Below are positions 1-64,000 of a stretch of DNA of 64,000 nucleotides, piece after piece; the stretch's first letter is position 1, and each line of letters starts with the position of its first letter. Below the pieces are notes generated by a model, which worked only from the letters and a program-made list of their open reading frames with translations, made no database searches and had not been told where the DNA came from. This DNA is from an uncultured Methanobrevibacter sp. (GTDB taxonomy: Archaea > Methanobacteriota > Methanobacteria > Methanobacteriales > Methanobacteriaceae). Both the position numbers and the translations under genes were made by a program. Location: the NCBI RefSeq assembly GCF_902784195.1, contig NZ_CACZTX010000007.1:1-64000 (forward strand). The letters are read 5' to 3'.

Positions 1-89
1 CTCGTTTCGATCCCAGAAGTTAAGTCTTTTCGCGTTTTGTTTGTGTACTATGGGTTTCGGTCTATGGGAATTTCATTTAGCTGCCAGCC
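1..89 (+). rRNA. rrf: 5S ribosomal RNA, 3' part
   Basis: The window opens inside a 5S rRNA. The conserved segment GATCCCAGAAGTTAAG lies at about 9-24 and the molecule closes near 89 with CTGCCAGCC. A T-run at 90-97 follows, as expected for an archaeal terminator. The 5' portion lies outside the window, so an rRNA operon presumably sits just upstream. The identification rests on the conserved loop and on the position before a T-run, and the exact 3' end is approximate. Confidence 0.85.
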
Positions 90-250
90 TTTTTTTATCT
101 AACATTATTTAGTTTTATATTTTGCGAACTTTTTATTATCTTTTTTTATTATCATTTAGTATGATTGATCTACTTTTATTTAATTTCTTAAACGATTTTT
201 CTATATTTTGCTATTGTTTTTTCTTTATAATTTCTAGAATTATCAAAAAC

Positions 251-383
251 TTTATATACTATGTATAACAATTGTTATATAATGAATATTTTTCTTAAAA
301 TTTATTTTTAATAATCTCACTATTTTTAATATTTTTTCATTAAGAATAGAACACTTGTAAATATAAAATATAACAATTGTTAT
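251..383 (+). promoter_or_regulatory. metY promoter with two palindromic operator candidates
   Basis: A TATA box TTTATATA lies at 251-258. Downstream is a 16-bp perfect palindrome TATAACAATTGTTATA (264-279), positioned between the TATA box and the expected start point near 281. A second copy of its 14-bp core, ATAACAATTGTTAT, lies at 370-383. The centres are 105 bp apart, close to ten helical turns. The layout suggests a dimeric regulator that binds over the start site and in the long leader. The region from 90 to 509 holds no gene. Confidence 0.6.
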
Positions 384-509
384 TTTTTAATGATTATATT
401 AAAAATATTTCAAAAAGAATATTTTTAAGAATTTTATTAAATGTCTAATTTATTAAAATCCACTAGTATTCATTATATTTATTAATTAATTTATATTATA
501 GGTGATAAA

Positions 510-1826
510 ATGACTAACAAAAATTATGGATTAAGTACTTTAGGATTACACGCAGGACAAGAAGAACCAGACCCAGCAACAGGATCAAGAGCTGTTCCGA
601 TTTATCAAACTTCATCTTATGTATTTAAGGATACGGATCAGGCAGCAAATAGGTTTGCTCTTCAGGAATTTGGTCAAATTTACAGTAGATTAACTAACCC
701 TACTAGTGATGCATTTGAAGCGAGAATTGCTGCAATAGAAGGAGGTAATTCTGCAATATCTGCTGCTAGTGGTTTAGCTGCTATTACTTATGCATTATTA
801 AACATTACCCAACCTGGTGATGAAATAGTTTCTGCAGATAATTTATATGGTGGAACATACCAATTGTTTGATTACACTTTTAAAGATTTGGCACGTAATG
901 TTATCTTTGTAGATTCTCAAGATCTTGATGCTTTTGAAGCGGCTATAACTGATAAGACAAAAGCAATTTATGTGGAATCTATCGGAAATCCAAAATTGGA
1001 TGTTCCTGAATTTGAAAAACTAGCTGAAATCGCTCATTCTCATGATATTCCATTAGTGGTAGACAATACTGCTGCTGTTGGATTAGTAAGACCTTTAGAA
1101 CATGGAGCAGATGTAATTGCAGCTTCTGCAACCAAGTTTGTTGGAGGTCATGGTACTGCTATAGGAGGATATATTGTCGATAGCGGTAAATTCAATTGGG
1201 GAAATGGTAAATTCCCTACCCTTTCTGAACCAGACCCAAGTTATCATGGTCTTAACTATTGGGAAGTATTCGGTGATTTCCCAGGTCTTGGAAACATTGC
1301 TTATACTCTTCGTATAAGAGCAAGATTATTAAGAGATTTAGGTGCAACACTTGCTCCTGTTCACAGTTTCATATTCTTGCAAGGTTTAGAAACTTTATCT
1401 ATCAGAATGGCTAAACATTCTGAAAATGCATTAAAAGTAGCTAAACATTTAGAACAACACCCTGCAGTAAGTTGGGTAAGTTATCCTGGACTTGAAAGTC
1501 ATCCAACACATGAAACTGCTAAAAAATACTTAGGAGACCAATATGGTGCTTTATTGACCTTTGGTGTTAAAGGTGGTCTTGAAGCAGGAAAAGAATTCAT
1601 TGATAATCTTGAATTGTTATCTTTACTTGCTAATATTGGTGATGCAAAAAGTTTGGTTATCCACCCAGCTTCCACTACACACCAACAATTAACTCCAGAA
1701 GAACAGGAAAGTACTGGTGTAACTCCTGACTTGATTAGAGTATCTGTAGGTCTTGAAGATGTAGAGGATATCATTGCTGATATTGATCAAGCTTTAGAAA
1801 AAGTCACTGCTAAATTTGGAGAATAA
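510..1826 (+). CDS. metY: O-acetylhomoserine sulfhydrylase
   Basis: A PLP-dependent enzyme of 438 residues from the Cys/Met metabolism family. It joins O-acetylhomoserine with sulfide to make homocysteine, a cytoplasmic step of sulfur assimilation and methionine synthesis. Visible hallmarks are an N-terminal TLGLHAGQ motif, the cofactor loop near residues 85-115, an aspartate in the VVDNTAAVG segment, and the PLP lysine in [11 protein letters not shown]. Length and sequence fit the MetY branch rather than the shorter cystathionine synthases. ATG at 510 follows a GGTGA site at 501-505. The gene has a separate promoter with paired palindromes and a hairpin terminator, so it is probably monocistronic. 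A cysteine desulfurase operon follows on the same strand. Confidence 0.93.
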
Positions 1827-1847
1827 TTTAATTCTCCAATTATTTTT
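1816..1847 (+). terminator. metY terminator overlapping the stop codon
   Basis: Perfect 9-bp arms TTGGAGAAT (1816-1824) and ATTCTCCAA (1831-1839) enclose a 6-base loop and are followed by a T-rich tract. The last codons and the TAA stop contribute to the 5' arm and loop. Confidence 0.7.
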
Positions 1848-1972
1848 AATATTTCTATACCCTTAATTTTTTATTTTTTTTTTAAATTTTTGTATTTTTT
1901 CAATTATATTTTTCACTTAAATTTTTCAATTTTTATAATGCTCTTTTTTAAAAAAGTTAGTTAAACCTAAAC

Positions 1973-2056
1973 TTTATATACTAAAACTTACTAATAATAA
2001 ATTAGGAAATATAACTATAGTTATATTTTTTAAAAAATTATAATAACGTAGTTATT
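1973..2056 (+). promoter_or_regulatory. nifS promoter with paired palindromes related to those of metY
   Basis: The core AAACTTTATATACTA around 1969-1983 is identical over 15 bases to the metY promoter. Two inverted repeats of the form ATAAC-spacer-GTTAT follow. ATAACTATAGTTAT at 2011-2024 extends as a perfect palindrome to 2007-2028. A 3-base-spacer version ATAAC-GTA-GTTAT lies at 2043-2055. Their centres are about 31 bp apart, near three helical turns. The first lies at the expected start site about 27 bases after the TATA box. The arrangement points to joint control with metY. Confidence 0.6.
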
Positions 2057-2129
2057 TTATCTTTAAAATAATTAATATAATTACTAAAAAAATAATTTTT
2101 ATTTAGAGAAAAAATTGGGAGAGCTAATT

Positions 2130-3338
2130 ATGATATATATGGATAATTCTGCTACTTCTCCAGTAAAAGAAGAAGTATTTAATGCAATGGTACCTTATTT
2201 GAAAGAAGAATTCGGTAATCCTTCTACTTTTTATAAATTAGGTAGGAATGCTAAAAAAGCGGTTGAAGAAGCTCGTGAACATGTAGCTAAATTAATTAAT
2301 GCTGATACAAGGGAGATCATATTTACAAGTGGAGGAACTGAATCTGACAATATGGCTATTAAAGGTGTGGCTCTTAAATTTGAAGATAAAGGTAAACATA
2401 TTATTACTACAGAAATTGAGCATCCTGCAGTATTAAGAACTTGTGAATTCCTTGAATCAAGAGGATATGAAGTTACTTATTTGCCAGTAAATGAAAATGG
2501 TATAATCAGTATAGAAGATTTAAAAAATGCAATTAGAGAAGATACCATTTTAATTTCTGTCATGCATGCAAATAATGAGATAGGAACTATACAGCCAATT
2601 GAAGAGGTAGGTAAGATTGCAAAGGAAAATGGAATTATCTTCCATTGTGATGCAGTGCAATCTGTAGGTAAGATTCCAGTGGATGTTAAAGAAGCAAATA
2701 TTGACTTATTGTCCATTTCTTCCCATAAGATTTATGGTCCAAAAGGTGTTGGTGCAATATTTATTAGAAAAGGAGTTAGATTAGAATTATTGATTCATGG
2801 GGGAGGTCAAGAGAACGGTCTTAGGTCTGGTACTGAAAATGTTCCAGGTATCGTAGGTTTTGGTAAAGCTGCTGAGCTTGCTTATGAACATTTGGATGAA
2901 AACATTGCAAAACTTACAGAATTAAGAGATGCTCTTATTGAAAAGATTAGTGATAGGATTCCAGAAGCTTACTTAAATGGGGATAGAGAGAATAGACTTC
3001 CAAATAATGTAAACTTTAGATTTGCAGCAATCGAAGGGGAAGGTTTGATCTTAAGATTAGATGCTAAAGGAATCAATGGTGCAACTGGTTCTGCATGTTC
3101 ATCAAAAAGTCTAAAGGCATCCTATGTATTAAGTGCTTTAGGTTTGGAAGATGCTGAGATTCACGGTTCCTTAAGATTAAGTTTAGGTACTGAAAATAGC
3201 TTAGAAGATGTAGATGTTGTTGTAGATGCATTGGATGAAGTTGTTTCAGGATTAAGAAGAATGTCCCCATTATGGGATAATGAAAATAATGAATCTTTAG
3301 AATTAGATGAGTCTAAGTTTACAGACCCAGATCATTAA
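2130..3338 (+). CDS. nifS: Cysteine desulfurase, NifS/IscS family
   Basis: A PLP enzyme of 402 residues that takes sulfur from cysteine as a persulfide for Fe-S clusters and thiolated tRNAs. It carries the N-terminal YMDNSATSP segment, FTSGGTESDN, the PLP lysine in SSHKIYGPKG, and the catalytic cysteine in the GSACSSKS loop. The ATG at 2130 is preferred because GGGAG at 2117-2121 is well spaced from it; the upstream in-frame TTG at 2115 overlaps that site. The acidic C-terminal tail after residue 380 is poorly conserved in the family. A scaffold gene follows after 60 bp, a typical nifS-nifU pair. Confidence 0.92.
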   Translation: MIYMDNSATSPVKEEVFNAMVPYLKEEFGNPSTFYKLGRNAKKAVEEAREHVAKLINADTREIIFTSGGTESDNMAIKGVALKFEDKGKHIITTEIEHPAVLRTCEFLESRGYEVTYLPVNENGIISIEDLKNAIREDTILISVMHANNEIGTIQPIEEVGKIAKENGIIFHCDAVQSVGKIPVDVKEANIDLLSISSHKIYGPKGVGAIFIRKGVRLELLIHGGGQENGLRSGTENVPGIVGFGKAAELAYEHLDENIAKLTELRDALIEKISDRIPEAYLNGDRENRLPNNVNFRFAAIEGEGLILRLDAKGINGATGSACSSKSLKASYVLSALGLEDAEIHGSLRLSLGTENSLEDVDVVVDALDEVVSGLRRMSPLWDNENNESLELDESKFTDPDH

Positions 3339-3398
3339 GTAAAAATTTAAATATTAGGATTATTTAAAAAGATAATGTAAAGAATAAGGTGATAAGAT

Positions 3399-3773
3399 AT
3401 GTACAGTGAAAAAGTTATGGACCATTTTGCAAATCCAAGAAATTCTGGTATTATTGAAAATGCAAGTGGTGAAGGAACTGTTGGAAACCCTACTTGTGGG
3501 GATTTAATGACTATTTACATTGATGTTGATGACAATGATGTAATTCAAGATATTAAGTTTGAAACCTTTGGTTGCGGTGCTGCAATAGCTACAAGCAGTA
3601 TGATAACTGAAATTGCAAAGGGAATGACAGTTGATGAAGCTTTAGAGATCACTAGAAATGATGTTGCTGATGCATTAGATGGTCTTCCACCAATCAAGAT
3701 GCATTGTTCTAACTTAGCAGCAGATGCATTGACTGAAGCAATCAAAGATTACAAATCTAAAAAAGCTGAATAA
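3399..3773 (+). CDS. nifU: Fe-S cluster assembly scaffold, NifU/IscU family
   Basis: A scaffold protein of 124 residues that receives sulfur from the cysteine desulfurase and iron to build a transient 2Fe-2S cluster. It has the three expected cysteines, in NPTCGD, FGCGAA and MHCSNLA, with the conserved aspartate two residues after the first. Length matches stand-alone IscU/NifU N-terminal proteins. ATG 3399 follows a GGTGATAAG site. It is the second gene of the nifS-nifU unit. The stop codon lies in a 16-bp AT palindrome (3769-3784) that may help end transcription. Confidence 0.92.
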   Translation: MYSEKVMDHFANPRNSGIIENASGEGTVGNPTCGDLMTIYIDVDDNDVIQDIKFETFGCGAAIATSSMITEIAKGMTVDEALEITRNDVADALDGLPPIKMHCSNLAADALTEAIKDYKSKKAE

Positions 3774-4390
3774 AAATTTTTATTATTAATTTTTAAATTT
3801 TTTATTCTATTTTTTTATTCTATTATTTATTCTATTTTTTATTTTAATTTTTTTCAACTATTTTTTTATAATAATTTTTGAAATTATTTTTTATTCTATT
3901 CTTTTAAAACTATTTTTATTTATTTCATATAATTTTTTCAATTTCAATTTTTTAAGATTTTTGTTTCATCTCTTTAAAACTTTTTTTTAAATTTTTTTAT
4001 AATTTTCATAAAAATCCACATTTTCAAAAAATTTTGATAAAAATTTTCCCAATTTTTCACAATTTCATTTTTGTGCAAAAATTATATAGTAACATTTCAT
4101 TAAATGATGGTTTATTCAAAATGAATTAATTTAATTAATCATAAAATCAATTTAAATAAATTATATCTTCTGAGTATAAAAATGAATTTAGTATATCTAC
4201 ATCTAACAGTTTAAAAATAATGATTTAATAAATTTTTAATTTTGAGTTATCAGAAAATAGAAATTTTAGAAAAAAGTTAAAAATTATAAAAATTATAAAA
4301 ATTATAAAAATTAGAAAAATAGAAAATTGAAAAAAAATAATTCATGATAAAATTTATCAAAAAATTATTTTTCTATTGAAATTATTTTTT
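3774..4390. other. Convergent intergenic region with a 9-bp tandem repeat
   Basis: This 617-bp gap lies between two convergent genes and is extremely AT-rich, with long T-runs on the left. It contains a tandem array of the 9-mer AAATTATAA at 4281-4320, with four units, the last changed to AAATTAGAA. I see no plausible gene, RNA or promoter. Confidence 0.5.
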
Positions 4391-6724
4391 TTATTCATTA
4401 GTCATATTTTGGATTTCACTTAGAAGTTGATTCAATACTTCCTTACCAAGACCTTCAATATATTTTATTGATCCTGCACATTCGTGACCTCCACCATCAA
4501 TACCTGCTTGAGGTATCTTATCTGCAAGACTAATGACTATATTATTTACATTAAATCCAAAGATCTTATGGACAGAATCAGTTGCCCTTAAAACTCCAAA
4601 GTCAGGGCCATGTCCAAGTGTAATGATTGGCTTATCTTCACCAATCTCTTTAACAATCTTATCATGGACAAATCCACAGGTTTTTCCAGGAGCAGGGAAT
4701 GTAAATTTATGAGCATATTTTTCAACATCCAAAACGTTGAAGTAGATTCCATTTTCCAATTTCACTCTTTTTATATTAGGCAAAGCCGCTTTCATTTGGG
4801 TATCTACACGTTTTAGGTATTCTTTATATAATGCTTCAACCATCTTAGGATGCTTGTCAAGATTGTCTACGCCTAAAATGGTATCAATTATGCCTCTACC
4901 ATTCATGAATCTAAGGAAGTAAGCTTCAAAATCGATACATTCAGCAATCTCCTTCAACTGCTCTCTATCATATCCTTTCTCAGATGCAAGATTTACATAT
5001 TGTTCCACTTCATCTGCTTCTGCACGGTCTCCTAAAACTGCTATAGCCGGCAAGTGTTTTACTAAATCTTCAACATCTGGATTTATGATGTGTGCAACTT
5101 CAGTAGCTAATGCTCCAGCAGTTATTTGTGAATCTCCTCCAACAAGATAAGGATTTACATGAGTGTCAACGTATTCATCCACTGCAACAGTACCTGCAAT
5201 AATGTCTTCATTGTTGCACTCTGCACTTCCATCAATTGTTTCTCCATTTTTCAATGTTTTTGTAATCAATTCTCCAGGGAAGTGATGGTCAATAACAACT
5301 ATTTCAATATCATAGATTTTTGCCTGCATCAATGCTACAATGTCTTCCTCAGTGGAACCATTGTCCAATAACACAATCAATGGCAATTTTTGCCCATGTC
5401 TTTCAAAGTCTTCCAATGCAAAGGATAAGTCCTTAACCACATCTTCCAATTCATAGAATGGCGCTTTACTAGGAGAACGTTTGAAGTAGTGATATTCTGC
5501 ATCATTATCCGGATTGAACTCTTTTAATAAGGGGATCACTGCTTTTTCCATTGCAACTCCTGCACAAATACCATCTGCATCTGCATGGTGTCTAACAAGG
5601 ATAGATCTTCCGTCTAAAATTGCTCTTCTGATAACTTTTGCAGCTTCTCTCATTTTAGGTTTTAACCTATCTAAAACTGGGCTTTGGATTAAGAAATCAA
5701 CATCATCAGGTTCTGCTTTTTTATCTAAAGCAATATCAATGAATTCCTTCATTTTGTTTGCTTCTTCATCTCCAAGCTTTTCAATGCTGCTTGATTCTAT
5801 TTGAATTTCACCATTATGCTTATTGACTTCTCCAATTACCTCTACAATGTCCCCTATTTCAATTTCAGGGTACATTCTAACTCCAGGTTCATTAAATGCT
5901 GCAGCCCAGGTAATTGCAGTTTCATCAGTGATTGTAAAAATAGTTGGTCCAGATGTCTGTTGGATTTGTATAACTTCTCCATAGACTTTAACGACATTAC
6001 CCATTGAAGAATCATCAAGTGTTTCGATTTTGGTTCTTTTGATGTTTTTCTTGACTTTTTTAATCACATATTCCCCTTTGAAAACGCTTGCAGGAGCCAT
6101 ATCCACTTCACGTTTTCTCTCTTTGATTTGGGTGATTCTTACAAATACATAATCTCCAACTTTATTTGTAGAATTACGTGTTCTCATGAGTCCCCAAACC
6201 TGATTGTTTAAGCTAACAAAAAGACCATATCTTTCCACTCTTGTAACTTTACCTCTATAGATGGAATTAAGCTCTAAGTCACTCATTTCGCATAATCCAT
6301 CTAATTCATAAACAATTTCCTTTCCAGAAATATCTGATTCCACAACAATTTTTTCTGGATTTTTCTCTCTTTCCAATTGTTTTTTCATTTTTTCCTCTTC
6401 ATGTTTTTCTGCACATTCATCACAGTAATTCTTATCAGAGTCAATACGTTTTCCACATTCATTGCAAACAGTAATTTCACCAGTTCCATTACAGTAGGAA
6501 CAGTCTTCCAAAACATCTACCATTCCCTTTCCATCACATACTTCACATGGAACATCCTGATCTGCATCTAAATCAAACTTAGCTCTAGCATTACTGTTTA
6601 CACCTTTAAAGTGGTTTTTCATTTCAAATGTATCTACATAACCGGTTCCATCACAATTTTCACATATTTTTGTATCTACAGCTATGGAACCAGTCCCATT
6701 ACATTTTGGGCATGCTTTTTTCAT
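4391..6724 (-). CDS. Zinc-finger/S1/OB/DHH phosphoesterase (RecJ-like nuclease family)
   Basis: A 777-residue multidomain protein. Residues 1-110 hold DnaJ-type CxxCxGxG zinc motifs (CPKCNGTG, CENCDGTG, CEVCDGKG, CSYCNGTG) and a further pair of CxxC knuckles. An S1-like RNA-binding domain follows at about 150-205 (YRGKVTRVERYGLFVSL), then an OB fold at about 235-325, and a DHH phosphoesterase core with RHHADADGICAG near 378 and DHH near 478. A DHHA1 region ends in a GGHECAGS motif. DHH proteins of this type are Mn-dependent nucleases or phosphodiesterases. The added RNA-binding modules suggest a nucleic acid substrate, but specificity is unknown. GGGGG precedes ATG 6724. A second DHH nuclease, GAN-like, lies at 23.5 kb. 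Confidence 0.8.
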   Translation of the reverse strand: MKKACPKCNGTGSIAVDTKICENCDGTGYVDTFEMKNHFKGVNSNARAKFDLDADQDVPCEVCDGKGMVDVLEDCSYCNGTGEITVCNECGKRIDSDKNYCDECAEKHEEEKMKKQLEREKNPEKIVVESDISGKEIVYELDGLCEMSDLELNSIYRGKVTRVERYGLFVSLNNQVWGLMRTRNSTNKVGDYVFVRITQIKERKREVDMAPASVFKGEYVIKKVKKNIKRTKIETLDDSSMGNVVKVYGEVIQIQQTSGPTIFTITDETAITWAAAFNEPGVRMYPEIEIGDIVEVIGEVNKHNGEIQIESSSIEKLGDEEANKMKEFIDIALDKKAEPDDVDFLIQSPVLDRLKPKMREAAKVIRRAILDGRSILVRHHADADGICAGVAMEKAVIPLLKEFNPDNDAEYHYFKRSPSKAPFYELEDVVKDLSFALEDFERHGQKLPLIVLLDNGSTEEDIVALMQAKIYDIEIVVIDHHFPGELITKTLKNGETIDGSAECNNEDIIAGTVAVDEYVDTHVNPYLVGGDSQITAGALATEVAHIINPDVEDLVKHLPAIAVLGDRAEADEVEQYVNLASEKGYDREQLKEIAECIDFEAYFLRFMNGRGIIDTILGVDNLDKHPKMVEALYKEYLKRVDTQMKAALPNIKRVKLENGIYFNVLDVEKYAHKFTFPAPGKTCGFVHDKIVKEIGEDKPIITLGHGPDFGVLRATDSVHKIFGFNVNNIVISLADKIPQAGIDGGGHECAGSIKYIEGLGKEVLNQLLSEIQNMTNE

Positions 6725-6811
6725 TTTTCCCCCTCATAGATCTTTCTAATAAATTGAATAATTCAAATAAAAATATAAATTATTATGTTGAATAATCCCT
6801 ATTTTAGATTA

Positions 6812-7321
6812 TTAGATTATTCCTGCTTTTTTGAAAATTTCTGAGTTTTCTTCTACTAATTGATTTCTTTCACCTTGAAGTATCACTGCTTTTTTCATTA
6901 GATTATTAGCTGATTGAGCATATGAATTTCCTGAATATGCATCATTATTTGCATAATATTGAATAGCTAAATAAAGCTCATCACTTGCCTGTTTCTTTAA
7001 TGACACTTCTTCTTTAATCAAATCAATGTACTCTTTATATACACTTTCATTTAAGTCATCTTGATAGTCTTCAATTTCTGAAAGTTTTGTTTCTGCATCA
7101 TTGAATTTTTCCTTTGCAATTTGAATGTTATTGTTTCCACTTGCATAATCACGGCTATTTATGGAGCTGATTGCAGCATTATAATCGTTATCGCCTTCAG
7201 TAATATCAGTGTTCAAATCTTTCATTCTATTGTTTATATTATCAATAGGACTGTTAATGCAACCGCTTATACTAACAACTGCTATCAATACTAAAACAAT
7301 TAATATAATATCTTTTCTCAT
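6812..7321 (-). CDS. Putative lipoprotein with helical domain
   Basis: An exported protein of 169 residues. An N-terminal lysine/arginine-led hydrophobic helix ends in the lipobox-like SISGC at residues 17-21, so the cysteine is probably lipid-modified and anchors the protein on the outer face of the membrane. The rest is predicted helical and rich in Asn, Asp, Lys and Glu, consistent with a coiled-coil or helical bundle. I do not recognise the family. No good ribosome binding site precedes the ATG, and a weak AT-rich box about 27 bases upstream would allow a leaderless mRNA. The role is unknown. Confidence 0.65.
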   Translation of the reverse strand: MRKDIILIVLVLIAVVSISGCINSPIDNINNRMKDLNTDITEGDNDYNAAISSINSRDYASGNNNIQIAKEKFNDAETKLSEIEDYQDDLNESVYKEYIDLIKEEVSLKKQASDELYLAIQYYANNDAYSGNSYAQSANNLMKKAVILQGERNQLVEENSEIFKKAGII

Positions 7322-7558
7322 GCTATCAAAATTTAATTTTTTTATTTAAAAATTACAGTTAATTATTTTTAGTTTTTATTATAATTTTATTATAGTTAAT
7401 AATTTTATAAATTTTACTTATATAATATTAATATTATGAATTTCATATTTTATAAAATTTAGTAATTTGATGAAAAATAAGATTATTTTAAGATTATTAA
7501 AATTAGGAAAAATAGAGAAATAATTTAAAAAAATGTTTTAAAAAAATAAAAAATAGAA

Positions 7559-7585
7559 AAGTATTATTTAAAATAAATAATACTT
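7559..7585 (-). terminator. Superoxide reductase terminator
   Basis: Perfect 11-bp arms AAGTATTATTT (7559-7569) and AAATAATACTT (7575-7585) enclose a 5-base loop. On the minus strand the stop codon TAA (7586-7584) lies at the start of the stem, and T-rich sequence follows. Confidence 0.65.
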
Positions 7586-7964
7586 AGGAATGCCATAAAC
7601 CGTGGATGTTACAATATTCAATAGCTTTTACATCTTCAACTTCTGCATTTACATCGAATACTGCTTTAGGTTCATCACCAGGTTTTAAGTTTGCACGGTA
7701 AACTTGGTCTCCTACAATTAATTCAACAAAGTTAATGTAATGTTCCTCTAACATTGGGTGAGCTTCTTCTCCCATAGTTACGACAATTTTGCCGTCTTCT
7801 TTAGTGATAACTGGGATGTGTTTTACTCCACCTTCTGGTAATTGTCTAGGTTCTAAAAGTTCCATTGCTTCTCCACAGCATACTAATTCTCCAGCACCTT
7901 CAACAATAACTTCTACCATGTTTCCACAGTGGTTACATCTGTAAATTTCATTGATTTTAACCAT
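7584..7964 (-). CDS. dfx: Desulfoferrodoxin / superoxide reductase
   Basis: A two-domain iron protein of 126 residues that reduces superoxide to hydrogen peroxide in the cytoplasm of anaerobes. The N-terminal desulforedoxin domain has CNHCG at 9-13 and the CC pair near 28-29 for the rubredoxin-like iron. The C-terminal catalytic domain has KHIPVI (catalytic lysine and first histidine), HPMLEEHY and a closing CNIHGLWHS that supplies the cysteine and histidine ligands. A GGAGGT site precedes ATG 7964. It has its own promoter and terminator. With fprA at 53.8 kb it forms the oxygen defence visible in this window. Confidence 0.93.
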   Translation of the reverse strand: MVKINEIYRCNHCGNMVEVIVEGAGELVCCGEAMELLEPRQLPEGGVKHIPVITKEDGKIVVTMGEEAHPMLEEHYINFVELIVGDQVYRANLKPGDEPKAVFDVNAEVEDVKAIEYCNIHGLWHS

Positions 7965-8369
7965 ATTATTACCTCCAAATAATAATTAATTCTACTTTGT
8001 CCCTTTCAATATATAAAGTTTTATATTATTGAAACATTTAAGGTTTATGGGTTAAAATTTATGAGATTTTACATTTTTTAGTTTAAATGAGTTCAAATTT
8101 TAAAATATTTTATAAAAACTTTTTATATTTGTAAAAATATAAATATATAATAAGATATTAAATTTCAAAAAAGTTTCAATGGAGGTAAAGTTAAGCCTTT
8201 CATTTTTAATGTTTTTTATAAGATTTTCAACACTTTTCTGAAATTTGAAATTTTTAATTAATTTAAGAAAATTTAAAATTTAATAGGCATAAGTTGAAAG
8301 TATTTGGATTGTAAAATTTGGATTGTAAGTTAAATTTAAGTATGCCTAATGTTTAAGCGATGTGAGATT
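7965..8369. promoter_or_regulatory. Divergent promoter region of dfx and the DUF2121-like gene
   Basis: On the minus strand a TATA box AACTTTATAT lies at 8020-8011, about 50 bases before the dfx ATG. On the plus strand an AT-rich box near 8118-8128 (ACTTTTTATAT) could serve the gene starting at 8370. A 20-codon open frame at 8179-8241 has no convincing start and is not called. Confidence 0.5.
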
Positions 8370-9296
8370 ATGAGTTTAATTATTGCTTATGTAGGAAAGA
8401 AAGGATGTGTAATGGCAGGAGATAAGAGAAGAATTGCCTATTTCGGTTCTAAAGAGGAACGTGAACTTTTAGAACAGGAAATTTACACCGGTGAAATTAC
8501 CAGTGATGAAGAATTATACGCAAGAGCCGAAGAGCTTGGGATAAGCCTTAAAGTTACAGATGATGCAACTAAAGTAAAAAGTGTAGAAAATGTAGCTGTA
8601 GGAGAGGTCAGTTCAAGAGGAACTATGGAAACCAAAAGGAAAAGAATTTACGGTACAACCAACGGTTTCCAGATTATTGAGTTAACTGGATCTGAAATAG
8701 TTAATTCAAAAAAAGGAGAGTCCTCAATTATCGTATTTGGTAATAAGATTACAAAATCATTAGCTAATGAAATGCTTAAGAAAAGATGGAAACCTAGTTT
8801 TAGCTTGAAATATATGGGAGATATCTTCGGTCAAATCATAGATGATATTTCTAAAAAAACTCCTTCTTTAGGTACTAAATATGATGTTGTCATCCAACAA
8901 AACAACTTGTCTAAAGACAAAGTTCAAGATTATTTAGATGAAGTAATTGAAAGAGATGTAAATCTTTTAGCTAAGTTTAGAACAAAACTCCGAGAGGATT
9001 TATTAAAACAAAATGAGACAATTAAATTAGCATCTACAATAATAGATGAGGGTCCTGTTGGAATTGTTGATTCAATTGATGATAAGATGATTCAAGTGAA
9101 ATTAAATCCTGATGTAAGGGCATTTGACATCAATTGGAAACTTCTTGCAAAACCTAGTGAAAATGTTATCATGTTTGTTGAAGGTGAAGATGATGCATTA
9201 TTAAAGGACCAAGTTGTTATTGAAAATGAAGTTTTATGCATTAAACGTAATAAGGCTAATTTAAAATGTGATATTATTTTATGTCATCTTGAATAA
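8370..9296 (+). CDS. Conserved archaeal protein, DUF2121-like, proteasome-like N-terminus
   Basis: A protein of 308 residues. The N-terminus MSLIIAYVGKKGCVMAGDKR resembles the beginning of Ntn-hydrolase (proteasome beta-type) folds, in which a strand is followed by an xVMAxDxR motif. I match it to a methanogen family of unknown function (DUF2121). The catalytic N-terminal threonine of true proteasome subunits is not seen. ATG 8370 is preferred over 8349 because a GTGAG sequence sits just before it and the domain begins there. It is followed by an MBL-fold gene on the same strand after 78 bp. Function is unknown. Confidence 0.6.
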   Translation: MSLIIAYVGKKGCVMAGDKRRIAYFGSKEERELLEQEIYTGEITSDEELYARAEELGISLKVTDDATKVKSVENVAVGEVSSRGTMETKRKRIYGTTNGFQIIELTGSEIVNSKKGESSIIVFGNKITKSLANEMLKKRWKPSFSLKYMGDIFGQIIDDISKKTPSLGTKYDVVIQQNNLSKDKVQDYLDEVIERDVNLLAKFRTKLREDLLKQNETIKLASTIIDEGPVGIVDSIDDKMIQVKLNPDVRAFDINWKLLAKPSENVIMFVEGEDDALLKDQVVIENEVLCIKRNKANLKCDIILCHLE

Positions 9297-9374
9297 ATAG
9301 TGTTTATTGTCGATTAAGTATTTAGATTGATTGCATTTAGAGTTATTTTATATTTTTTATAAAAGGTGACAATA

Positions 9375-10280
9375 ATGAAAATTACATTTTTAGGCTCTGG
9401 AGGTGGTAGATTTGCCACCATCAGTCAGAAAAGAATGACTGGGGGCTTTAGAATTGATGATTTCGGAGGAAAAAATTATCAAGTCGACCCAGGTCCTGGA
9501 GCATTGGTCAGATCGTATCAGTTTGGAGTAAATCCAACAAAAATTGATGGGGTTTTTATTTCACATTCCCATACAGACCATTATAATGATGCTGAAATAT
9601 TTATTGAAGCAATGACAAGGGGAATGACAAAGAATAATGGTATCATCATGGGGAGCCAAACCGTTTTTGAAAAGTTCCAACGTTGGGGTCCTGCTATTTC
9701 AAGTTATCATAAAAGCAATTCTAAAAATCTGATTTTAACCCCTAATAAAATAGCACGTTTTCCTTCATTTACCATTAAAGGTACTGAAACAAGGCATGGT
9801 GACCCTACAGGTGTTGGTTTCCAAATAGAGAATAATGGCTTTAAGATTTCATATACCTCTGACACTGAATATTTTGATGAATTGCCTAAATATCATAAAA
9901 ATGCAGACATTTTAATAGGTAGTGTTTTAAGACCAGGCCCAAGATCCATTAGGGGACATATGTGCACTGATAATTTCATTGATATTGTTGAGCAAGTCAA
10001 GCCAAGTTTAGCGATTATGACCCACTTTGGTTTCAAGATGATTGCGGCAAATCCAGTTGAAGAGGCAATAAGAGTCTCTAAAAAGACTGGAGTTAGAACA
10101 TTAGCTGCTTTTGATGGTATGAAAGTGGATATCAATGAGAAATATCCTGAACGTTCTAAAATGATTCGTCTTAAGGACAGGTTTGCAAATCGCATAAAAC
10201 AAGAGGATGTATATTCCCTTAATTTCGAATCAAAACCCAATAAAAAAAGGAATAATAAGAAAAATAATTATAATAATTAA
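9375..10280 (+). CDS. MBL-fold metallo-hydrolase
   Basis: A 301-residue protein of the metallo-beta-lactamase superfamily. It has the N-terminal FLGSGGGR strand-loop, the zinc motif HSHTDH near residues 64-69, the later ligands HGDPTG, SDTEY and a C-terminal THFGFK histidine. These residues suit a hydrolase of phosphodiester, lactone or RNA-type substrates; the family is broad and the substrate cannot be read from sequence. The tail after residue 280 is rich in Lys, Asn and Arg, possibly for nucleic-acid contact. ATG 9375 follows GGTGA at 9365-9369. The upstream in-frame GTG belongs to that site. Confidence 0.8.
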   Translation: MKITFLGSGGGRFATISQKRMTGGFRIDDFGGKNYQVDPGPGALVRSYQFGVNPTKIDGVFISHSHTDHYNDAEIFIEAMTRGMTKNNGIIMGSQTVFEKFQRWGPAISSYHKSNSKNLILTPNKIARFPSFTIKGTETRHGDPTGVGFQIENNGFKISYTSDTEYFDELPKYHKNADILIGSVLRPGPRSIRGHMCTDNFIDIVEQVKPSLAIMTHFGFKMIAANPVEEAIRVSKKTGVRTLAAFDGMKVDINEKYPERSKMIRLKDRFANRIKQEDVYSLNFESKPNKKRNNKKNNYNN

Positions 10281-10441
10281 ATTAATTTTCTTATTTTATT
10301 TTTTTAATTTCTATTTCTTTAATTTCATTTTTTAATTTCTATTATTTTTCTATTTTTTTAATATAATAATTTTTTATTTTTCAGCTGTTTTTTTTCATTT
10401 CATGTAATTTCAAGATTTCTACATGAGATTCCTATTTTGAT

Positions 10442-11557
10442 TTAAATGGATTTATTCAAGTTTGTTGGATGAATAAATCCGCTACTAATCATATGGTCTG
10501 CTAAAATTATAGCTGTAGCTGATTCGGCAACTGCAGTTACTCTTGGACAGATACATGGATCATGTCTGCCACTTATTTCAATTGTTGTGTTTTCTCCTTT
10601 TTCCAAGTCAATTGTATTTTGGATTTTAGAGATTGAAGGTGTTGGTTTAACTGCAATTCTTGAAACGATTGGCATGCCATTGCTCATGCCTCCAAGGATG
10701 CCTCCAGAATTATTGGTTTTAGTTTTTATGCATTTTGCCCCATCATCATTTTCATCATAGCAGAATTCATCGTTAATTTCTGAAGCGGAATATTTTGCAC
10801 TTTCAAAACCTAATCCTATTTCAACTCCTTTAACTGCATTAATGCTCATTAATATTTGTGCTAAATCACCATCAAGTTTTCCAAATACTGGTTCACCAAG
10901 TCCTGCAGGAAGTCCTGTTGCAATTGTTTCAACTATTCCACCAATTGAATCTCCTTCCTGTTTTTTAGAAAGAATCAATTCTTCCATAAGTTTTGCAGCT
11001 TCTGCATCGCCACATTTAACGTTGTTTTTTTCAATTGTGTCTTTTAAGTTTTCATAATCTATATTTTTTGCTTTGATATCTCCGATTTGAACTACATGAG
11101 ATATTATTTCAATGCCTTGGGTCTTCAATAGTTTCTTTGCAATAGCTCCTCCAATAACATGTCCTATAGTGATTCTACCGCTTCCACGACCGCCTCCATT
11201 GTAGTCGTAAATTCCATACCTTTCCATCCAGCAGAAATCTCCATGTCCTGGTCTTGGAGTGTTTTTAATGTTTGAATAATCCTTAGATTTCTGATTAGTG
11301 TTATAAACGATTCCAGTGATTGGGGTTCCATCTGTTTTGCCCTCAAATATTCCAGATACTATTTCTATTTTATCTCCCTCTTGTCTGGATGTTGTGAGTG
11401 CACTTGTTCCAGGTCTTCTTTTATTCAATTCAATTTGAATATCCTCTTCGCTAAGTTCCAAATTAGCCGGACATCCATCTACAACTGCTCCAAGTGCTTT
11501 TCCATGACTGGAACCGAAACTTGTAATTGAAAAGATTTTTCCAATAGTGTTTGTCAT
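10442..11557 (-). CDS. aroC: Chorismate synthase
   Basis: The last shikimate-pathway enzyme, converting 5-enolpyruvylshikimate 3-phosphate to chorismate with reduced FMN. The 371-residue protein shows the signatures SFGSSHG near residues 11-17, [19 protein letters not shown] and the C-terminal [10 protein letters not shown]. The ATG at 11557 follows TGAGGA in the mRNA. The in-frame TTG at 11569 is part of that site and is discounted. No aro neighbours are present; it diverges from hemB. Chorismate feeds aromatic amino acids. Confidence 0.95.
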
Positions 11558-11867
11558 ATTATTCCTCAAAATATTTTATTAATTATTATAAGTTTGTTCA
11601 CTTTTCCCAATTTTAATTTTCTAATATTAAATATTTTTATTTCCATTAATATAGTTTAAGTTTTTATATGGTTTATTTTAAAATTATTTTAAAATCATTT
11701 TAAATTATTTAAAATTATATTAAAATTTATATTAGTAATTTAATATATTAATATATGAATAAGATTAAGATATGAATAACTTTAATTAATGCCTAAAATT
11801 GTTCTATTTTAATCAAAATTAAACTAACAATAATTTTTTTATTAACATAATCATTAGAAGTGAAATC
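11558..11867. promoter_or_regulatory. Divergent aroC/hemB intergenic region
   Basis: About 310 bp of AT-rich DNA separates the two start codons. A TATA-like TTTTTATATGG at 11653-11663 could serve either direction. No operator-like palindrome is obvious. Confidence 0.4.
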
Positions 11868-12863
11868 ATGAATTTTCCAATTACAAGAATGAGAAGATAT
11901 AGGAAAAACTCTAAAATTAGAGACATTGTACGTGAAACTAAATTGAATAAAGAGGATTTGATTTATCCAATTTTTGTTAAAGAAGACTTAAAAGATGGTG
12001 AAAAGGAAGCTATTTCCACAATGCCTGGAGAATATAGATATTCTTTAAATGACTGTGTGGAATATGCAAAGGAATTGGAAGCAAAAGGCTTGAAATCAAT
12101 CATTGTCTTTGGTATTCCAAGCCCAGAGAAAAAGGATGCAATCGGATCTCCTGCTTTTGCTTCAACAGGTATAGTTCAAAGAACTGTTCGCAAGCTTAAA
12201 GAGGAAACTGATTTGGTTATCATTACAGATGTCTGCTTATGCCAATACACTTCCCATGGCCATTGCGGTTTGATTGAAAAGAATGATGACACTGACTTCG
12301 GCTTTGAAATCTTAAATGATGAATCCTTGGAATATCTTGCAAAGGTTGCATTGTCCCATGCAGAAGCAGGCGCAGATATTGTAGCCCCTTCTGATATGAT
12401 GGATGGCAGAATCCAAGCTTTAAGGGAAATCCTTGATGAAAATGGCTATTACAATACAATGATTATGTCCTATTCAGTTAAATTCGCTTCTTCATTCTAT
12501 TATCCATTTAGAGAAGCAGCATGTTCTTCTCCTTCAGCAGGAAACAGAAAATCATATCAAATGGATCCTGCAAATGCTCTTGAAGCAATTAGGGAAGCGG
12601 AACTTGATGTCATTGAAGGTGCTGACTTTTTAATGGTTAAACCGGCACTTCCTTATTTGGATATTATTAAGACAATTAAGGATGAGTTTCCAATGCCTTT
12701 AGTGACTTATAATGTAAGCGGGGAATATTCCATGATTATGGCGGCTATTGAAAACGGATATTTATCTGAAGAAGCAATAATGGAATCATTATTATCCATA
12801 AAAAGAGCTGGAGCTGATTTGATAATCACTAATTTTGCTCCTTATGCTTTAGACCACTTATAA
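11868..12863 (+). CDS. hemB: Porphobilinogen synthase (delta-aminolevulinate dehydratase)
   Basis: Condenses two 5-aminolevulinate molecules to porphobilinogen, feeding F430, corrinoids and siroheme. The 331-residue protein has the zinc-binding [12 protein letters not shown] near residues 123-134, so it is the zinc-dependent type. The Schiff-base lysines lie in [11 protein letters not shown] and [15 protein letters not shown] 11868 follows an AAGTGAAATC leader. The TAA stop is only a few bases from the next gene, indicating translational coupling with the CitG-like protein. hemD and cobA lie elsewhere in the window. Confidence 0.95.
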
Positions 12864-12876
12864 TGGGGGAGTGTTT

Positions 12877-13776
12877 GTGGAAGCAAAAGAAATTGCTAAA
12901 TTGGCTCAAATTGCATCTGTTCTTGAAGTGAGTGGTTGGCCAAAACCTGGTAATGTTCACAGAACTCGCAATTTTGATGATATGGTATTTCAGGACTTTG
13001 CAATAAGCGCTGTAGTTATTGGAGATACTATGGAAGCTGTTGCAAGTCAAGCTAAAAAAATTGATGATTTGTCCAAAGCAGAATTAGGAAAATACATTTT
13101 CCAAGCTGTTGATGAAACCAACAGATGGATTGAAACCAACACTAATTTAGGCATTATGATGATGTGCATTCCAATTGCTGCTGCAGCTTCAATAAGCGAT
13201 AGCTTTGATGAAATTCAAGAGAATGTAGGTCGTTTAATGGATGCTACAACTGTTGAAGATGCAGTAAACCTTTATGATGCAATCAATGTTGCGGATGCTG
13301 GTGGAATGGGCGATCAAGATGAGTTTGATGTTATGAGTGAAAAGGCTAAGGATGAATTGCGAGCAAACAATCAAACAATGTTTGATGTTTTGGAAATCTC
13401 CGCAGGTTGGGACAGATTAGCAAATGAACTTACCAATAAAATGCCTGTTTGCTTTGAAATCGGATATCCTTGCTTTTCAAATTTTTGGAAAACCTCTGAT
13501 GATGTTGATGTAATTAATAAGGCTACAGTTTTAACATTCATGACAATCCTATCTCAAATTCCAGACACTTTAATCTCAAGAAAATACGGCAATGAAGTGG
13601 CAGAAGATGTGTCCCAAAAGGCAAGTGAGATTTTGGAATTCAAGGATGATGATTCATTTGTAGAAAAACTATTGGAATTTGATGATTATCTTTATGATAA
13701 TAAGTTAAATCCTGGAACAACTGCTGATTTAACTGCAGCATCCATATTCTTATCATATCTTGCAGATAATTTCTAA
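12877..13776 (+). CDS. CitG-like triphosphoribosyl-dephospho-CoA synthase family protein
   Basis: A protein of about 300 residues matching the CitG/MdcB family, whose bacterial members join dephospho-CoA with ATP to make the prosthetic-group precursor of citrate or malonate lyases. The substrate motif SGWPKPGNVHR near the N-terminus and the DAGGMGDQDEFD stretch are family hallmarks. Methanogens lack those lyases, so the archaeal role is probably different and unassigned. GTG 12877 is spaced six bases from GGGGA at 12866-12870; GTG 12871 directly abuts that site and is the alternative. The gene is tightly coupled to hemB, so a link to cofactor synthesis is an inference. Confidence 0.75.
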   Translation: MEAKEIAKLAQIASVLEVSGWPKPGNVHRTRNFDDMVFQDFAISAVVIGDTMEAVASQAKKIDDLSKAELGKYIFQAVDETNRWIETNTNLGIMMMCIPIAAAASISDSFDEIQENVGRLMDATTVEDAVNLYDAINVADAGGMGDQDEFDVMSEKAKDELRANNQTMFDVLEISAGWDRLANELTNKMPVCFEIGYPCFSNFWKTSDDVDVINKATVLTFMTILSQIPDTLISRKYGNEVAEDVSQKASEILEFKDDDSFVEKLLEFDDYLYDNKLNPGTTADLTAASIFLSYLADNF

Positions 13777-13992
13777 TTTCTATTCTTTTTTTATTTTCTT
13801 ATTTTTCTTATTTTATCCATTTTTTAAAATTTAAAATTCCTATTTTTGAATATATTTATTAATTAGATTAGAGATATATTATAATATTATGAAATGATAG
13901 ATATTTTGTATAATTTTTCAATTAAATAATCTATAAAATATAATCTATCAATTATTCTTATCAATTAATTATAAAAAACATCTGGTGTTTAG

Positions 13993-15540
13993 ATGAGTGA
14001 AGATATTAATAAAATTATTAATGAATTACATATTTATGAAAAAAAGCTATTAAAAGAGTTAGAAATTAATGAAAATGCAACTCCTGATGAAATAGCTGAA
14101 AATACCGGTTTAAATATTAAATCAGTAATGAGTGCTGCAGGATCATTAGCTTCTAAAGGAATCATCATTGTAAACAAAGAGACAAAAGAGAAATTTAGCT
14201 TGACTGAAAATGGTAAAAAATATGCTGAAATAGGCCTTCCTGAAAGGAGAATCCTTAAGGTATTGCAGGATAAAAAGCAATTGGCCATGAAGGATTTGGC
14301 TAGTTTAGAAGGGCTTGACAAGAAAGAAGTCAACATATCCATTGGTTGGCTGGTTCGTAAAAGTTGGGCAAAAATGGATAAGGGAGTATTATCCATTACT
14401 GATGTAGGGGAATCCAGCAAAGAAAAATTAGGTGATGATGAATCATTATTAAGAACCCTTATTGAAAAGGCACAAGTGTCTAAGGAGCAATTGGATGAAG
14501 ATATGGCTAAAGGTTTATCTGCACTTAAAGAGAGGAAAAACCTTATTGCTGAGCAAAAGACAACTCTCCATAGTTTTGAATTAACCGATTTAGGTCGTGA
14601 GATTTTAGATATTGGATTCACCATTGAAGAGGAAGCTACTCAATTGACCCATCAACAGCTTAAGGAAGGATCTTGGAAAGACTTAAAATACCGGCCTTAT
14701 GATATCAATGCAGAGTATCCTATATTCTTCCCAGGTAAAGAGCATCCTTTAAGAAGAATCATTCAGGAAATTAGAGAAATCTTCTTGAATATGGGATTCA
14801 CTGAAGATAAAGGCGATTATTTGGAGTCTGCCTTCTGGAATTTTGATTCTCTTTTCCAACCTCAAGATCATGCTGCAAGAGAAATGCAGGATACATTTTA
14901 TGTGAAAAATCCTTTAACTTGTGATTTGCCAGATGATGAGCTTGTTCAAAAAGTAGCAAGAACTCATGAAGATGGTGGAAATACCGGTTCTGAAGGTTGG
15001 AACTATGATTGGGATGAGGATATTGCTCGTCAATCTGTTTTAAGAACCCACACTACAGGAATTTCCACTCAAAGATTGGCAAAAGGTGAACTTCCTATTA
15101 AGATGTTTTCAGTAGGAAGAGTATTCAGAAGAGAAACCTTTGACTACAAGCATTTGCCAGAGTTCCATCAAGTTGAAGGGCTTGTTGCTGCTCCTGGAAT
15201 CAATTATCAAAACTTATTGGGTACTCTAAAGGAATTCTATAAGAAATTAGGTTTTGAAGTAAGATTCAGACCAGCTTATTTCCCTTACACCTATCTTTCA
15301 ACTGAGTGTGAAATCTACTTGGAAGAAAAGGAAAGCTGGATTGAACTTGGTGGTTGTGGAATGTTCAGGCCAGAAGTTTTAGAGCCTTTAGGCATTAACA
15401 CACCAGCTTTAGCATTCGGTTTAGGTATTGAACGTCTTGCAATGATTAGATATGATTTATCTGACATTAGAATGCTTTATAAAAGTGACATTAGCTGGTT
15501 AAGAGAGGTGCCTTTAGAAGAGGGAGTAAAGTTTGATTAA
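13993..15540 (+). CDS. pheS: Phenylalanyl-tRNA synthetase alpha subunit
   Basis: The catalytic subunit of the alpha2-beta2 class II synthetase, charging tRNA-Phe. The 515-residue length and the N-terminal winged-helix repeats (about 1-210) fit the archaeal form. The class II core begins near 245 and shows [18 protein letters not shown] (motif 2), a [13 protein letters not shown] segment and [13 protein letters not shown] (motif 3). pheT is not in this window. ATG 13993 is preceded by TGGTG. The exonuclease III gene follows after about 95 bp. Confidence 0.95.
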
Positions 15541-15635
15541 TTTCAAGCTTTTATCTTTTTATTTTTATTCTTTTTTTATTTATTTTACTTAATTTTATTT
15601 TTTATTTTTCAATTATTGTTTTTAATGTGATTTTT

Positions 15636-16412
15636 ATGACAGATGTTAGACTTATCTCATGGAATGTAAATGGTATTAGGGCTATTCATAAAAAAGGCTT
15701 TCTTGATTGGTTCAATGAGGAAAAGGCAGATGTTATATGCCTTCAGGAAACCAAGGCTCAAATAGACCAGTTGCCTAAAAAATTAGTTAATGTTCCAGGC
15801 TATACAAGCTATTTCAATTCAGCAGAAAGAAAAGGATACAGTGGAGTAGCCACTTATACAGCTATTGAACCTAAAGAGGTTTATTCTGGAATGGGAATTG
15901 AAAAGTTTGATATTGAAGGAAGACTTCAAAGATTGGATTTCGAGGGATTCACTCTTTTAAACATTTACTATCCTAATGGGGGAAGTGGTGATGAAAGATT
16001 GAAATATAAGCTTGATTTCTATGATGCATTCCTTGATTATACTAATGATTTAAGGGATAAGGGTCACAATTTGGTGATTTGTGGTGACTTGAACACTGCT
16101 CATAAGGAAATTGATCTTGCAAGACCAAAAAATAATGAAGATGTTTCAGGTTTCTTGCCTATAGAAAGAGAATGGGTAACTAAATTCCTGGATAATGGTT
16201 ATATTGATACATTCAGAATGTTGCATGGAGATGAAAAGGACCAATATACATGGTGGAGTTATAGAACCCGTGCAAGAGAAAGAAATGTTGGATGGCGTTT
16301 AGATTACTTCTTTGTAAATGAAGAATTTAAAGACAATGTAAATGCATCATATATCAAATCTGATATAATGGGTTCTGATCATTGTCCTATTGCTTTAGAA
16401 ATAGAAATATAA
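15636..16412 (+). CDS. xth: Exonuclease III / AP endonuclease family protein
   Basis: A Mg-dependent endonuclease of 258 residues that incises DNA at abasic sites. Catalytic features are SWNVNG at residues 8-13, the metal-binding glutamate in LQETK (E38), GDLNTAH, and the closing GSDHCPI. The Methanothermobacter homologue Mth212 additionally cuts at deoxyuridine in organisms lacking a family 1 uracil glycosylase, so a similar role is plausible here. ATG 15636 follows TGTGA; the upstream GTG 15627 lies inside that site. polB2 lies about 0.8 kb downstream, so the neighbourhood is replication and repair. Confidence 0.9.
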
Positions 16413-16541
16413 TTTTATTTTTTAATTATTTTTTTATTATTTATTATTTAATTATTTTTTTATTATTTATTATTTTATTATTTTTTTAATATTTTATTTT
16501 TTTTAATTTTTTTACTATTTTTTTTTTAAATTTAATGAATC

Positions 16542-16811
16542 CTAATTTTGTGATTTCATTAAATTTAAAATTTCTTTTCCATAGTCTGTTAATTCGTATA
16601 ATCTGCCTCGTTTGGTTTCAGGGTTTAATAAACGAACTAAGTTTTTCTCTCGCAATTGACTTAGAATGCGACTTACATTGTTACTATGGATATTTGTCTT
16701 TTTGCTTATATCTGTAGGCTTTAGAGTTTCACCATCTAATGCTTTGAATATTTTCTCTCGATTTTTTGACAACTTGATGAATTCTATAATAATTTTCTCA
16801 GAGTCTTTCAT
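16542..16811 (-). CDS. Small winged-helix transcriptional regulator
   Basis: An 89-residue winged-helix protein. The helix-turn-helix is visible around residues 30-60 (TDISKKTNIHSNNVSRILSQ) and a wing follows near RLLNPETKRGRLYELTDYG. It resembles ArsR/MarR-type archaeal regulators without a ligand domain. The start is ATG 16811; the mRNA carries AAAGGGATTGCT before it. Its leader has two 19-bp direct repeats and beyond those is a phased 11-bp repeat array. It diverges from polB2. Target genes are unknown and autoregulation is likely but unproven. Confidence 0.75.
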   Translation of the reverse strand: MKDSEKIIIEFIKLSKNREKIFKALDGETLKPTDISKKTNIHSNNVSRILSQLREKNLVRLLNPETKRGRLYELTDYGKEILNLMKSQN

Positions 16812-16825
16812 AGCAATCCCTTTAT

Positions 16826-16863
16826 CTGTTTTTATTATATTAAACTGTTTTTATTATATTGAA
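16826..16863. repeat. Two 19-bp direct repeats in the leader of the wHTH gene
   Basis: The units at 16826-16844 and 16845-16863 share 18 of 19 bases (CTGTTTTTATTATATT then AAA or GAA). They sit 15-52 bases before the minus-strand ATG, where an autoregulator could bind. Confidence 0.6.
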
Positions 16864-16972
16864 CTTTATTATATATATTTTTTATTAAGAATTCAAATTT
16901 AGTTTAATATATATTACTATTCTTAATATTAAGTTAGATATTAAATATTAAATGTTTAAGTTCATAATATCT

Positions 16973-17049
16973 ATTTGATAGATATTTGATAGATATTTGA
17001 TAGATATTTAATAGATATTAGATAGGTATTTGATAGATATTAGATACTT
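16973..17049. repeat. Phased 11-bp tandem repeat between wHTH gene and polB2
   Basis: Seven consecutive 11-bp units with consensus ATTTGATAGAT start at 16973, 16984, 16995, 17006, 17017, 17028 and 17039. Units 1, 2, 3 and 6 are identical. The period equals about one helical turn. The 373-bp intergenic region (16812-17184) otherwise holds AT-rich promoter sequence, including a TATA-like ATATATAATAAAG on the minus strand near 16870-16882. Confidence 0.75.
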
Positions 17050-17184
17050 ATTATATAGATAAAATTTAGAACATATTTTTGAACATGATTTTCAAATTTA
17101 AGGATGATAAATATTAAAAAGATTTATTAAAAAGATAAAAAAGATATTATTGTATATAATATATAATTAATTTTAGGTGTAAAA

Positions 17185-17865
17185 ATGATTGAATCCCCTG
17201 AGCAAATAGCTATTGAAAATGAGATAAAGGTGCAAAAGGATAAGTTTTTATCTTATTTCAATGGGTCTTTACCTGATACAATGGAATTGGAATTTGAAGG
17301 ATTCTATAGAAGAGGGTTCTTTGTAAGCAAAAAAAGATATGCTGTTATTGAAGATGGTAAGATCATTGCAAAAGGATTGGAACTTGTTAGGAGAGATTGG
17401 GCTCCAATTGCAAAGAAAACTCAAGAAGATATCTTAATGGCTATTTTAGAAGAGGGTAATGTTAAAAAGGCTGAAAAAATCATCAGCAAAGTTCTAAAGC
17501 AAATCAAGTCAGGTAATCTTGATATGAAGGAATTGGTTATCCATACTCAAATCACCAAAAATCTTGATGATTACAAACAGGTTGGCCCTCATGTTATTGC
17601 TGCTCGAGAGATAGAATCTCACGGAATCAAGGTAGGTAAAGGAACCATTGTCCAATACATTATAGCTAAGGGAAAAGGTTCAATAAGTCAGAGAGCAGTT
17701 CCTTATGAATATAGTGAAGGAATAGAATATGATAAGGAATATTATATTGAAAATCAGTTGATTCCTGCAGTTTCAAGGATGATGGAACCTTTAGGTTATG
17801 ACAAGGATAGATTAAGGGAATTATCTTCCAATGAAAGGCAACAAAGTTTAGATGCTTTCTTTTAA
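17185..17865 (+). CDS. polB2: DNA polymerase B small polypeptide (PolB2 of split PolB)
   Basis: A 226-residue protein corresponding to the C-terminal part (palm end and thumb) of family B DNA polymerases. Methanobacteriales split this polymerase into PolB1 and PolB2, and the small half has about this length in Methanothermobacter. Visible motifs are the KxY-type SKKRYAVI at 48-55 and VRRDWAPI at 68-75. The last eight residues, QQSLDAFF, match the PCNA-interacting consensus QxxLxxFF. It must pair with PolB1, encoded outside this window. ATG 17185 follows TTAGGTGTAAAA. Confidence 0.92.
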
Positions 17866-17882
17866 TTCCTAATGAATTAAAA
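17860..17882 (+). terminator. Hairpin at the polB2 stop codon
   Basis: Arms TTTTAATTC (17860-17868) and GAATTAAAA (17874-17882) are perfectly complementary and contain the TAA stop in the 5' arm. No strong T-run follows immediately, so termination strength is uncertain. Confidence 0.45.
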
Positions 17883-18033
17883 TTTACAAATATTTTGCTA
17901 TATAAATAATTTTCTTTAGGAATTTTTATATAATAATAAAATAAATATATAATTAGAATATAATTAAGAAATTAATATTAAGAAAATGAAATTTCAATGC
18001 TTAATTGCTTAAAACATTTTAGTATTTGGTGTA

Positions 18034-18717
18034 ATGATGACAAAAGCAGTATTTTTTGATATTGATGATACTCTTGTAGACACTTCAAGTTTTGCAGATT
18101 TGGCAAGACATGCAGCTATTGAAAGTATGTGTAACAATGGTTTACCTTTAGAACCAGAGGAAGCATATGATTTACTAAAGGATATTATTAAAGAAAAAGG
18201 TTCAAATTATTCCAGACACTTCAATATCTTAACAGAAGAAGTTTTAGGAAAGGAAGATCCTCTTTTAGTAGCTATTGGAATGACAACATATCACAATGTG
18301 AAATTTGCTCTTTTAAGACCATTCCCTAGAACAAGTGCAATATTGATTTACCTTAAAAGTAAAGGATATAAATTAGGTGCAATCACTAATGGAATCACCA
18401 TTAAGCAATGGGAAAAATTGGTTAGATTGAATTTATACCACTTTTTTGACATCGTAATCACTTCAGAGGAAGTTGGAGTTGAAAAGCCAGATCCTGAAAT
18501 ATATATAGAAGCATGCAGAAGAATGGCTTGTGATGTTAAAAAAAGCATTATGATTGGAAATAAATTGGATGTTGACTGTATGGGTGCAGTTAATGCCGGA
18601 ATGAGTGCTATTCTTGTCAATTCAACTTTAGATGAAGATGAAAAAGAAAGAGTTAATGAAGAGGATATTGATATCATTGTACTAGATAGTATCTCTGATG
18701 TTGATACTGTTTTATAA
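18034..18717 (+). CDS. HAD superfamily hydrolase (subfamily IA)
   Basis: A 227-residue haloacid-dehalogenase-like phosphatase. Motif I is FFDIDDTLVDTS near residues 8-19, motif II is AITNG, the motif III lysine lies in VEKPDPEIY, and motif IV is MIGNKLDVDCMGA. A helical cap sits between motifs I and II. The TIGR02253-like archaeal group fits. The phosphorylated substrate is not known. The gene follows polB2 on the same strand with a 168-bp gap and its own GGTG site before the ATG pair at 18034/18037. Confidence 0.82.
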   Translation: MMTKAVFFDIDDTLVDTSSFADLARHAAIESMCNNGLPLEPEEAYDLLKDIIKEKGSNYSRHFNILTEEVLGKEDPLLVAIGMTTYHNVKFALLRPFPRTSAILIYLKSKGYKLGAITNGITIKQWEKLVRLNLYHFFDIVITSEEVGVEKPDPEIYIEACRRMACDVKKSIMIGNKLDVDCMGAVNAGMSAILVNSTLDEDEKERVNEEDIDIIVLDSISDVDTVL

Positions 18718-18892
18718 GATTTTTTATCTTTTCATTTTTTTTATTTTATTTTATTTTATTTTTTGCTCTGTTCCTTTTTTAAATTTTTTAAATTTTTTAA
18801 ATTATAATATTTTTGATATTATTCTTTAATTTTAAATTTTTAAAGGACTGAAAAATAGTTACCTTTATATATAGTTTTGAATATAAATATAT

Positions 18893-19060
18893 ACATTCTT
18901 ATTTTATCTTGCAGTAAGAATCATTAATTAACTTGCTTATTTATGAGAATTTTATTCTCAATCTTTAAAAAAATAAATCAAAAATAAATTTAATAATTAT
19001 TGAAAATAAATTTTTATTGAATTTATCTCTTATCAAGCAAAGCGGAAGCTTGTTTTTTGA
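18893..19060 (+). ncRNA. Candidate small RNA upstream of rps8e
   Basis: A clear TATA box TTTATATATA lies at 18864-18873. About 22 bases later a stem-loop begins (ATTCTTA 18895-18901 with TAAGAAT 18915-18921). A second hairpin TGAGAAT-TTT-ATTCTCA follows at 18944-18960. A GC-richer hairpin CAAGC...GCTTG followed by TTTTTT near 19034-19058 looks like a terminator. rps8e has its own weaker TATA-like ACTTTATGTAA near 19096. The stretch therefore looks like an independent transcript of about 165 nucleotides, with no reading frame. A regulated rps8e leader is the alternative. Confidence 0.4.
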
Positions 19061-19180
19061 GTTTCATATTTTAAAAAATTCATTCCATTAGATTACTTTA
19101 TGTAAATTTAACTTGGATCTTATGGAAAAAATTTAATAATTACATAGGTTACGGAAAAAATAATATAAGGAGATATTGTT

Positions 19181-19558
19181 ATGGCTATTTGTCAAGGAAA
19201 ATCAACCAGATCTCCATCTGGTGCTAGAAGAGTTGCAAACCGTGGTAAAAGGAAATCTGAATTAGGTAGAGAATCTGCAGAAACCAGATTAGGTGAGAAA
19301 AAATTAAGAAAAATCAGAACCCGTGGTGGAAACGAAAAACACAGATTAGCATTCGAAAACCAAATCAACGTTATCGATGCTGACGGTAAAGCTCACACTG
19401 TAGAAATCTTAAACGTAATTGAAAACAGTGCTAACCCTAACTACGTAAGAAGGAACATCATCACCAAAGGTGCTATTGTAGAAACCGAATTAGGTCACGC
19501 AAAAGTTACCTCCAGACCTGGTCAAGATGGTGTTGTTAACGGAGTTATTGTAGAATAA
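19181..19558 (+). CDS. rps8e: 30S ribosomal protein S8e
   Basis: A 125-residue archaeal/eukaryotic-type small-subunit protein. The basic N-terminus [12 protein letters not shown], the [17 protein letters not shown] segment and the C-terminal [24 protein letters not shown] stretch are typical. ATG 19181 follows AAGGAGATATTGTT. It stands alone, with a compact terminator overlapping the stop codon. Codon use is biased toward highly expressed choices such as AAC, ACC and CGT. Confidence 0.96.
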
Positions 19559-19578
19559 TTCTGTTATTCTATCTTTTT
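19551..19578 (+). terminator. rps8e terminator overlapping the stop codon
   Basis: Arms TAGAATAA (19551-19558) and TTATTCTA (19564-19571) are perfect, with the TAA stop ending the 5' arm. A TCTTTTTTT tract follows. Confidence 0.75.
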
Positions 19579-19881
19579 TTATTTATTTTTACTTATTACC
19601 CTTTTTTTTACTAATTTTTACATTTATTACTTTTTTTAGTTTATTTTACTTTTTTAGCTATTTTTTAGTTATTTTTTAGATTGCTTTTTTAACTAATTTT
19701 TACTTTTTTTCAAATAACTAATTTATTTTTATTTTTTTAAAATAGCAAATACTTATTTAATATTAATTAGATATATTATAATGTTATAAACTATTGAAGA
19801 TATTACGAATCTTTTATAAGTTTGAGCAAGATATTAATTTTGCTTGTTATTTATTTTAATTATTAACATTAAGGAGATAAA
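19579..19881. other. rps8e-hypE intergenic region
   Basis: This 303-bp gap starts with T-rich sequence after the rps8e terminator. The right half holds AT-rich boxes and ends in the ribosome binding site AAGGAGATAAA for hypE. I see no other feature. Confidence 0.4.
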
Positions 19882-20892
19882 ATGAAGATAGGAATGTCAC
19901 ATGGTGCTGGTGGAGAAGTAATGGGAAATTTGATCTCACAGACCATTCTAAATAATTTATCAAAAAAATCAGTTGAAGGAGGATACGGCTTAGATGCATT
20001 GGATGATGGTGCAACAATCCCTCTTGGAGATTATGAGATTGTTGTAACAACTGATGGTCATACCGTAAACCCATTGTTCTTCCCTGGTGGAGATATTGGA
20101 AGAATTTCAGCAGCAGGAACTATAAATGATGTTTCTGTAATGGGTGCAAAGCCTTTAGCTATTTCAAATGCAATGATTTTACAGGAAGGTTTTCCAATTG
20201 AAGACTTGGATAAAATCATAAAATCTTTAAGCGATACCTGTGAAGAAGCTGATGTAGCAGTCATTACTGGAGACACTAAAGTAATGGAACAAGACAAGCT
20301 TGATGGTATTGTTATTGTAACTACTGGTATTGGAATTGCTAAAAAAGGAGAAGTAATCAAGGATTCCACTTTAAGTGTTGGAGATAAAATCATAATCACT
20401 GGTAGTGTTGGAGACCACGGAATGAGCTTAATGTCCTTTAGGGAAGGTTTCGGATTTGAAACTGAATTGAAATCTGATGTAGCTCCTATGTGGGGAATCA
20501 TTTCCAAGGCTCTTGAAGTAGGTGGAGTAACTGCTATGAAAGACCCTACCCGTGGAGGACTTGCAAACTGCATAAATGAAATGGCTCGTAAATCCGGTGT
20601 TGGAGTCATGCTTAAGGATGAAGCTATTCCTGTTAAAGAGGCAGTTAGAGCAGCATCTGATATGTTAGGTATTGATCCATATGAAGTTGCTAATGAAGGA
20701 AAAGTTTTAATGGGTGTAAAAGCTGAAAAGGCTGAAGAAGTATTGGCAGCTATTAAAACCGACAAATATGGTAAGGATGCAGCCATTATCGGTGAAGTTA
20801 TTGATGATGATAAAGTATTGATTGAAACAGGCATTGGTGGAGTTAGAATCCTAGAAACCCCTATAGCAGATCCTGTTCCAAGAGTATGTTAA
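19882..20892 (+). CDS. hypE: Hydrogenase maturation protein HypE
   Basis: HypE dehydrates the carbamoyl group carried on its C-terminal cysteine to cyanide for the Fe(CN)2CO centre of [NiFe]-hydrogenases. The 336-residue protein has the N-terminal SHGAGGEVM, DDGATIPLG, TTDGHTVNP with GGDIGR, MKDPTRGGLA, and ends in PVPRVC with the terminal cysteine. ATG 19882 follows an AAGGAG site. An RDD membrane protein follows after 50 bp and may be cotranscribed. Methanogens need HypE for F420-reducing and heterodisulfide-linked hydrogenases. Confidence 0.95.
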   Translation: MKIGMSHGAGGEVMGNLISQTILNNLSKKSVEGGYGLDALDDGATIPLGDYEIVVTTDGHTVNPLFFPGGDIGRISAAGTINDVSVMGAKPLAISNAMILQEGFPIEDLDKIIKSLSDTCEEADVAVITGDTKVMEQDKLDGIVIVTTGIGIAKKGEVIKDSTLSVGDKIIITGSVGDHGMSLMSFREGFGFETELKSDVAPMWGIISKALEVGGVTAMKDPTRGGLANCINEMARKSGVGVMLKDEAIPVKEAVRAASDMLGIDPYEVANEGKVLMGVKAEKAEEVLAAIKTDKYGKDAAIIGEVIDDDKVLIETGIGGVRILETPIADPVPRVC

Positions 20893-20942
20893 ATTAAGAT
20901 TTTAAATTATAGGTTTATAATAAATAATCAGATGGTGATTTG

Positions 20943-21392
20943 ATGGACTTATTCGGTAAAAGAGTTGTAGCATATATTCTCGATTTCTTTGTAGTTTCTG
21001 CATTTATGTGGATTATTTCCTATTTCGCATATTTCTTTATAAACTACTTCAATATGTTCCAAATTTACCATTACTTTGTATTTATTCTTCCATTCCTAAT
21101 TTTAGCGTATTTTACAATTTTAGAGAAGAATATAGGTGCAACTGTTGGTAAAAGATTGATGTTTATTGAAGTTAAATCAGCGGTGCCAAGAAGAGGCAGG
21201 CTTGGAAGGGATTATTCCATTACCTATTCTCAAGCATTGATCAGGTCTCTTTCTAAAATTTACTGGTTCCCAATAATTATTGATGTAATTCTTGGAAGAA
21301 TTGCAGGTAAAACCAGACTTTTAGATGGCATTACCAGAACTACTGTTATTGAAGAGAATACTGATGTATTTTTTAGTAGAAGAAATTATTAA
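20943..21392 (+). CDS. RDD-family membrane protein
   Basis: A 149-residue membrane protein with hydrophobic segments at about 7-30, 38-60 and around 100-120. It starts with an FGKRVVAYILDFF motif that carries the Arg and Asp of the RDD family, and a LLDGITRTTV segment near the end supplies the last conserved Asp. RDD proteins are suspected of ion or small-molecule transport, without a firm function. ATG 20943 follows GGTGA at 20934-20938; the adjacent TTG is ignored. It sits 50 bp behind hypE. Confidence 0.75.
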   Translation: MDLFGKRVVAYILDFFVVSAFMWIISYFAYFFINYFNMFQIYHYFVFILPFLILAYFTILEKNIGATVGKRLMFIEVKSAVPRRGRLGRDYSITYSQALIRSLSKIYWFPIIIDVILGRIAGKTRLLDGITRTTVIEENTDVFFSRRNY

Positions 21393-21418
21393 TTATTTAA
21401 TATATTTCATAATTATTT

Positions 21419-21475
21419 AATAATTATTTAATTATTCTTTAATAATTATTTAATTATTCTTTAATAATTATTTTA
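21419..21475. repeat. 22-bp tandem repeat after the RDD gene
   Basis: Two perfect copies of a 22-bp unit (AATAATTATTTAATTATTC plus TTT) lie at 21419-21440 and 21441-21462, followed by a 13-base partial copy. It is a simple AT repeat of unknown role between two same-strand genes. Confidence 0.6.
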
Positions 21476-21543
21476 TTTTTTTCTTGTTTTTTTAAGATTT
21501 TTTAATTTTATTTTTTTAGATATTTTTATTATTAGGGGATTCT

Positions 21544-22236
21544 ATGGAAAATAAACTTATTATAGACGAATTCAATATTTTAGATTTTGAACGTCATGAA
21601 AATTATAAGATGGTTCGAATTATTGATGAGAAAGCTAATTTTCCAATTAGCTGGCTAAATACACAAGGATATTGCGAATACAGTTTATACCTTGAATATT
21701 GCCAAGGAGTTAGCACTGCACCAACTCAAGAAATGCTTGAAGGAACTGAAGGACATTCCCGCTTAGAGGAAAAATTCAAGGAAACCGCTCAGCCATCAAC
21801 TTTTCAAGATGCTTTTGAATTGTCTAAGGAAGAGGAAATCTTGTCTCGTGAAATGTTTGTGATTGATACTGAAGATGGAATTCGCGGTTTTATTGATGAA
21901 GTTAGAATGACTCCCGATAAGATAATCATCATTGACGATAAACCTGGAAACAGGGCTTATCCATCAACAATCAATCAAGTTCGCGCTTACTGCTTGGCAT
22001 TTAAAAACATGATTGGAGATGATAACCGTACAATCATTGCTGCATTAAGGCAAAGGGGAACAGACAATATATTCTGGAGTGAAGAATTCAATGAAAGCAA
22101 TGAACAGAATATTAGGTACACAATCAATTTTTTACATAGATTAATTGATGATAAAAGAGACCCGATACCTACTAAAAACCCAAATAAATGTAGAAAATGC
22201 AGATTCCAAAGTTATTGTGAAGAAAAAGCTATTTAA
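21544..22236 (+). CDS. Cas4-like PD-(D/E)XK nuclease with Fe-S cysteines
   Basis: A 230-residue RecB-family nuclease. Active-site signatures are the histidine in GTEGHSRLEEK, the aspartate in GFIDEVRM near 116, DDKPGN (D and K) and the glutamine in NQVRAY. An N-terminal cysteine in GYCEYSLY and a C-terminal CRKCRFQSYC suggest the 4Fe-4S cluster seen in Cas4 and AddB-type nucleases. No cas genes or CRISPR array occur in the window, so it is an orphan Cas4-like protein, possibly a DNA-repair exonuclease. ATG 21544 is preceded by AGGGGATTCT. A terminator hairpin overlaps the stop codon. Confidence 0.78.
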   Translation: MENKLIIDEFNILDFERHENYKMVRIIDEKANFPISWLNTQGYCEYSLYLEYCQGVSTAPTQEMLEGTEGHSRLEEKFKETAQPSTFQDAFELSKEEEILSREMFVIDTEDGIRGFIDEVRMTPDKIIIIDDKPGNRAYPSTINQVRAYCLAFKNMIGDDNRTIIAALRQRGTDNIFWSEEFNESNEQNIRYTINFLHRLIDDKRDPIPTKNPNKCRKCRFQSYCEEKAI

Positions 22237-22254
22237 TTTCTAAATAGTTTTTTT
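22229..22254 (+). terminator. Terminator of the Cas4-like gene
   Basis: Arms CTATTTA (22229-22235) and TAAATAG (22241-22247) are followed directly by seven T. The TAA stop lies at the end of the 5' arm. Further T-rich degenerate copies of TAAAAATAGTTTTTTT continue to about 22400. Confidence 0.7.
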
Positions 22255-22458
22255 ACTTTTTTTTTTTTTTTTAAACTGTAAATATTTTTTAAAAATAGTT
22301 TTTTTTATTTTACTTTAGAAGTTTTTTTAAAAATAGTTTTTTTACTTTTTTTAAGATTTTAGAAAATTTTTTAAAAGTAGTTTTTTTTTTTTTTTTTATT
22401 GAAAATGTTAAAATATATAAAAAAAGAAGAGAATTTAAAAATATATAAAAATATATTC

Positions 22459-23286
22459 TTAAAGTTCAATAGTTGATTTTTTAGCATCTATGACTTGATA
22501 TGGCACATTAGCTTCTTCCAAGTCTTTTGCAATGTTTTTGCTCATATCTCCGATTGAAAGGATCAATACATTCAATCCTTTTCTAACTGCAGATTGAGCT
22601 GCTTCACTCACTCCAAATTCAATATCTATTGGCATGCCTAAAGCATTAGCTATTACATGGGAAGTGGTTCCAATTGCTGCAACCTTGTCAATTGAGCTTA
22701 AGCCATAGTTTTCATATTTTCCATCATAGATTTCCTTAATCAAGTCGATATCTGCAGACCTTGATCCTCCTTGTTTTATTGGAGGCAATGTAATTATAAG
22801 GATTTTACTTTCCTTGATTTCAATGGTTCCCTTAAGATTGGTTAAAGCAACATCAAATCCTTTTTTAGTATCCAATATTACATCAGCGTATGCATCAGTC
22901 TGTGCATTGATTGAAGCGTATAATCTGCCATCTTCCATAAATAAACCTACTTCGTCACCTTCCTTCAAGTCTTCCTTAGCAATTGCAGGCCAAGTAGATT
23001 TATAATAGGTCATGGTTTCAAGAACACTATCAGAATACTTTCTTAAGGTAATTGCATCTTTTTTTACTTTAGCAATTCCCTTTTGGGTAATCTTATATGG
23101 TGCTCTACCATCTTTAGATGTGATGTATTCAAGTTCAGTCAATGTTTTGATGTTTTCAGAAACCGCTTGAATTGTAATTCCTAAACGTTCAGCCAAATCC
23201 TTTTGCTTAAGATTTGGTTCTTGCTTAGAGATTTCCCCTAAAATTTGAAAATGAGTCAATGCTCCTCTTTTTTGTAAGATTTCCAT
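22459..23286 (-). CDS. Winged-helix transcriptional regulator with C-terminal sensor-like domain
   Basis: A 275-residue protein. An N-terminal winged helix covers about 1-75, with KDLAERLGITIQAVSENIKTL as recognition region and a GRAPYKITQKG wing. The remainder (about 95-275) is an alpha/beta domain that contains a GGSRSADIDLIKEIYDG stretch and a GTTSHVIANALGMPIDIEFGVSEA segment, suggesting ligand binding. It looks like a methanogen-specific regulator family whose targets I do not know. ATG 23286 is preferred; the GTG nine bases upstream overlaps the GTGGT ribosome-binding sequence. Confidence 0.7.
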   Translation of the reverse strand: MEILQKRGALTHFQILGEISKQEPNLKQKDLAERLGITIQAVSENIKTLTELEYITSKDGRAPYKITQKGIAKVKKDAITLRKYSDSVLETMTYYKSTWPAIAKEDLKEGDEVGLFMEDGRLYASINAQTDAYADVILDTKKGFDVALTNLKGTIEIKESKILIITLPPIKQGGSRSADIDLIKEIYDGKYENYGLSSIDKVAAIGTTSHVIANALGMPIDIEFGVSEAAQSAVRKGLNVLILSIGDMSKNIAKDLEEANVPYQVIDAKKSTIEL

Positions 23287-23520
23287 AATAACCACTTAAT
23301 TTATTTTATTGAAAGAATTAATTATTTCTAGTTAATAGTTACTTTGTCATTTATAATATTTAAAGTTTATTTTACTTTTTTATAAAGTCTATTTGAATGT
23401 AAAATTTATTTAAAAAATTTACTTAAAAAAATAGTTTTTAAATGAGTATAAATAAAAATAGTCTTAATAAATGCATATATAAAAAAATAGTGTTGGTATT
23501 AATAAATTGGCATTGAAGGA

Positions 23521-25017
23521 TTAATCAAGTACCAATTTACCTTCCAATTCCTTGTTCATCATGTCAAAGAATTCCTCTTTTTGGTCTTTACGGATATAAG
23601 CACCACAAGCTACATCGTGACCTCCACCGTTTCCACCTAAACTCTGAGACACTTTTCTGATTATTTTCCCAAAGTGAACTCCATCATAAGCGAGTAGCTT
23701 AGAGCAACGAAGTGAAATCTTCAAATCATCATTCTCTTCACTCACTTGGGTAAATGCAATAATAGGTTTTCTCCAATCTCCTTGACTTAGGACCATTCCA
23801 GCAATTGTACCTACAACATTGCTTCTTATGCCTTCCCCATCGAAATACTGGATATTTTCCATTTGCACTATAGAGTCAGATTCACCAATGGTCTTAATGT
23901 TCTGTGCCAAATAGAACCTATGGGCTTTTGAAATCTCTTCAAGTTCATCTAGCACCACTGCCCTATCGCTTTCAATATCTACTGAAACATTATTGTCACT
24001 TAAGATTTCGTTTCTTCTTATTGTCAAATCCAATAGTTTCAAAGCAACTTCAGGCCTTTCATTTCTAACGCATGCATTCATTGCTGTAGAAAATTCTGAT
24101 GCATCCCTTAAGAAGGTGTATTTCTCCTCATTTGCAAATTCATAGCTTTCTCCCATAACTAATTTTGGAGCATGAATTGCATATCTGCTAGGGATTTCCT
24201 TTGTAATCATGTTAATTAATTCTTTGATTAATTTGAATTTATCGTTTTGGCTTAAATCACAGGATCTGATGGATGTGTCATTTACAGGGTTTCTGGTATT
24301 TATGCCAAGTCTTTTTAACAAGTCCAATGACCTGTTCTGGTCATTTGTGATTTCCAAGTTTACATCGCTGAAATAGGATAATGCAACAAACAACGGTCTT
24401 GTTTGTCTGCCGTATAATGATAGGTCATTTTTGATTACATTAACTAATCCCTCGTCTTCAGCATCCTTAAGGATAGTTCTATTCATTCCTTCCAATTTTC
24501 CAGTTTTACCGTTTTGTATGTCTCCAATAGCTGCCAATATTCCAAGCCAGCTTAAATCGGTAAAACCGAATTCCTTAGCAAGAAGGTAACATAGACCTCC
24601 TCCACAAATTTCTCCAGATCCGTCTATTCCATAAAAAATAGGATTTATTTCCAAATAGTCATAATCTACTGTATCGCAGTAATCAATGTCTCTAAGTGGA
24701 GGGTGGTGGTCGAGAATAAGTATTTTGGAATCCTTATTTGCATTCTTATCAACAGGCTGTCCAGACCCAAGGTCAGAAAATATTGTCAATTCATGTTCAA
24801 TTGGAACATTTTCCAAAACATCGAGGTTAACGATTTCAATTTCAAAATCCTCGCCTAATTTCCTTCCAATCTTTTTTAGGATTCCTGTTAAGATTGCTCC
24901 TGATGAGATTCCGTCGCAGTCAGTATGGCTGTAAATCTTAATGTCTTTTGAAGATTCTATAAGTCTTCTAGCTTCTTCATATCTTTCTTTCATTTCTGGT
25001 GGTATGTTTTTTGTCAT
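23521..25017 (-). CDS. GAN/RecJ-like DHH exonuclease
   Basis: A 498-residue DHH phosphoesterase resembling archaeal GAN, the GINS-associated nuclease, a 5'-3' exonuclease related to RecJ and Cdc45. Visible motifs are HTDCDGISSG at 31-40, SDLGSG near 81, DHHPPL at 103-108, and the DHHA1 glycine-rich GGNGGGHDVACGAY near the end. GAN travels with the replisome, so a role in Okazaki-fragment or fork processing is the likely inference. It lies 40 bp downstream of srp19 on the same strand, probably one transcript. Confidence 0.82.
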   Translation of the reverse strand: MTKNIPPEMKERYEEARRLIESSKDIKIYSHTDCDGISSGAILTGILKKIGRKLGEDFEIEIVNLDVLENVPIEHELTIFSDLGSGQPVDKNANKDSKILILDHHPPLRDIDYCDTVDYDYLEINPIFYGIDGSGEICGGGLCYLLAKEFGFTDLSWLGILAAIGDIQNGKTGKLEGMNRTILKDAEDEGLVNVIKNDLSLYGRQTRPLFVALSYFSDVNLEITNDQNRSLDLLKRLGINTRNPVNDTSIRSCDLSQNDKFKLIKELINMITKEIPSRYAIHAPKLVMGESYEFANEEKYTFLRDASEFSTAMNACVRNERPEVALKLLDLTIRRNEILSDNNVSVDIESDRAVVLDELEEISKAHRFYLAQNIKTIGESDSIVQMENIQYFDGEGIRSNVVGTIAGMVLSQGDWRKPIIAFTQVSEENDDLKISLRCSKLLAYDGVHFGKIIRKVSQSLGGNGGGHDVACGAYIRKDQKEEFFDMMNKELEGKLVLD

Positions 25018-25057
25018 TTTAACGCCTTTTTATTTTTTTCTTACTGTAAATTGAATT

Positions 25058-25390
25058 TTATTTTCTTCTTTTTCCTTTTTTGCCTTTTTTATTGCCAGGC
25101 CTATTTGATTGTTTGGCTTCTCTCATTTGTTTGATGGTGTTTGATAAATTGATTAGAATTTCCTTTTTGCTGTCATCGCTGGTGATGATGACTCTTCCGG
25201 ATTTATTGTACCATTCGCCAGGATATGCCTTATCCTCTTCAGCATAATATTTGTATCTTAATTTTTGAGTAGCCTTTACAATTTCCTTAATTCTTGGTTC
25301 AGAGACGGCATATTCTTTAGATATTTTTCTGCCTTCATTCAATGATTTTCCAGCATCAAGATATATCGGCCAAATCATAACGTCTTTCAT
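25058..25390 (-). CDS. srp19: Signal recognition particle 19 kDa protein
   Basis: A 110-residue archaeal SRP19. It binds helices 6 and 8 of the 7S RNA and primes SRP54 binding for cotranslational membrane targeting. The opening VMIWPIYLDAGKSLNEGRK and the YPGEWYNKSGRV segment match the family. The C-terminus is an unstructured basic tail of Lys, Gly and Arg. ATG 25390 follows GAGGTGAAAAA. The GAN-like gene follows closely. Confidence 0.9.
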   Translation of the reverse strand: MKDVMIWPIYLDAGKSLNEGRKISKEYAVSEPRIKEIVKATQKLRYKYYAEEDKAYPGEWYNKSGRVIITSDDSKKEILINLSNTIKQMREAKQSNRPGNKKGKKGKRRK

Positions 25391-25493
25391 TTTTTCACCT
25401 CTTCAAGATTTTTCTCTTCTTTCTTATTTATAATATGTTAGCATAATATTTAAAAATTATTTATTTTGATAAGCAATTTTTTTAAATTACTCA

Positions 25494-26642
25494 TTATTTG
25501 ATTTTCAATAGGACTTTAATGAATTTTAGAATTAGCTTGTATTTCAATCCATTCTTCTTGCCATGTTCCATCATTTCAATCTCATTAAGGAATACCTTAT
25601 TTTCCTCTTTTGAATTATCCCTGCTTAACCATAGACTAATCCAATTCAATAGGTAAGGATTCAGGAAGAGATCTTTATTCCTGATGCCATATTCATCAGA
25701 AAGCTCTGAAGACAATCTGTAGGCTTTCAGTGAATCGTGCACTAATCTGAAGTTAATGTTTTTTGTAATGGACTTGTCTTCATCTTCAAGTCTCATGAAA
25801 TAATTGTAAACAATCTTATTGTTTAAAAACAGAATTCCTTTTTCGCTTTTGATATATGATTCCAATAGGAAGTTCAAGTCCTCAGCAGAGATGCATTCTG
25901 GAAACTTGATGCCATTTTCCCTTATCAGTTCGGTTCTGTATATTTTAGACCAGAATGATGGCAAGATCTTTAAAATAGCTATTTCATCATTCTTTTCCGC
26001 TTTGAAATCCTTAATGAATATCTCTTCATTGTTTTCCTTCTTAATGGATTTACCATAAAAGAATCTGCTCATGATGTTTTTCCAGAGTGAACCTATGAAT
26101 CCATTTAAGTTAGAACCTTTAACCAAATCATCAAGGTAATCGACATATGGCTTTTTTAAGCTGTCTACGTATGGAGTGTATGACTTTCGAATGATATTTT
26201 TCTCTGGATAATGCCTCAAGTATCTTCCAAAGGCAATGTCGCATTCATATTCATTGATCTTATTGTATAATGTTTCACATGCATCCAAAGGATAAGTGTC
26301 ATCTGAATCTATGAACATCAGATATTCTCCATTCACATGGTTCAATGCTATGTTTCGAGGACCAAATGCCCCACCCATGTTTTCCACAAGGTGGATTGAC
26401 TTAATGGTTTCCTTATTAGTCTCATTGTTGATTCTTTCCTTATAATCTTCAATTATCTGCTTTGTATTGTCTGTGGAACAGTCATTAGCTATTATTATTT
26501 CCAGGTTTTCAATTCCTATTGTTTGATTGATAACTGAATCTAAAGTAATTGGAAGATATTTCTCTCCATTGTAAACAGGTATGATTATGCTTATTTTAAA
26601 TTGGTTGATAGAAATTCCCCCTTGTCTTAGATTATTATTCAT
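25494..26642 (-). CDS. Family 2 glycosyltransferase
   Basis: A 382-residue GT-A enzyme that transfers a sugar from a nucleotide donor to a surface glycan. The first domain has ISIIIPVYNGEKYLP, NDCSTDN, GGAFGPRN and the metal-binding MFIDSDD. A C-terminal helical region of about 180 residues is typical of polysaccharide transferases. The acceptor is unknown. ATG 26642 lacks a good ribosome site; a strong GGGGGA occurs about 25 bases inside the frame before an ATC codon, so translation might begin at ISINQFK. It is isolated from the main polysaccharide block at 36-42 kb. Confidence 0.8.
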   Translation of the reverse strand: MNNNLRQGGISINQFKISIIIPVYNGEKYLPITLDSVINQTIGIENLEIIIANDCSTDNTKQIIEDYKERINNETNKETIKSIHLVENMGGAFGPRNIALNHVNGEYLMFIDSDDTYPLDACETLYNKINEYECDIAFGRYLRHYPEKNIIRKSYTPYVDSLKKPYVDYLDDLVKGSNLNGFIGSLWKNIMSRFFYGKSIKKENNEEIFIKDFKAEKNDEIAILKILPSFWSKIYRTELIRENGIKFPECISAEDLNFLLESYIKSEKGILFLNNKIVYNYFMRLEDEDKSITKNINFRLVHDSLKAYRLSSELSDEYGIRNKDLFLNPYLLNWISLWLSRDNSKEENKVFLNEIEMMEHGKKNGLKYKLILKFIKVLLKIK

Positions 26643-26674
26643 ATATTTTCATATATTTTCATATATTATTGATA

Positions 26675-26702
26675 AAAAGCATCATATTATGGCATTGCTT
26701 TT
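26675..26702 (-). terminator. hemD terminator
   Basis: Arms AAAAGCA (26675-26681) and TGCTTTT (26696-26702) flank a 14-base loop. On the minus strand the hairpin begins immediately after the hemD TAA stop. Confidence 0.5.
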
Positions 26703-26704
26703 AT

Positions 26705-27481
26705 CTAATTTTGATTGTTCAATTCCCTAAACATCAAGTCAATCATGTCTTTGACTGTGTATCTTTCAGGATAGATGTGCTTTACATTATAATCGTCAAG
26801 TATTTTTCCAGTTATTGGTCCAATGGCTACTGTAAGTGTGGAACTTGATAACTTTTCAACAAGTTCATCCTTTTGATCATCTTCAGCTGTCTTGAATAGG
26901 TTCACCACAGTAAGTGGACTTGTAAATGTTATTCCATCTATCCTTTCATCTATGATTTCTTGAATTAAATTTTCAATGTCTTTTTTGTCATCTGGAATGA
27001 CTGACTTATAGCTTTCTGCCAAGATGACTTCAGCCCCCATGTTTTTGAGTTCTTCAGGTAAAATAGTCCTTGCAGAAAATGTACGGGGAACGCCAACAAT
27101 TTTATTATTTAAGTCGATTCTTTTAAATTCTTCAATGAGTCCTTCAGCAGTATAATCTTTTGGTATGATATCTATATGGAGTCCTTTATTCATAGCTACT
27201 TCTGCAGTTTTTGTGCCAATAGTAGCAATTTTGCAATCAGGATTTAAAGTTTGAGCAAAGTCCGGATAAAACTTGAATATTGAATCGATTGAACTGACTG
27301 AAGTGAATATTAACCAGTCCAATTCTCCAAATCTGCCCATCAATTCCTTTAGTGAATCGGTATTTTCCAGTTTCAATTCCAATGTTGGCACTATAACCGC
27401 TTCTCCTCCATAGTTTTCTATGAATTCCTTTGCAGCTTTAGATCTTTCCTTAGGTCTTGTGATAGCTATTCTCTTTACCAT
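26705..27481 (-). CDS. hemD: Uroporphyrinogen-III synthase
   Basis: Cyclises hydroxymethylbilane to uroporphyrinogen III with inversion of ring D. The 258-residue protein shows the two-lobe pattern of HemD: RIAITRPKERSKAAKEFIE at the N-terminus, LIFTSVSSIDSIF, IATIGTKTAE and GITFTSPLTVVNLF. The sequence is weakly conserved in the family but these segments are diagnostic together. It runs alone on the minus strand; cobA, the next enzyme toward corrinoids and F430, lies at 30.5 kb. Confidence 0.88.
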   Translation of the reverse strand: MVKRIAITRPKERSKAAKEFIENYGGEAVIVPTLELKLENTDSLKELMGRFGELDWLIFTSVSSIDSIFKFYPDFAQTLNPDCKIATIGTKTAEVAMNKGLHIDIIPKDYTAEGLIEEFKRIDLNNKIVGVPRTFSARTILPEELKNMGAEVILAESYKSVIPDDKKDIENLIQEIIDERIDGITFTSPLTVVNLFKTAEDDQKDELVEKLSSSTLTVAIGPITGKILDDYNVKHIYPERYTVKDMIDLMFRELNNQN

Positions 27482-27655
27482 ATTTCCACATCTTGAGATT
27501 ATAATTAATAATATGTTTTTGAAATATTTATTGTTTTATAAATCTTATTTAATACTTATTTAAATTTATATAATACTTATATCTAAAATTATATATGTAA
27601 AAAAATATGTATAAATTTTATCAATTTATTTAAATTATATTTATCCGTGATATTA

Positions 27656-29170
27656 ATGAAGATTTTATTTTTGAACTTGCCCTATGAATTCAATATAAGC
27701 AGGGCAAGCAGATGGCCTGAAAAGACCAAATCAGGCACTTTGTACTATCCCTATTGGTTAGCATACTGTGTTGGAGTGTGTGAAAGGGAAGGATTTGAAT
27801 GCAAGCTTGTTGATTGCATTACAAAGGCATACTCAATTGAGGATACCGTCAATGAAGTGAAGGGGTATGAACCTGATTATATCATGGCTGAGATTACAAC
27901 CCCTACCTGCGCTTATGATTATAAGGTTATCAATTCAATTAAGGAAGCTTATCCTAAAGCTAAAATAATGATTGGAGGAACCCATGCAACTATCTTGCCT
28001 GATGCAGTTCTTAAAGAATGCTTAGGCATTGACTATATCCTTCGTCAGGAATATGACTATACAGTTGGTGAACTTATAATTTCTGATGATGTGTCAAATG
28101 TCAAGGGAGTTTCATATAGGGTGAACTGCGATGGTGATGATATTGCTGCTTTAGATGATGTTAATCTATTAGCTGATTCCATTGATTTTGCTGTCAAGCA
28201 TACTGAAGATAGAGAGCCATTAGATGATTTGGATAGCCTTCCTTATGTTTCCAAGGTTTATGAGAAATACTTGAACTTTGATGATTACGCTTATGCATTT
28301 GCCCAAAAGCCAATGATTCAAATCGTTTCATCAAGAGGATGTCCAAACCAGTGCAATTTCTGCAGCTATCCATCTACAATGGGTGGAAGGATTTACAGGA
28401 CAAGATCTGTCAGTGACCTTGCAGATGAGTTCGAATATATTCTAAATGAGCTTCCGGAGATTAAGGAGATCTTCATTGAAGATGATACATTCACTGTAAA
28501 CCAGCCAAGAGTCATTGAGTTCTGTGATGAAATCAACAGAAGAGGTTTGGAGCCTGTTTGGTCCTGCAATACAAGAGTGGATTTGACTTTCGAAACCATG
28601 AAAAAGATGAAGGATGCAGGTTGCAGATTGCTTGTTTGCGGTTATGAATCTGGAAATCAGGAAGTTTTAAATGAAATCAAGAAAGGTATCACTCTTGAGC
28701 AATCTAAGGCATTTGCGGAAAATGCAAGGAAATTGGACATTAAGGTGTTCGGATGCTTTATGATTGGCCTTACCGGTGACAGTCTTGAAACAATCGATGA
28801 AACCTATAAGTTTGCTCAATCAGTTTATCCTGACATGTGTTTCTTCCAGCAAGCGGTGCCTTTCCCAGGAACCGGATTCTATGATTGGGCTAAAGAGAAT
28901 GGTTATCTTATTACAGAAGATTATTCCAAATGGCTAAATGATGACGGTTACTTGAATTGCCTTGTAGATTATCCTTATGCTGATCATAAGGAGATAGAGA
29001 AATTAAGGGACAATTTGATGAGCAAATATTATTTCTCATTTGCATATATTGTGAAGACTTTCTTGGCAAATCTTGATTGGGCAGAGTTTAGACGTGTAAT
29101 GCGTGGAGGAACCCAATACATTGCATTTAGAGTAAAAAAAGCTTTGAAAAGGGCAGATAATTTAGATTGA
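27656..29170 (+). CDS. B12-binding radical SAM protein
   Basis: A 504-residue protein with an N-terminal cobalamin-binding-like domain (about 1-140; LKVSDx-type loops are modified, with GGTHATILP visible) and a radical SAM domain. CPNQCNFC near residue 229 holds the 4Fe-4S cysteines, and the GYESGNQEVLNEIKKG and MIGLTGDSLETI motifs follow. This architecture is used by methylases and ring-forming enzymes. The N-terminal YEFNISRASRWPEKTKSG stretch is distinctive, but I cannot assign a substrate. ATG 27656 follows CGTGA; the upstream GTG belongs to it. It converges with the DUF4013 gene. Confidence 0.78.
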   Translation: MKILFLNLPYEFNISRASRWPEKTKSGTLYYPYWLAYCVGVCEREGFECKLVDCITKAYSIEDTVNEVKGYEPDYIMAEITTPTCAYDYKVINSIKEAYPKAKIMIGGTHATILPDAVLKECLGIDYILRQEYDYTVGELIISDDVSNVKGVSYRVNCDGDDIAALDDVNLLADSIDFAVKHTEDREPLDDLDSLPYVSKVYEKYLNFDDYAYAFAQKPMIQIVSSRGCPNQCNFCSYPSTMGGRIYRTRSVSDLADEFEYILNELPEIKEIFIEDDTFTVNQPRVIEFCDEINRRGLEPVWSCNTRVDLTFETMKKMKDAGCRLLVCGYESGNQEVLNEIKKGITLEQSKAFAENARKLDIKVFGCFMIGLTGDSLETIDETYKFAQSVYPDMCFFQQAVPFPGTGFYDWAKENGYLITEDYSKWLNDDGYLNCLVDYPYADHKEIEKLRDNLMSKYYFSFAYIVKTFLANLDWAEFRRVMRGGTQYIAFRVKKALKRADNLD

Positions 29171-29289
29171 TTTCCAAACTTTTCTAAAAAGAGTTTATTA
29201 AAATTTCTTCTTTTTTAGCACTATTTTTTAATTTTTTAAAAGGAGTATTTTTTGTGCTGATTTTTATGATTGTTTAAATCCTATTTTTA

Positions 29290-29381
29290 AAAAAAGAAAA
29301 GTATTAGTTTAAGAGTAAAAACTCTAAACTAACTTAAAATTTTTGCTCAAATTTTGACCGAAGGTCAAAACTTGATTGGTT
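29290..29381 (-). other. Structured 3' element, copy C (after the DUF4013 gene)
   Basis: On the minus strand, seven bases after the TAA stop, a 12-bp hairpin forms: CAAG-TTTTGACC, loop TTC, GGTCAAAA-TTTG (29374-29348, with a G-U closing pair). The linker AGCAAAAATTTTAAGTTAG follows, then a second long hairpin (TTAGTTTAGAGT with ACTCTTAAACTAA, 29332-29304) and a T-rich tract ending near 29290. The first hairpin, linker and terminator-like hairpin match the elements after glmS and the thermosome gene. The plus-strand radical SAM gene ends at 29170, so the terminal hairpin may act for both strands. Confidence 0.55.
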
Positions 29382-30098
29382 TTATTCTGCATCGGAATAT
29401 AATAAACCGTATGCTCTGCTTTGTAGGAATGCAGTATATATAGTAACGATACCAGATAAAATTGCCCCAATAATTTCAGAGAAATTTCCAATTCCAGTAG
29501 CTATAGCAGATAAAACGTAAGAAATGATTCCTATAATAATGATTATTGCAAGGACTTTTACAATTCCGATTTCTTTGAGGTCATTGATTACTTCACCAAT
29601 GTTCAAAGCTTCTCCTAAACTTTCGGTTTTTGCAAATCTACATTGGGCAATTACTAAAAGTATATCAAATACAATCAATAATATGAATCCTAAAATTAAA
29701 CCTAAAGTTTCATTGATGGCAGATAGGATAACCATTATTATGATTGGAATTATCATGTAAATTATTGCTAAAATAAATAATTTGATACCATTGATAATTT
29801 GTCTTACAGGATCAATTTCAGGAGCGCTATCTTCTCTGTTGATAGCTATTTTCACAACATCTAACATATATCCAACAATCAGTGCGAATATTGCTATTGC
29901 AATGATGATTCCAACAATTCCTAAAATCCCTAATCCTCCGGATAATAATCCAGTAGCTTCACCAGCGCCAATTAATCCAACACCAGTAATGATTAATGCT
30001 AAAAATGCAACAATACCAAGCACCCCATAGATTACAAGTGCTTTTACGTTATTAATAGGATACATTGCAGCATCACTAATAATTTCACCGATTTCCAT
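29382..30098 (-). CDS. DUF4013-type membrane protein
   Basis: A 238-residue integral membrane protein with about six hydrophobic segments rich in Ile, Gly and Leu, including GVLGIVAFLALIITGVGLIG and IVGIIIAIAIFALIVGYML. A short hydrophilic loop (INREDSAPEIDPVRQI) between segments resembles the DUF4013 family found in Methanobrevibacter. Function is unknown. ATG 30098 is chosen because AGAGGTGT precedes it; the upstream TTG 30122 would disrupt the ribosome site. The gene has its own TATA box and a structured 3' element. Confidence 0.72.
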   Translation of the reverse strand: MEIGEIISDAAMYPINNVKALVIYGVLGIVAFLALIITGVGLIGAGEATGLLSGGLGILGIVGIIIAIAIFALIVGYMLDVVKIAINREDSAPEIDPVRQIINGIKLFILAIIYMIIPIIIMVILSAINETLGLILGFILLIVFDILLVIAQCRFAKTESLGEALNIGEVINDLKEIGIVKVLAIIIIIGIISYVLSAIATGIGNFSEIIGAILSGIVTIYTAFLQSRAYGLLYSDAE

Positions 30099-30473
30099 AA
30101 TTAAACACCTCTTTTTTAGCAATTCACTCAGACACTATATAAAGTATATTTGAGTTGATATTATGTTTATCTTTAATAATATATAAATTTGATGTCTTTT
30201 TTAGCTTATTTTTCTTTATTTTTGATTTTAAAAATTAATTTAATCTAATTTTTCATATTCTCTCAATAAATTTAAGTTTAATAAATTTTAAAAATAGATT
30301 TTAATTATTTTAGTTTTTTAATTAAAATAACTCATTTTTCAAAGTAATACTCATTTGGATTTATGATAATATTTTTATGAAAAATTTTCGTTAAAGTTTG
30401 AAAAAAGCTTTTGAAAGCTGAAAAAAAATAGATTTTAAGTTTTTGAATAATAAAAATAAGATAAATTAAAGGA
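30099..30473 (-). promoter_or_regulatory. DUF4013 gene promoter and AT-rich gap
   Basis: A minus-strand TATA box ACTTTATATAGTG lies at 30144-30132. It is flanked by the short inverted repeat ACTCA/TGAGT (about 30125-30154), a possible operator. The remainder up to the end of cobA is AT-rich with no recognisable feature. Confidence 0.45.
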
Positions 30474-31187
30474 TTATTCAATTCCCTTAATCTCTTTAAA
30501 TACGTTAATCACATCACCAATCACAAGTATTGCTGGTGTGTTGATTTCCTTGTCAGCTATTGTTTCAAGGGTTCCAAATACGACCCTTTCATTTGGTAGT
30601 GTTCCGCTTTCAATAGCGCATGCAGGAGTTTTAGGGTCTCTGTATTTCATGATCTCTTCAGTGTTTTCCTTAATGTTTCCGATTCCCATAAGGATGATTA
30701 AGGTATCTGCGGTGTAATCCCATTTAACCTGCTTGTCCTTTTTGGTTGGGTCCTCATGACCTGTTACAACTGTAAATGAGGTTGCAACTGCCCTATGTGT
30801 AATTGGAAATGCCATGCTTGTAGGTGCACCGATAGCTGAGGTAACTCCAGGAATAACTTCAAAGTCTATGTTTTCCTTTGCAAGGGCCAATAGCTCTTCT
30901 CCACCTCTGCCGAATACAAATGGATCTCCACCTTTCAATCTGATTACATTTTCATTCTCTTTAGCTTCTTCAATGATCAATTGATTGATTTCATCCTGTG
31001 TCTTATAATGTTCTCCTGCTTTTTTACCTACATAAATGCGTTTTGCATTTTCTGGAGCATGCTTTAGAATCTCTTCATTAGCAAGATAATCATATAAAAC
31101 CACATCTGCTTTGTTTAATGCTTTCACAGCTTTTAAAGTTATTAAATCAGGGTCTCCCGGACCTGCACCTATTAAATATACTGGCAT
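30474..31187 (-). CDS. cobA: Uroporphyrinogen-III C-methyltransferase
   Basis: SAM-dependent enzyme that methylates uroporphyrinogen III at C2 and C7 to precorrin-2, the branch point to siroheme, corrinoids and F430. The 237-residue single-domain form is the archaeal type. Motifs are [17 protein letters not shown] at residues 4-20, [15 protein letters not shown], and [10 protein letters not shown]. hemD lies 3 kb away, so the pathway genes are dispersed. Its start ATG 31187 follows AAGGAAGATAAC. Confidence 0.94.
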
Positions 31188-31270
31188 GTTATCTTCCTTA
31201 ATTTATATTTTAAAAATGAGTTTGTAAATTTTTTTCAATTGATTTAAATGGATTAAAAAATTTAGTATAT

Positions 31271-31294
31271 TTAGATAGCTTAAATACTATCTAA
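31271..31294 (-). terminator. Hairpin spanning the purQ stop codon
   Basis: Perfect 8-bp arms TTAGATAG (31271-31278) and CTATCTAA (31287-31294) place the purQ stop codon in the loop and arm. On the minus strand a short AT tract and T-run follow within 15 bases. Confidence 0.5.
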
Positions 31295-31933
31295 CATACC
31301 TTTAAAGAATTCAAGACCGTTATCTGAACCCAATAGTTTTGTGGTAGCCCTTTCTGGGTGTGGCATCATTGCAAGAACAAGTCCCGATTCATCACAAACA
31401 CCAGTAATTGCTTCCATAGACCCATTAGGATTTTCCTCTGCAAACTGAAGAACGATTTGATCCTGGTCTTTCATAAGATCAATGTCTTGAGTGTAGAATC
31501 TTCCTTCAGCGTGAGCTATTGGAATGTCAATTACTTGGCCTTTTTCAAAGTTTTTAGTGAATGGGGTCTTATTGTTTGCAACTTTCAATTTAGACCATTC
31601 ACAATTGAATTTAGGTACTTCATTAGTAATGAACAATCCTGGAATAAGTCCAATCTCTCCAAGAATCTGTGCTCCATTACATATTCCGAGAACTGGCTTT
31701 TCCTCTTTTACAAGTGCCTTTACTCCTTCCACAACAGGAGTGTTTGAAGCTATTGCTCCTGCACGCAAGTAATCTCCGTAAGAGAATCCTCCAGGTATAA
31801 CAATTCCATCATAATCAGTTAGATCTTCATTATTCCACCAGATATACTCTGCTTGGCCGCCTGCAAGTTCAATAGCCTTATAAACATCACGGTCGCAGTT
31901 AGTTCCAGGGAATCTTATAATTCCAATTGCCAT
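31280..31933 (-). CDS. purQ: Phosphoribosylformylglycinamidine synthase, glutaminase subunit PurQ
   Basis: Releases ammonia from glutamine for FGAM synthesis in purine biosynthesis, working with PurS and PurL. The 217-residue class I amidotransferase has [24 protein letters not shown], the nucleophile in GICNGAQ, and the catalytic histidine near MMPHPERA. Start ATG 31933 follows AAGTGATAAA. It is last in purC-purS-purQ. purL is not present in the window. Confidence 0.95.
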
Positions 31934-32003
31934 TTTATCACTTTATGAATAAATTTTAGTTTTTAAATTGTCTTTTTTGCTTAAGATATTTCAATTATTC
32001 CAT

Positions 32004-32279
32004 CTATTCGCATCCGCATCCGCAGCTTAAATCCATTTTAATGATTTTTATAGTGTAATTGTGGATAATTGGGTTGCATAATAGTTTTTGACACATGTCA
32101 TCTACTTTTTCTCTTGCATCATCTTCGGAATCCGCTTCCATACAAAAAGTAATGATTTCTTTTGTTTTGGTTCCTTTTACTTCATATCCTAAAAGAGCAA
32201 GGGATCTTTGAATAGTGGTTGCTTCTGGATTTAACATTCCCGGTTTTAAGGAAACTTTAACTTCCATGTCATACATCAT
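32004..32279 (-). CDS. purS: Phosphoribosylformylglycinamidine synthase subunit PurS
   Basis: The small subunit bridging PurQ and PurL. The conserved VKVSLKPGMLNPEATTI opening, the LGYEVKGTKTKEI segment and a ferredoxin-like fold of about 82 residues are clear. The 91-residue product is slightly longer than usual because it ends in SCGCGCE, a cysteine-rich tail of uncertain role. ATG 32279 is preceded by AGGTGA. The in-frame TTG 32285 overlaps that site. It lies 70 bp before purQ. Confidence 0.92.
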   Translation of the reverse strand: MMYDMEVKVSLKPGMLNPEATTIQRSLALLGYEVKGTKTKEIITFCMEADSEDDAREKVDDMCQKLLCNPIIHNYTIKIIKMDLSCGCGCE

Positions 32280-32405
32280 TTTCAATCACCTAAATTTAAT
32301 TTTATTACTTTGATTTATATTTTAATAATAGTTCAATATTTTGATTATAATTATTATCATTTTAATATTTTAAATTCTTTAGATTAATTTAAATTCTTAG
32401 ATTAT

Positions 32406-33152
32406 TCAGATTCCCCATTTTTCTTTATCTGCATCGGTTAAGAGTCTGTTGAACACTTCTTCATATGCATCGATGACCTCATCATCCTTTCCTTGTCTGA
32501 AGAGTTCCTTATCAAGCATATCAAGGGTTTCAGCATCCCATAATCTGCAGCTGTCAGGGCTTATCTCATCACCTAAGATAATGTTTCCATCCTTGTCCTT
32601 ACCGAATTCGATTTTAAAGTCTACAAGAATGATTCCAATGTCCTTAAACATTTTGCTCATGACTTCATTTACCTTAAGAGCAAGCTCTCTTAATTTGTCT
32701 AAGTCCTCTTTGCTTGCTATTCCAAGAGCAATAGCTATTGCATCGTTCAACATTGGGTCATGGAATTCATCGTCCTTAAAGTCCATTTGTATAAGGGGTG
32801 GGTTGAATGGAGCTTTATCTTCAAATGGGAATTTCCTGATAATGCTTCCAGTAGCTATGTTCCTAACTATAACTTCTATAGGAATCATATCAAGTTTTTT
32901 AGCTTTCATGACACAAGGTTCGCATAGTTCAATCAATTGTGTTTCAACTCCAGCATCTTCAAGAGTTTCAAAGATCTTTGCACAAATAACTGAGTTAATG
33001 TAACCTTTTTGCCCCATGCTTTCTTTTCTAGCACCATCTCCTGCAGTCATGTCATCTCTAAAGTCAATTATGACTTCATCAGGATTTTCGCCTTGGAAAA
33101 CGCTTTTTGCTTTTCCTTCATAAAGTAAATTTTTAGAATCCATTTTAATCAT
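32406..33152 (-). CDS. purC: SAICAR synthetase
   Basis: Joins CAIR with aspartate in purine synthesis. The 248-residue protein shows LLYEGKAKSVF, the TAGDGARKES motif, VIVRNIATGSI, DFKIEFGKDKDGNIILGDEISPDS (split motif) and CRLWD. Two ATGs are possible: 33152 (MIKMD) or 33143. GATGA precedes the second. It heads the purC-purS-purQ transcript; the 345-bp upstream gap holds AT-rich promoter sequence for both directions. Confidence 0.95.
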   Translation of the reverse strand: MIKMDSKNLLYEGKAKSVFQGENPDEVIIDFRDDMTAGDGARKESMGQKGYINSVICAKIFETLEDAGVETQLIELCEPCVMKAKKLDMIPIEVIVRNIATGSIIRKFPFEDKAPFNPPLIQMDFKDDEFHDPMLNDAIAIALGIASKEDLDKLRELALKVNEVMSKMFKDIGIILVDFKIEFGKDKDGNIILGDEISPDSCRLWDAETLDMLDKELFRQGKDDEVIDAYEEVFNRLLTDADKEKWGI

Positions 33153-33512
33153 CGTTTAATAATTATTTTTGAAAATAATTCATTAATTGAACTTAATAAT
33201 TATTTTAAAAAATTTATATTTTATAATATTTAATTTTATATTTATTATCATTAATAAATATAATTAATAAATATAATTTAAATTTCACCAATTTTTTAAT
33301 TTTTTTTATCTTTCTCTTTCTCAATATCAATTTAATAATATTTATGTTAACTTGATATTAGAATTAAAAAATTTTTTATTTTTCTTTGATTTTTATTTTA
33401 ATTAATATTATTAAAAGAAAAGAATATATATACTTAAAAAAATAATATTATTAAGAAAAATGGGGATTTTTCTTAAATAATATGTAACTTAAAAATATTG
33501 AGGATTGTTTTT
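33153..33512 (+). promoter_or_regulatory. Divergent region with a long inverted repeat upstream of the two-repeat HTH gene
   Basis: A TATA-like GAATATATATACTT lies at 33422-33435. Sixteen bases later a perfect 11-bp inverted repeat begins: TTAAGAAAAAT (33451-33461), loop GGGG, ATTTTTCTTAA (33466-33476). Allowing one bulge it extends to about 33444-33483. It lies in the leader, 30-70 bases before the ATG. It could be an operator for the downstream HTH protein or an RNA hairpin. Confidence 0.55.
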
Positions 33513-34217
33513 ATGGAAAATAATTCTCTCAATAAGGCTAATGGCAAAGCTATGTCTAAAGAGGAATTATCTGAATATATCTTATCAGCTTATGATTCAG
33601 GCAAGACCATGCTGGACATTGCAAAGGATGTTGGCAGAAGCAAAATATATGTCAGCAAGATCATCCATCAAGTTTATGATGATGAGGAGATTAAAGTTCG
33701 CCAATACAATAAATTAAGAGGTCAAAACAAGTTTGATTTTTCAAAATACAAGAGCACCTCTGGAATTTATAGGGTAAGCTTTGTTGAGAACAAGAGAAAT
33801 GGAAATGACTATTGGTCATACCAATATTATGAAAACAGCAAGCTAAGAAGAATTGTTTCTGTAAATCTATACAAATTAAAGGTAATCGTTTTGGATAAAG
33901 GATTGGATTGGATAGAATTTACAGATGAGGCTAGTGATTTGGTCTTGAAATATAGGGAAACCTATGATGAGTCTTCATTGGAAAGACAGAACAAAACAGG
34001 ATTTTTCAGAGTGACAAAGCGTAAAACCAATACCAAACAAGGTTTTACTTGGGCTTATTCATTTAAAGAAAACAATCAACTAAATTTCGTCAGTTCAGTA
34101 AATATCAGCACTCTTAAGGCTAAGGTTTTAGCTAGAGGATGGCAATGGATTGAATTGACTGATGAAGCAAAAAGATTGGTTGAGGAAAATTCTAAGAAAC
34201 TTCAAGACAAAAACTAA
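33513..34217 (+). CDS. HTH protein with two tandem AP2/integrase-type repeats
   Basis: A 234-residue protein of unrecognised family. Residues about 16-52 form a helix-turn-helix (MLDIAKDVGRSKIYVSKII). Two related repeats follow at 82-144 and 161-223; each reads roughly G-(I/F)-(Y/F)-R-V, an aromatic WSYQYY or WAYSF strand, SVN, LK, and a closing W(I)E(F/L)TDEA. The pattern of three strands and a helix recalls AP2-like or arm-type DNA-binding repeats, so a sequence-specific DNA binder is inferred. ATG 33513 follows GAGGA. An inverted repeat precedes it. It has no obvious partner gene. Confidence 0.6.
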   Translation: MENNSLNKANGKAMSKEELSEYILSAYDSGKTMLDIAKDVGRSKIYVSKIIHQVYDDEEIKVRQYNKLRGQNKFDFSKYKSTSGIYRVSFVENKRNGNDYWSYQYYENSKLRRIVSVNLYKLKVIVLDKGLDWIEFTDEASDLVLKYRETYDESSLERQNKTGFFRVTKRKTNTKQGFTWAYSFKENNQLNFVSSVNISTLKAKVLARGWQWIELTDEAKRLVEENSKKLQDKN

Positions 34218-34415
34218 GTCTTTTTAATATTTGCTCTTCTTTTTTAATGTATGCACTTATTTTTTTTAATTTCAACTACTTAATTTAGTTAATCATGTTA
34301 AATGATTTTTTCTTTTTTTTCATTATTTTTAGAAATATTTAATTAATTCATTTTAAATATATAACATTAATATTTAATTTTTAAGTAAAAGATTTAAATA
34401 AAATAAACTATAAAT

Positions 34416-34468
34416 GATTTATAATTATCATAAAGATTTATAATTATTAGAGATTTATAATTATCATA
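34416..34468. repeat. Three short direct repeats before glmS
   Basis: GATTTATAATTAT followed by CATA or TAGA recurs at 34416, 34435 and 34452. The 314-bp gap (34218-34531) otherwise has T-rich sequence after the HTH gene and AT-rich promoter sequence. Confidence 0.55.
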
Positions 34469-34531
34469 GATTAATTTACTCAAAATGTAAAATTTATTAA
34501 TTATTATTTCATTACTTTATTTGGTGATAAT

Positions 34532-36316
34532 ATGTGTGGAATTGTTGGATGTGTATTGAAAAATGAAAATGTGGCACCCATTCTTTTGGATTCCATATCC
34601 AAATTGGAATATAGGGGATATGACTCCATTGGTTTAGCTACTGCTTGTGATGGTAAGATTAATCTTAAAAAGGATGCCGGTAAAATAGATGAAGTTAATG
34701 CTAAATTAAACTTTGAAGAAATGCCAGGCAGCTATGGAATTGCCCATGTAAGATGGGCAACTCATGGAGATCCAAGCAAGGAAAATTCACACCCGCATTT
34801 GAATTCCGCAGGAACTATCGCTGTAGTTCACAATGGTATCATTGAGAACTATTTGGCAATCAAGGAAGAACTAATCTCTGAAGGATATGAATTTAAGTCA
34901 GACACTGATACAGAAGTAATTCCACACTTGCTTGATAAATTCATGAAAGAGGGATTGGATTTAGAAAAAGCTGTTCGTAAGGTTATAGGCATTATTGAAG
35001 GGGCTTATGCTCTTGCAGCTATTTGTACAGATGAGCCGAATAAAGTTGTAGCTACCCGTAAGGACAGTCCTTTAATTGTAGGAATTGGTGAGGATGAATA
35101 CTTCGTTGCATCTGACTCTCCAGCTATTTTGAAATATACCAACAATATAGCATACCTTGATAAGGGGGATATAGTTATACTTACTGAAGATGGCGTTACC
35201 TTCAAGGATGAAAATGATAAGGTGATCAAAAAGGAAATTGATGTTCTTGATTGGTCTCCTGAAATGGCTGAAAAAGAAGGCTATGACCACTTTATGATTA
35301 AGGAAATCAATGAGCAGGATGTTGCAATCAAAAATACTTTAGCTGAAAAAGATAAGGTTAAGGCTATTGTCGATGAAGTTAAAGGAACAATCAACAGGGT
35401 TGTTTTTGTTGCATGCGGAACATCTTACCATGCTTCATTGACTGGAAAATATCTTATCGAGTCTTTGGTAGGCATACCGACTGAGGTCTTGCTTGCTTCT
35501 GAGTTCAAGTATTCAGCTAAGGCATTGAATGACAAAACCCTTGTAATATTCATTTCACAGTCAGGTGAAACTGCAGACACTTTGAAGGCATTGGATGCTG
35601 CTAATGAAGTGTCCAAAACTTTAGCAATTGTAAATGTAAGGGGAAGTTCCGCTACAAGAAGAGCGGATTATGTTATTCAAACCCAAGCAGGTCCTGAAAT
35701 CGGTGTAGCAGCTACAAAAACCTATGTAAGCCAATTAATAGCTATTTACTTATTCTCTGCACTCCTTGCAGATGATGAGGAATTGCTTAAAAGATTGGAA
35801 AAGGTTCCTGATTACATTGATGAGGTTCTTAAGAAGCAAGGAATCATTCGTGAAATTTCTCATTTATACAAAAGGGATAAGGATGCATTCTTCATTGGAA
35901 GAGGTTTCTCTTACCCTATCGCTTTAGAAGGAGCTTTAAAATTAAAGGAAATTTCCTATATTCATGCTGAAGGTTATGCTGCAGGTGAACTTAAGCATGG
36001 TCCAATCGCTTTGATTGATGAGCATATTCCTGTAGTTGTAGTTGCACCTCCAGGAGAAGATTATAAAAAGATCATGAGCAATTTGCAAGAGGTTAAGGCA
36101 AGAGGTGCTGATATATTAGGTATTGGTGCCATAGGAGATGAGGATTTAGTGTCTGAATCTGATAATGTATTCTTAATTAATCCGGAAGTAGATGATATCT
36201 TAGCTCCGCTTGTTTATATAGTTCCACTTCAATTATTAAGTTATCATGTGTCTGTAATTAGAAAATTGGATCCTGATAAGCCTAAGAATTTGGCTAAGTG
36301 TGTGACTGTAGAATAG
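34532..36316 (+). CDS. glmS: Glutamine-fructose-6-phosphate aminotransferase
   Basis: Makes glucosamine-6-phosphate for UDP-GlcNAc and pseudomurein or surface glycans. The 594-residue protein has the processed N-terminus MCGIVG with catalytic Cys2, HVRWATHGDPS, and two SIS domains from about residue 275 with CGTSYHAS, SQSGETADT and GRGFSYPIALEGALKLKEISY. The C-terminal NLAKCVTVE is typical. ATG 34532 follows TTTGGTGATAAT. A structured 3' element begins one base after the stop. Confidence 0.95.
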   Translation: MCGIVGCVLKNENVAPILLDSISKLEYRGYDSIGLATACDGKINLKKDAGKIDEVNAKLNFEEMPGSYGIAHVRWATHGDPSKENSHPHLNSAGTIAVVHNGIIENYLAIKEELISEGYEFKSDTDTEVIPHLLDKFMKEGLDLEKAVRKVIGIIEGAYALAAICTDEPNKVVATRKDSPLIVGIGEDEYFVASDSPAILKYTNNIAYLDKGDIVILTEDGVTFKDENDKVIKKEIDVLDWSPEMAEKEGYDHFMIKEINEQDVAIKNTLAEKDKVKAIVDEVKGTINRVVFVACGTSYHASLTGKYLIESLVGIPTEVLLASEFKYSAKALNDKTLVIFISQSGETADTLKALDAANEVSKTLAIVNVRGSSATRRADYVIQTQAGPEIGVAATKTYVSQLIAIYLFSALLADDEELLKRLEKVPDYIDEVLKKQGIIREISHLYKRDKDAFFIGRGFSYPIALEGALKLKEISYIHAEGYAAGELKHGPIALIDEHIPVVVVAPPGEDYKKIMSNLQEVKARGADILGIGAIGDEDLVSESDNVFLINPEVDDILAPLVYIVPLQLLSYHVSVIRKLDPDKPKNLAKCVTVE

Positions 36317-36407
36317 TCCCCCCAGCTTTTACTCGCCTATGGCTCGTAAAACCTGGACCAAAATTCTTTTCTATAGTTGGGGAGTGAATCTTTTAACTCC
36401 TTTTTTT
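36317..36407 (+). other. Structured 3' element, copy A (after glmS)
   Basis: Immediately after the glmS stop: CCAG-c-TTTTAC-tc-GCC, loop TAT, GGC-tc-GTAAAA-c-CTGG (36322-36356), then a conserved linker ACCAAAATTCTTTTC, then AGTTGGGGAGT. CCCC at 36318-36321 can pair with GGGG at 36379-36382, while GGAGT (36381-36385) can instead pair with ACTCC (36396-36400), which is followed by seven T. The two pairings exclude each other, as in an attenuator. The same parts occur after the thermosome gene. Confidence 0.6.
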
Positions 36408-36539
36408 ATTTTATATTTTTAATTTAATTTATCTGTTTTTAAACTATTTTTTCTATTTTTAACTATTTTTAACTATTTTTAAAAAAAGAATTATTTATCT
36501 ATTTAATCCTAAAAAATTATAAAAAAAGAAAAAATGAGC

Positions 36540-37604
36540 TTATTTTCTTCCGCTTCCTATTTCAAGAATTGGAATTTTGCTCATTGTAAATATGAGTAAC
36601 CAGCTTAATCCAATAATGATTACTGAACTGACAGGTAACCAAAGGTAAGCGTTGGTTTTTACTATTGGAGCTAAAAAGCTTCTGGTTGTCAAGTATTGCA
36701 ATAAGATATAGTGTGAGAAGTATATTCCAAAACTGCATGATGAGAATAAAAGAATTACTTCACCTATCTTTCTTTCCCTAATCATTTTTGCATCTTTTTT
36801 AATCCATTTCACACTTGCATACTTGAATGCTATGAAGAGTCCAATGGTTTCCATAATTACAAAGATGTCAAAGAAGTCTATTGGGGCAAGACCATATCCT
36901 CCAAGTCCCTTTAGGTATATCTTTGTAAAGTGGCCAGCTATACCAATAAGGAACACTATGCATCCTATAGCAAACATCTTCTTGTCAGAGTACTTGAACT
37001 GCTTGTTGTGGATATATGATCCCATAATGAAGTATCCTAGAACAGGGAAGAAGTTGAAGATTACCCTGAAATTGTATTTCATTTGAGGATAGTCAAAGAA
37101 TCCAACAGTGTACAATATGGAGAGAATGAATGTAATCAGTATCAAGTATTCTGCTCCTTTCATTCCTTCTTCACGGATGAAACTGCCTATAACTGGAATG
37201 AGAAGATAAACTCCAATCAAGGACCAGATAAACCAGAATGGTCTTGAATAGTCCTGTACACCAAATGCAGTATCAATAAAATAAGTTATTGTTGGCTGGT
37301 AATGCCATATGAGAATTCCCGCAATAATGTACACTATAATCCAAAATAAAAATGGCAGGAATACACGCTTGAAACGCTTTTCAAGAAATTTCTTTACTTC
37401 ATATTTTCTTGTCAAAAGAAGAGATCCACTAACTGTAAAGAAGAGTGGAACGCCAATACGTGTAAGTGAGAACACGCCACTACAGAATAGCCAGCTATAG
37501 AAATCATATGAAAACAATCTGGATACGTGTCCGATTACAACCAGCATGATTGCCAATGAACGAACTTCATCTAGATACAGTATACGCTTGGGACTAATGC
37601 TCAT
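36540..37604 (-). CDS. Membrane acyltransferase (acyltransferase 3 family)
   Basis: A 354-residue integral membrane protein with about ten hydrophobic segments. The N-terminal YLDEVRSLAIMLVVIGHVSR contains the histidine expected in OafA/WecH-type O-acyltransferases, and a FFTVSGSLLL segment follows. Such proteins acetylate sugars of surface polysaccharides. It faces glf and the glycosyltransferase genes divergently, so a role in decorating a cell-surface glycan is inferred. The start MSISPKR at 37604 follows AGTGATAAAAA. Confidence 0.8.
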   Translation of the reverse strand: MSISPKRILYLDEVRSLAIMLVVIGHVSRLFSYDFYSWLFCSGVFSLTRIGVPLFFTVSGSLLLTRKYEVKKFLEKRFKRVFLPFLFWIIVYIIAGILIWHYQPTITYFIDTAFGVQDYSRPFWFIWSLIGVYLLIPVIGSFIREEGMKGAEYLILITFILSILYTVGFFDYPQMKYNFRVIFNFFPVLGYFIMGSYIHNKQFKYSDKKMFAIGCIVFLIGIAGHFTKIYLKGLGGYGLAPIDFFDIFVIMETIGLFIAFKYASVKWIKKDAKMIRERKIGEVILLFSSCSFGIYFSHYILLQYLTTRSFLAPIVKTNAYLWLPVSSVIIIGLSWLLIFTMSKIPILEIGSGRK

Positions 37605-37752
37605 TTTTTATCACTAAGATTATATATTTTTGTTCGTATTAATAAAGATATTTAATATTTTCAAGTATTCCTTTGATTTTTATTAAGTTATTTATAATAT
37701 AATGACAAATATAAATAATAATTAAAAATTGATTTTTATTATTGGTGTATTC

Positions 37753-38847
37753 ATGAAATATGATTATTTAATTGTAGGATCAGGTTTATTCGGCTCTGTA
37801 TTTGCATATGAAATGACTAAAAGAGGCAAGAAATGTTTAGTCATTGAAAAGAGAGACCATATTGGAGGAAATGTTTATACTGAAGAAGAATATGGAATAA
37901 ATGTTCATAAGTATGGAGCTCATATATTCCACACAGACAATAAAGAGATTTGGAATTACATCAATCAATTTGCTGACTTTAACCGTTACACAAATTCCCC
38001 TGTGGCTAACTACAAAGGCGAATTATACAACCTTCCTTTCAATATGAACACATTTTATCAGATGTGGGGAGTGAAGACTCCTGAGGAAGCTAAAGCAAAG
38101 ATTGAAGAGCAAAAAAGTGAAGCCAATATCAGTAAACCGAAGAACCTTGAAGAGCAAGCTATTTCCCTTGTCGGACAAGACATCTATGAAAAGCTTGTAA
38201 AAGGATACACAGAAAAGCAGTGGGGAAGAGACTGTACAGATTTGCCTGCTTTCATCATTAAAAGATTACCTGTAAGGTTTACTTTTGACAATAATTACTT
38301 CAATGATTTATATCAAGGAATTCCAATTGGAGGATACACCAAAATAATTGAAAAGATGCTTGAAGGTGTTGAAGTAAGATTGAACACTGATTTCTTTGAT
38401 AATAAGGAAGAGTTTTTATCAATGGCTGATAAGGTTCTCTTTACAGGAATGATTGATCAGTATTATGACTATTGCTTTGGAGAGCTTGAATACAGAGGGC
38501 TTGACTTTGAGTTTGAAACTCTTGATATGGAAAACTATCAGGGAAATGCTGTTATCAATTATACTGATAGGGAAACTCCTTTTACAAGAATAATTGAACA
38601 TAAGCACTTTGAGAATGCTATTTCTGACAAGACTGTTATTACAAGAGAGTATCCTAAAGCATGGAAAAAAGGAGAAGAAGCATATTATCCTATGAATGAT
38701 GAAAGGAATAGTGAACTCTTTGCTAAATATAGAGAATTGGCAGATAAAGAGGATAAGGTTATCTTTGGTGGAAGACTTGGAATGTATCAATACTTTGATA
38801 TGTGGAAAGTCATCGAAGAGGCTTTAAAATTAGCAAATAGTTTATAA
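37753..38847 (+). CDS. glf: UDP-galactopyranose mutase
   Basis: An FAD enzyme that interconverts UDP-galactopyranose and UDP-galactofuranose for glycan synthesis. The 364-residue protein has the FAD motif DYLIVGSGLFGSVFAYE near the N-terminus, KRDHIGGNVYTEEEYGI, and KYGAHIFHTDNKEIW, all characteristic of bacterial-type Glf. ATG 37753 follows GGTGTATTC. It starts a same-strand run of surface-glycan genes with DUF4422 and transferase genes behind it. Confidence 0.93.
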   Translation: MKYDYLIVGSGLFGSVFAYEMTKRGKKCLVIEKRDHIGGNVYTEEEYGINVHKYGAHIFHTDNKEIWNYINQFADFNRYTNSPVANYKGELYNLPFNMNTFYQMWGVKTPEEAKAKIEEQKSEANISKPKNLEEQAISLVGQDIYEKLVKGYTEKQWGRDCTDLPAFIIKRLPVRFTFDNNYFNDLYQGIPIGGYTKIIEKMLEGVEVRLNTDFFDNKEEFLSMADKVLFTGMIDQYYDYCFGELEYRGLDFEFETLDMENYQGNAVINYTDRETPFTRIIEHKHFENAISDKTVITREYPKAWKKGEEAYYPMNDERNSELFAKYRELADKEDKVIFGGRLGMYQYFDMWKVIEEALKLANSL

Positions 38848-38880
38848 TAATGAAAAATATATTTTAATTAGGAAGAAAAT

Positions 38881-39672
38881 ATGAAGATTCAAGTTTATGT
38901 AGTATCACATAGTGAAGAAGATATTAGAGATATCGATGCAAATGATGTTTATGTACCTCTTTTTGTAGGAAGGGATGGAAAGGACAACCTTGGTTTTGTC
39001 AGTGATGATACTGGAGACAATATTTCAAACAAAAACTCTTCCTATTGTGAACTGACCGGTTTATACTGGATGTGGAAAAATAGTGATGCAGATATTATTG
39101 GTTTGGTTCATTATAGGCGTTATTTTGCTAATTGGAGATTAGGAAAACGTCTTGAAAGAAAGGATTTGGAAAAGATTTTTGAGGAATATGACATTATTCT
39201 TCCTAAAAAGACAACTGCCCTTTTAGGTTCAGTTTATGAAGATTATGATCATTGGAATTATGCAAAAGACCTTGATTTATGTGAAGAGGTAATCGCTGAA
39301 CAGTGTCCTGAATATCTTGAAAGTTATAAAAAGGTCGTGAATGGTAAGGAACTTTATTACTACAATATGTTTATAGCTAAAAAAGAAGTCATTGGTCCTT
39401 ATTGTGAGTGGGTTTTCCCAATACTTGCTGAAGTTGAAAAAAGAGTTGATATGACTGGATATGATGATTATCAAAAAAGAATTTACGGATTTTTAACAGA
39501 AAGGCTTTTTGATGTTTGGATGGATAAACAGAACCTTAAAGTTAAGGAATCTGATCTTAAATTGAAAGGTTTAAGGTTAATTGTTTATATGTGGTTTGTG
39601 AAAATACCTATTGTCAGATGGGTTTATGTGCATATTTATGCTGGTTTGTTTCATAAAGCTATGAGGCGTTAG
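38881..39672 (+). CDS. DUF4422-type glycosyltransferase
   Basis: A 263-residue protein matching the DUF4422 family linked to capsular polysaccharide synthesis. The YCELTGLYWMWKNSDADIIGLVHYRRYF stretch is the recognisable core. The likely role is transfer of a sugar (possibly galactofuranose, given glf 33 bp upstream) onto a surface glycan. ATG 38881 follows AGGAAGAAAAT. The C-terminus is hydrophobic and may associate with the membrane. Confidence 0.75.
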   Translation: MKIQVYVVSHSEEDIRDIDANDVYVPLFVGRDGKDNLGFVSDDTGDNISNKNSSYCELTGLYWMWKNSDADIIGLVHYRRYFANWRLGKRLERKDLEKIFEEYDIILPKKTTALLGSVYEDYDHWNYAKDLDLCEEVIAEQCPEYLESYKKVVNGKELYYYNMFIAKKEVIGPYCEWVFPILAEVEKRVDMTGYDDYQKRIYGFLTERLFDVWMDKQNLKVKESDLKLKGLRLIVYMWFVKIPIVRWVYVHIYAGLFHKAMRR

Positions 39673-39967
39673 TTTTTTTTCTTCAATTTAATATTTTTTA
39701 CAGATTATTTAATGAAAAGGTGTCCTTGTCTTCATATAATAATGTTTTTGCTATAATTTTTAAAATTCTTTAAAAATGGTTTAATAGGGATTTTTATTTT
39801 AAAAAAGATAAATTTCAGTGCTTATAGTTAAACTTATAAGGGATTATTTAGAAAAAATTAACTAATATTATTGTTGGAATATCTGCAGAAAATTTGTTAA
39901 TTAAGTAATTTATCATTATGCAGAGAACTTTTTTAATTTATTAATTATTTTTTCAGGGTTGGATGTA

Positions 39968-40918
39968 ATGATGGAAATGGATTTTCTGAAGGAACTTTTA
40001 AAAGATATTTTAAAAAAATCATTTTTTAAATTTATAAAATTGACTTCTTTTACAAGAAGATATCAGTTTGAGGACAGATCTAATAATTCAGATACTTTAT
40101 GTATGATTTTAGCGGGTTATAAAGAGTTTACATGGGATATTGTTTTCAAAAGAATAAAAGAATTTTCAGATGAAAATATGGATATTTGCATAGTTTCTTC
40201 AGGTTTGTATTCTGAAAGATTAAGTAAAATTGCACAAGAGAATGATTGGTCATATATTTCAACTAAAAGAAATTCCATTCCTTTAATTCAAAATATGGCA
40301 TTAAAACTTTTTCCCAATGCAAAGTATATTTATAAGTTAGATGAAGACATTTTTGTGACAGAAAACTTTTTTAAAACAGTTAGGGAAACTTATGATAATG
40401 TTCAGGAGAAAGGCGAATATAATGTGGGATTTGTAGCTCCAATCATTCCGGTTAATGGTTATGCTCATGTGAAATTACTAAAAAAATTAGATTTGGTAGA
40501 TTATTATGAAAAACATTTTGAGAAAATCAAATTTGCTGCTGGTCCTGATAGATGCATAGAAACAAATGTGGATGTGGCAAAATTTATGTGGGGTGAAAAT
40601 GGTTTAGTTCCACATATTGATGATTTGGATAAAATGTTGCATGATATGCCTTTTAACTATTCTGCATCTACTGTAAGATTTAGTATTGGGGCTATTTTTT
40701 ATCATCGAGATTTATGGGAAAAATTGCCCTATTTTAGAGTGGATATCACTAAGGGTTTAGGTGTAGATGAAGTTCAGTTATGTTCATTTTGCATAACCCA
40801 TTCTAAAGGAATGATTATTTCAGAAAATACTGCTGTCGGTCATTTATCATTTGGTCCACAGAATCAAGAAATGGAAAAGTTTTTCAAAGAAAATCCCGAT
40901 AGGTATCTTATTAAATGA
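39968..40918 (+). CDS. Glycosyltransferase-like protein (DxD-type)
   Basis: A 316-residue protein with a GT-A-like centre: VSSGLYSERL early and YKLDEDIFV at about 117-125, a DxD-like metal site. CGA-type binding of a nucleotide sugar is likely from this fold and from the neighbours, but I cannot assign a family. Sequence is more AT-rich than glf and glmS, possibly acquired with the flippase gene. Start choice is weak: several ATGs (39968, 39971, 39977) follow GGTTGGATG. The preceding 286-bp gap has no further feature. Confidence 0.6.
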   Translation: MMEMDFLKELLKDILKKSFFKFIKLTSFTRRYQFEDRSNNSDTLCMILAGYKEFTWDIVFKRIKEFSDENMDICIVSSGLYSERLSKIAQENDWSYISTKRNSIPLIQNMALKLFPNAKYIYKLDEDIFVTENFFKTVRETYDNVQEKGEYNVGFVAPIIPVNGYAHVKLLKKLDLVDYYEKHFEKIKFAAGPDRCIETNVDVAKFMWGENGLVPHIDDLDKMLHDMPFNYSASTVRFSIGAIFYHRDLWEKLPYFRVDITKGLGVDEVQLCSFCITHSKGMIISENTAVGHLSFGPQNQEMEKFFKENPDRYLIK

Positions 40919-41002
40919 TAAAAATTTGATGAACAAAACAATTCATTATTTTATAATAACTTTAAGTTTATAAATTTCTAAATTAATTCTGCATGTGAAA
41001 AT

Positions 41003-42430
41003 ATGAATCAGATAAAAACTATATTTAAAAATGTTAGTTGGGTCACTTTATCTCAAATAGTTACAAATGTTTTTGCATTTTTTTGGACAATCCTCATTGC
41101 AAGATATTTGGGAGTAACACAATATGGGATTCTTTCATTTGTGCTATCTTTAGTAATGATTATTGGAATTGGTGAAGACATAGGTATTACAACATACACC
41201 ACTCGAGAATTAGCACGTAATAGGTCACTCACTCAAAAATTTATAAATAATATTTTGCCAATAAAATTAATCTTATCTTTAATTTTACTAGTATTAACAA
41301 TAGTTTCATTACATCTGTTAGGTTATGATTTATTAACTCTTGAATTAACGTTCATTATATTCTTTGAAACAATATTCTTAACTAATGCTAATTTTTTATC
41401 AGGAGTTTTTCAAGCGCATGAAAACTTAAAGCCAAGTTCTATTGGATCAATAATATGTAGTTCAGTATTGCTTACTTCAACTGTTATAGTGGTGATATTC
41501 GATTTAGGGGTTGTTTGTATAGCTATTTCTTATGTATTAGCGAATTTATGTTTCTTTGCCTATTTATTTAAAAATATTTGGGATGTTTTCGAATTTCCAA
41601 AATTTGATTTTGATTTTGATTTTTGGAGAAAAGCTATTCTAAAATCATTACCCTTCGGTTTAACTATGTTTTTTTATGGTATTTATTTCTCTATTGATGT
41701 TGTTATGATTTCTTGGTTGGCAAATGATTATGCAACTGGATTATATAATGCAGTATATAAAATTATTTCTGTATTTTCAGCATTTTATTTAGTTTATCAA
41801 TATGTAATTTATCCATTAATGAGTAAATTATATTCTAAAGATCCAAATCTTTTAAAATTAAGTTTTAATCAATCTATTAAATATTCATTATTGATTTTAT
41901 TGCCGATAATTATTGGAATGTATTTCTATTCCCCATATCTAATTGATTTAATTTATACTAATCAGTATGCTTTAGCTTCTCTGGCTATGCAAATACTTAT
42001 TTGGGCAGTCATATTTTTATTTATTAATGGTGTAGCAACATCCTTGCTAAATTCTATAGGAAAAGAATTCAGTGTAACAAAGATTTATATCATAGCTGCC
42101 ATATTTAATGTTGCTTTAAATTATTTATTAATTCCGAAATATACTTATATCGGTGCATCAGTAGCTACTGTGTTAAGTGAAATATTAATTTTAGGATTAA
42201 TGTTGCATGCAATATCTAAAACTGACTATAAGCCAGATGTTTCCTTATTAAAAACAGTTATAAAATTAGTCATTAGTGGATTAATTCTTGCTATTGTTTT
42301 ATATTACATTAATGTTTCATTATGGTTAGCAATCCCAATCGGTCTTGTGGTATATGTATTTGCTTTATTTATCACTCATTCTATTGATGATACTGATAAA
42401 TACATAATCAAAGAGTTACTAAATAGGTAA
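41003..42430 (+). CDS. Polysaccharide flippase (Wzx/MATE-like)
   Basis: A 475-residue membrane protein with about 12-14 transmembrane segments, of the O-antigen flippase superfamily. The start NVSWVTLSQIVTNVFAFFWTILIARYLG and TQYGILSFVLSLVMI match the family. It should export a lipid-linked glycan made by the preceding transferases. AT content is high. It is followed by the GRE-like gene on the same strand after 107 bp; the functional link is unclear. Confidence 0.85.
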   Translation: MNQIKTIFKNVSWVTLSQIVTNVFAFFWTILIARYLGVTQYGILSFVLSLVMIIGIGEDIGITTYTTRELARNRSLTQKFINNILPIKLILSLILLVLTIVSLHLLGYDLLTLELTFIIFFETIFLTNANFLSGVFQAHENLKPSSIGSIICSSVLLTSTVIVVIFDLGVVCIAISYVLANLCFFAYLFKNIWDVFEFPKFDFDFDFWRKAILKSLPFGLTMFFYGIYFSIDVVMISWLANDYATGLYNAVYKIISVFSAFYLVYQYVIYPLMSKLYSKDPNLLKLSFNQSIKYSLLILLPIIIGMYFYSPYLIDLIYTNQYALASLAMQILIWAVIFLFINGVATSLLNSIGKEFSVTKIYIIAAIFNVALNYLLIPKYTYIGASVATVLSEILILGLMLHAISKTDYKPDVSLLKTVIKLVISGLILAIVLYYINVSLWLAIPIGLVVYVFALFITHSIDDTDKYIIKELLNR

Positions 42431-42537
42431 TTTTCTATTAAAAACTATAACTATTTTATAAAAGAATTATAAATAATATTATAGTAATAAATTTATCTAA
42501 TTTTTTTCATTTTTAATAATACTTTAGGAGTTAAATC

Positions 42538-44643
42538 ATGGGTCTATTTGATAATATTAAAAGCATTACTGGACGTAAATCAAAGGAAGGTTCAGTCAAT
42601 AGTAGGCCTATCATTTATTCATCCACTTTCAATAAACTAAACAGAAGATTTGGAAATAGGGAAAAGGCAACTTCTTATTTGGCTTCCAATATGCACAATT
42701 TTTACATTTCCTCATCCAAATTTGATAAAGGGATTCAAATAAAGAATCTTTTTAGAAAAGTGGAGATTGATATTCCTAAAGAAGGTTTCATATACTTTTT
42801 AGATGAATTGAAAAATCTAAATTTTGATGGAAAAGTCATAAACGGCATTTCACCGGATTATTCAAAGTTCCTTCACAGTTCCGTTTATACATATAATGAA
42901 TTCTATTTCCATCCCAAATCAGGTCGCGGTTTTGCACGTGATTTAAGTTCTGATTTCATTAAAAACCAATTGGATGCATTGGATGGAATTGAATTATTCA
43001 TTTACAGCATAGTGAAGAAATTAAGAAATTCCAATCATAAGGATAGGGCTAAATTTGCCCGTTACTTTGAAAATATGATTGATGCTCCTGCAGAACACTT
43101 TGAAGAGGCATTGCAGAGAATTCTTTTCTATAATCAAATCTTATGGCAAACTGGCCATTCTGCAATTGGTTTAGGCAGATTGGATAAAATCCTTGAAGAC
43201 TTTTATTTCGATGATCTTAACAGCGGATTTGTCACTCAGGAAGAAGTGTATGAAATTATAAAATCATTCTTAAAGACTTTACATTCTTACCAATGGTATA
43301 AAAGCGATGCATTTATAGGAGATACTGGTCAGGTAATTGTTCTTGGAGGTAAATATGAGGATGAATATGGTGAATATTACTTCTACAATGACTTGACTTA
43401 CATGTTCATTCGTGCCATCGGGGAATTGAAATTATATGAACCTAAAATCGTGCTTAGGATAAGCAATGAAACTCCACGTGATTTAATAGAATTGGCTTTG
43501 GAAACCATCAGCAATGGAATTTCCAATATAATGTTCTCAAATGATGAGATAGTGATAGATAAGATGGTGGAGTTTGGCTATGAAAAGGCAGATGCTACAA
43601 ATTATTCAGTTTCCAAATATTATGGTCCTGCAACTGTGGGAAAAGGATTGGAACAGAATAATATGGCTTGCATTTCATTTTTAAAACCTCTAAATGAGTT
43701 TTTTGATAATGAAACTCCTCAAGTATTGGACATGCTTGACAATTATGGAGAGCTATTTAATTCATATAAGTATTATCTCAAGAAAGAGGTTGAATCTGTA
43801 ATTGAAACATTGGATGATGTTGTATGGAATGAAGATCCTTTGCTTTCATTATTCATTGATGATTGCAATGACAATCAATTGGATATATCCAAGGGTGGAG
43901 CTAAGTACAATCATTATGGAATCACAACAGTTGCACTCGAAAATACTGTAAACAGCTTGTATAACATTAAAAAGCTTGTCTTTGATGATAAGAAATACAC
44001 ATTGACTGACTTAAACAAAATGAGAAAGAATAACTTTAAAAAAGACAAGTATCAGGATGTTTATAAGATTTTAAGGAATATGAAGCCTTGCTTTGGTATG
44101 GATGATAGAGAAATAATCAATATTACAAATGATGTCATTCAATTATTAGAGGACTGTCTAAAAGACTACACTAATGAGTTTGGTGGAAAAATCAAGTTTG
44201 GCCTTACCAATTCTTCTTACATTTTTTCAGATGATGAAATATCTGCTTCATTCGATGGAAGAAAAGTTGTGGAGCCATTCAATCCTTACATTTCTTTAGA
44301 TACTGAAAAGGATTTCACTGAAGTATTGCGCTTTGCATCAAAAATTGATTTGGACGGATGCAAATTCAATGGAAATGTGATTGATCTGATGTTTGCACCT
44401 AATTTCATCAAAAATCATTTTGATGTGCTAACCGATTTTGTCATTTCAAGCATTCAATTAGGATTTTTCCAAATGCAATTTAATTTGGTTAGCAGCAAAA
44501 CTTTAATTGAAGCAAAGGAAGAGCCGGAAACCCATCCAAATTTAATTGTGAAATTTTGCGGATTCAGCACTTACTTTAATGATTTGCCTAAAGGACATCA
44601 GATCTTATTAATCAATAGGGCATTAAAGAATGAAGGCAAATAG
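42538..44643 (+). CDS. Divergent glycyl-radical-enzyme-like protein (PFL superfamily)
   Basis: A 701-residue protein resembling pyruvate formate-lyase-type enzymes. The stretch PAEHFEEALQRILFYNQILW and GHSAIGLGRLDKIL follows the family's barrel start. The candidate thiyl site is C378 in NNMACIS, where active enzymes read GC(V/I)E or CCVS. The candidate glycyl site G675 lies in VKFCGFSTYFNDLP; the usual motif has R-V-x-G-Y, so the flanking R, V and Y are changed to K, F and F. No activase gene is in the window. It may be a new GRE branch or a degenerate relative. A methyltransferase and flavodoxin follow. Confidence 0.65.
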   Translation: MGLFDNIKSITGRKSKEGSVNSRPIIYSSTFNKLNRRFGNREKATSYLASNMHNFYISSSKFDKGIQIKNLFRKVEIDIPKEGFIYFLDELKNLNFDGKVINGISPDYSKFLHSSVYTYNEFYFHPKSGRGFARDLSSDFIKNQLDALDGIELFIYSIVKKLRNSNHKDRAKFARYFENMIDAPAEHFEEALQRILFYNQILWQTGHSAIGLGRLDKILEDFYFDDLNSGFVTQEEVYEIIKSFLKTLHSYQWYKSDAFIGDTGQVIVLGGKYEDEYGEYYFYNDLTYMFIRAIGELKLYEPKIVLRISNETPRDLIELALETISNGISNIMFSNDEIVIDKMVEFGYEKADATNYSVSKYYGPATVGKGLEQNNMACISFLKPLNEFFDNETPQVLDMLDNYGELFNSYKYYLKKEVESVIETLDDVVWNEDPLLSLFIDDCNDNQLDISKGGAKYNHYGITTVALENTVNSLYNIKKLVFDDKKYTLTDLNKMRKNNFKKDKYQDVYKILRNMKPCFGMDDREIINITNDVIQLLEDCLKDYTNEFGGKIKFGLTNSSYIFSDDEISASFDGRKVVEPFNPYISLDTEKDFTEVLRFASKIDLDGCKFNGNVIDLMFAPNFIKNHFDVLTDFVISSIQLGFFQMQFNLVSSKTLIEAKEEPETHPNLIVKFCGFSTYFNDLPKGHQILLINRALKNEGK

Positions 44644-44716
44644 ATTTTAGAAATTTTTTTAGATTAAATAATGATTAATTTTTACTTTTTATAATTATAA
44701 CAATTCAAGTGATTAA

Positions 44717-45952
44717 ATGAGCTATGTTGAAGAGTCTACTGTAATTGATGAAACCATTTATGATTTAATAAATGAAGCATTTGACAATGAGAGAGAATAC
44801 AAGGATGCCAAGTATAGAAATTCCATATTCTCTAAATATAATGACTATTTTGTGAAAACAGATGATGGATCATACAGCATCAAGTCAAAGGAAATAAATC
44901 ATAAAGTCGAAACCCTGCATACATCAACAGGTGCAATCAGTGAATCATTTGAAAAGTTCATAAAGCCATTAAAGCTTGATTATGGTGAAGACATAGCTAT
45001 TCTAGACATCTGTGCAGGACTTGGATACAATTCATCTGCAGCTATTGATGACTTCATGAAAAACAGTGATAGGAATCTTCACATTGACATGCTTGAAATA
45101 TCCAAGCCAACCCTTGCAGCTGGATTGATGGTTCCTTCTCCAATAGAAGCTCATGACATTACCAAAAAGGCAATAGAGCAATCATTAATCGATTGTGGAT
45201 ATGCATCATTGGAACTTGAAAGCACTGAAATTCCATCAAACATTGACTTGAAGATTCATATTGATGATGCAAGGCAAGTCATACAGAAACTCCCTGACAA
45301 GACTTATGATGCAATATTTTTGGATCCTTTCAGTCAAAATATGTCTCCTGAGCTGGTCTCATTAGAATTTTTTAAACAATTTAGAAGAGTCATTAAAGAT
45401 AATGGAATAGTCTGTACATATACTTCATCTTCTCCGGTAAGAATGGCATTTATTGAAGCGGATTTTTATGTATCCTTAGGTCCAATCTTCGGACGTTTTC
45501 AAGGTGGAACATTGGCTTCACCAAATCCTAAGAATCTCACTAAATCACTTCCAAAGAATGATGAGATAAAGATGGCATTGTCTGACGTTGGAATTCCATT
45601 TAGAGATCCAAATCTCAATCTTTCATCACAAGAGATACTTGATAATAGAACTGAAGAAAGACATATTGCACGTCATAACACTAAAATATCATCTGCAGTC
45701 AAGACTCCAATATTTTTAGGCCAAGAGATGGATGACGAGCCACTCAAAAGAAGAGTAGAAAGGAATTTAGCTAAAATGAACATTCCTGGAGTTTTATCTG
45801 AAGAGGCATTATATATTGTAGGGCCTGAAAATGACTATAAAGAGGAATATCTTGAGGATAACAATACCAGAACACGTGTTTTGGAAATGATGAAACGTTT
45901 GGATGAGATTAAAAATAACAGTAAACTCTCTCTTAAGGAAAATGGGGAATGA
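44717..45952 (+). CDS. MnmC-like SAM-dependent methyltransferase
   Basis: A 411-residue Rossmann-fold methyltransferase. SAM-binding DICAGLGYNSSAAID appears near residue 98 and an acidic DMLEISK loop follows. DAIFLDPFSQNMSPELVSLEFF resembles the DUF752/MnmC core that methylates the wobble-uridine side chain of tRNAs, so an RNA target is the best guess. The C-terminal 120 residues (from about 290) are unlike bacterial MnmC. ATG 44717 is preceded by AAGTGATTAA. Its TGA overlaps the next gene's first ATG. Confidence 0.7.
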   Translation: MSYVEESTVIDETIYDLINEAFDNEREYKDAKYRNSIFSKYNDYFVKTDDGSYSIKSKEINHKVETLHTSTGAISESFEKFIKPLKLDYGEDIAILDICAGLGYNSSAAIDDFMKNSDRNLHIDMLEISKPTLAAGLMVPSPIEAHDITKKAIEQSLIDCGYASLELESTEIPSNIDLKIHIDDARQVIQKLPDKTYDAIFLDPFSQNMSPELVSLEFFKQFRRVIKDNGIVCTYTSSSPVRMAFIEADFYVSLGPIFGRFQGGTLASPNPKNLTKSLPKNDEIKMALSDVGIPFRDPNLNLSSQEILDNRTEERHIARHNTKISSAVKTPIFLGQEMDDEPLKRRVERNLAKMNIPGVLSEEALYIVGPENDYKEEYLEDNNTRTRVLEMMKRLDEIKNNSKLSLKENGE

Positions 45953-45957
45953 ATACC

Positions 45958-46485
45958 ATGAAAATAATAATTTATGCGTCTCAATACGGTTCAACAAAGC
46001 AGTATGCTGATGAGTTGTCTAAAAGAACAGGTATTGAAACAGTGGAATACACTGAGATTACAGACATAAATCAGTATGATACAATAGTTTATCTTGGACC
46101 TTTATACGCTGGAAGCGTCATGGGTCTAAAAAAGACCCTAAATAAAATCAGGGATGTTCAAGATAAGAAACTTATCGTTGGAACCGTTGGATTGGCAGAC
46201 CCTAATGATAAAAAGAATAGGGAAGAGATCATGAATGGAATAAAGCAGCAGGTTCATGGATGCATTTATAATAAGGCAAGAGTATATTTCTTGAGAGGTG
46301 CAATAGATTATTCCAATCTTAATCTAAAGCACAAAACAATGATGGCATTTATCCATAGGAAAGTAAAAGGGATGAAGGAAGAGGAAAGGACCGCAGAGAT
46401 AAATGCAGTAATTGAAACATATGGAAAGAATGTCAGTTATATTGATTTTGATACTTTGAATCCAATAATCGATGAAATTCAATAG
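45958..46485 (+). CDS. Flavodoxin-domain protein
   Basis: A protein of about 175 residues with the FMN-binding loop YASQYGSTKQYAD near residues 5-17 and the segment VYLGPLYAGS. It resembles the flavodoxin_5/HemG group. An alternative ATG at 45949 makes an ATGA overlap with the methyltransferase stop; GGGGAA at 45943-45948 is better spaced from 45958. Flavodoxins can feed electrons to radical SAM activases, so a tie to the upstream GRE-like gene is possible but unproven. A 31-bp piece of its 3' end is repeated just downstream. Confidence 0.78.
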   Translation: MKIIIYASQYGSTKQYADELSKRTGIETVEYTEITDINQYDTIVYLGPLYAGSVMGLKKTLNKIRDVQDKKLIVGTVGLADPNDKKNREEIMNGIKQQVHGCIYNKARVYFLRGAIDYSNLNLKHKTMMAFIHRKVKGMKEEERTAEINAVIETYGKNVSYIDFDTLNPIIDEIQ

Positions 46486-46528
46486 GATATTTTGATGCTT
46501 TGAATCCAATAATCGATGAAATTCAATA
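46454..46528. repeat. 44-bp-offset duplication at the end of the flavodoxin gene
   Basis: A 31-bp segment (CTTTGAATCCAATAATCGAT then GAAATTCAATA) occurs at 46454-46484 inside the coding end and again at 46498-46528 after the stop. The preceding bases are also similar (TTTTGATAC versus TTTTGATGC). It looks like a recent tandem duplication. Confidence 0.85.
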
Positions 46529-46678
46529 ATCTATTTCATTAAAAAACTTTTTAAACTAATAAGTTAATATAAGATATATAAATCTATTTTTTTATATTTT
46601 TAAAAGATTTTAGCATATTTACCAATTTTAAAGATTTATTAAATTTACTTTTTATTATTTAGCAAGGATGAGAAAATC

Positions 46679-48679
46679 ATGTTTGAAATTAAAGCAAAAG
46701 ATATGAGAGGAAGAGTGGGAGTCTTAAAGACAAAGCATGGAGATGTCAAGACCCCTAACTTGATGCCTGTAATCCATCCAAGAAAGCAAACCATAAACGT
46801 TAAGGATTATGGTGCAGACATAGTAATCACAAATGCTTATTTGATTTATAAGGATGAGGACTTAAGCAAGAAGGCATTGGATGTTGGATTGCATGAACTA
46901 ATCAACTTTGATGGTCCAATCATGACTGATTCCGGTTCATTCCAATTATCCGTTTATGGTGATGTGGACATTACAAACAAGGAGGTCATTGAGTTTCAGG
47001 AAGCTATTGGAACTGATATAGGAACTTCCCTTGATATTCCAACTGGCCCTTATGTAGATAGGGAGAAAGCTGAAGAAGACCTTGAAATCACCATTGAACG
47101 TGCTAAAGAGGCTATCAGTTTTGTTAAGGATAATGATTATGAAATGAAAATTAACTCTGTGGTTCAAGGATCCACATATCCTGATTTACGTGAATACTGT
47201 GCAACTGAGCTTACCAAGCTTGATGCAGACTTGTATCCGATTGGTGCAGTTGTTCCGCTAATGGAAATGTATCACTACAGAGACCTTGTTGATGCAGTAA
47301 TGCATTCAGTCAAATGCTTGCCGGACTCTAAGGCACGTCATTTGATGGGTGCAGGACATCCTATGATCTTTGCACTTTGTGTAGCTATGGGGTGCGATTT
47401 ATTCGATTCTGCAGCTTATATATTATATGCTGAAGGTGACAGATTCCTCACTACAAGAGGTACAATTAAGCTAGAGAACATGACAGAAATGCCTTGTTCC
47501 TGTGAAGTCTGCTGCAAATACACTCCAGATGACTTAAGGGCAATGGATAAGGAAGAGAGAGTTAAACTTATAGCTCAGCATAACCTTCATGTAAGCTTTG
47601 CAGAACTTAGACTTATCAGACAAGCCATTGCTGAAGGAAGCTTGATGGAACTTGTAGAGGAACGTTGCAGAGCTCACCCTATGCTTCTTGATGCATTAAG
47701 GCATTTAGGTGAGTACAGTGAAGACTTGGAAAAGTATGACCCTAGAAGCAAAAAGTCTGCATTTTTCTACACTGGCCCTGAATCTTTGAAAAGAGCAGAA
47801 GTTACAAGACATCTCAAACAATTGGAAAACATGGACAAGAAGAAAAATCTTGTTGTTCTTCCAGCTTATAGAAAACCTTACAGCAAGTATTTATCAAATA
47901 CTTTTAAGGAATTCCTTGTTTATGCAAAGGATGAATCCAAAGGTGAAGATGAACCTTGCCTAATTGATAATAAGGAAACCGATTTTGCTGTTTTGGATAT
48001 TCCATTCTGCTTGATTCCACTTGAATTGGATGAGGTTTATCCATTAAGCCAAAGTGATGCCCCTAAGATTCATGATAAGATTGCCGTTGAGTTTGTAAGA
48101 GACTTCCTAGTTGATTTTGCAGAAAATTATGATAATGTATTGATTCATCCTAAGGTTTTGGATGAGCTTGAACTTGATTTCATTGAAGAATACGCACATC
48201 CTGAAGAAATCAAGTTTGAAAAGGATGACATCAAAAAATTAAAGGCAATTGCTGATTATCAATTTGGCCATGGTGCTGGAGATGCCTTATTCACTGGAAA
48301 GATTAAAATAGAAAAGAGTAAGAAAACAGGCAAAATAAGGCATGTATTTGATAAGAATCAAAATATTGTAAACATGAGAGCTTCTGACAGTTTCCTGATT
48401 CTATCCAAATTAGGTGCAAAAAGACTTGCAACTCTTGAAGGAATGAGAAACAAGGTCATGATTGATAACAGTGTTGAATCATTTGCCCGTGATGGAAAAA
48501 GCGTTTTTGCAAAGTTCATTAAGGATTGTGATGAGAACATCAGATCCAATGATGAAGTGTTGATAGTGAATGAAGAAGGTGAACTTTTAGCATTTGGTAA
48601 AGCACTTTTAAATCACAAAGAGATGCTAGACTTTAAAACTGGTCAAGCTATTAAAACAAGAAAAGGATTTAAAAAATAA
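46679..48679 (+). CDS. tgtA: Archaeosine tRNA-guanine transglycosylase
   Basis: Replaces guanine-15 of archaeal tRNAs with preQ0 as the first step to archaeosine. The 666-residue protein shows a TIM-barrel catalytic domain with IMTDSGSFQLSVYGDV near 80-95, zinc-binding CSCEVCCKYTPDDLR near 280, and a C-terminal PUA domain (about 580-660) beginning near IVNMRASDSFLILSKLGAKRL. Size matches the archaeal enzyme. ATG 46679 follows AAGGATGAGAAAATC. NAC follows on the same strand. Confidence 0.95.
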   Translation: MFEIKAKDMRGRVGVLKTKHGDVKTPNLMPVIHPRKQTINVKDYGADIVITNAYLIYKDEDLSKKALDVGLHELINFDGPIMTDSGSFQLSVYGDVDITNKEVIEFQEAIGTDIGTSLDIPTGPYVDREKAEEDLEITIERAKEAISFVKDNDYEMKINSVVQGSTYPDLREYCATELTKLDADLYPIGAVVPLMEMYHYRDLVDAVMHSVKCLPDSKARHLMGAGHPMIFALCVAMGCDLFDSAAYILYAEGDRFLTTRGTIKLENMTEMPCSCEVCCKYTPDDLRAMDKEERVKLIAQHNLHVSFAELRLIRQAIAEGSLMELVEERCRAHPMLLDALRHLGEYSEDLEKYDPRSKKSAFFYTGPESLKRAEVTRHLKQLENMDKKKNLVVLPAYRKPYSKYLSNTFKEFLVYAKDESKGEDEPCLIDNKETDFAVLDIPFCLIPLELDEVYPLSQSDAPKIHDKIAVEFVRDFLVDFAENYDNVLIHPKVLDELELDFIEEYAHPEEIKFEKDDIKKLKAIADYQFGHGAGDALFTGKIKIEKSKKTGKIRHVFDKNQNIVNMRASDSFLILSKLGAKRLATLEGMRNKVMIDNSVESFARDGKSVFAKFIKDCDENIRSNDEVLIVNEEGELLAFGKALLNHKEMLDFKTGQAIKTRKGFKK

Positions 48680-48769
48680 AAATTATTATATATTCTAATT
48701 AATAGAATATAATTAAATAAAAATTCATAAGAACAATTATTATTTTAATAAAATTTCAGAGGTAATATT

Positions 48770-49114
48770 ATGATACCTGGCATGAGCCCAAAACAAATGA
48801 AGAATATGCAAAGACAAATGAAGAAAATGGGTATGGACATGAAGGAAATTGAAGGTGTCCAAGAAGTTATTATTCGTTGTGATGATAAGGATTTAATCAT
48901 TTCACCTGCAGATGTAAGCTTAATGACTGTTATGGGTCAAGAAACATATCAAGTCACTGGAACTGCAGTTGAAGTTGAAAAGGAAATTGAAATTCCACAA
49001 GAAGACATTGAAATGGTTGCCAATACCGCTGGAGTAAGTGCCGCAGATGCTGAAGAGGCATTAAGAGAAACCGGTGGAGACTTGGCAGAAGCTATTTTGA
49101 AATTAAATGGATAG
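48770..49114 (+). CDS. nac: Nascent polypeptide-associated complex protein
   Basis: A 114-residue archaeal NAC. It binds emerging chains at the ribosome. The N-terminal methionine-rich helix MSPKQMKNMQRQMKKMGMDM, the NAC barrel core (QEVIIRCDDKDLIISPADV) and a C-terminal UBA domain (about 73-114, with AEEALRETGGDLAEAI) are evident. ATG 48770 follows AGAGGTAATATT. It sits 90 bp behind tgtA. Confidence 0.95.
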   Translation: MIPGMSPKQMKNMQRQMKKMGMDMKEIEGVQEVIIRCDDKDLIISPADVSLMTVMGQETYQVTGTAVEVEKEIEIPQEDIEMVANTAGVSAADAEEALRETGGDLAEAILKLNG

Positions 49115-49385
49115 CTTTATTATTTCAATCTTTTCTTTTTTTATTTTTTAATCTTTTCATATCATTTAAGCTCTTTTTAATATTAACTTTATTTATCATG
49201 TTTGGATATGATCTTTTTATAATCTTTTCAGTTCTTTTTAAATATTAACTTTATTAATAATAACTTACATATACTTAAAGTATACAAATTTAATACATAT
49301 TGCAGATTTTTATTATTTTTTCATTTTAAGATTTTACAGAATTTATTCATAAGATTGTGATAAATTAAATTTTTTGAGGTTAAAC

Positions 49386-51326
49386 ATGACCGAATTTAGA
49401 ATAGTAAGAAGGATAAATCCACGTAATGTAATGGAAGTTCTTAAAAAGGATTTTAAGGATGTATTCACTAAAAATCCAATTGTTGTCTTGACATTGCTGG
49501 CAATTATAATTTTACCTTCTTTATATGCTCTTATAAACATTCAAGCTTGTTGGGACCCTTACGACAATACTGGAAATCTTGAATTTGCAGTTGCCAATTT
49601 GGATAAAGGCGCAACATTTGAGGGTGAAGACCTTAATGTAGGGGACCAATTGGAAGATGAATTGAAAAGAAATGATGATTTTTATTGGACATTTGTAAGT
49701 GAAGAAGACCTGCGGGAGGGGGTTAACAATGGAACGTATTATGCTGGAATAGTCATTCCAAAGAATTTCAGCAGTTCAATCAAATCCATTACATCTGACG
49801 ACCCTCACTCTGCAGAATTGGAATATGTTGTCAATAGGAAATCCAATCCAATGGCTTCAAAATTAAGTGACTCTGCAGCAAGAGCAGTTTACAATAAGAT
49901 CAATGCAAAAATTGTCCAGTTCATTAATGTAGCGGCATACGGAAAATTGGGAGAATTGCAGTCTGCTCTTGCATCAGGTGCAAGCCAAATGTCTTCTGGT
50001 GCTGATCAATTAAGTGCTGGTGCAAGCCAAGTTTCCTCCGGTGCTTCTCAAGTGAAATCCGGTGCAAATGATTTGGAAAAAGGAGCAAGTGACCTTTCAT
50101 CAGGTGCTTCTCAAGTGAAATCCGGTGCAAGCCAAGTTTCTGCTGGCGCTTCTCAAGTGAAATCCGGTGCAAGCCAAGTTTCTGCTGGCGCTTCTCAAGT
50201 GAAATCCGGTTCATCCCAAGTTTCATCATCTGCTGATCAGATTTCAGCAGGCGCTTCTCAAGTGCAGGAATCTGCAAAGCAATTGGATAGTTCAGTTGAT
50301 GAAGGATCATTGCCTGATCAATTAAAGCCGGTTGTACATGGCTCAAAGGAATTAGCTAATGCAAGCTCTGATTTGGCAGGGGCTTCAAGCAGTCTTGCTC
50401 AAGGTTCATCAAAATTAGCCAATAGCTCTGTAGATTTGGCTAATGGAGCTTCAGGTGTAGCTGATGGGGCATCAGGTGTTGCTGATGGCGCTTCACAATT
50501 GGCAAATGGTGGATCTCAATTGGCTGAAGGTTCTGTAAGTTTAGCTGCAGGTTCTGCATTGCTTGCAAATGGCGCTTCTTCCGCATTGTTTTCAGCTTCA
50601 AGCGGTCTTTCAGGTGCTGCAGATTCCCTTTCCAGCATAACTGGTGTGAATGAAAGTGAAGTTGGAGAGTATATTTATTCTCCAGTTGTCTTAAAGGAAA
50701 ATGAATTATATGCTGTTCCAGATTATGGTTCTGAAGTCGCTCCGTTCTATTTGGTTTTATCCATGTGGGTGGGGGCAATTATCACTTGTGTGATGCTTAG
50801 AACTGGCCAGTCAACAGGAACCAAATACACTCCATCTGAAATGTACTTTGGAAAGCTATTGATATTCTTGGTAATGGCAATTTTAGAAACTACTGTGACT
50901 CTTATCGGTGCATTTATATTGGGAATTAAGATGGCCAATCCGTTGCTCTTTGTGCTTTCGGCTTATTTCATTGCCTTGATATTCATGCTGATTTGCTATT
51001 CCTTGATTTCTGCATTAGGTCATATAGGAAAAGGATTAGCTGTAATTTGGCTTGTATTCCAAATTTCAGGTACTGGGGGTATTTATCCTATTCAATTGAT
51101 GGGACAATTCCTTCAAGCAGTCAGCCCATATATGCCAATGACCCATGGAATCACTTTGCTAAGGGAAACCGCATTAGGATTGGTTTGGTCTAATTACATT
51201 CCATCATTCCTGATATTGATAGCTATGGGTGTTATAACCTTGGTTTTAGCATTAGTGATTAAAATGTTTGCAGATAAAAGAGCACATTGGTTTGAAGAAA
51301 AATTAAATGAAACTGATTTGTTTTAA
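49386..51326 (+). CDS. YhgE/Pip-type membrane protein with heptad repeat stalk
   Basis: A 646-residue membrane protein. A transmembrane helix near residue 35-55, an extracellular stretch, then a low-complexity stalk (about 195-400) of seven-residue repeats such as GASQVSS and GASQVKS, and a C-terminal block of about five transmembrane helices starting near 455. This matches the YhgE/Pip (phage infection protein) family, related to ABC-2 type exporters. Function in archaea is unknown. ATG 49386 follows TTTGAGGTT. The coding repeats around 50043-50230 include 42-bp units. Confidence 0.82.
   Translation: MTEFRIVRRINPRNVMEVLKKDFKDVFTKNPIVVLTLLAIIILPSLYALINIQACWDPYDNTGNLEFAVANLDKGATFEGEDLNVGDQLEDELKRNDDFYWTFVSEEDLREGVNNGTYYAGIVIPKNFSSSIKSITSDDPHSAELEYVVNRKSNPMASKLSDSAARAVYNKINAKIVQFINVAAYGKLGELQSALASGASQMSSGADQLSAGASQVSSGASQVKSGANDLEKGASDLSSGASQVKSGASQVSAGASQVKSGASQVSAGASQVKSGSSQVSSSADQISAGASQVQESAKQLDSSVDEGSLPDQLKPVVHGSKELANASSDLAGASSSLAQGSSKLANSSVDLANGASGVADGASGVADGASQLANGGSQLAEGSVSLAAGSALLANGASSALFSASSGLSGAADSLSSITGVNESEVGEYIYSPVVLKENELYAVPDYGSEVAPFYLVLSMWVGAIITCVMLRTGQSTGTKYTPSEMYFGKLLIFLVMAILETTVTLIGAFILGIKMANPLLFVLSAYFIALIFMLICYSLISALGHIGKGLAVIWLVFQISGTGGIYPIQLMGQFLQAVSPYMPMTHGITLLRETALGLVWSNYIPSFLILIAMGVITLVLALVIKMFADKRAHWFEEKLNETDLF
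50043..50230 (+). repeat. 42-bp coding repeats in the stalk
   Basis: The segment GCTTCTCAAGTGAAATCCGG recurs at 50043, 50105, 50147 and 50189. The last three are exactly 42 bp apart, six heptads of codons, so recombination can change stalk length in frame. Confidence 0.85.
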
Positions 51327-51419
51327 AACAAGTCATTTTTATTTTTTTTAAAAAGAGTTTTTTTTATCTATTTTTTCTATTTTTTATTTTTTAAAAAGAG
51401 TTTAAAAGAACACAATTTA

Positions 51420-52331
51420 CTATTTTTTAAGATATGTTTTATCCATATCCTTATAAACTTCATCGTATCTGTTTAATAGTGTTCTGATTAATGATTTGCT
51501 TATTTTATGGAATTTCTTATCCAATAAATCGACTCCCTCTTGGGTGATTCCTTTTTTAGTGGCTACCTTATTGATAATGTCATTATTGGATAATCCTTGA
51601 TCATCCTTTAGCATTGCAGTACCAATAATTGTCTTTAGGATCATATCCTCTATTTCATCTTTAGGCATGTTTGAGGAGTCACTGCAAGTTTGAGCGAATG
51701 TATCGATCATCATGGCAATGAATGCAGGTCCGCAACTGCTGATGATTGTACTCATTTCCAATTCATTATCTGCAGGATGGAGATTATCCTCTTCTTCCTT
51801 GAAGTATATTGGATTGTCAATTTTTCTGACATAACTGAATTCATTGAATAGGTCTTCAACGAAGAGTCTTTCTTGCAATTCAACTTTAGAATTGTGTTTT
51901 ACAAGGGTAACTCCTTTTCTTCTTGCCAGTGAACTTATTGAGTTATTTGAAGTGACAGTTGAAGCTAAAGTAGGAATTACTAAACTTAATTTTCCATCGA
52001 ATAATGGTTTGATATGGTTAAAGTTAAGTCCTGCACAGGTGTATATGATGTGTGTTTTCTCATTGATGAAAGGTTTGATTTCTTCAATGATTTCCTTAAA
52101 TTGAGGAGTTTCGACGGAAATAAGGATCTTTTCACATTGTGTTGCGACTTCTTTGTTATCTGAAGTAATGTTTAGATTTTCTTCTGGATATTCTTCAATT
52201 AAACTTTCAAATTTATTAAGGTGTCTATTTGAAACAATTAATTCTTCGTCATCTAATAGTAAATTAAGTTTTAGTATGTTATTTACTATCATTGATCCCA
52301 TATTTCCGTATCCGATAACTCCTATTTTCAT
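51420..52331 (-). CDS. proC: Pyrroline-5-carboxylate reductase-like protein
   Basis: A 303-residue NAD(P)-binding protein with the Rossmann motif IGVIGYGNMGSMI at the N-terminus and the domain-2 helix of the ProC family around 205-270 (LEMSTIISSCGPAFIAMMID). ProC makes proline from P5C; a ProC-like paralogue with another role cannot be excluded. ATG 52331 follows AGGGAAACT. An upstream in-frame ATG at 52421 would add 30 residues unlike the family, so it is rejected. Confidence 0.78.
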   Translation of the reverse strand: MKIGVIGYGNMGSMIVNNILKLNLLLDDEELIVSNRHLNKFESLIEEYPEENLNITSDNKEVATQCEKILISVETPQFKEIIEEIKPFINEKTHIIYTCAGLNFNHIKPLFDGKLSLVIPTLASTVTSNNSISSLARRKGVTLVKHNSKVELQERLFVEDLFNEFSYVRKIDNPIYFKEEEDNLHPADNELEMSTIISSCGPAFIAMMIDTFAQTCSDSSNMPKDEIEDMILKTIIGTAMLKDDQGLSNNDIINKVATKKGITQEGVDLLDKKFHKISKSLIRTLLNRYDEVYKDMDKTYLKK

Positions 52332-52664
52332 AGTTTCCCTTTCACTATGTGTTTTTTTAATTATGATAATGAATTTCTTTGGTCCGAAATTATGCATATT
52401 ATGGATTTTAAGAAAAGTCAAATCTTAATTAAAAAAATTTATTAAAACTATATCGTTATAAAATAATTTAAAAATTATTTATAACTAATATAATTTATTA
52501 TTTAACTTATTAATAAACTTTATAGTTTTATTTTTGGATTTAAAGCATTTATTCAACTTTATTTTAGAGTTATTAAACTTTAATTTAGTTAAATATAATT
52601 TAGAATATATCAAGTGGTTTTTAGGTTTCAATTTGATGGGATGGTTTTTAATTGGTCTTAGGAG
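52332..52664. other. Gap between proC and the hydrolase gene
   Basis: An AT-rich stretch of 333 bp. It holds upstream sequence for the minus-strand proC-like gene, with a weak box TTATAACGATATAG near 52450-52463 on that strand. Nothing else is recognised. Confidence 0.35.
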
Positions 52665-53516
52665 TTATTCTAAAATCCTTATTTTTGGATTTTCTCCAAT
52701 GTTTCCAGATTTAATGAAATCAGATATGGTGGTGTTGAACAATTCATAATCGATTATATTCCAGAGGTGGTTGCCTTTTATGATTTCAACTAATTTTGCA
52801 TTAGTGAATATGTTTTTCAAATCTATTGCAGATTTTGTACAGTTCAAGTCTTCTTTGCTTCCATAGATTATGAGAACATTGTCCTTTTCAATGGTATTTT
52901 CATTGTTCTTTAAGCTTTCAGGGATTGTGTAATTCAATGATTCAAAAGCTATTTTCCTTTCGTCGCTAATGCTAATGTCTAAAATCCTTTCAACATCGTT
53001 GTAGTGTTCCTTGCTGATTCCAAAATATCTTAAATAGGCCTTTGTAATGAAAATGTCTGATTTTTCATTTAGGTATTCTGATTGTGCCTTTGCAAGTCCA
53101 TTTGCAACGCTATCTAATTCGCTTTCTTTATAATCTGCTATTTCAAGCCCAGATAATATGAGATTGTCTATTATTTTTGGATTTTCATTTAGGATTTCAA
53201 TAGCTATTGATCCCCCAATTCCTAAAGCTACAATATTTATCTTTTTGATATCTTTATGGTTAAGAATATGAGCTATGAATTCAGATATTTCAATAGAGGA
53301 TTTTTCTATGCTGAATTCTTGTTCGGATTTGCTGTCACCATGATTTGGAAGATCAAGGAATATGCAGTGGAATCCTTTGAAGTATTTATCATAGTCTTCC
53401 TTTTGCTTTTTCCAAATCCATTTATCTAATAATTTAGCATGCAAAAACAGTATTGTTTCACTGTTTTCCTCTCCAATCTCATAATATGCCAAATTATTGT
53501 AATATCTTAAAGTCAT
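52665..53516 (-). CDS. Alpha/beta hydrolase fold protein lacking the nucleophile serine
   Basis: A 283-residue alpha/beta hydrolase fold protein, with LFLDLPNHGDS near 53-62, a cap region and a C-terminal GNHLWNII histidine. The nucleophile elbow reads IVALGIGGSIA (95-105), where the family has GxSxGG; the serine is glycine 99. The oxyanion loop is LHAKL rather than LHGxG. It is therefore probably not a classical serine hydrolase and could be a binding protein or use another mechanism. It diverges from fprA. Confidence 0.72.
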   Translation of the reverse strand: MTLRYYNNLAYYEIGEENSETILFLHAKLLDKWIWKKQKEDYDKYFKGFHCIFLDLPNHGDSKSEQEFSIEKSSIEISEFIAHILNHKDIKKINIVALGIGGSIAIEILNENPKIIDNLILSGLEIADYKESELDSVANGLAKAQSEYLNEKSDIFITKAYLRYFGISKEHYNDVERILDISISDERKIAFESLNYTIPESLKNNENTIEKDNVLIIYGSKEDLNCTKSAIDLKNIFTNAKLVEIIKGNHLWNIIDYELFNTTISDFIKSGNIGENPKIRILE

Positions 53517-53544
53517 TTTATCATTTAGTTAAATTTTAATCTTT

Positions 53545-53703
53545 AAATTATAAATTTTAATCTTATCTTAATATTAACTTATTTAATTAGTTAAATTATA
53601 AATTTTAATCTTATCTTAATATTAACTTATTTAATTAGTTATTATTTAATTAGTTAAATTATAAATTTTAATCTTATCTTAATATTAACTTATTTAATTA
53701 GTT
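53545..53703. repeat. 48-bp tandem repeats upstream of fprA
   Basis: Three copies of a 48-bp unit lie at 53545-53592, 53593-53640 and 53656-53703; the second and third are separated by a 15-bp partial duplication. Each ends in AACTTATTTAATTAGTT, an imperfect 17-bp palindrome. The last copy stops about 18 bp before the fprA TATA-like sequence. Confidence 0.85.
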
Positions 53704-53721
53704 GTCCTAATATCGAACAAA

Positions 53722-53735
53722 ACATATATATTTAT
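53722..53735 (+). promoter_or_regulatory. fprA promoter
   Basis: TATA-like ACATATATATTTAT lies at 53722-53735, about 72 bases before the ATG. The preceding 48-bp repeats occupy the position where an activator would bind. Confidence 0.5.
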
Positions 53736-53806
53736 TAATGTTAATGATTATATATTATATTAATTCTTATTATAATTTTTTAATCTAAAAAAGGATTAGT
53801 GATAGA

Positions 53807-55027
53807 ATGAAGGCTGATGCATACAAAATCGTAGATAATGTTTACTGGGTAGGTGTTTTAGACTGGGATATCCGTGACTACCATGGTTATACCTTAAATG
53901 GAACTACCTACAACTGTTATTTAGTATTTGGGGAAGATAAGGTAGCTTTAATCGATAATGTTTATCCTGGAAAATCTGAACAGTTCTGGGGAAGAATCAA
54001 AGATGCATTTGAGAAGGAAGGAAGGGAATTCAAAATCGATGTCGTTATCCAAAACCACATTGAAAATGACCACAGCGGTTCCTTAGGTGAAGTTGTTGCA
54101 AAATTCCCTGATGTTGAAGTATACTGTTCCAAAAAAGCTGAACCAGGACTTAAGAACCATTTGCCTGAACTTGCAGACTTTGAATTCAATACAGTAAAAA
54201 CCGGTGACTCATTGGATATTGGTGGAAAAACTTTCCAATTCGTAAATGCACCTATGCTTCACTGGCCTGACAGCATGTTTACAATGTTGATGGAAGATGG
54301 AATATTGTTCTCCAACGATGCATTCGGTCAGCACATCTGCTTGTCTGAAAGATTGGATAAGGATGTAGACCCAGTTATCTTAACTGAAGCTGCAAGAAAA
54401 TATTACGCTAACTTGATTACCCTTTCATCTCCAATGGTTGGAAGAAAAATTGAAGAGCTTGCAAAATTAGGATTAGTGGACATTCTAAAGATGATTGCTC
54501 CATGTCACGGTCAAATCTTCACCGACCCTAACTTCATCATTGACCTATACACAAAATGGTCTACAGGTACTTATGAAGGAAATAAGATTACCTTCATTTA
54601 CGACACTATGCACCATTCAACCCAAAGAATGGCTCATGCTATGGCTGAAGGTGTAATGAGTGAAGGGGTTGAAGTCAAGATGTACTTCATGCATGATGAT
54701 GACAAATCTGATGCTGTGACTGACGTACTTGATTCAAAGGCAATCTTTGTAGGAGCTCCTACCATGATGAACAATCCTTTCCCAGGTATTGGGGATGTAA
54801 TGTACTACTTGAACTGTCTCAGTTTTGGAAACATTGAAACCAAAAAGGCAGTTGTCTTCGGTTCCAAAGGTTGGGCAGGAGGTTCTGCAAGAATCTTGGC
54901 TGCAAACCTTGAAGGAGCAGGATTTGAAGTCGTAGAACAGATGGAACTTGACTTCAAGCCAACTGAAGAGCAACTTGAAGAATGTTACGAATTAGGTAAA
55001 AAAGTAGCTCAAATGATTAAAGAATAG
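53807..55027 (+). CDS. fprA: F420H2 oxidase, flavodiiron protein FprA
   Basis: Reduces oxygen to water with reduced coenzyme F420, protecting the methanogen. The 406-residue protein has an N-terminal metallo-beta-lactamase-like diiron domain, with ligands in NHIENDHSG (H84, E86, D88, H89) and HWPDSMFT, and a C-terminal flavodoxin domain from about residue 258 (TFIYDTMHHSTQRMAHA). It matches the methanogen F420H2 oxidase group. ATG 53807 follows AGTGATAGA. Upstream are regular tandem repeats. Desulfoferrodoxin is encoded at 7.6 kb. Confidence 0.93.
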   Translation: MKADAYKIVDNVYWVGVLDWDIRDYHGYTLNGTTYNCYLVFGEDKVALIDNVYPGKSEQFWGRIKDAFEKEGREFKIDVVIQNHIENDHSGSLGEVVAKFPDVEVYCSKKAEPGLKNHLPELADFEFNTVKTGDSLDIGGKTFQFVNAPMLHWPDSMFTMLMEDGILFSNDAFGQHICLSERLDKDVDPVILTEAARKYYANLITLSSPMVGRKIEELAKLGLVDILKMIAPCHGQIFTDPNFIIDLYTKWSTGTYEGNKITFIYDTMHHSTQRMAHAMAEGVMSEGVEVKMYFMHDDDKSDAVTDVLDSKAIFVGAPTMMNNPFPGIGDVMYYLNCLSFGNIETKKAVVFGSKGWAGGSARILAANLEGAGFEVVEQMELDFKPTEEQLEECYELGKKVAQMIKE

Positions 55028-55046
55028 TATTTCACTATTCTCTTTT
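55022..55046 (+). terminator. fprA terminator overlapping the stop codon
   Basis: Arms GAATAGT (55022-55028) and ACTATTC (55034-55040) enclose the loop ATTTC; TCTTTTTT follows. The TAG stop is in the 5' arm. Confidence 0.75.
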
Positions 55047-55467
55047 TTATTTTTTTTTTATTAATTTACTCTTTTTTTTTAATCAGTTATTTTAATTTTT
55101 TAAATTTAATTTTTTTTTAATGGTTTATTCTTTTTTTTAGTCAGTTATTTTAATTTTTTAAATTTAATTTTTTTTAATAATTTCTAATCACTTTTTCTAA
55201 TTTTTTAAATTTAAATAATTCATTATTTTTTCAATATTTTTAATATATTAAACTATTTATGTATAATTCTAACGATATGGAATCAATTTTTTAATATAAC
55301 ATCAATATTGCTTTTATTTTTAATAAAAAGTTTATATATTAGTTTAAACATAAAATCAATTGAATTTTAGCGAGTTTAAATGATTTACCATATGTTTTTC
55401 ATTGTAAACTTCTAAACAACAATTTTTAAATAGAGTTTTAAATAAAAATAAATTTATACGTGGTAGT
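55047..55467. other. T-rich gap with a direct repeat before the toxin-antitoxin pair
   Basis: A 35-bp direct repeat (TCAGTTATTTTAATTTTTTA and following bases) appears at about 55083 and 55141, inside T-runs. On the right, AGTTTATATATTAG near 55329-55342 is a probable TATA box for the toxin gene. No gene is seen. Confidence 0.45.
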
Positions 55468-55788
55468 TTGAGAGATTATAATATAAATGATTTAATTAAG
55501 ATATTGAAATGTCATAATCCTAATGAAATATATCTTAGTCCCCATGTCTTAGAAAACTGTTTTGAACGTGATTATTCTTTAAATTATGTTCATTCCTGCC
55601 TCTTGGAAAAAATTCCCTTATCAATTAGTAAAACTTCTGAAAATCGTTTTTTATTAATTTATCCTCATGAAACGATTAAATTTCAAGATCTTTATATTGT
55701 AATTGAAATAAATGATGATGAAAAAATAACTGTAGTGACTGTTTATTGTTTTGATAAAAGGAGAAGAGAACGTGAAGTCAAAAGATAA
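55468..55788 (+). CDS. DUF4258-type putative toxin
   Basis: A 106-residue protein. The order LSPHVLENCFERDYSLNYVHS, then a strand pair and VTVYCFDKRRR at the end, follows the RelE-like DUF4258 pattern (helix with His and Arg, then beta strands). Such proteins are candidate mRNA-cleaving toxins. The only plausible start is TTG 55468, spaced behind TGGTAG. It overlaps the next gene by 17 bases, typical of a toxin-antitoxin operon. Activity is inferred only. Confidence 0.6.
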   Translation: MRDYNINDLIKILKCHNPNEIYLSPHVLENCFERDYSLNYVHSCLLEKIPLSISKTSENRFLLIYPHETIKFQDLYIVIEINDDEKITVVTVYCFDKRRREREVKR

Positions 55789-56152
55789 TATATTTGAAGT
55801 TGAATATTTTTATAATGAATCTATAGATACTTTAGGCATAAAAGTCAAGAGAGATTTTCAGTATATGGAAACAATTGAAATGGATGAAGGCATTTTATTG
55901 GATTTTGATATCGATAACGTTCCAACTGCATTGGAGCTGCTTAATGCTTCAGAAAAATTAAGGGTTCCTAAAGAAAGCTTTGAAAAGATTCATTGCTTTA
56001 AGATGAAAGTTTGTGTTGATAAAGATTCCATTCTAATGTGTGCAATATTTGGATTTATGGTTCCAAATAAGGATGATGAATATGAATTGAATTATTTCAT
56101 TGAAAATAACTTTGATCTTATTCCTACTGAAACTGAATTGGTGATAGCTTAA
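55772..56152 (+). CDS. DUF2283-type putative antitoxin
   Basis: A 126-residue protein whose first 60 residues resemble DUF2283: a YNESIDTLGIKVK strand, then ILLDFDIDNVPTALELLNASEKL. This family is often encoded beside DUF4258 toxins. The 60-residue C-terminal extension, with an acidic strand-rich region, is longer than in the usual antitoxin. GTG 55772 is preferred, following AAAGGAGAAGAGAAC; the TTG at 55751 lies in the toxin frame region and lacks a site. Confidence 0.65.
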   Translation: MKSKDNIFEVEYFYNESIDTLGIKVKRDFQYMETIEMDEGILLDFDIDNVPTALELLNASEKLRVPKESFEKIHCFKMKVCVDKDSILMCAIFGFMVPNKDDEYELNYFIENNFDLIPTETELVIA

Positions 56153-56197
56153 TTTGGAGTCTCATTTTAGGATTTCAATTTCTTATTATGTGTTTAG

Positions 56198-56431
56198 GTG
56201 ATTTCTATTAGTGAAGAAGATGATTTGAGAATGATTGAGGAACATAATCAAAAGTCAGTGGAAGAGCTGGTTGAAAACTTTGCTTATGTCTATGTCTATC
56301 TGGCTGATGGAAGGTCCTATACCATTACAAAAGAAAACAGCTTTGAATTCAAGGATGGAAAATTCCATATTTACGATAAGGATATTGAAGTTGATATAGT
56401 AGATATTGAATTGATTGAATTTGCAGACTAG
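56198..56431 (+). CDS. Small protein behind the toxin-antitoxin pair
   Basis: A protein of about 75 residues, acidic, with alternating strand-like segments (AYVYVYLADGRSYTI, DIEVDIVDIELIEF). I do not recognise the family; it has the size of an antitoxin or of a small DNA-associated protein. The start is doubtful. The in-frame GTG 56198 is part of an AGGTGA site, which is well spaced for ATT 56207, so an ATT start is possible. It lies 45 bp behind the antitoxin gene and 30 bp before the 47-bp repeats. Confidence 0.5.
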   Translation: MISISEEDDLRMIEEHNQKSVEELVENFAYVYVYLADGRSYTITKENSFEFKDGKFHIYDKDIEVDIVDIELIEFAD

Positions 56432-56460
56432 TTATTTTCTTTTTTTATTCATATTTACTA

Positions 56461-56648
56461 TTCTGATTCTTATTTTAGCAAATTTTAAAAATGATATTTT
56501 CTAAATATTCTGATTCTTATTTTAGCAAATTTTAAAAATGATATTTTCCAAATGTTCTGATTCTCATTTTAGCAAATTTTAAAAATGTTATTTTACATAT
56601 GTTCTGATTCTTATTTTAGCAAATTTTAAAAATGATATTTTCCAAATA
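56461..56648. repeat. Four 47-bp tandem repeats
   Basis: Four direct copies start at 56461, 56508, 56555 and 56602, each exactly 47 bp. Every unit reads TTCTGATTCT(T/C)ATTTTAGCAAATTTTAAAAATG... and differs at only a few bases. The array ends 17 bp before the start codon of the TPR-RPA gene. The even spacing makes simple slippage or recombination the likely origin. Confidence 0.92.
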
Positions 56649-56665
56649 GATATTCGAGGATTATC

Positions 56666-57961
56666 ATGTCAGATAGGGATTTCAATAAGGATGGACAGAC
56701 TTATTTTGAATTGAAGGAATACAAAAAGGCCATTGAATGCTTTGACAAAGCCATAGAAATCAATCCAGAAGATGAGGTGGCTTGGTTCAATAGTGGATTT
56801 GCCTATTTTAAACTAAAGGATTATACTAATTCAACCAATTCATTCAAGAAGGCAATTTCCATTTTTGATAGCATTCTAAATGAAAATCCTGATGATGGCA
56901 TGGCTCGAGAGGGAAGATCTTTGGCAGAGCATATGATTAAGCAAATCTCCTCAAAAGAAAATAGGAATATTGAATACATGAATCTTGTAGGTATTGTTAG
57001 AAAAGTACATGACCCTATGGAACTTAAAGAGTCAGAATACCTTCAAATCATTGAACTCTCTGATTCCTCATCAGCAATAAGGGCAATTCTCTGGAATGAA
57101 AACACTGCTTTAAACATTAACAAGGGAGACATAATTGGAATAGAAAACGGCTTTGTTGAATATGACAGTCAAGAGTCAGTTGGATACAGAATCAATACAG
57201 ACGAAACCTCAAAAGTGGTTGTCAACCCTAAAATCGAAGAGGGTTTGCTTCAGTTTTTAAAGGAATCTGTTGACATTTCATTGACTGACATCGGAGATAT
57301 TGATGAGGATTCAGCAGAAATCGATATTTTGGCTAGAGTGGTCACATTGTTTGAAACTTATTCATACAAGACAAAGGAAGATTCAGGGATTGTTTCATCA
57401 GCTATTCTTGCAGACAATACAGGAAGCATTAAGGCATTCTTTTGGAATGGAAAGGCTCAAGTTCCAATCATGTCAAAAGCATATAAGATTGAAAATGCAA
57501 GAGCAAGACGAAGTGATGAGGGTATGGAACTTCATATAGGCCAAGGTTCTAGGATGATTGGTGAGGATGATTTGCCTAATGAAGAAAAGGCTAATCTAAA
57601 ATCCTTTGAAGAGCTTGAAAGTTTATTATATGATTATAAAAAGATAAAAGACTTGAAAGAAAATGATATTGGTATTAAAGTAATTGGAAAAATAATGGAT
57701 GTTCAAGACACTTTTGAGTTTGAGGAAAACGGAACCAAATTTTTAGTTAGAGTCATTGACATTGAAGATGACACAGGTTCCATAAAAGTTAATTTATGGG
57801 ATGAAATGGCTGATTACAAGTATACCATAGGGAACTTTATCAAGATTCAGAACCCAACAGTCGTTTATAATAAAAATACATGTAATTTAGAGTTAAGTGT
57901 TGGTGATGATTGCAATATAATTGAGCCTTCCTTTAAGGAAATTAATAGTATTTTCAGTTAG
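56666..57961 (+). CDS. TPR repeat plus RPA-like OB-fold protein
   Basis: A 431-residue chimera. Residues 1-70 hold two tetratricopeptide-like motifs (GQTYFELKEYKKAIECFDKA, WFNSGFAYFKLKDY). From about 100 on come three OB folds of RPA type, with segments VGIVRKVHDPMEL, ARVVTLFETYSY and IGKIMDVQDTFEF, each followed by (D/N)(D/T)TGSIK or SAIRAILWN strands. RPA binds single-stranded DNA. I see no zinc finger after the OB folds. A TPR-RPA fusion is unusual. ATG 56666 follows CGAGGATTATC. Confidence 0.7.
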   Translation: MSDRDFNKDGQTYFELKEYKKAIECFDKAIEINPEDEVAWFNSGFAYFKLKDYTNSTNSFKKAISIFDSILNENPDDGMAREGRSLAEHMIKQISSKENRNIEYMNLVGIVRKVHDPMELKESEYLQIIELSDSSSAIRAILWNENTALNINKGDIIGIENGFVEYDSQESVGYRINTDETSKVVVNPKIEEGLLQFLKESVDISLTDIGDIDEDSAEIDILARVVTLFETYSYKTKEDSGIVSSAILADNTGSIKAFFWNGKAQVPIMSKAYKIENARARRSDEGMELHIGQGSRMIGEDDLPNEEKANLKSFEELESLLYDYKKIKDLKENDIGIKVIGKIMDVQDTFEFEENGTKFLVRVIDIEDDTGSIKVNLWDEMADYKYTIGNFIKIQNPTVVYNKNTCNLELSVGDDCNIIEPSFKEINSIFS

Positions 57962-58139
57962 GCCAAATCTTTTTTTATTATCCCTTTATTATCCCCTTTT
58001 TTTCATTATTCAATTAATCTTTTTTCATTTCCCATTAATTTTATTCATTCTTTTTTTAAAATCATTAAAAATCCAAACCTTTATATGTGGCTATGCCCTT
58101 ATACTTTTAGGAAGTGAAATGTGGATTTAGATGGGTGAT

Positions 58140-58226
58140 ATGATTAATGCCATTATAAAGAATTTTGATTTAAAATCTGGAGTTTCAACTGTGCACTCAT
58201 TTAATTTTTTCATATTAGTGAATTAG
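58140..58226 (+). CDS. Possible 28-codon small ORF
   Basis: In the 304-bp gap 57962-58265, behind a TATA-like CCTTTATATGTG (58077-58088), ATG 58140 opens a 28-residue frame (MINAIIKNFDLKSGVSTVHS...). GGGTGA lies too close to the ATG for a comfortable spacing. The region may instead be the leader of the next gene. No homology is recognised. Confidence 0.2.
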   Translation: MINAIIKNFDLKSGVSTVHSFNFFILVN

Positions 58227-58265
58227 GGACGAAGAATTAAAATACGATATTTTGAGGTAAAGACT

Positions 58266-58583
58266 ATGAATATAAGTGAAAAAATAAAGGAAATGCAAGG
58301 TGATTTAGACAAATATCATGTGTTAGAGAAAAATGAAGAGGAATGCAAATTGGAAGATATGATTATGCTCATGCTAAATGATAAAGGATATTTGGGGCCT
58401 GGCAAAATCATTGATGAAAACGAAGAATCTTTGGATTTCATGTTTTATAAAAAGGAAGGGCCTACCTTTTCTCTTTGTATAAAAAAGGAACACATTTGCG
58501 GATTATCCATTTTGCATAAGCCGGATGAAGATGAAGAATCAGCAGATGATAATATTGAAGTGTCTAAGGCTTTGTATCAATGA
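58266..58583 (+). CDS. Hypothetical protein, paralogue of the next gene
   Basis: A 105-residue acidic protein. ATG 58266 follows GAGGTAAAGACT. The N-terminal 15 residues form a helix, followed by a core with LGPGKIIDENEESLDFMFYKKEGPTFSLCI and a GLSILHKPDEDE tail. About one third of its residues align with the neighbour at 58621, so the two are tandem duplicates. Size and context suggest a small strand-rich domain of unknown role. Confidence 0.65.
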   Translation: MNISEKIKEMQGDLDKYHVLEKNEEECKLEDMIMLMLNDKGYLGPGKIIDENEESLDFMFYKKEGPTFSLCIKKEHICGLSILHKPDEDEESADDNIEVSKALYQ

Positions 58584-58620
58584 TTTTATTATATTGACTT
58601 AATGATTGGGGGTAATTATT

Positions 58621-58944
58621 ATGAATTTCAGTGAAAAAGTAGCAGAAATTGAAGGGAAAGTAAAGAGTTACAGGTTAGAGATTGAAGGTGTGAAAGAGAT
58701 TCCTGCAGAAGAGATGGTCAGAGTCATGCTTGAAGAGGGGAAAATGCTTGAACCATGCAGAATCATTGGTGAAAGTGATGATTTCATTGATTTTATGGTT
58801 GTAGATTTGGAAAATGGGCCTGTTTTTTCCATCTCCATAAATAAGGAAAGAATTGTTGGATTTGGCACTTTTCATAAACCTTTAGATGAGTTGGATAATT
58901 CTGAAGAAGATGTAAATGCAGTGCCTGCATCACTATATATGTAA
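58621..58944 (+). CDS. Hypothetical protein, paralogue of the preceding gene
   Basis: A 107-residue protein. NFSEKVAEIEGKV, LEPCRIIGESDDFIDFMVVDL and GFGTFHKPLDELD align with NISEKIKEMQGDL, LGPGKIIDENEESLDFMFYKK and GLSILHKPDEDEE of its neighbour. ATG 58621 follows GGGGGT; the TTG 58606 is inside the leader. The final VPASLYM is shared in form with SKALYQ. Function is unknown. Confidence 0.65.
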   Translation: MNFSEKVAEIEGKVKSYRLEIEGVKEIPAEEMVRVMLEEGKMLEPCRIIGESDDFIDFMVVDLENGPVFSISINKERIVGFGTFHKPLDELDNSEEDVNAVPASLYM

Positions 58945-59040
58945 ATCTTTTTATTTTTAATCCTCTTTTTATCTTTTTAAATATCAATATATAAATACTA
59001 AAATCAACATACCTATTTTTACAGAAAGGAGTTGTTTTTA

Positions 59041-59262
59041 ATGAAAAAACAAAATGTTTTTGCATTGCTTTTATTGACAATCGTTCTTTTAGCTGTTGTT
59101 TCTGTCAGTGGATGCATTGGAGGATCTGATGATTCTGCAAGTGATGCATCTGGAGACTCAGATGATTCAAGTGATTCTGTCGATAATGATGATAATGACA
59201 AAGATGATAACGATAAAGACGACAAAAATGATAAAGACGATAAAGATGATGATGACGATTGA
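59041..59262 (+). CDS. Acidic low-complexity lipoprotein
   Basis: A 73-residue exported protein. A hydrophobic N-terminal helix ends in the lipobox-like VSVSGC near residues 20-25. All that follows is Ser, Asp, Lys and Asn, ending in an Asp-rich DDKDDDDD. Almost no hydrophobic residue occurs after the lipobox, so it should be an extended, highly charged peptide on the cell surface. ATG 59041 follows AAAGGAG. A terminator hairpin follows at 59318. The role is unknown. Confidence 0.65.
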   Translation: MKKQNVFALLLLTIVLLAVVSVSGCIGGSDDSASDASGDSDDSSDSVDNDDNDKDDNDKDDKNDKDDKDDDDD

Positions 59263-59317
59263 AGGATTTAGCTTTCAATTGAATATTCATTAGTGGCAAG
59301 CAGTATTTCCTTCGATA

Positions 59318-59354
59318 AGTTGGGGATTAGATTTCAGTCCAAAACTCTTTTTTT
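59318..59354 (+). terminator. Terminator downstream of the acidic lipoprotein gene
   Basis: AGTT-gg-GGA (59318-59326) pairs with TCC-aa-AACT (59338-59346) and a T-run follows. Its AGTTGGGGA start resembles the second half of the structured 3' elements after glmS and the thermosome. A short hairpin ATTGAA/TTCAAT lies at about 59259-59280, at the lipoprotein stop. Confidence 0.45.
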
Positions 59355-59508
59355 GCTGATAAATTGCTTGCTTGTTCATCAAATAAAATTTTCTACTTTT
59401 TTATTTTTATACTTAAACTTATTTTTCATTTAATTAAAAACATTTTTAAAAAATATTATAAACTACAAAAATATATATTATTATAACTAAGTTTTAGGAG
59501 AGAAAATA

Positions 59509-59946
59509 ATGAATAAGAAAACAATTCTTATTTTACTCGTTTTAGCTATTGCAGTTTTAGGATTCACTATGGGTCCTGCTTGTGCTGCTACAACCACTAT
59601 TAAAATGGGTAAATATAAAGATGTAGGCAGTAAGGATAGGATATTGACTTTCTATCAGCCAAAAGATGCGCAATATGTCAAAGGGGTATATGCGGCTATC
59701 TTTTACCATGATAATAAAAGAGGGGATGACTTCAGACCTCACACTTATGTCTTAAGGAAGATGACTGTTTACTATAAGAATAAAAAAGGAAAAGTAATTA
59801 CAAGAACTGCTAGAGCAAGCAATATCAGTGGCCTAATGTTGCTTTCTACAAAAAAGATAAATGGTTACACTCCTTATAAGTCTACAATAACTTATAGTAA
59901 GATGACTAAAAAGGAAAGAAAAATTATTATGAATCCTCTTTTCTAA
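59509..59946 (+). CDS. Exported protein of unknown function
   Basis: A 145-residue protein with an N-terminal signal peptide: MNKKTILILLVLAIAVLGF followed by a PACAATTT cleavage-type region near residue 27. The mature part is basic and strand-rich (YVKGVYAAIFYHDNK, HTYVLRKMTVYYKNKKGKV), consistent with a small extracellular beta domain. No family is recognised. ATG 59509 follows TTTTAGGAGAGAAAATA. It lies alone before the convergent flavodoxin gene. Confidence 0.65.
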   Translation: MNKKTILILLVLAIAVLGFTMGPACAATTTIKMGKYKDVGSKDRILTFYQPKDAQYVKGVYAAIFYHDNKRGDDFRPHTYVLRKMTVYYKNKKGKVITRTARASNISGLMLLSTKKINGYTPYKSTITYSKMTKKERKIIMNPLF

Positions 59947-60107
59947 ATAAGTTTTTTTAAATTTTTTTATTTACTTATTTTATTAATTTTTTTTATTTTT
60001 TCTATTTTCTATTTTCTATTTTTTGCCTTATTAATAACTTTAAGTTTAAATTGGGCTTATTTAAAGAATGAAAAAATTAAATATTGAAAAAAAGATAAAG
60101 GATTAAT

Positions 60108-60614
60108 TTATTCATTAATCCATGATTTTACAGCTTCTTTTGCATCATATACGCCAGCGCCAGGAATTGATAATCCTTTTTTGATTAGAGCGCCTTCGCA
60201 CAACTTTTTCAAGTCTTTTTGGGATGATCCGAAACCGGAACCTTCATGGGTTACAAAAGGCTTAACTGTTTTTCCTTCAAAATCCAATTGTTCCAATTGG
60301 GTAAACATAGGCATTGGCAATGTTCCCCACCAGTTTGGAAAACCGATGTATACAGTATCATATGCATCAATGCTTTCTAATGTTTCTTTTATTTCAGGTC
60401 TTGCATCTTCTTGCTGTTCCTTTTTAGCAACATCAATGCATTTCATGTAATCAGAAGGATATTCAACTGCAGGTTCAACTTTGAATAAGTCTGCATTATC
60501 CAATTCCTGAATGTATTCTGCAATCACTTCTGTGTTTCCTTTTTCAATGTTTTTAAGTTCTCCACCAAAGTAGTTTTCACCAGTTCTTGAAAAATAAATT
60601 ACAATGCTTGACAT
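60108..60614 (-). CDS. Flavodoxin
   Basis: A 168-residue flavodoxin fold protein with the FMN phosphate loop IYFSRTGENYFGG near residues 5-17, VYIGFPNWWGTLPMP near 85-100, and EGSGFGSS toward the C-terminus. It fits the long-chain flavodoxin/NAD(P)H-quinone-type group and probably carries electrons. ATG 60614 follows AAAAGGAGATGCCATC; the upstream ATG is not in a better context. It is convergent with the exported protein gene and diverges from the thermosome gene. Confidence 0.82.
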   Translation of the reverse strand: MSSIVIYFSRTGENYFGGELKNIEKGNTEVIAEYIQELDNADLFKVEPAVEYPSDYMKCIDVAKKEQQEDARPEIKETLESIDAYDTVYIGFPNWWGTLPMPMFTQLEQLDFEGKTVKPFVTHEGSGFGSSQKDLKKLCEGALIKKGLSIPGAGVYDAKEAVKSWINE

Positions 60615-60912
60615 GATGGCATCTCCTTTTTTGATTTTCAACAATTAATTAATAATTTAATAAATTCACTTGTTAAATGTTCTGTTTTTATTTCAATATT
60701 TTCTTTTTTTAAAATTCTTAATAATCCATTATAAACAAAACTTTTTTATAGTAAGGCAAACCTATCTATAACTATATGGATAATTTAATATAAATTAAAT
60801 ATAATTTAATTTTTATTATGAATTCTTATAATTAATTCTTGTAATTAATCTTTATAATTACTAATAAATTATCTTATTAAAAATAATACTGATTAAAATT
60901 AAGGAGATTATT

Positions 60913-62565
60913 ATGGCACAAATTAATCAACCTATGTATATTTTACGTGATGATACTGAAAGATTTCAAGGAAATCAAGCTTTAAGAATGAATATTTTTG
61001 CAAGCCAACTATTAGCAAGCATTGTAAGAACCACTCTTGGTCCAAAAGGAATGGACAAAATGTTAGTGGACAAGAAAATGGGTGATGTGGTTGTAACCAA
61101 CGATGGAGCAACTATCTTACAGGAAATGGATATTGCACACCCTGCAGCAAAAATGCTTGTGGAAATTGCAAGAAAACAAGAGAATGTAGTTGGAGACGGA
61201 ACCACTACAGTTGTAATCATTGCTGGTGAATTGCTTAAGAAAGCAATGGAATTATACGAAGATGGAATTGCAATCCCAACCATTCTCATCGGATACAGAT
61301 TAGCAGTTGCAAAAGCAATGGAAATCTTATACAGCATTTCTACCGATGCAAGAGACCCAGACACCTTATTTGGAATTGCAAAAACCGCAATGACAGGTAA
61401 AGGTTCCGATTATGCTAAGGATGAACTTGCACAATTGCTTGTTCAAGCTGCACTCAAAGTTGAAGAAGGAGAAAAATTAGACAAAACTCTCATAAAGATT
61501 CACAGAATCAATGGTGGAAGTGTAGAAGACTCCTTAATTGTTGACGGTATCTACATTGACCAAGGTAGAGCTAATGAAGCTATGCCTGAAGAAATGCGTG
61601 ATTGTAAAATCGCTTTAATGAAATATCCTTTAGAATTGAAAGATTTGGAAAACGCTAAAGTGGACTTCACTGACCCATTGCAAATGCAGGCTTTCCTTGA
61701 CAGTGAACAGGAAACCCTTAAGGAAATTGCAGATAAGATCATTGACTCTGGCTGTAATGTGCTCTTCTGTCAAAAAGGTATTGATGATGTAGTCCAACAT
61801 CACTTGTCCAAAGCTGGAATCATGGCATTCAAAAGAGTTAAGAACACTGACGTAAAGAGAATCATGAAAGCTACCGGTGCTGAACTCATTACCAATATTG
61901 AAGACTTGACTCCTGACGTATTAGGTAAGGCAGGTTACATACACCAAGAAAAGGTCTTTGACCAAATCATTACCTTCATTGAAGAATGTGAAGACCCTAA
62001 AGCAAGTTCCATTTTAATCCGTGGAAGTACCAGACACGTTTCATCTGAAATCGAAAGAGCTATGGAAGACGCATTAGGTGTAGTTGCAGCTACTGTTGAA
62101 GATGGAAAAGTCGTATACGGTGGAGGAGCTCCTGAAATTGAAATCGCAAGACAATTGAAAGCTTATGCTAACACTATCAGCGGAAGAGAACAAGTGGCTG
62201 TAAATGCATTTGCAGACGCTTTGGAAATAGTGCCAAGGACCTTATCTGAAAACGCTGGTTTAAACACCATTGACTTGCTTGTAGAACTCAGAGCAGCTCA
62301 TGAAGAAAACATCAATATGGGATTGGATGTATTTGAAGGTAAAGTAGTGGATATGAAAGAAGCTGGTGTTGTTGAACCTCAAAGAGTCAAGAAGCAAGCT
62401 ATCCAAGCAGCTCAAGAAGCTTGTGAAATGATCTTGCGTATTGACGACTTGGTTGCAGCAGCTGGTGCACTTCAAAAAGTGGATCCTGATGAAAACTTAG
62501 ACCATAGTGGTATGCCTCCTGCACCTGGTATGGGCGGAATGGGCGGAATGCCTCCTATGATGTAA
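60913..62565 (+). CDS. ths: Thermosome (group II chaperonin) subunit
   Basis: An archaeal ATP-driven chaperonin subunit, 550 residues. Motifs are [12 protein letters not shown] near 38-49, the ATP-site GDGTTTVVI near 95, [17 protein letters not shown], and the glycine/methionine-rich [12 protein letters not shown] tail. The subunit assembles into an eight- or nine-membered double ring. ATG 60913 follows AAGGAGATTATT. A structured element starts right after the stop. Codon bias suggests high expression. Confidence 0.95.
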
Positions 62566-62674
62566 CCCGCTCAAGCTTTTCCAGGCCTTCGGCCTGCAAA
62601 ACCTTGATCAAAATTTTTTCCTAAAGTTGGGAGTAAATGATGTGTATTCAAATAAAAAATCTCAACTTTTTTTT
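62566..62674 (+). other. Structured 3' element, copy B (after the thermosome gene)
   Basis: CAAG-c-TTTT-c-CAGGCC, loop TTC, GGCCTG-c-AAAA-c-CTTG (62572-62606), then linker ATCAAAATTTTTTCC, then AAAGTTGGGAGT. CCC (62566-62568) can pair with GGG (62629-62631); instead AAAGTTG (62623-62629) can pair with CAACTTT (62663-62669), followed by a T-run. Compared with copy A the outer stem has different bases in matching positions (CCAG/CTGG against CAAG/CTTG), a compensatory change that supports pairing. Confidence 0.65.
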
Positions 62675-63433
62675 ACTATTTTTCATTATTTTTTCAACTA
62701 TTTTTTAAAAATTTTCTTTATTTTCTTATTTTGTCCTTAAATAGTTCTTTTTTGAATATCGCTTAATTAAAATTTCTTATTTGTCTGAAATCTACTTTTT
62801 AAGAAGTATTTTTTTAATTTAACACTTATTTTAGTATAATTTTAAAAATGATAATATCATTTTCTTTTATATCAAATATGTTTAATAGTCTGTAATTCTT
62901 TTTTAAGTTAAATAAAGGTGATTATTTTATTTTCTATTTATTTAAGTAATGTCATTTCAAATTTGATTAAAATAAGTAATTTTAAGTATTTATTCATTAT
63001 TTAAAGACTTATCAAGTATTTTTTAATTTTTTTAATTCTAATCATTTTTTTTTGGATTATAATTAATTAATTATTCCTTATATTTGTAACATATAGTTAA
63101 CTATATTTGGATAATAAAATAAAAGCTAAAACATTTTCATTTTGAACTATAAACTATGTAAAATCCTTGTTTTGAATGATTTTTTTTAGTAAGATTTATA
63201 TAATAAAAGATTAAAAGTAAATATTAATCTAATTTGATTTTTTTGTTTTTAAAGCAAAATTGTCAAGTTAAGAAATGTTTAGGGTGGTCTTTATTGTTTA
63301 CTTGAAAAAGTTAAATGATAAACATTGAGTTTGGGAAAAATAAATATTTTTCCATAATATTTTTTAAAAATTCAATGTGAAAATTATACTTGTAAAACTA
63401 TAATTTTAGGGTTGCTCTAAAATGTGAGGTGAA
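62675..63433. other. Long intergenic region before the adhesin gene
   Basis: About 760 bp of AT-rich DNA. Near 62824-62863 lies a copy related to the 47-bp repeat (CTTATTTTAG...AATTTTAAAAATG), containing a perfect 9-bp inverted repeat AAAATGATA-A-TATCATTTT (62845-62863). ATATAGTTAACTATAT at 63091-63106 is a 16-bp palindrome. AGATTTATATAAT near 63190 is a possible TATA box. These suggest control of the adhesin but no gene is visible. Confidence 0.5.
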
Positions 63434-64000
63434 ATGATTTCAGTTAAGAATCTCACATTACTTTTAGCGGTTTTACTTATGGGATTTTGTTTGATCACAT
63501 CAGTTTCCGCTATGGATATTGATGATTCATCTTCTATAGATGATTCAAATGACTTATCTGGTGCTAGCGTTTCTAGTGGCTCTGATTATGTTGCTAGTGA
63601 TTCAAATTCAAATAATTTGGAATCTGAAAATGCTGGTTCAAGTAATGTAAATTCAGAAAATGAAGTTTTAAATACTGATAATACTGTAGAAGATTCTGAT
63701 TCGGAACATAATTCTAACATTGCAAATAATAAGGCTGTTCTTGGGGCTTCCTCACAATCTGATAGTGCAGTTTTACAAGCTAATGCTAAAGTTAAAACCA
63801 CTCTCAAGGGAAGTTCAAGTTCCATTTACAGAGGTAATTATTATACTCTTACTTTGACTGATAGCAAAGGGAAAGTCTTAAGTGGTCAAAAATTGAGTTA
63901 CAATATCAACGGTAAAACATATACATTGACAACAGACTCAAAAGGTTCCACTTATCTTCAAATAAACTTGAAGGAAGGTAAATACACTATGGTCTGTTCT
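63434..64000 (+). CDS. Adhesin-like exported protein (N-terminal fragment)
   Basis: The open frame runs off the window, giving 189 residues. A signal peptide (VKNLTLLLAVLLMGFCLI, cleavage near SVSA) is followed by a Ser/Asn/Asp/Glu-rich spacer to about residue 115. Then a beta-rich domain starts: KVKTTLKGSSSSIYRGNYYT, LTDSKGKVLSGQKLSYNING, a bacterial Ig-like repeat that is common in Methanobrevibacter adhesins. It should sit on the surface and mediate attachment to rumen or gut partners. ATG 63434 follows GTGAGGTGAA. The protein is probably much longer. Confidence 0.82.
   Translation, partial: MISVKNLTLLLAVLLMGFCLITSVSAMDIDDSSSIDDSNDLSGASVSSGSDYVASDSNSNNLESENAGSSNVNSENEVLNTDNTVEDSDSEHNSNIANNKAVLGASSQSDSAVLQANAKVKTTLKGSSSSIYRGNYYTLTLTDSKGKVLSGQKLSYNINGKTYTLTTDSKGSTYLQINLKEGKYTMVCS

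Follow-up and report, generated by a model that had tools for sequence, protein, structure and literature searches.

The window, a 64,000-nucleotide stretch of DNA from an uncultured Methanobrevibacter sp., carries three forward-strand reading frames at the positions given in the original prediction. The first (42538–44643) encodes a 701-amino-acid protein with the fold of glycyl-radical enzymes (GREs), the second (44717–45952) a 411-amino-acid MnmC2-like methyltransferase with a Methyltransf_30 match, and the third (45949–46485) a 178-amino-acid protein matching Flavodoxin_5. The last two overlap by 4 bases, and an AT-rich gap of 73 bases (44644–44716) separates the first from the second. Upstream of the GRE-fold gene lies a surface-glycan locus with genes for a UDP-galactopyranose mutase-like protein (37729–38847, forward strand; same cluster as the GLF gene at L074:11959-13062), a DUF4422 glycosyltransferase-like protein (38881–39672, forward strand), an acyltransferase and, immediately before the GRE-fold gene, a Wzx-type polysaccharide flippase (41003–42430, forward strand).

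By homology, the 701-amino-acid protein is a true member of the glycyl-radical enzyme superfamily, as had been proposed from its sequence. Both its PFL-like barrel (E = 4.7e-68) and its C-terminal Gly_radical domain (E = 1.1e-10) score above the Pfam cut-offs, and the best PDB matches to an AlphaFold model computed with 32 sequences (pLDDT 88, pTM 0.89) are GRE dehydratases (TM 0.75–0.77). Among solved structures, PFL2-type GREs are closest to it in sequence, and the NCBIfam GRE models match far under their cut-offs (TIGR01774, 242 bits versus 678). With the PFL2-type dehydratases and C–O lyases that we compared (glycerol dehydratase 1r8w, propanediol dehydratase 5i2g, PflD 8id0 and YbiW 8id7, the last two solved with 1,5-anhydrohexitol-6-phosphates), the protein shares the fold, the cysteine-loop and glycyl-loop hairpins and 21–24% identity; unlike them, it lacks the Cys-x-Glu motif and the glycyl-loop arginine, and its subfamily is about 80–100 residues shorter. 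A Pfam search of the window genome found no NRDD match on this protein and no second Gly_radical protein, and hence no active GRE paralogue of that family with which it could form a mixed dimer. NRDD matches do occur elsewhere in the genome, where a class III ribonucleotide reductase match spans two adjoining reading frames (G000:C6:70563-72229), which may reflect an intein, a frameshift or a genuine split.

A C-x-E motif, with the glutamate two residues past the cysteine, is typical of GRE eliminases and decarboxylases. In an alignment of the window protein with solved GREs, K-Y-Y-G (residues 360–363) stands opposite their G-C-x-E loop, and alignments to these and to its relatives place Y361 at the position of the catalytic cysteine. 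The cysteine loop (residues 359–364, SKYYGP; 43612–43629, forward strand), which in the model forms a hairpin tip at residues 360–362 between strands 357–359 and 363–365, differs from the SACWEP sequence of the subfamily by A360K, C361Y, W362Y and E363G, so that the glutamate of the motif is missing as well. The original prediction had placed the thiyl residue at C378 (43669–43671, forward strand). This cysteine lies 17 residues past the catalytic position, opposite an alanine of the solved GREs, and in the model it sits in the next beta-strand (373–380). It is common to the window protein, L003, L004, L012, L005 and L006, all of one clade, and is replaced by valine or serine in L007 and L008 and by serine in L017 and L027. 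Alignment, conservation and model thus rule out C378 as the thiyl residue. The predicted glycyl position fared better: G675 is present in the glycyl loop (residues 672–677, KFCGFS versus RVWGFS; 44551–44568, forward strand), a tip between strands 670–673 and 676–679 in the model. Compared with the R-V-x-G-[FY] pattern expected of a functional GRE, this loop carries R672K and V673F and keeps G675 and F676; it also carries W674C. Of the three substitutions originally noted (R, V and Y to K, F and F), the first two are therefore real, while F676 is not peculiar to this protein, GF being found throughout the subfamily.

Of 139 genomes searched in the same family, 23 contain GRE relatives. Twelve archaeal relatives have the SACWEP loop, together with RVWGF wherever the C-terminus was covered. 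Another 23 loci, all bacterial (L074 and L076–L097; ~35–50% identity), came from a pattern search of GTDB genomes; they belong to Bacilli, Lachnospiraceae, Oscillospiraceae, Eggerthellaceae and Synergistota, and every one of them has SACWEP. These bacterial genes are surrounded by Wzx, GT2, GLF, DUF4422, LicD, IspD/TarI-like and CDP-glycerol glycerophosphotransferase genes. SACWEP and RVWGF are invariant in 33 relatives and altered in the window clade, and the subfamily as a whole forms one clade distinct from generic PFL2 proteins (support 100/100). The window protein has changed 14 of 81 subfamily-invariant positions, as compared to 0–3 in active members (leave-one-out). Where 11 active archaeal proteins show no variation, its changes are concentrated in the catalytic loops (7/15, versus 20/199 elsewhere; Fisher p = 7.6e-4), with a second changed patch at residues 326–332. 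The two readings left open at the outset, a new GRE branch or a non-radical relative, appear to apply to different proteins: the first describes the SACWEP parent subfamily, an uncharacterised branch of GREs with an activase of its own, and the second description fits the window protein, its descendant.

Archaeal SACWEP genes are accompanied, on one or other side, by an adjacent radical SAM gene scoring above the TIGR02494 cut-off; in G028, GRE and activase lie on separate short contigs. The co-occurring activase, for which a search had been suggested, was found in 13 of the 139 family genomes, always together with a GRE, and with SACWEP wherever the loop was readable. In bacteria, 18 loci have an activase inside the DNA examined, and for all three checked among those with none nearby (L083, L086 and L090) it lies elsewhere in the genome. 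No such activase was found in any of the ten window-clade genomes; several of these are incomplete (62–87%), and the well-assembled ones comprise the window genome (99.8%), G019 (99%, in one contig), G021 (99%), and G018 and G023 (95%). The absence of an activase from the window, noted originally, extends to the whole 99.8%-complete genome, which has no TIGR02494 match above the cut-off. Of its sub-threshold matches, the best two were rejected, one being an NrdG2-like protein and the other an AmmeMemoRadiSam-like gene that is broken; most others, judging by the part of the model matched, look like ferredoxin-type Fe-S matches. The AmmeMemoRadiSam-like gene, at a contig end (L038:1-740, G000:C10), is split between frames, the stretch expected to carry CxxxCxxC was not seen, and it may be a pseudogene. 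In G020, a close relative, the gene order is GRE, activase, methyltransferase, and an activase gene occupies the same place in G017, likewise close; in the window, the 73-base gap is all that is left between GRE and methyltransferase. Two further loci showed irregularities: in G031 the activase lies in two overlapping frames beside an intact SACWEP GRE (L047, G031:C23:39994-40765; a frameshift or sequencing error), and in G006 several stops interrupt a GRE gene that lies next to an intact activase gene (L059, G006:C122:10677-12732).

The window protein falls in a clade of ten Methanobrevibacter proteins (support 100/100) nested within the archaeal SACWEP proteins, and the members of this clade are exactly the ten activase-less proteins. 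Parsimony assigns to it a single loss of the activase and at least three losses of the cysteine: in L006 (NSWGP); in L008 (DSWEP), whose sister L007 retains DCWEP; and in the six-member window group (KYYGP, TYYEP, SFCEP, STLEP and AHLEP). Since the activase loss is one event, giving a single independent pair in a pair test, its association with cysteine loss is not statistically independent. Within the window group, L017 (G034) and L027 (G019, a single contig of 2,937,203 bases) stop before the glycine domain. The reading frame is intact over ~700 codons in seven clade members, and intact but split across two contigs in an eighth (G018). Among the GRE relatives catalogued in the same two genomes, L058 (G019:C1:1981724-1983796) and L053 (G034) stop ahead of the glycyl-radical domain at about the same place.

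Selection was estimated as dN/dS from pairwise Nei-Gojobori counts; the truncated proteins L017 and L027 stand outside this set because their dS is saturated. The window protein, L012 and L003 all have tyrosine at position 361, so that loss of the cysteine most simply predates the differences among them. At a dS of about 0.5, dN/dS is 0.090 between the window protein and L012 and 0.10 between it and L003, and between species it is about 0.1 after cysteine loss, at dS of 0.5–1.1. For the same genome pairs, values were a comparable 0.07–0.09 for the methyltransferase and 0.02 for a neighbouring tRNA-guanine transglycosylase. A test by region gave, for the few codons (26–31) on which the loop values are based, 0.167 in the inactive group versus 0.028 in the active group for the cysteine loop, and 0.114 versus 0.026 for the glycyl loop. 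All other regions lie at 0.06–0.11 in both groups and are equal within a factor of 1.7. Constraint has therefore loosened only in the cysteine and glycyl loops, by a factor of 4 to 6, and is kept elsewhere.

Loss of catalytic residues combined with continued purifying selection is what characterizes a pseudoenzyme, and we accordingly consider the protein at 42538–44643 to be, with a probability of roughly 0.78, a glycyl-radical pseudoenzyme, descended from GREs and predicted to lack radical chemistry. Because the protein is conserved although its radical parts are lost, its role would be one that needs the fold and not the radical. The ancestor may be pictured as a working GRE (SACWEP, RVWGF) with its own radical SAM activase, residing in a surface-glycan locus. 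The activase gene would have been deleted once, in one Methanobrevibacter clade; with the radical no longer installable, drift could have set in, repeatedly and in parallel, at the cysteine, at the glutamate and in the glycyl loop, and the remaining barrel stayed under strong purifying selection. A selectively kept lineage of this kind, preserving in living methanogens the steps by which activase, cysteine and glycine domain were lost from a glycan-locus GRE/activase pair shared with gut bacteria, seems to us a likely account. What the retained barrel does can be suggested only tentatively: binding, in which the protein would still hold the ligand of its ancestor, probably a compound of the sugar or polyol type, appears the most likely role, with that of a scaffold or regulator for the adjoining glycan machinery as an alternative.

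The barrel might instead have become a new, non-radical enzyme, in which other residues (e.g. Y361-Y362) would perform acid-base or transferase chemistry. Strong selection on the whole protein would fit such a function, as would the conserved positions near 326–332 that changed along with the loop. However, the loop varies within the clade (KYYGP, TYYEP, SFCEP, NSWGP, DSWEP, STLEP, AHLEP) and, within the window group, changes more rapidly than other parts of the protein, unlike a new active site, which makes this alternative unlikely.

Less probable still is a protein that remains a radical enzyme, with the NrdG2-like protein encoded in the window genome (G000:C8) activating G675 and with C378 or C674 substituting for the thiyl cysteine. 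The glycine is indeed retained, C378 is shared by six clade members, and seven of the eight members with a glycine domain have C674. The preservation of G675 and the following F-S in all eight counts against a radical-less reading, as does, for the clade, the retention of C361-x-E363 in L005 and L007. However, the cysteine of known GREs stands at the loop tip aligned to Y361 and C378 in the strand beyond it, Glu363 is lost too, L008 in the same clade has neither C361 nor C378, and L017 and L027 lack the entire glycine domain. GRE activases are, moreover, normally specific to their own GRE. A PflB variant lacking its cysteines still gains the radical in vivo when its activase is present (PMC12338860). 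By analogy, the window protein could in principle carry a glycyl radical that does no chemistry, for which it would need an activase.

That the gene is a pseudogene in decay is very improbable: its catalytic residues are gone, and the G006 relative, outside the clade, is a plain pseudogene with stops, but seven complete frames plus that of G018 are intact, and dN/dS stayed near 0.1 after the cysteine was lost, which refutes decay unless the rates are grossly in error. An assembly or binning artefact, or a sequencing error in the loop, can practically be dismissed, since although some relatives come from draft metagenome bins, four independent window-group genomes and the single-contig G019 show identical or similar losses.

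Two known systems resemble the predicted pseudoenzyme in part. GrcA, a stand-alone glycine domain that repairs active PFL, weakly matches the C-terminal glycine domain of the window protein; in contrast to GrcA, the window protein keeps the barrel, and two members of its clade have lost the glycine domain. The PflB C418A/C419A laboratory variant (PMC12338860) is, like the window protein, a GRE without catalytic cysteines, but it is engineered and has its activase, whereas the window protein is natural, conserved and activase-less. In one open-access library, which lacks most subscription papers, we found no report of a GRE in polysaccharide loci or of a GRE pseudoenzyme.

GREs are defined by their radical, and a conserved member without the cysteine, the glutamate and an activase, with sisters that lack the glycine domain, suggests that the fold lends itself to reuse in the absence of the radical. 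An oxygen-sensitive radical enzyme thus seems to have turned into a non-radical protein in a rumen-type methanogen, and the clade provides naturally occurring stages in which to test how the parts of the superfamily depend on one another. Such genes of rumen methanogens should not be annotated as pyruvate formate-lyase. The presence of the parent GRE and its activase in polysaccharide loci of gut bacteria and archaea suggests, in addition, that anaerobic radical chemistry takes part in glycan assembly.

The two genes downstream of the GRE-fold gene belong to the families of MnmC2 (3vyw) and Flavodoxin_5. The methyltransferase is functionally unlinked to the GRE: it occurs in 125 of the 139 family genomes, as compared to 23 with a GRE, a distribution independent enough to rule it out as a partner, and in two genera (g6 and g9) it is encoded at another place in the genome than the GRE. 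The earlier suggestion that the flavodoxin donates electrons to an activase is unsupported because no activase was found, and comparison among the sampled loci indicates that it is probably a neighbour rather than a partner. Upstream, the flippases of the window, G024 and G018 are far more divergent (dN 0.24–0.36) than the GRE-fold proteins (dN 0.05–0.06), and the retained function is therefore probably tied to no single repeat-unit structure. Further downstream, the window encodes a predicted membrane protein (49374–51326) whose middle part contains an extended stretch of degenerate SGASQV-type repeats.
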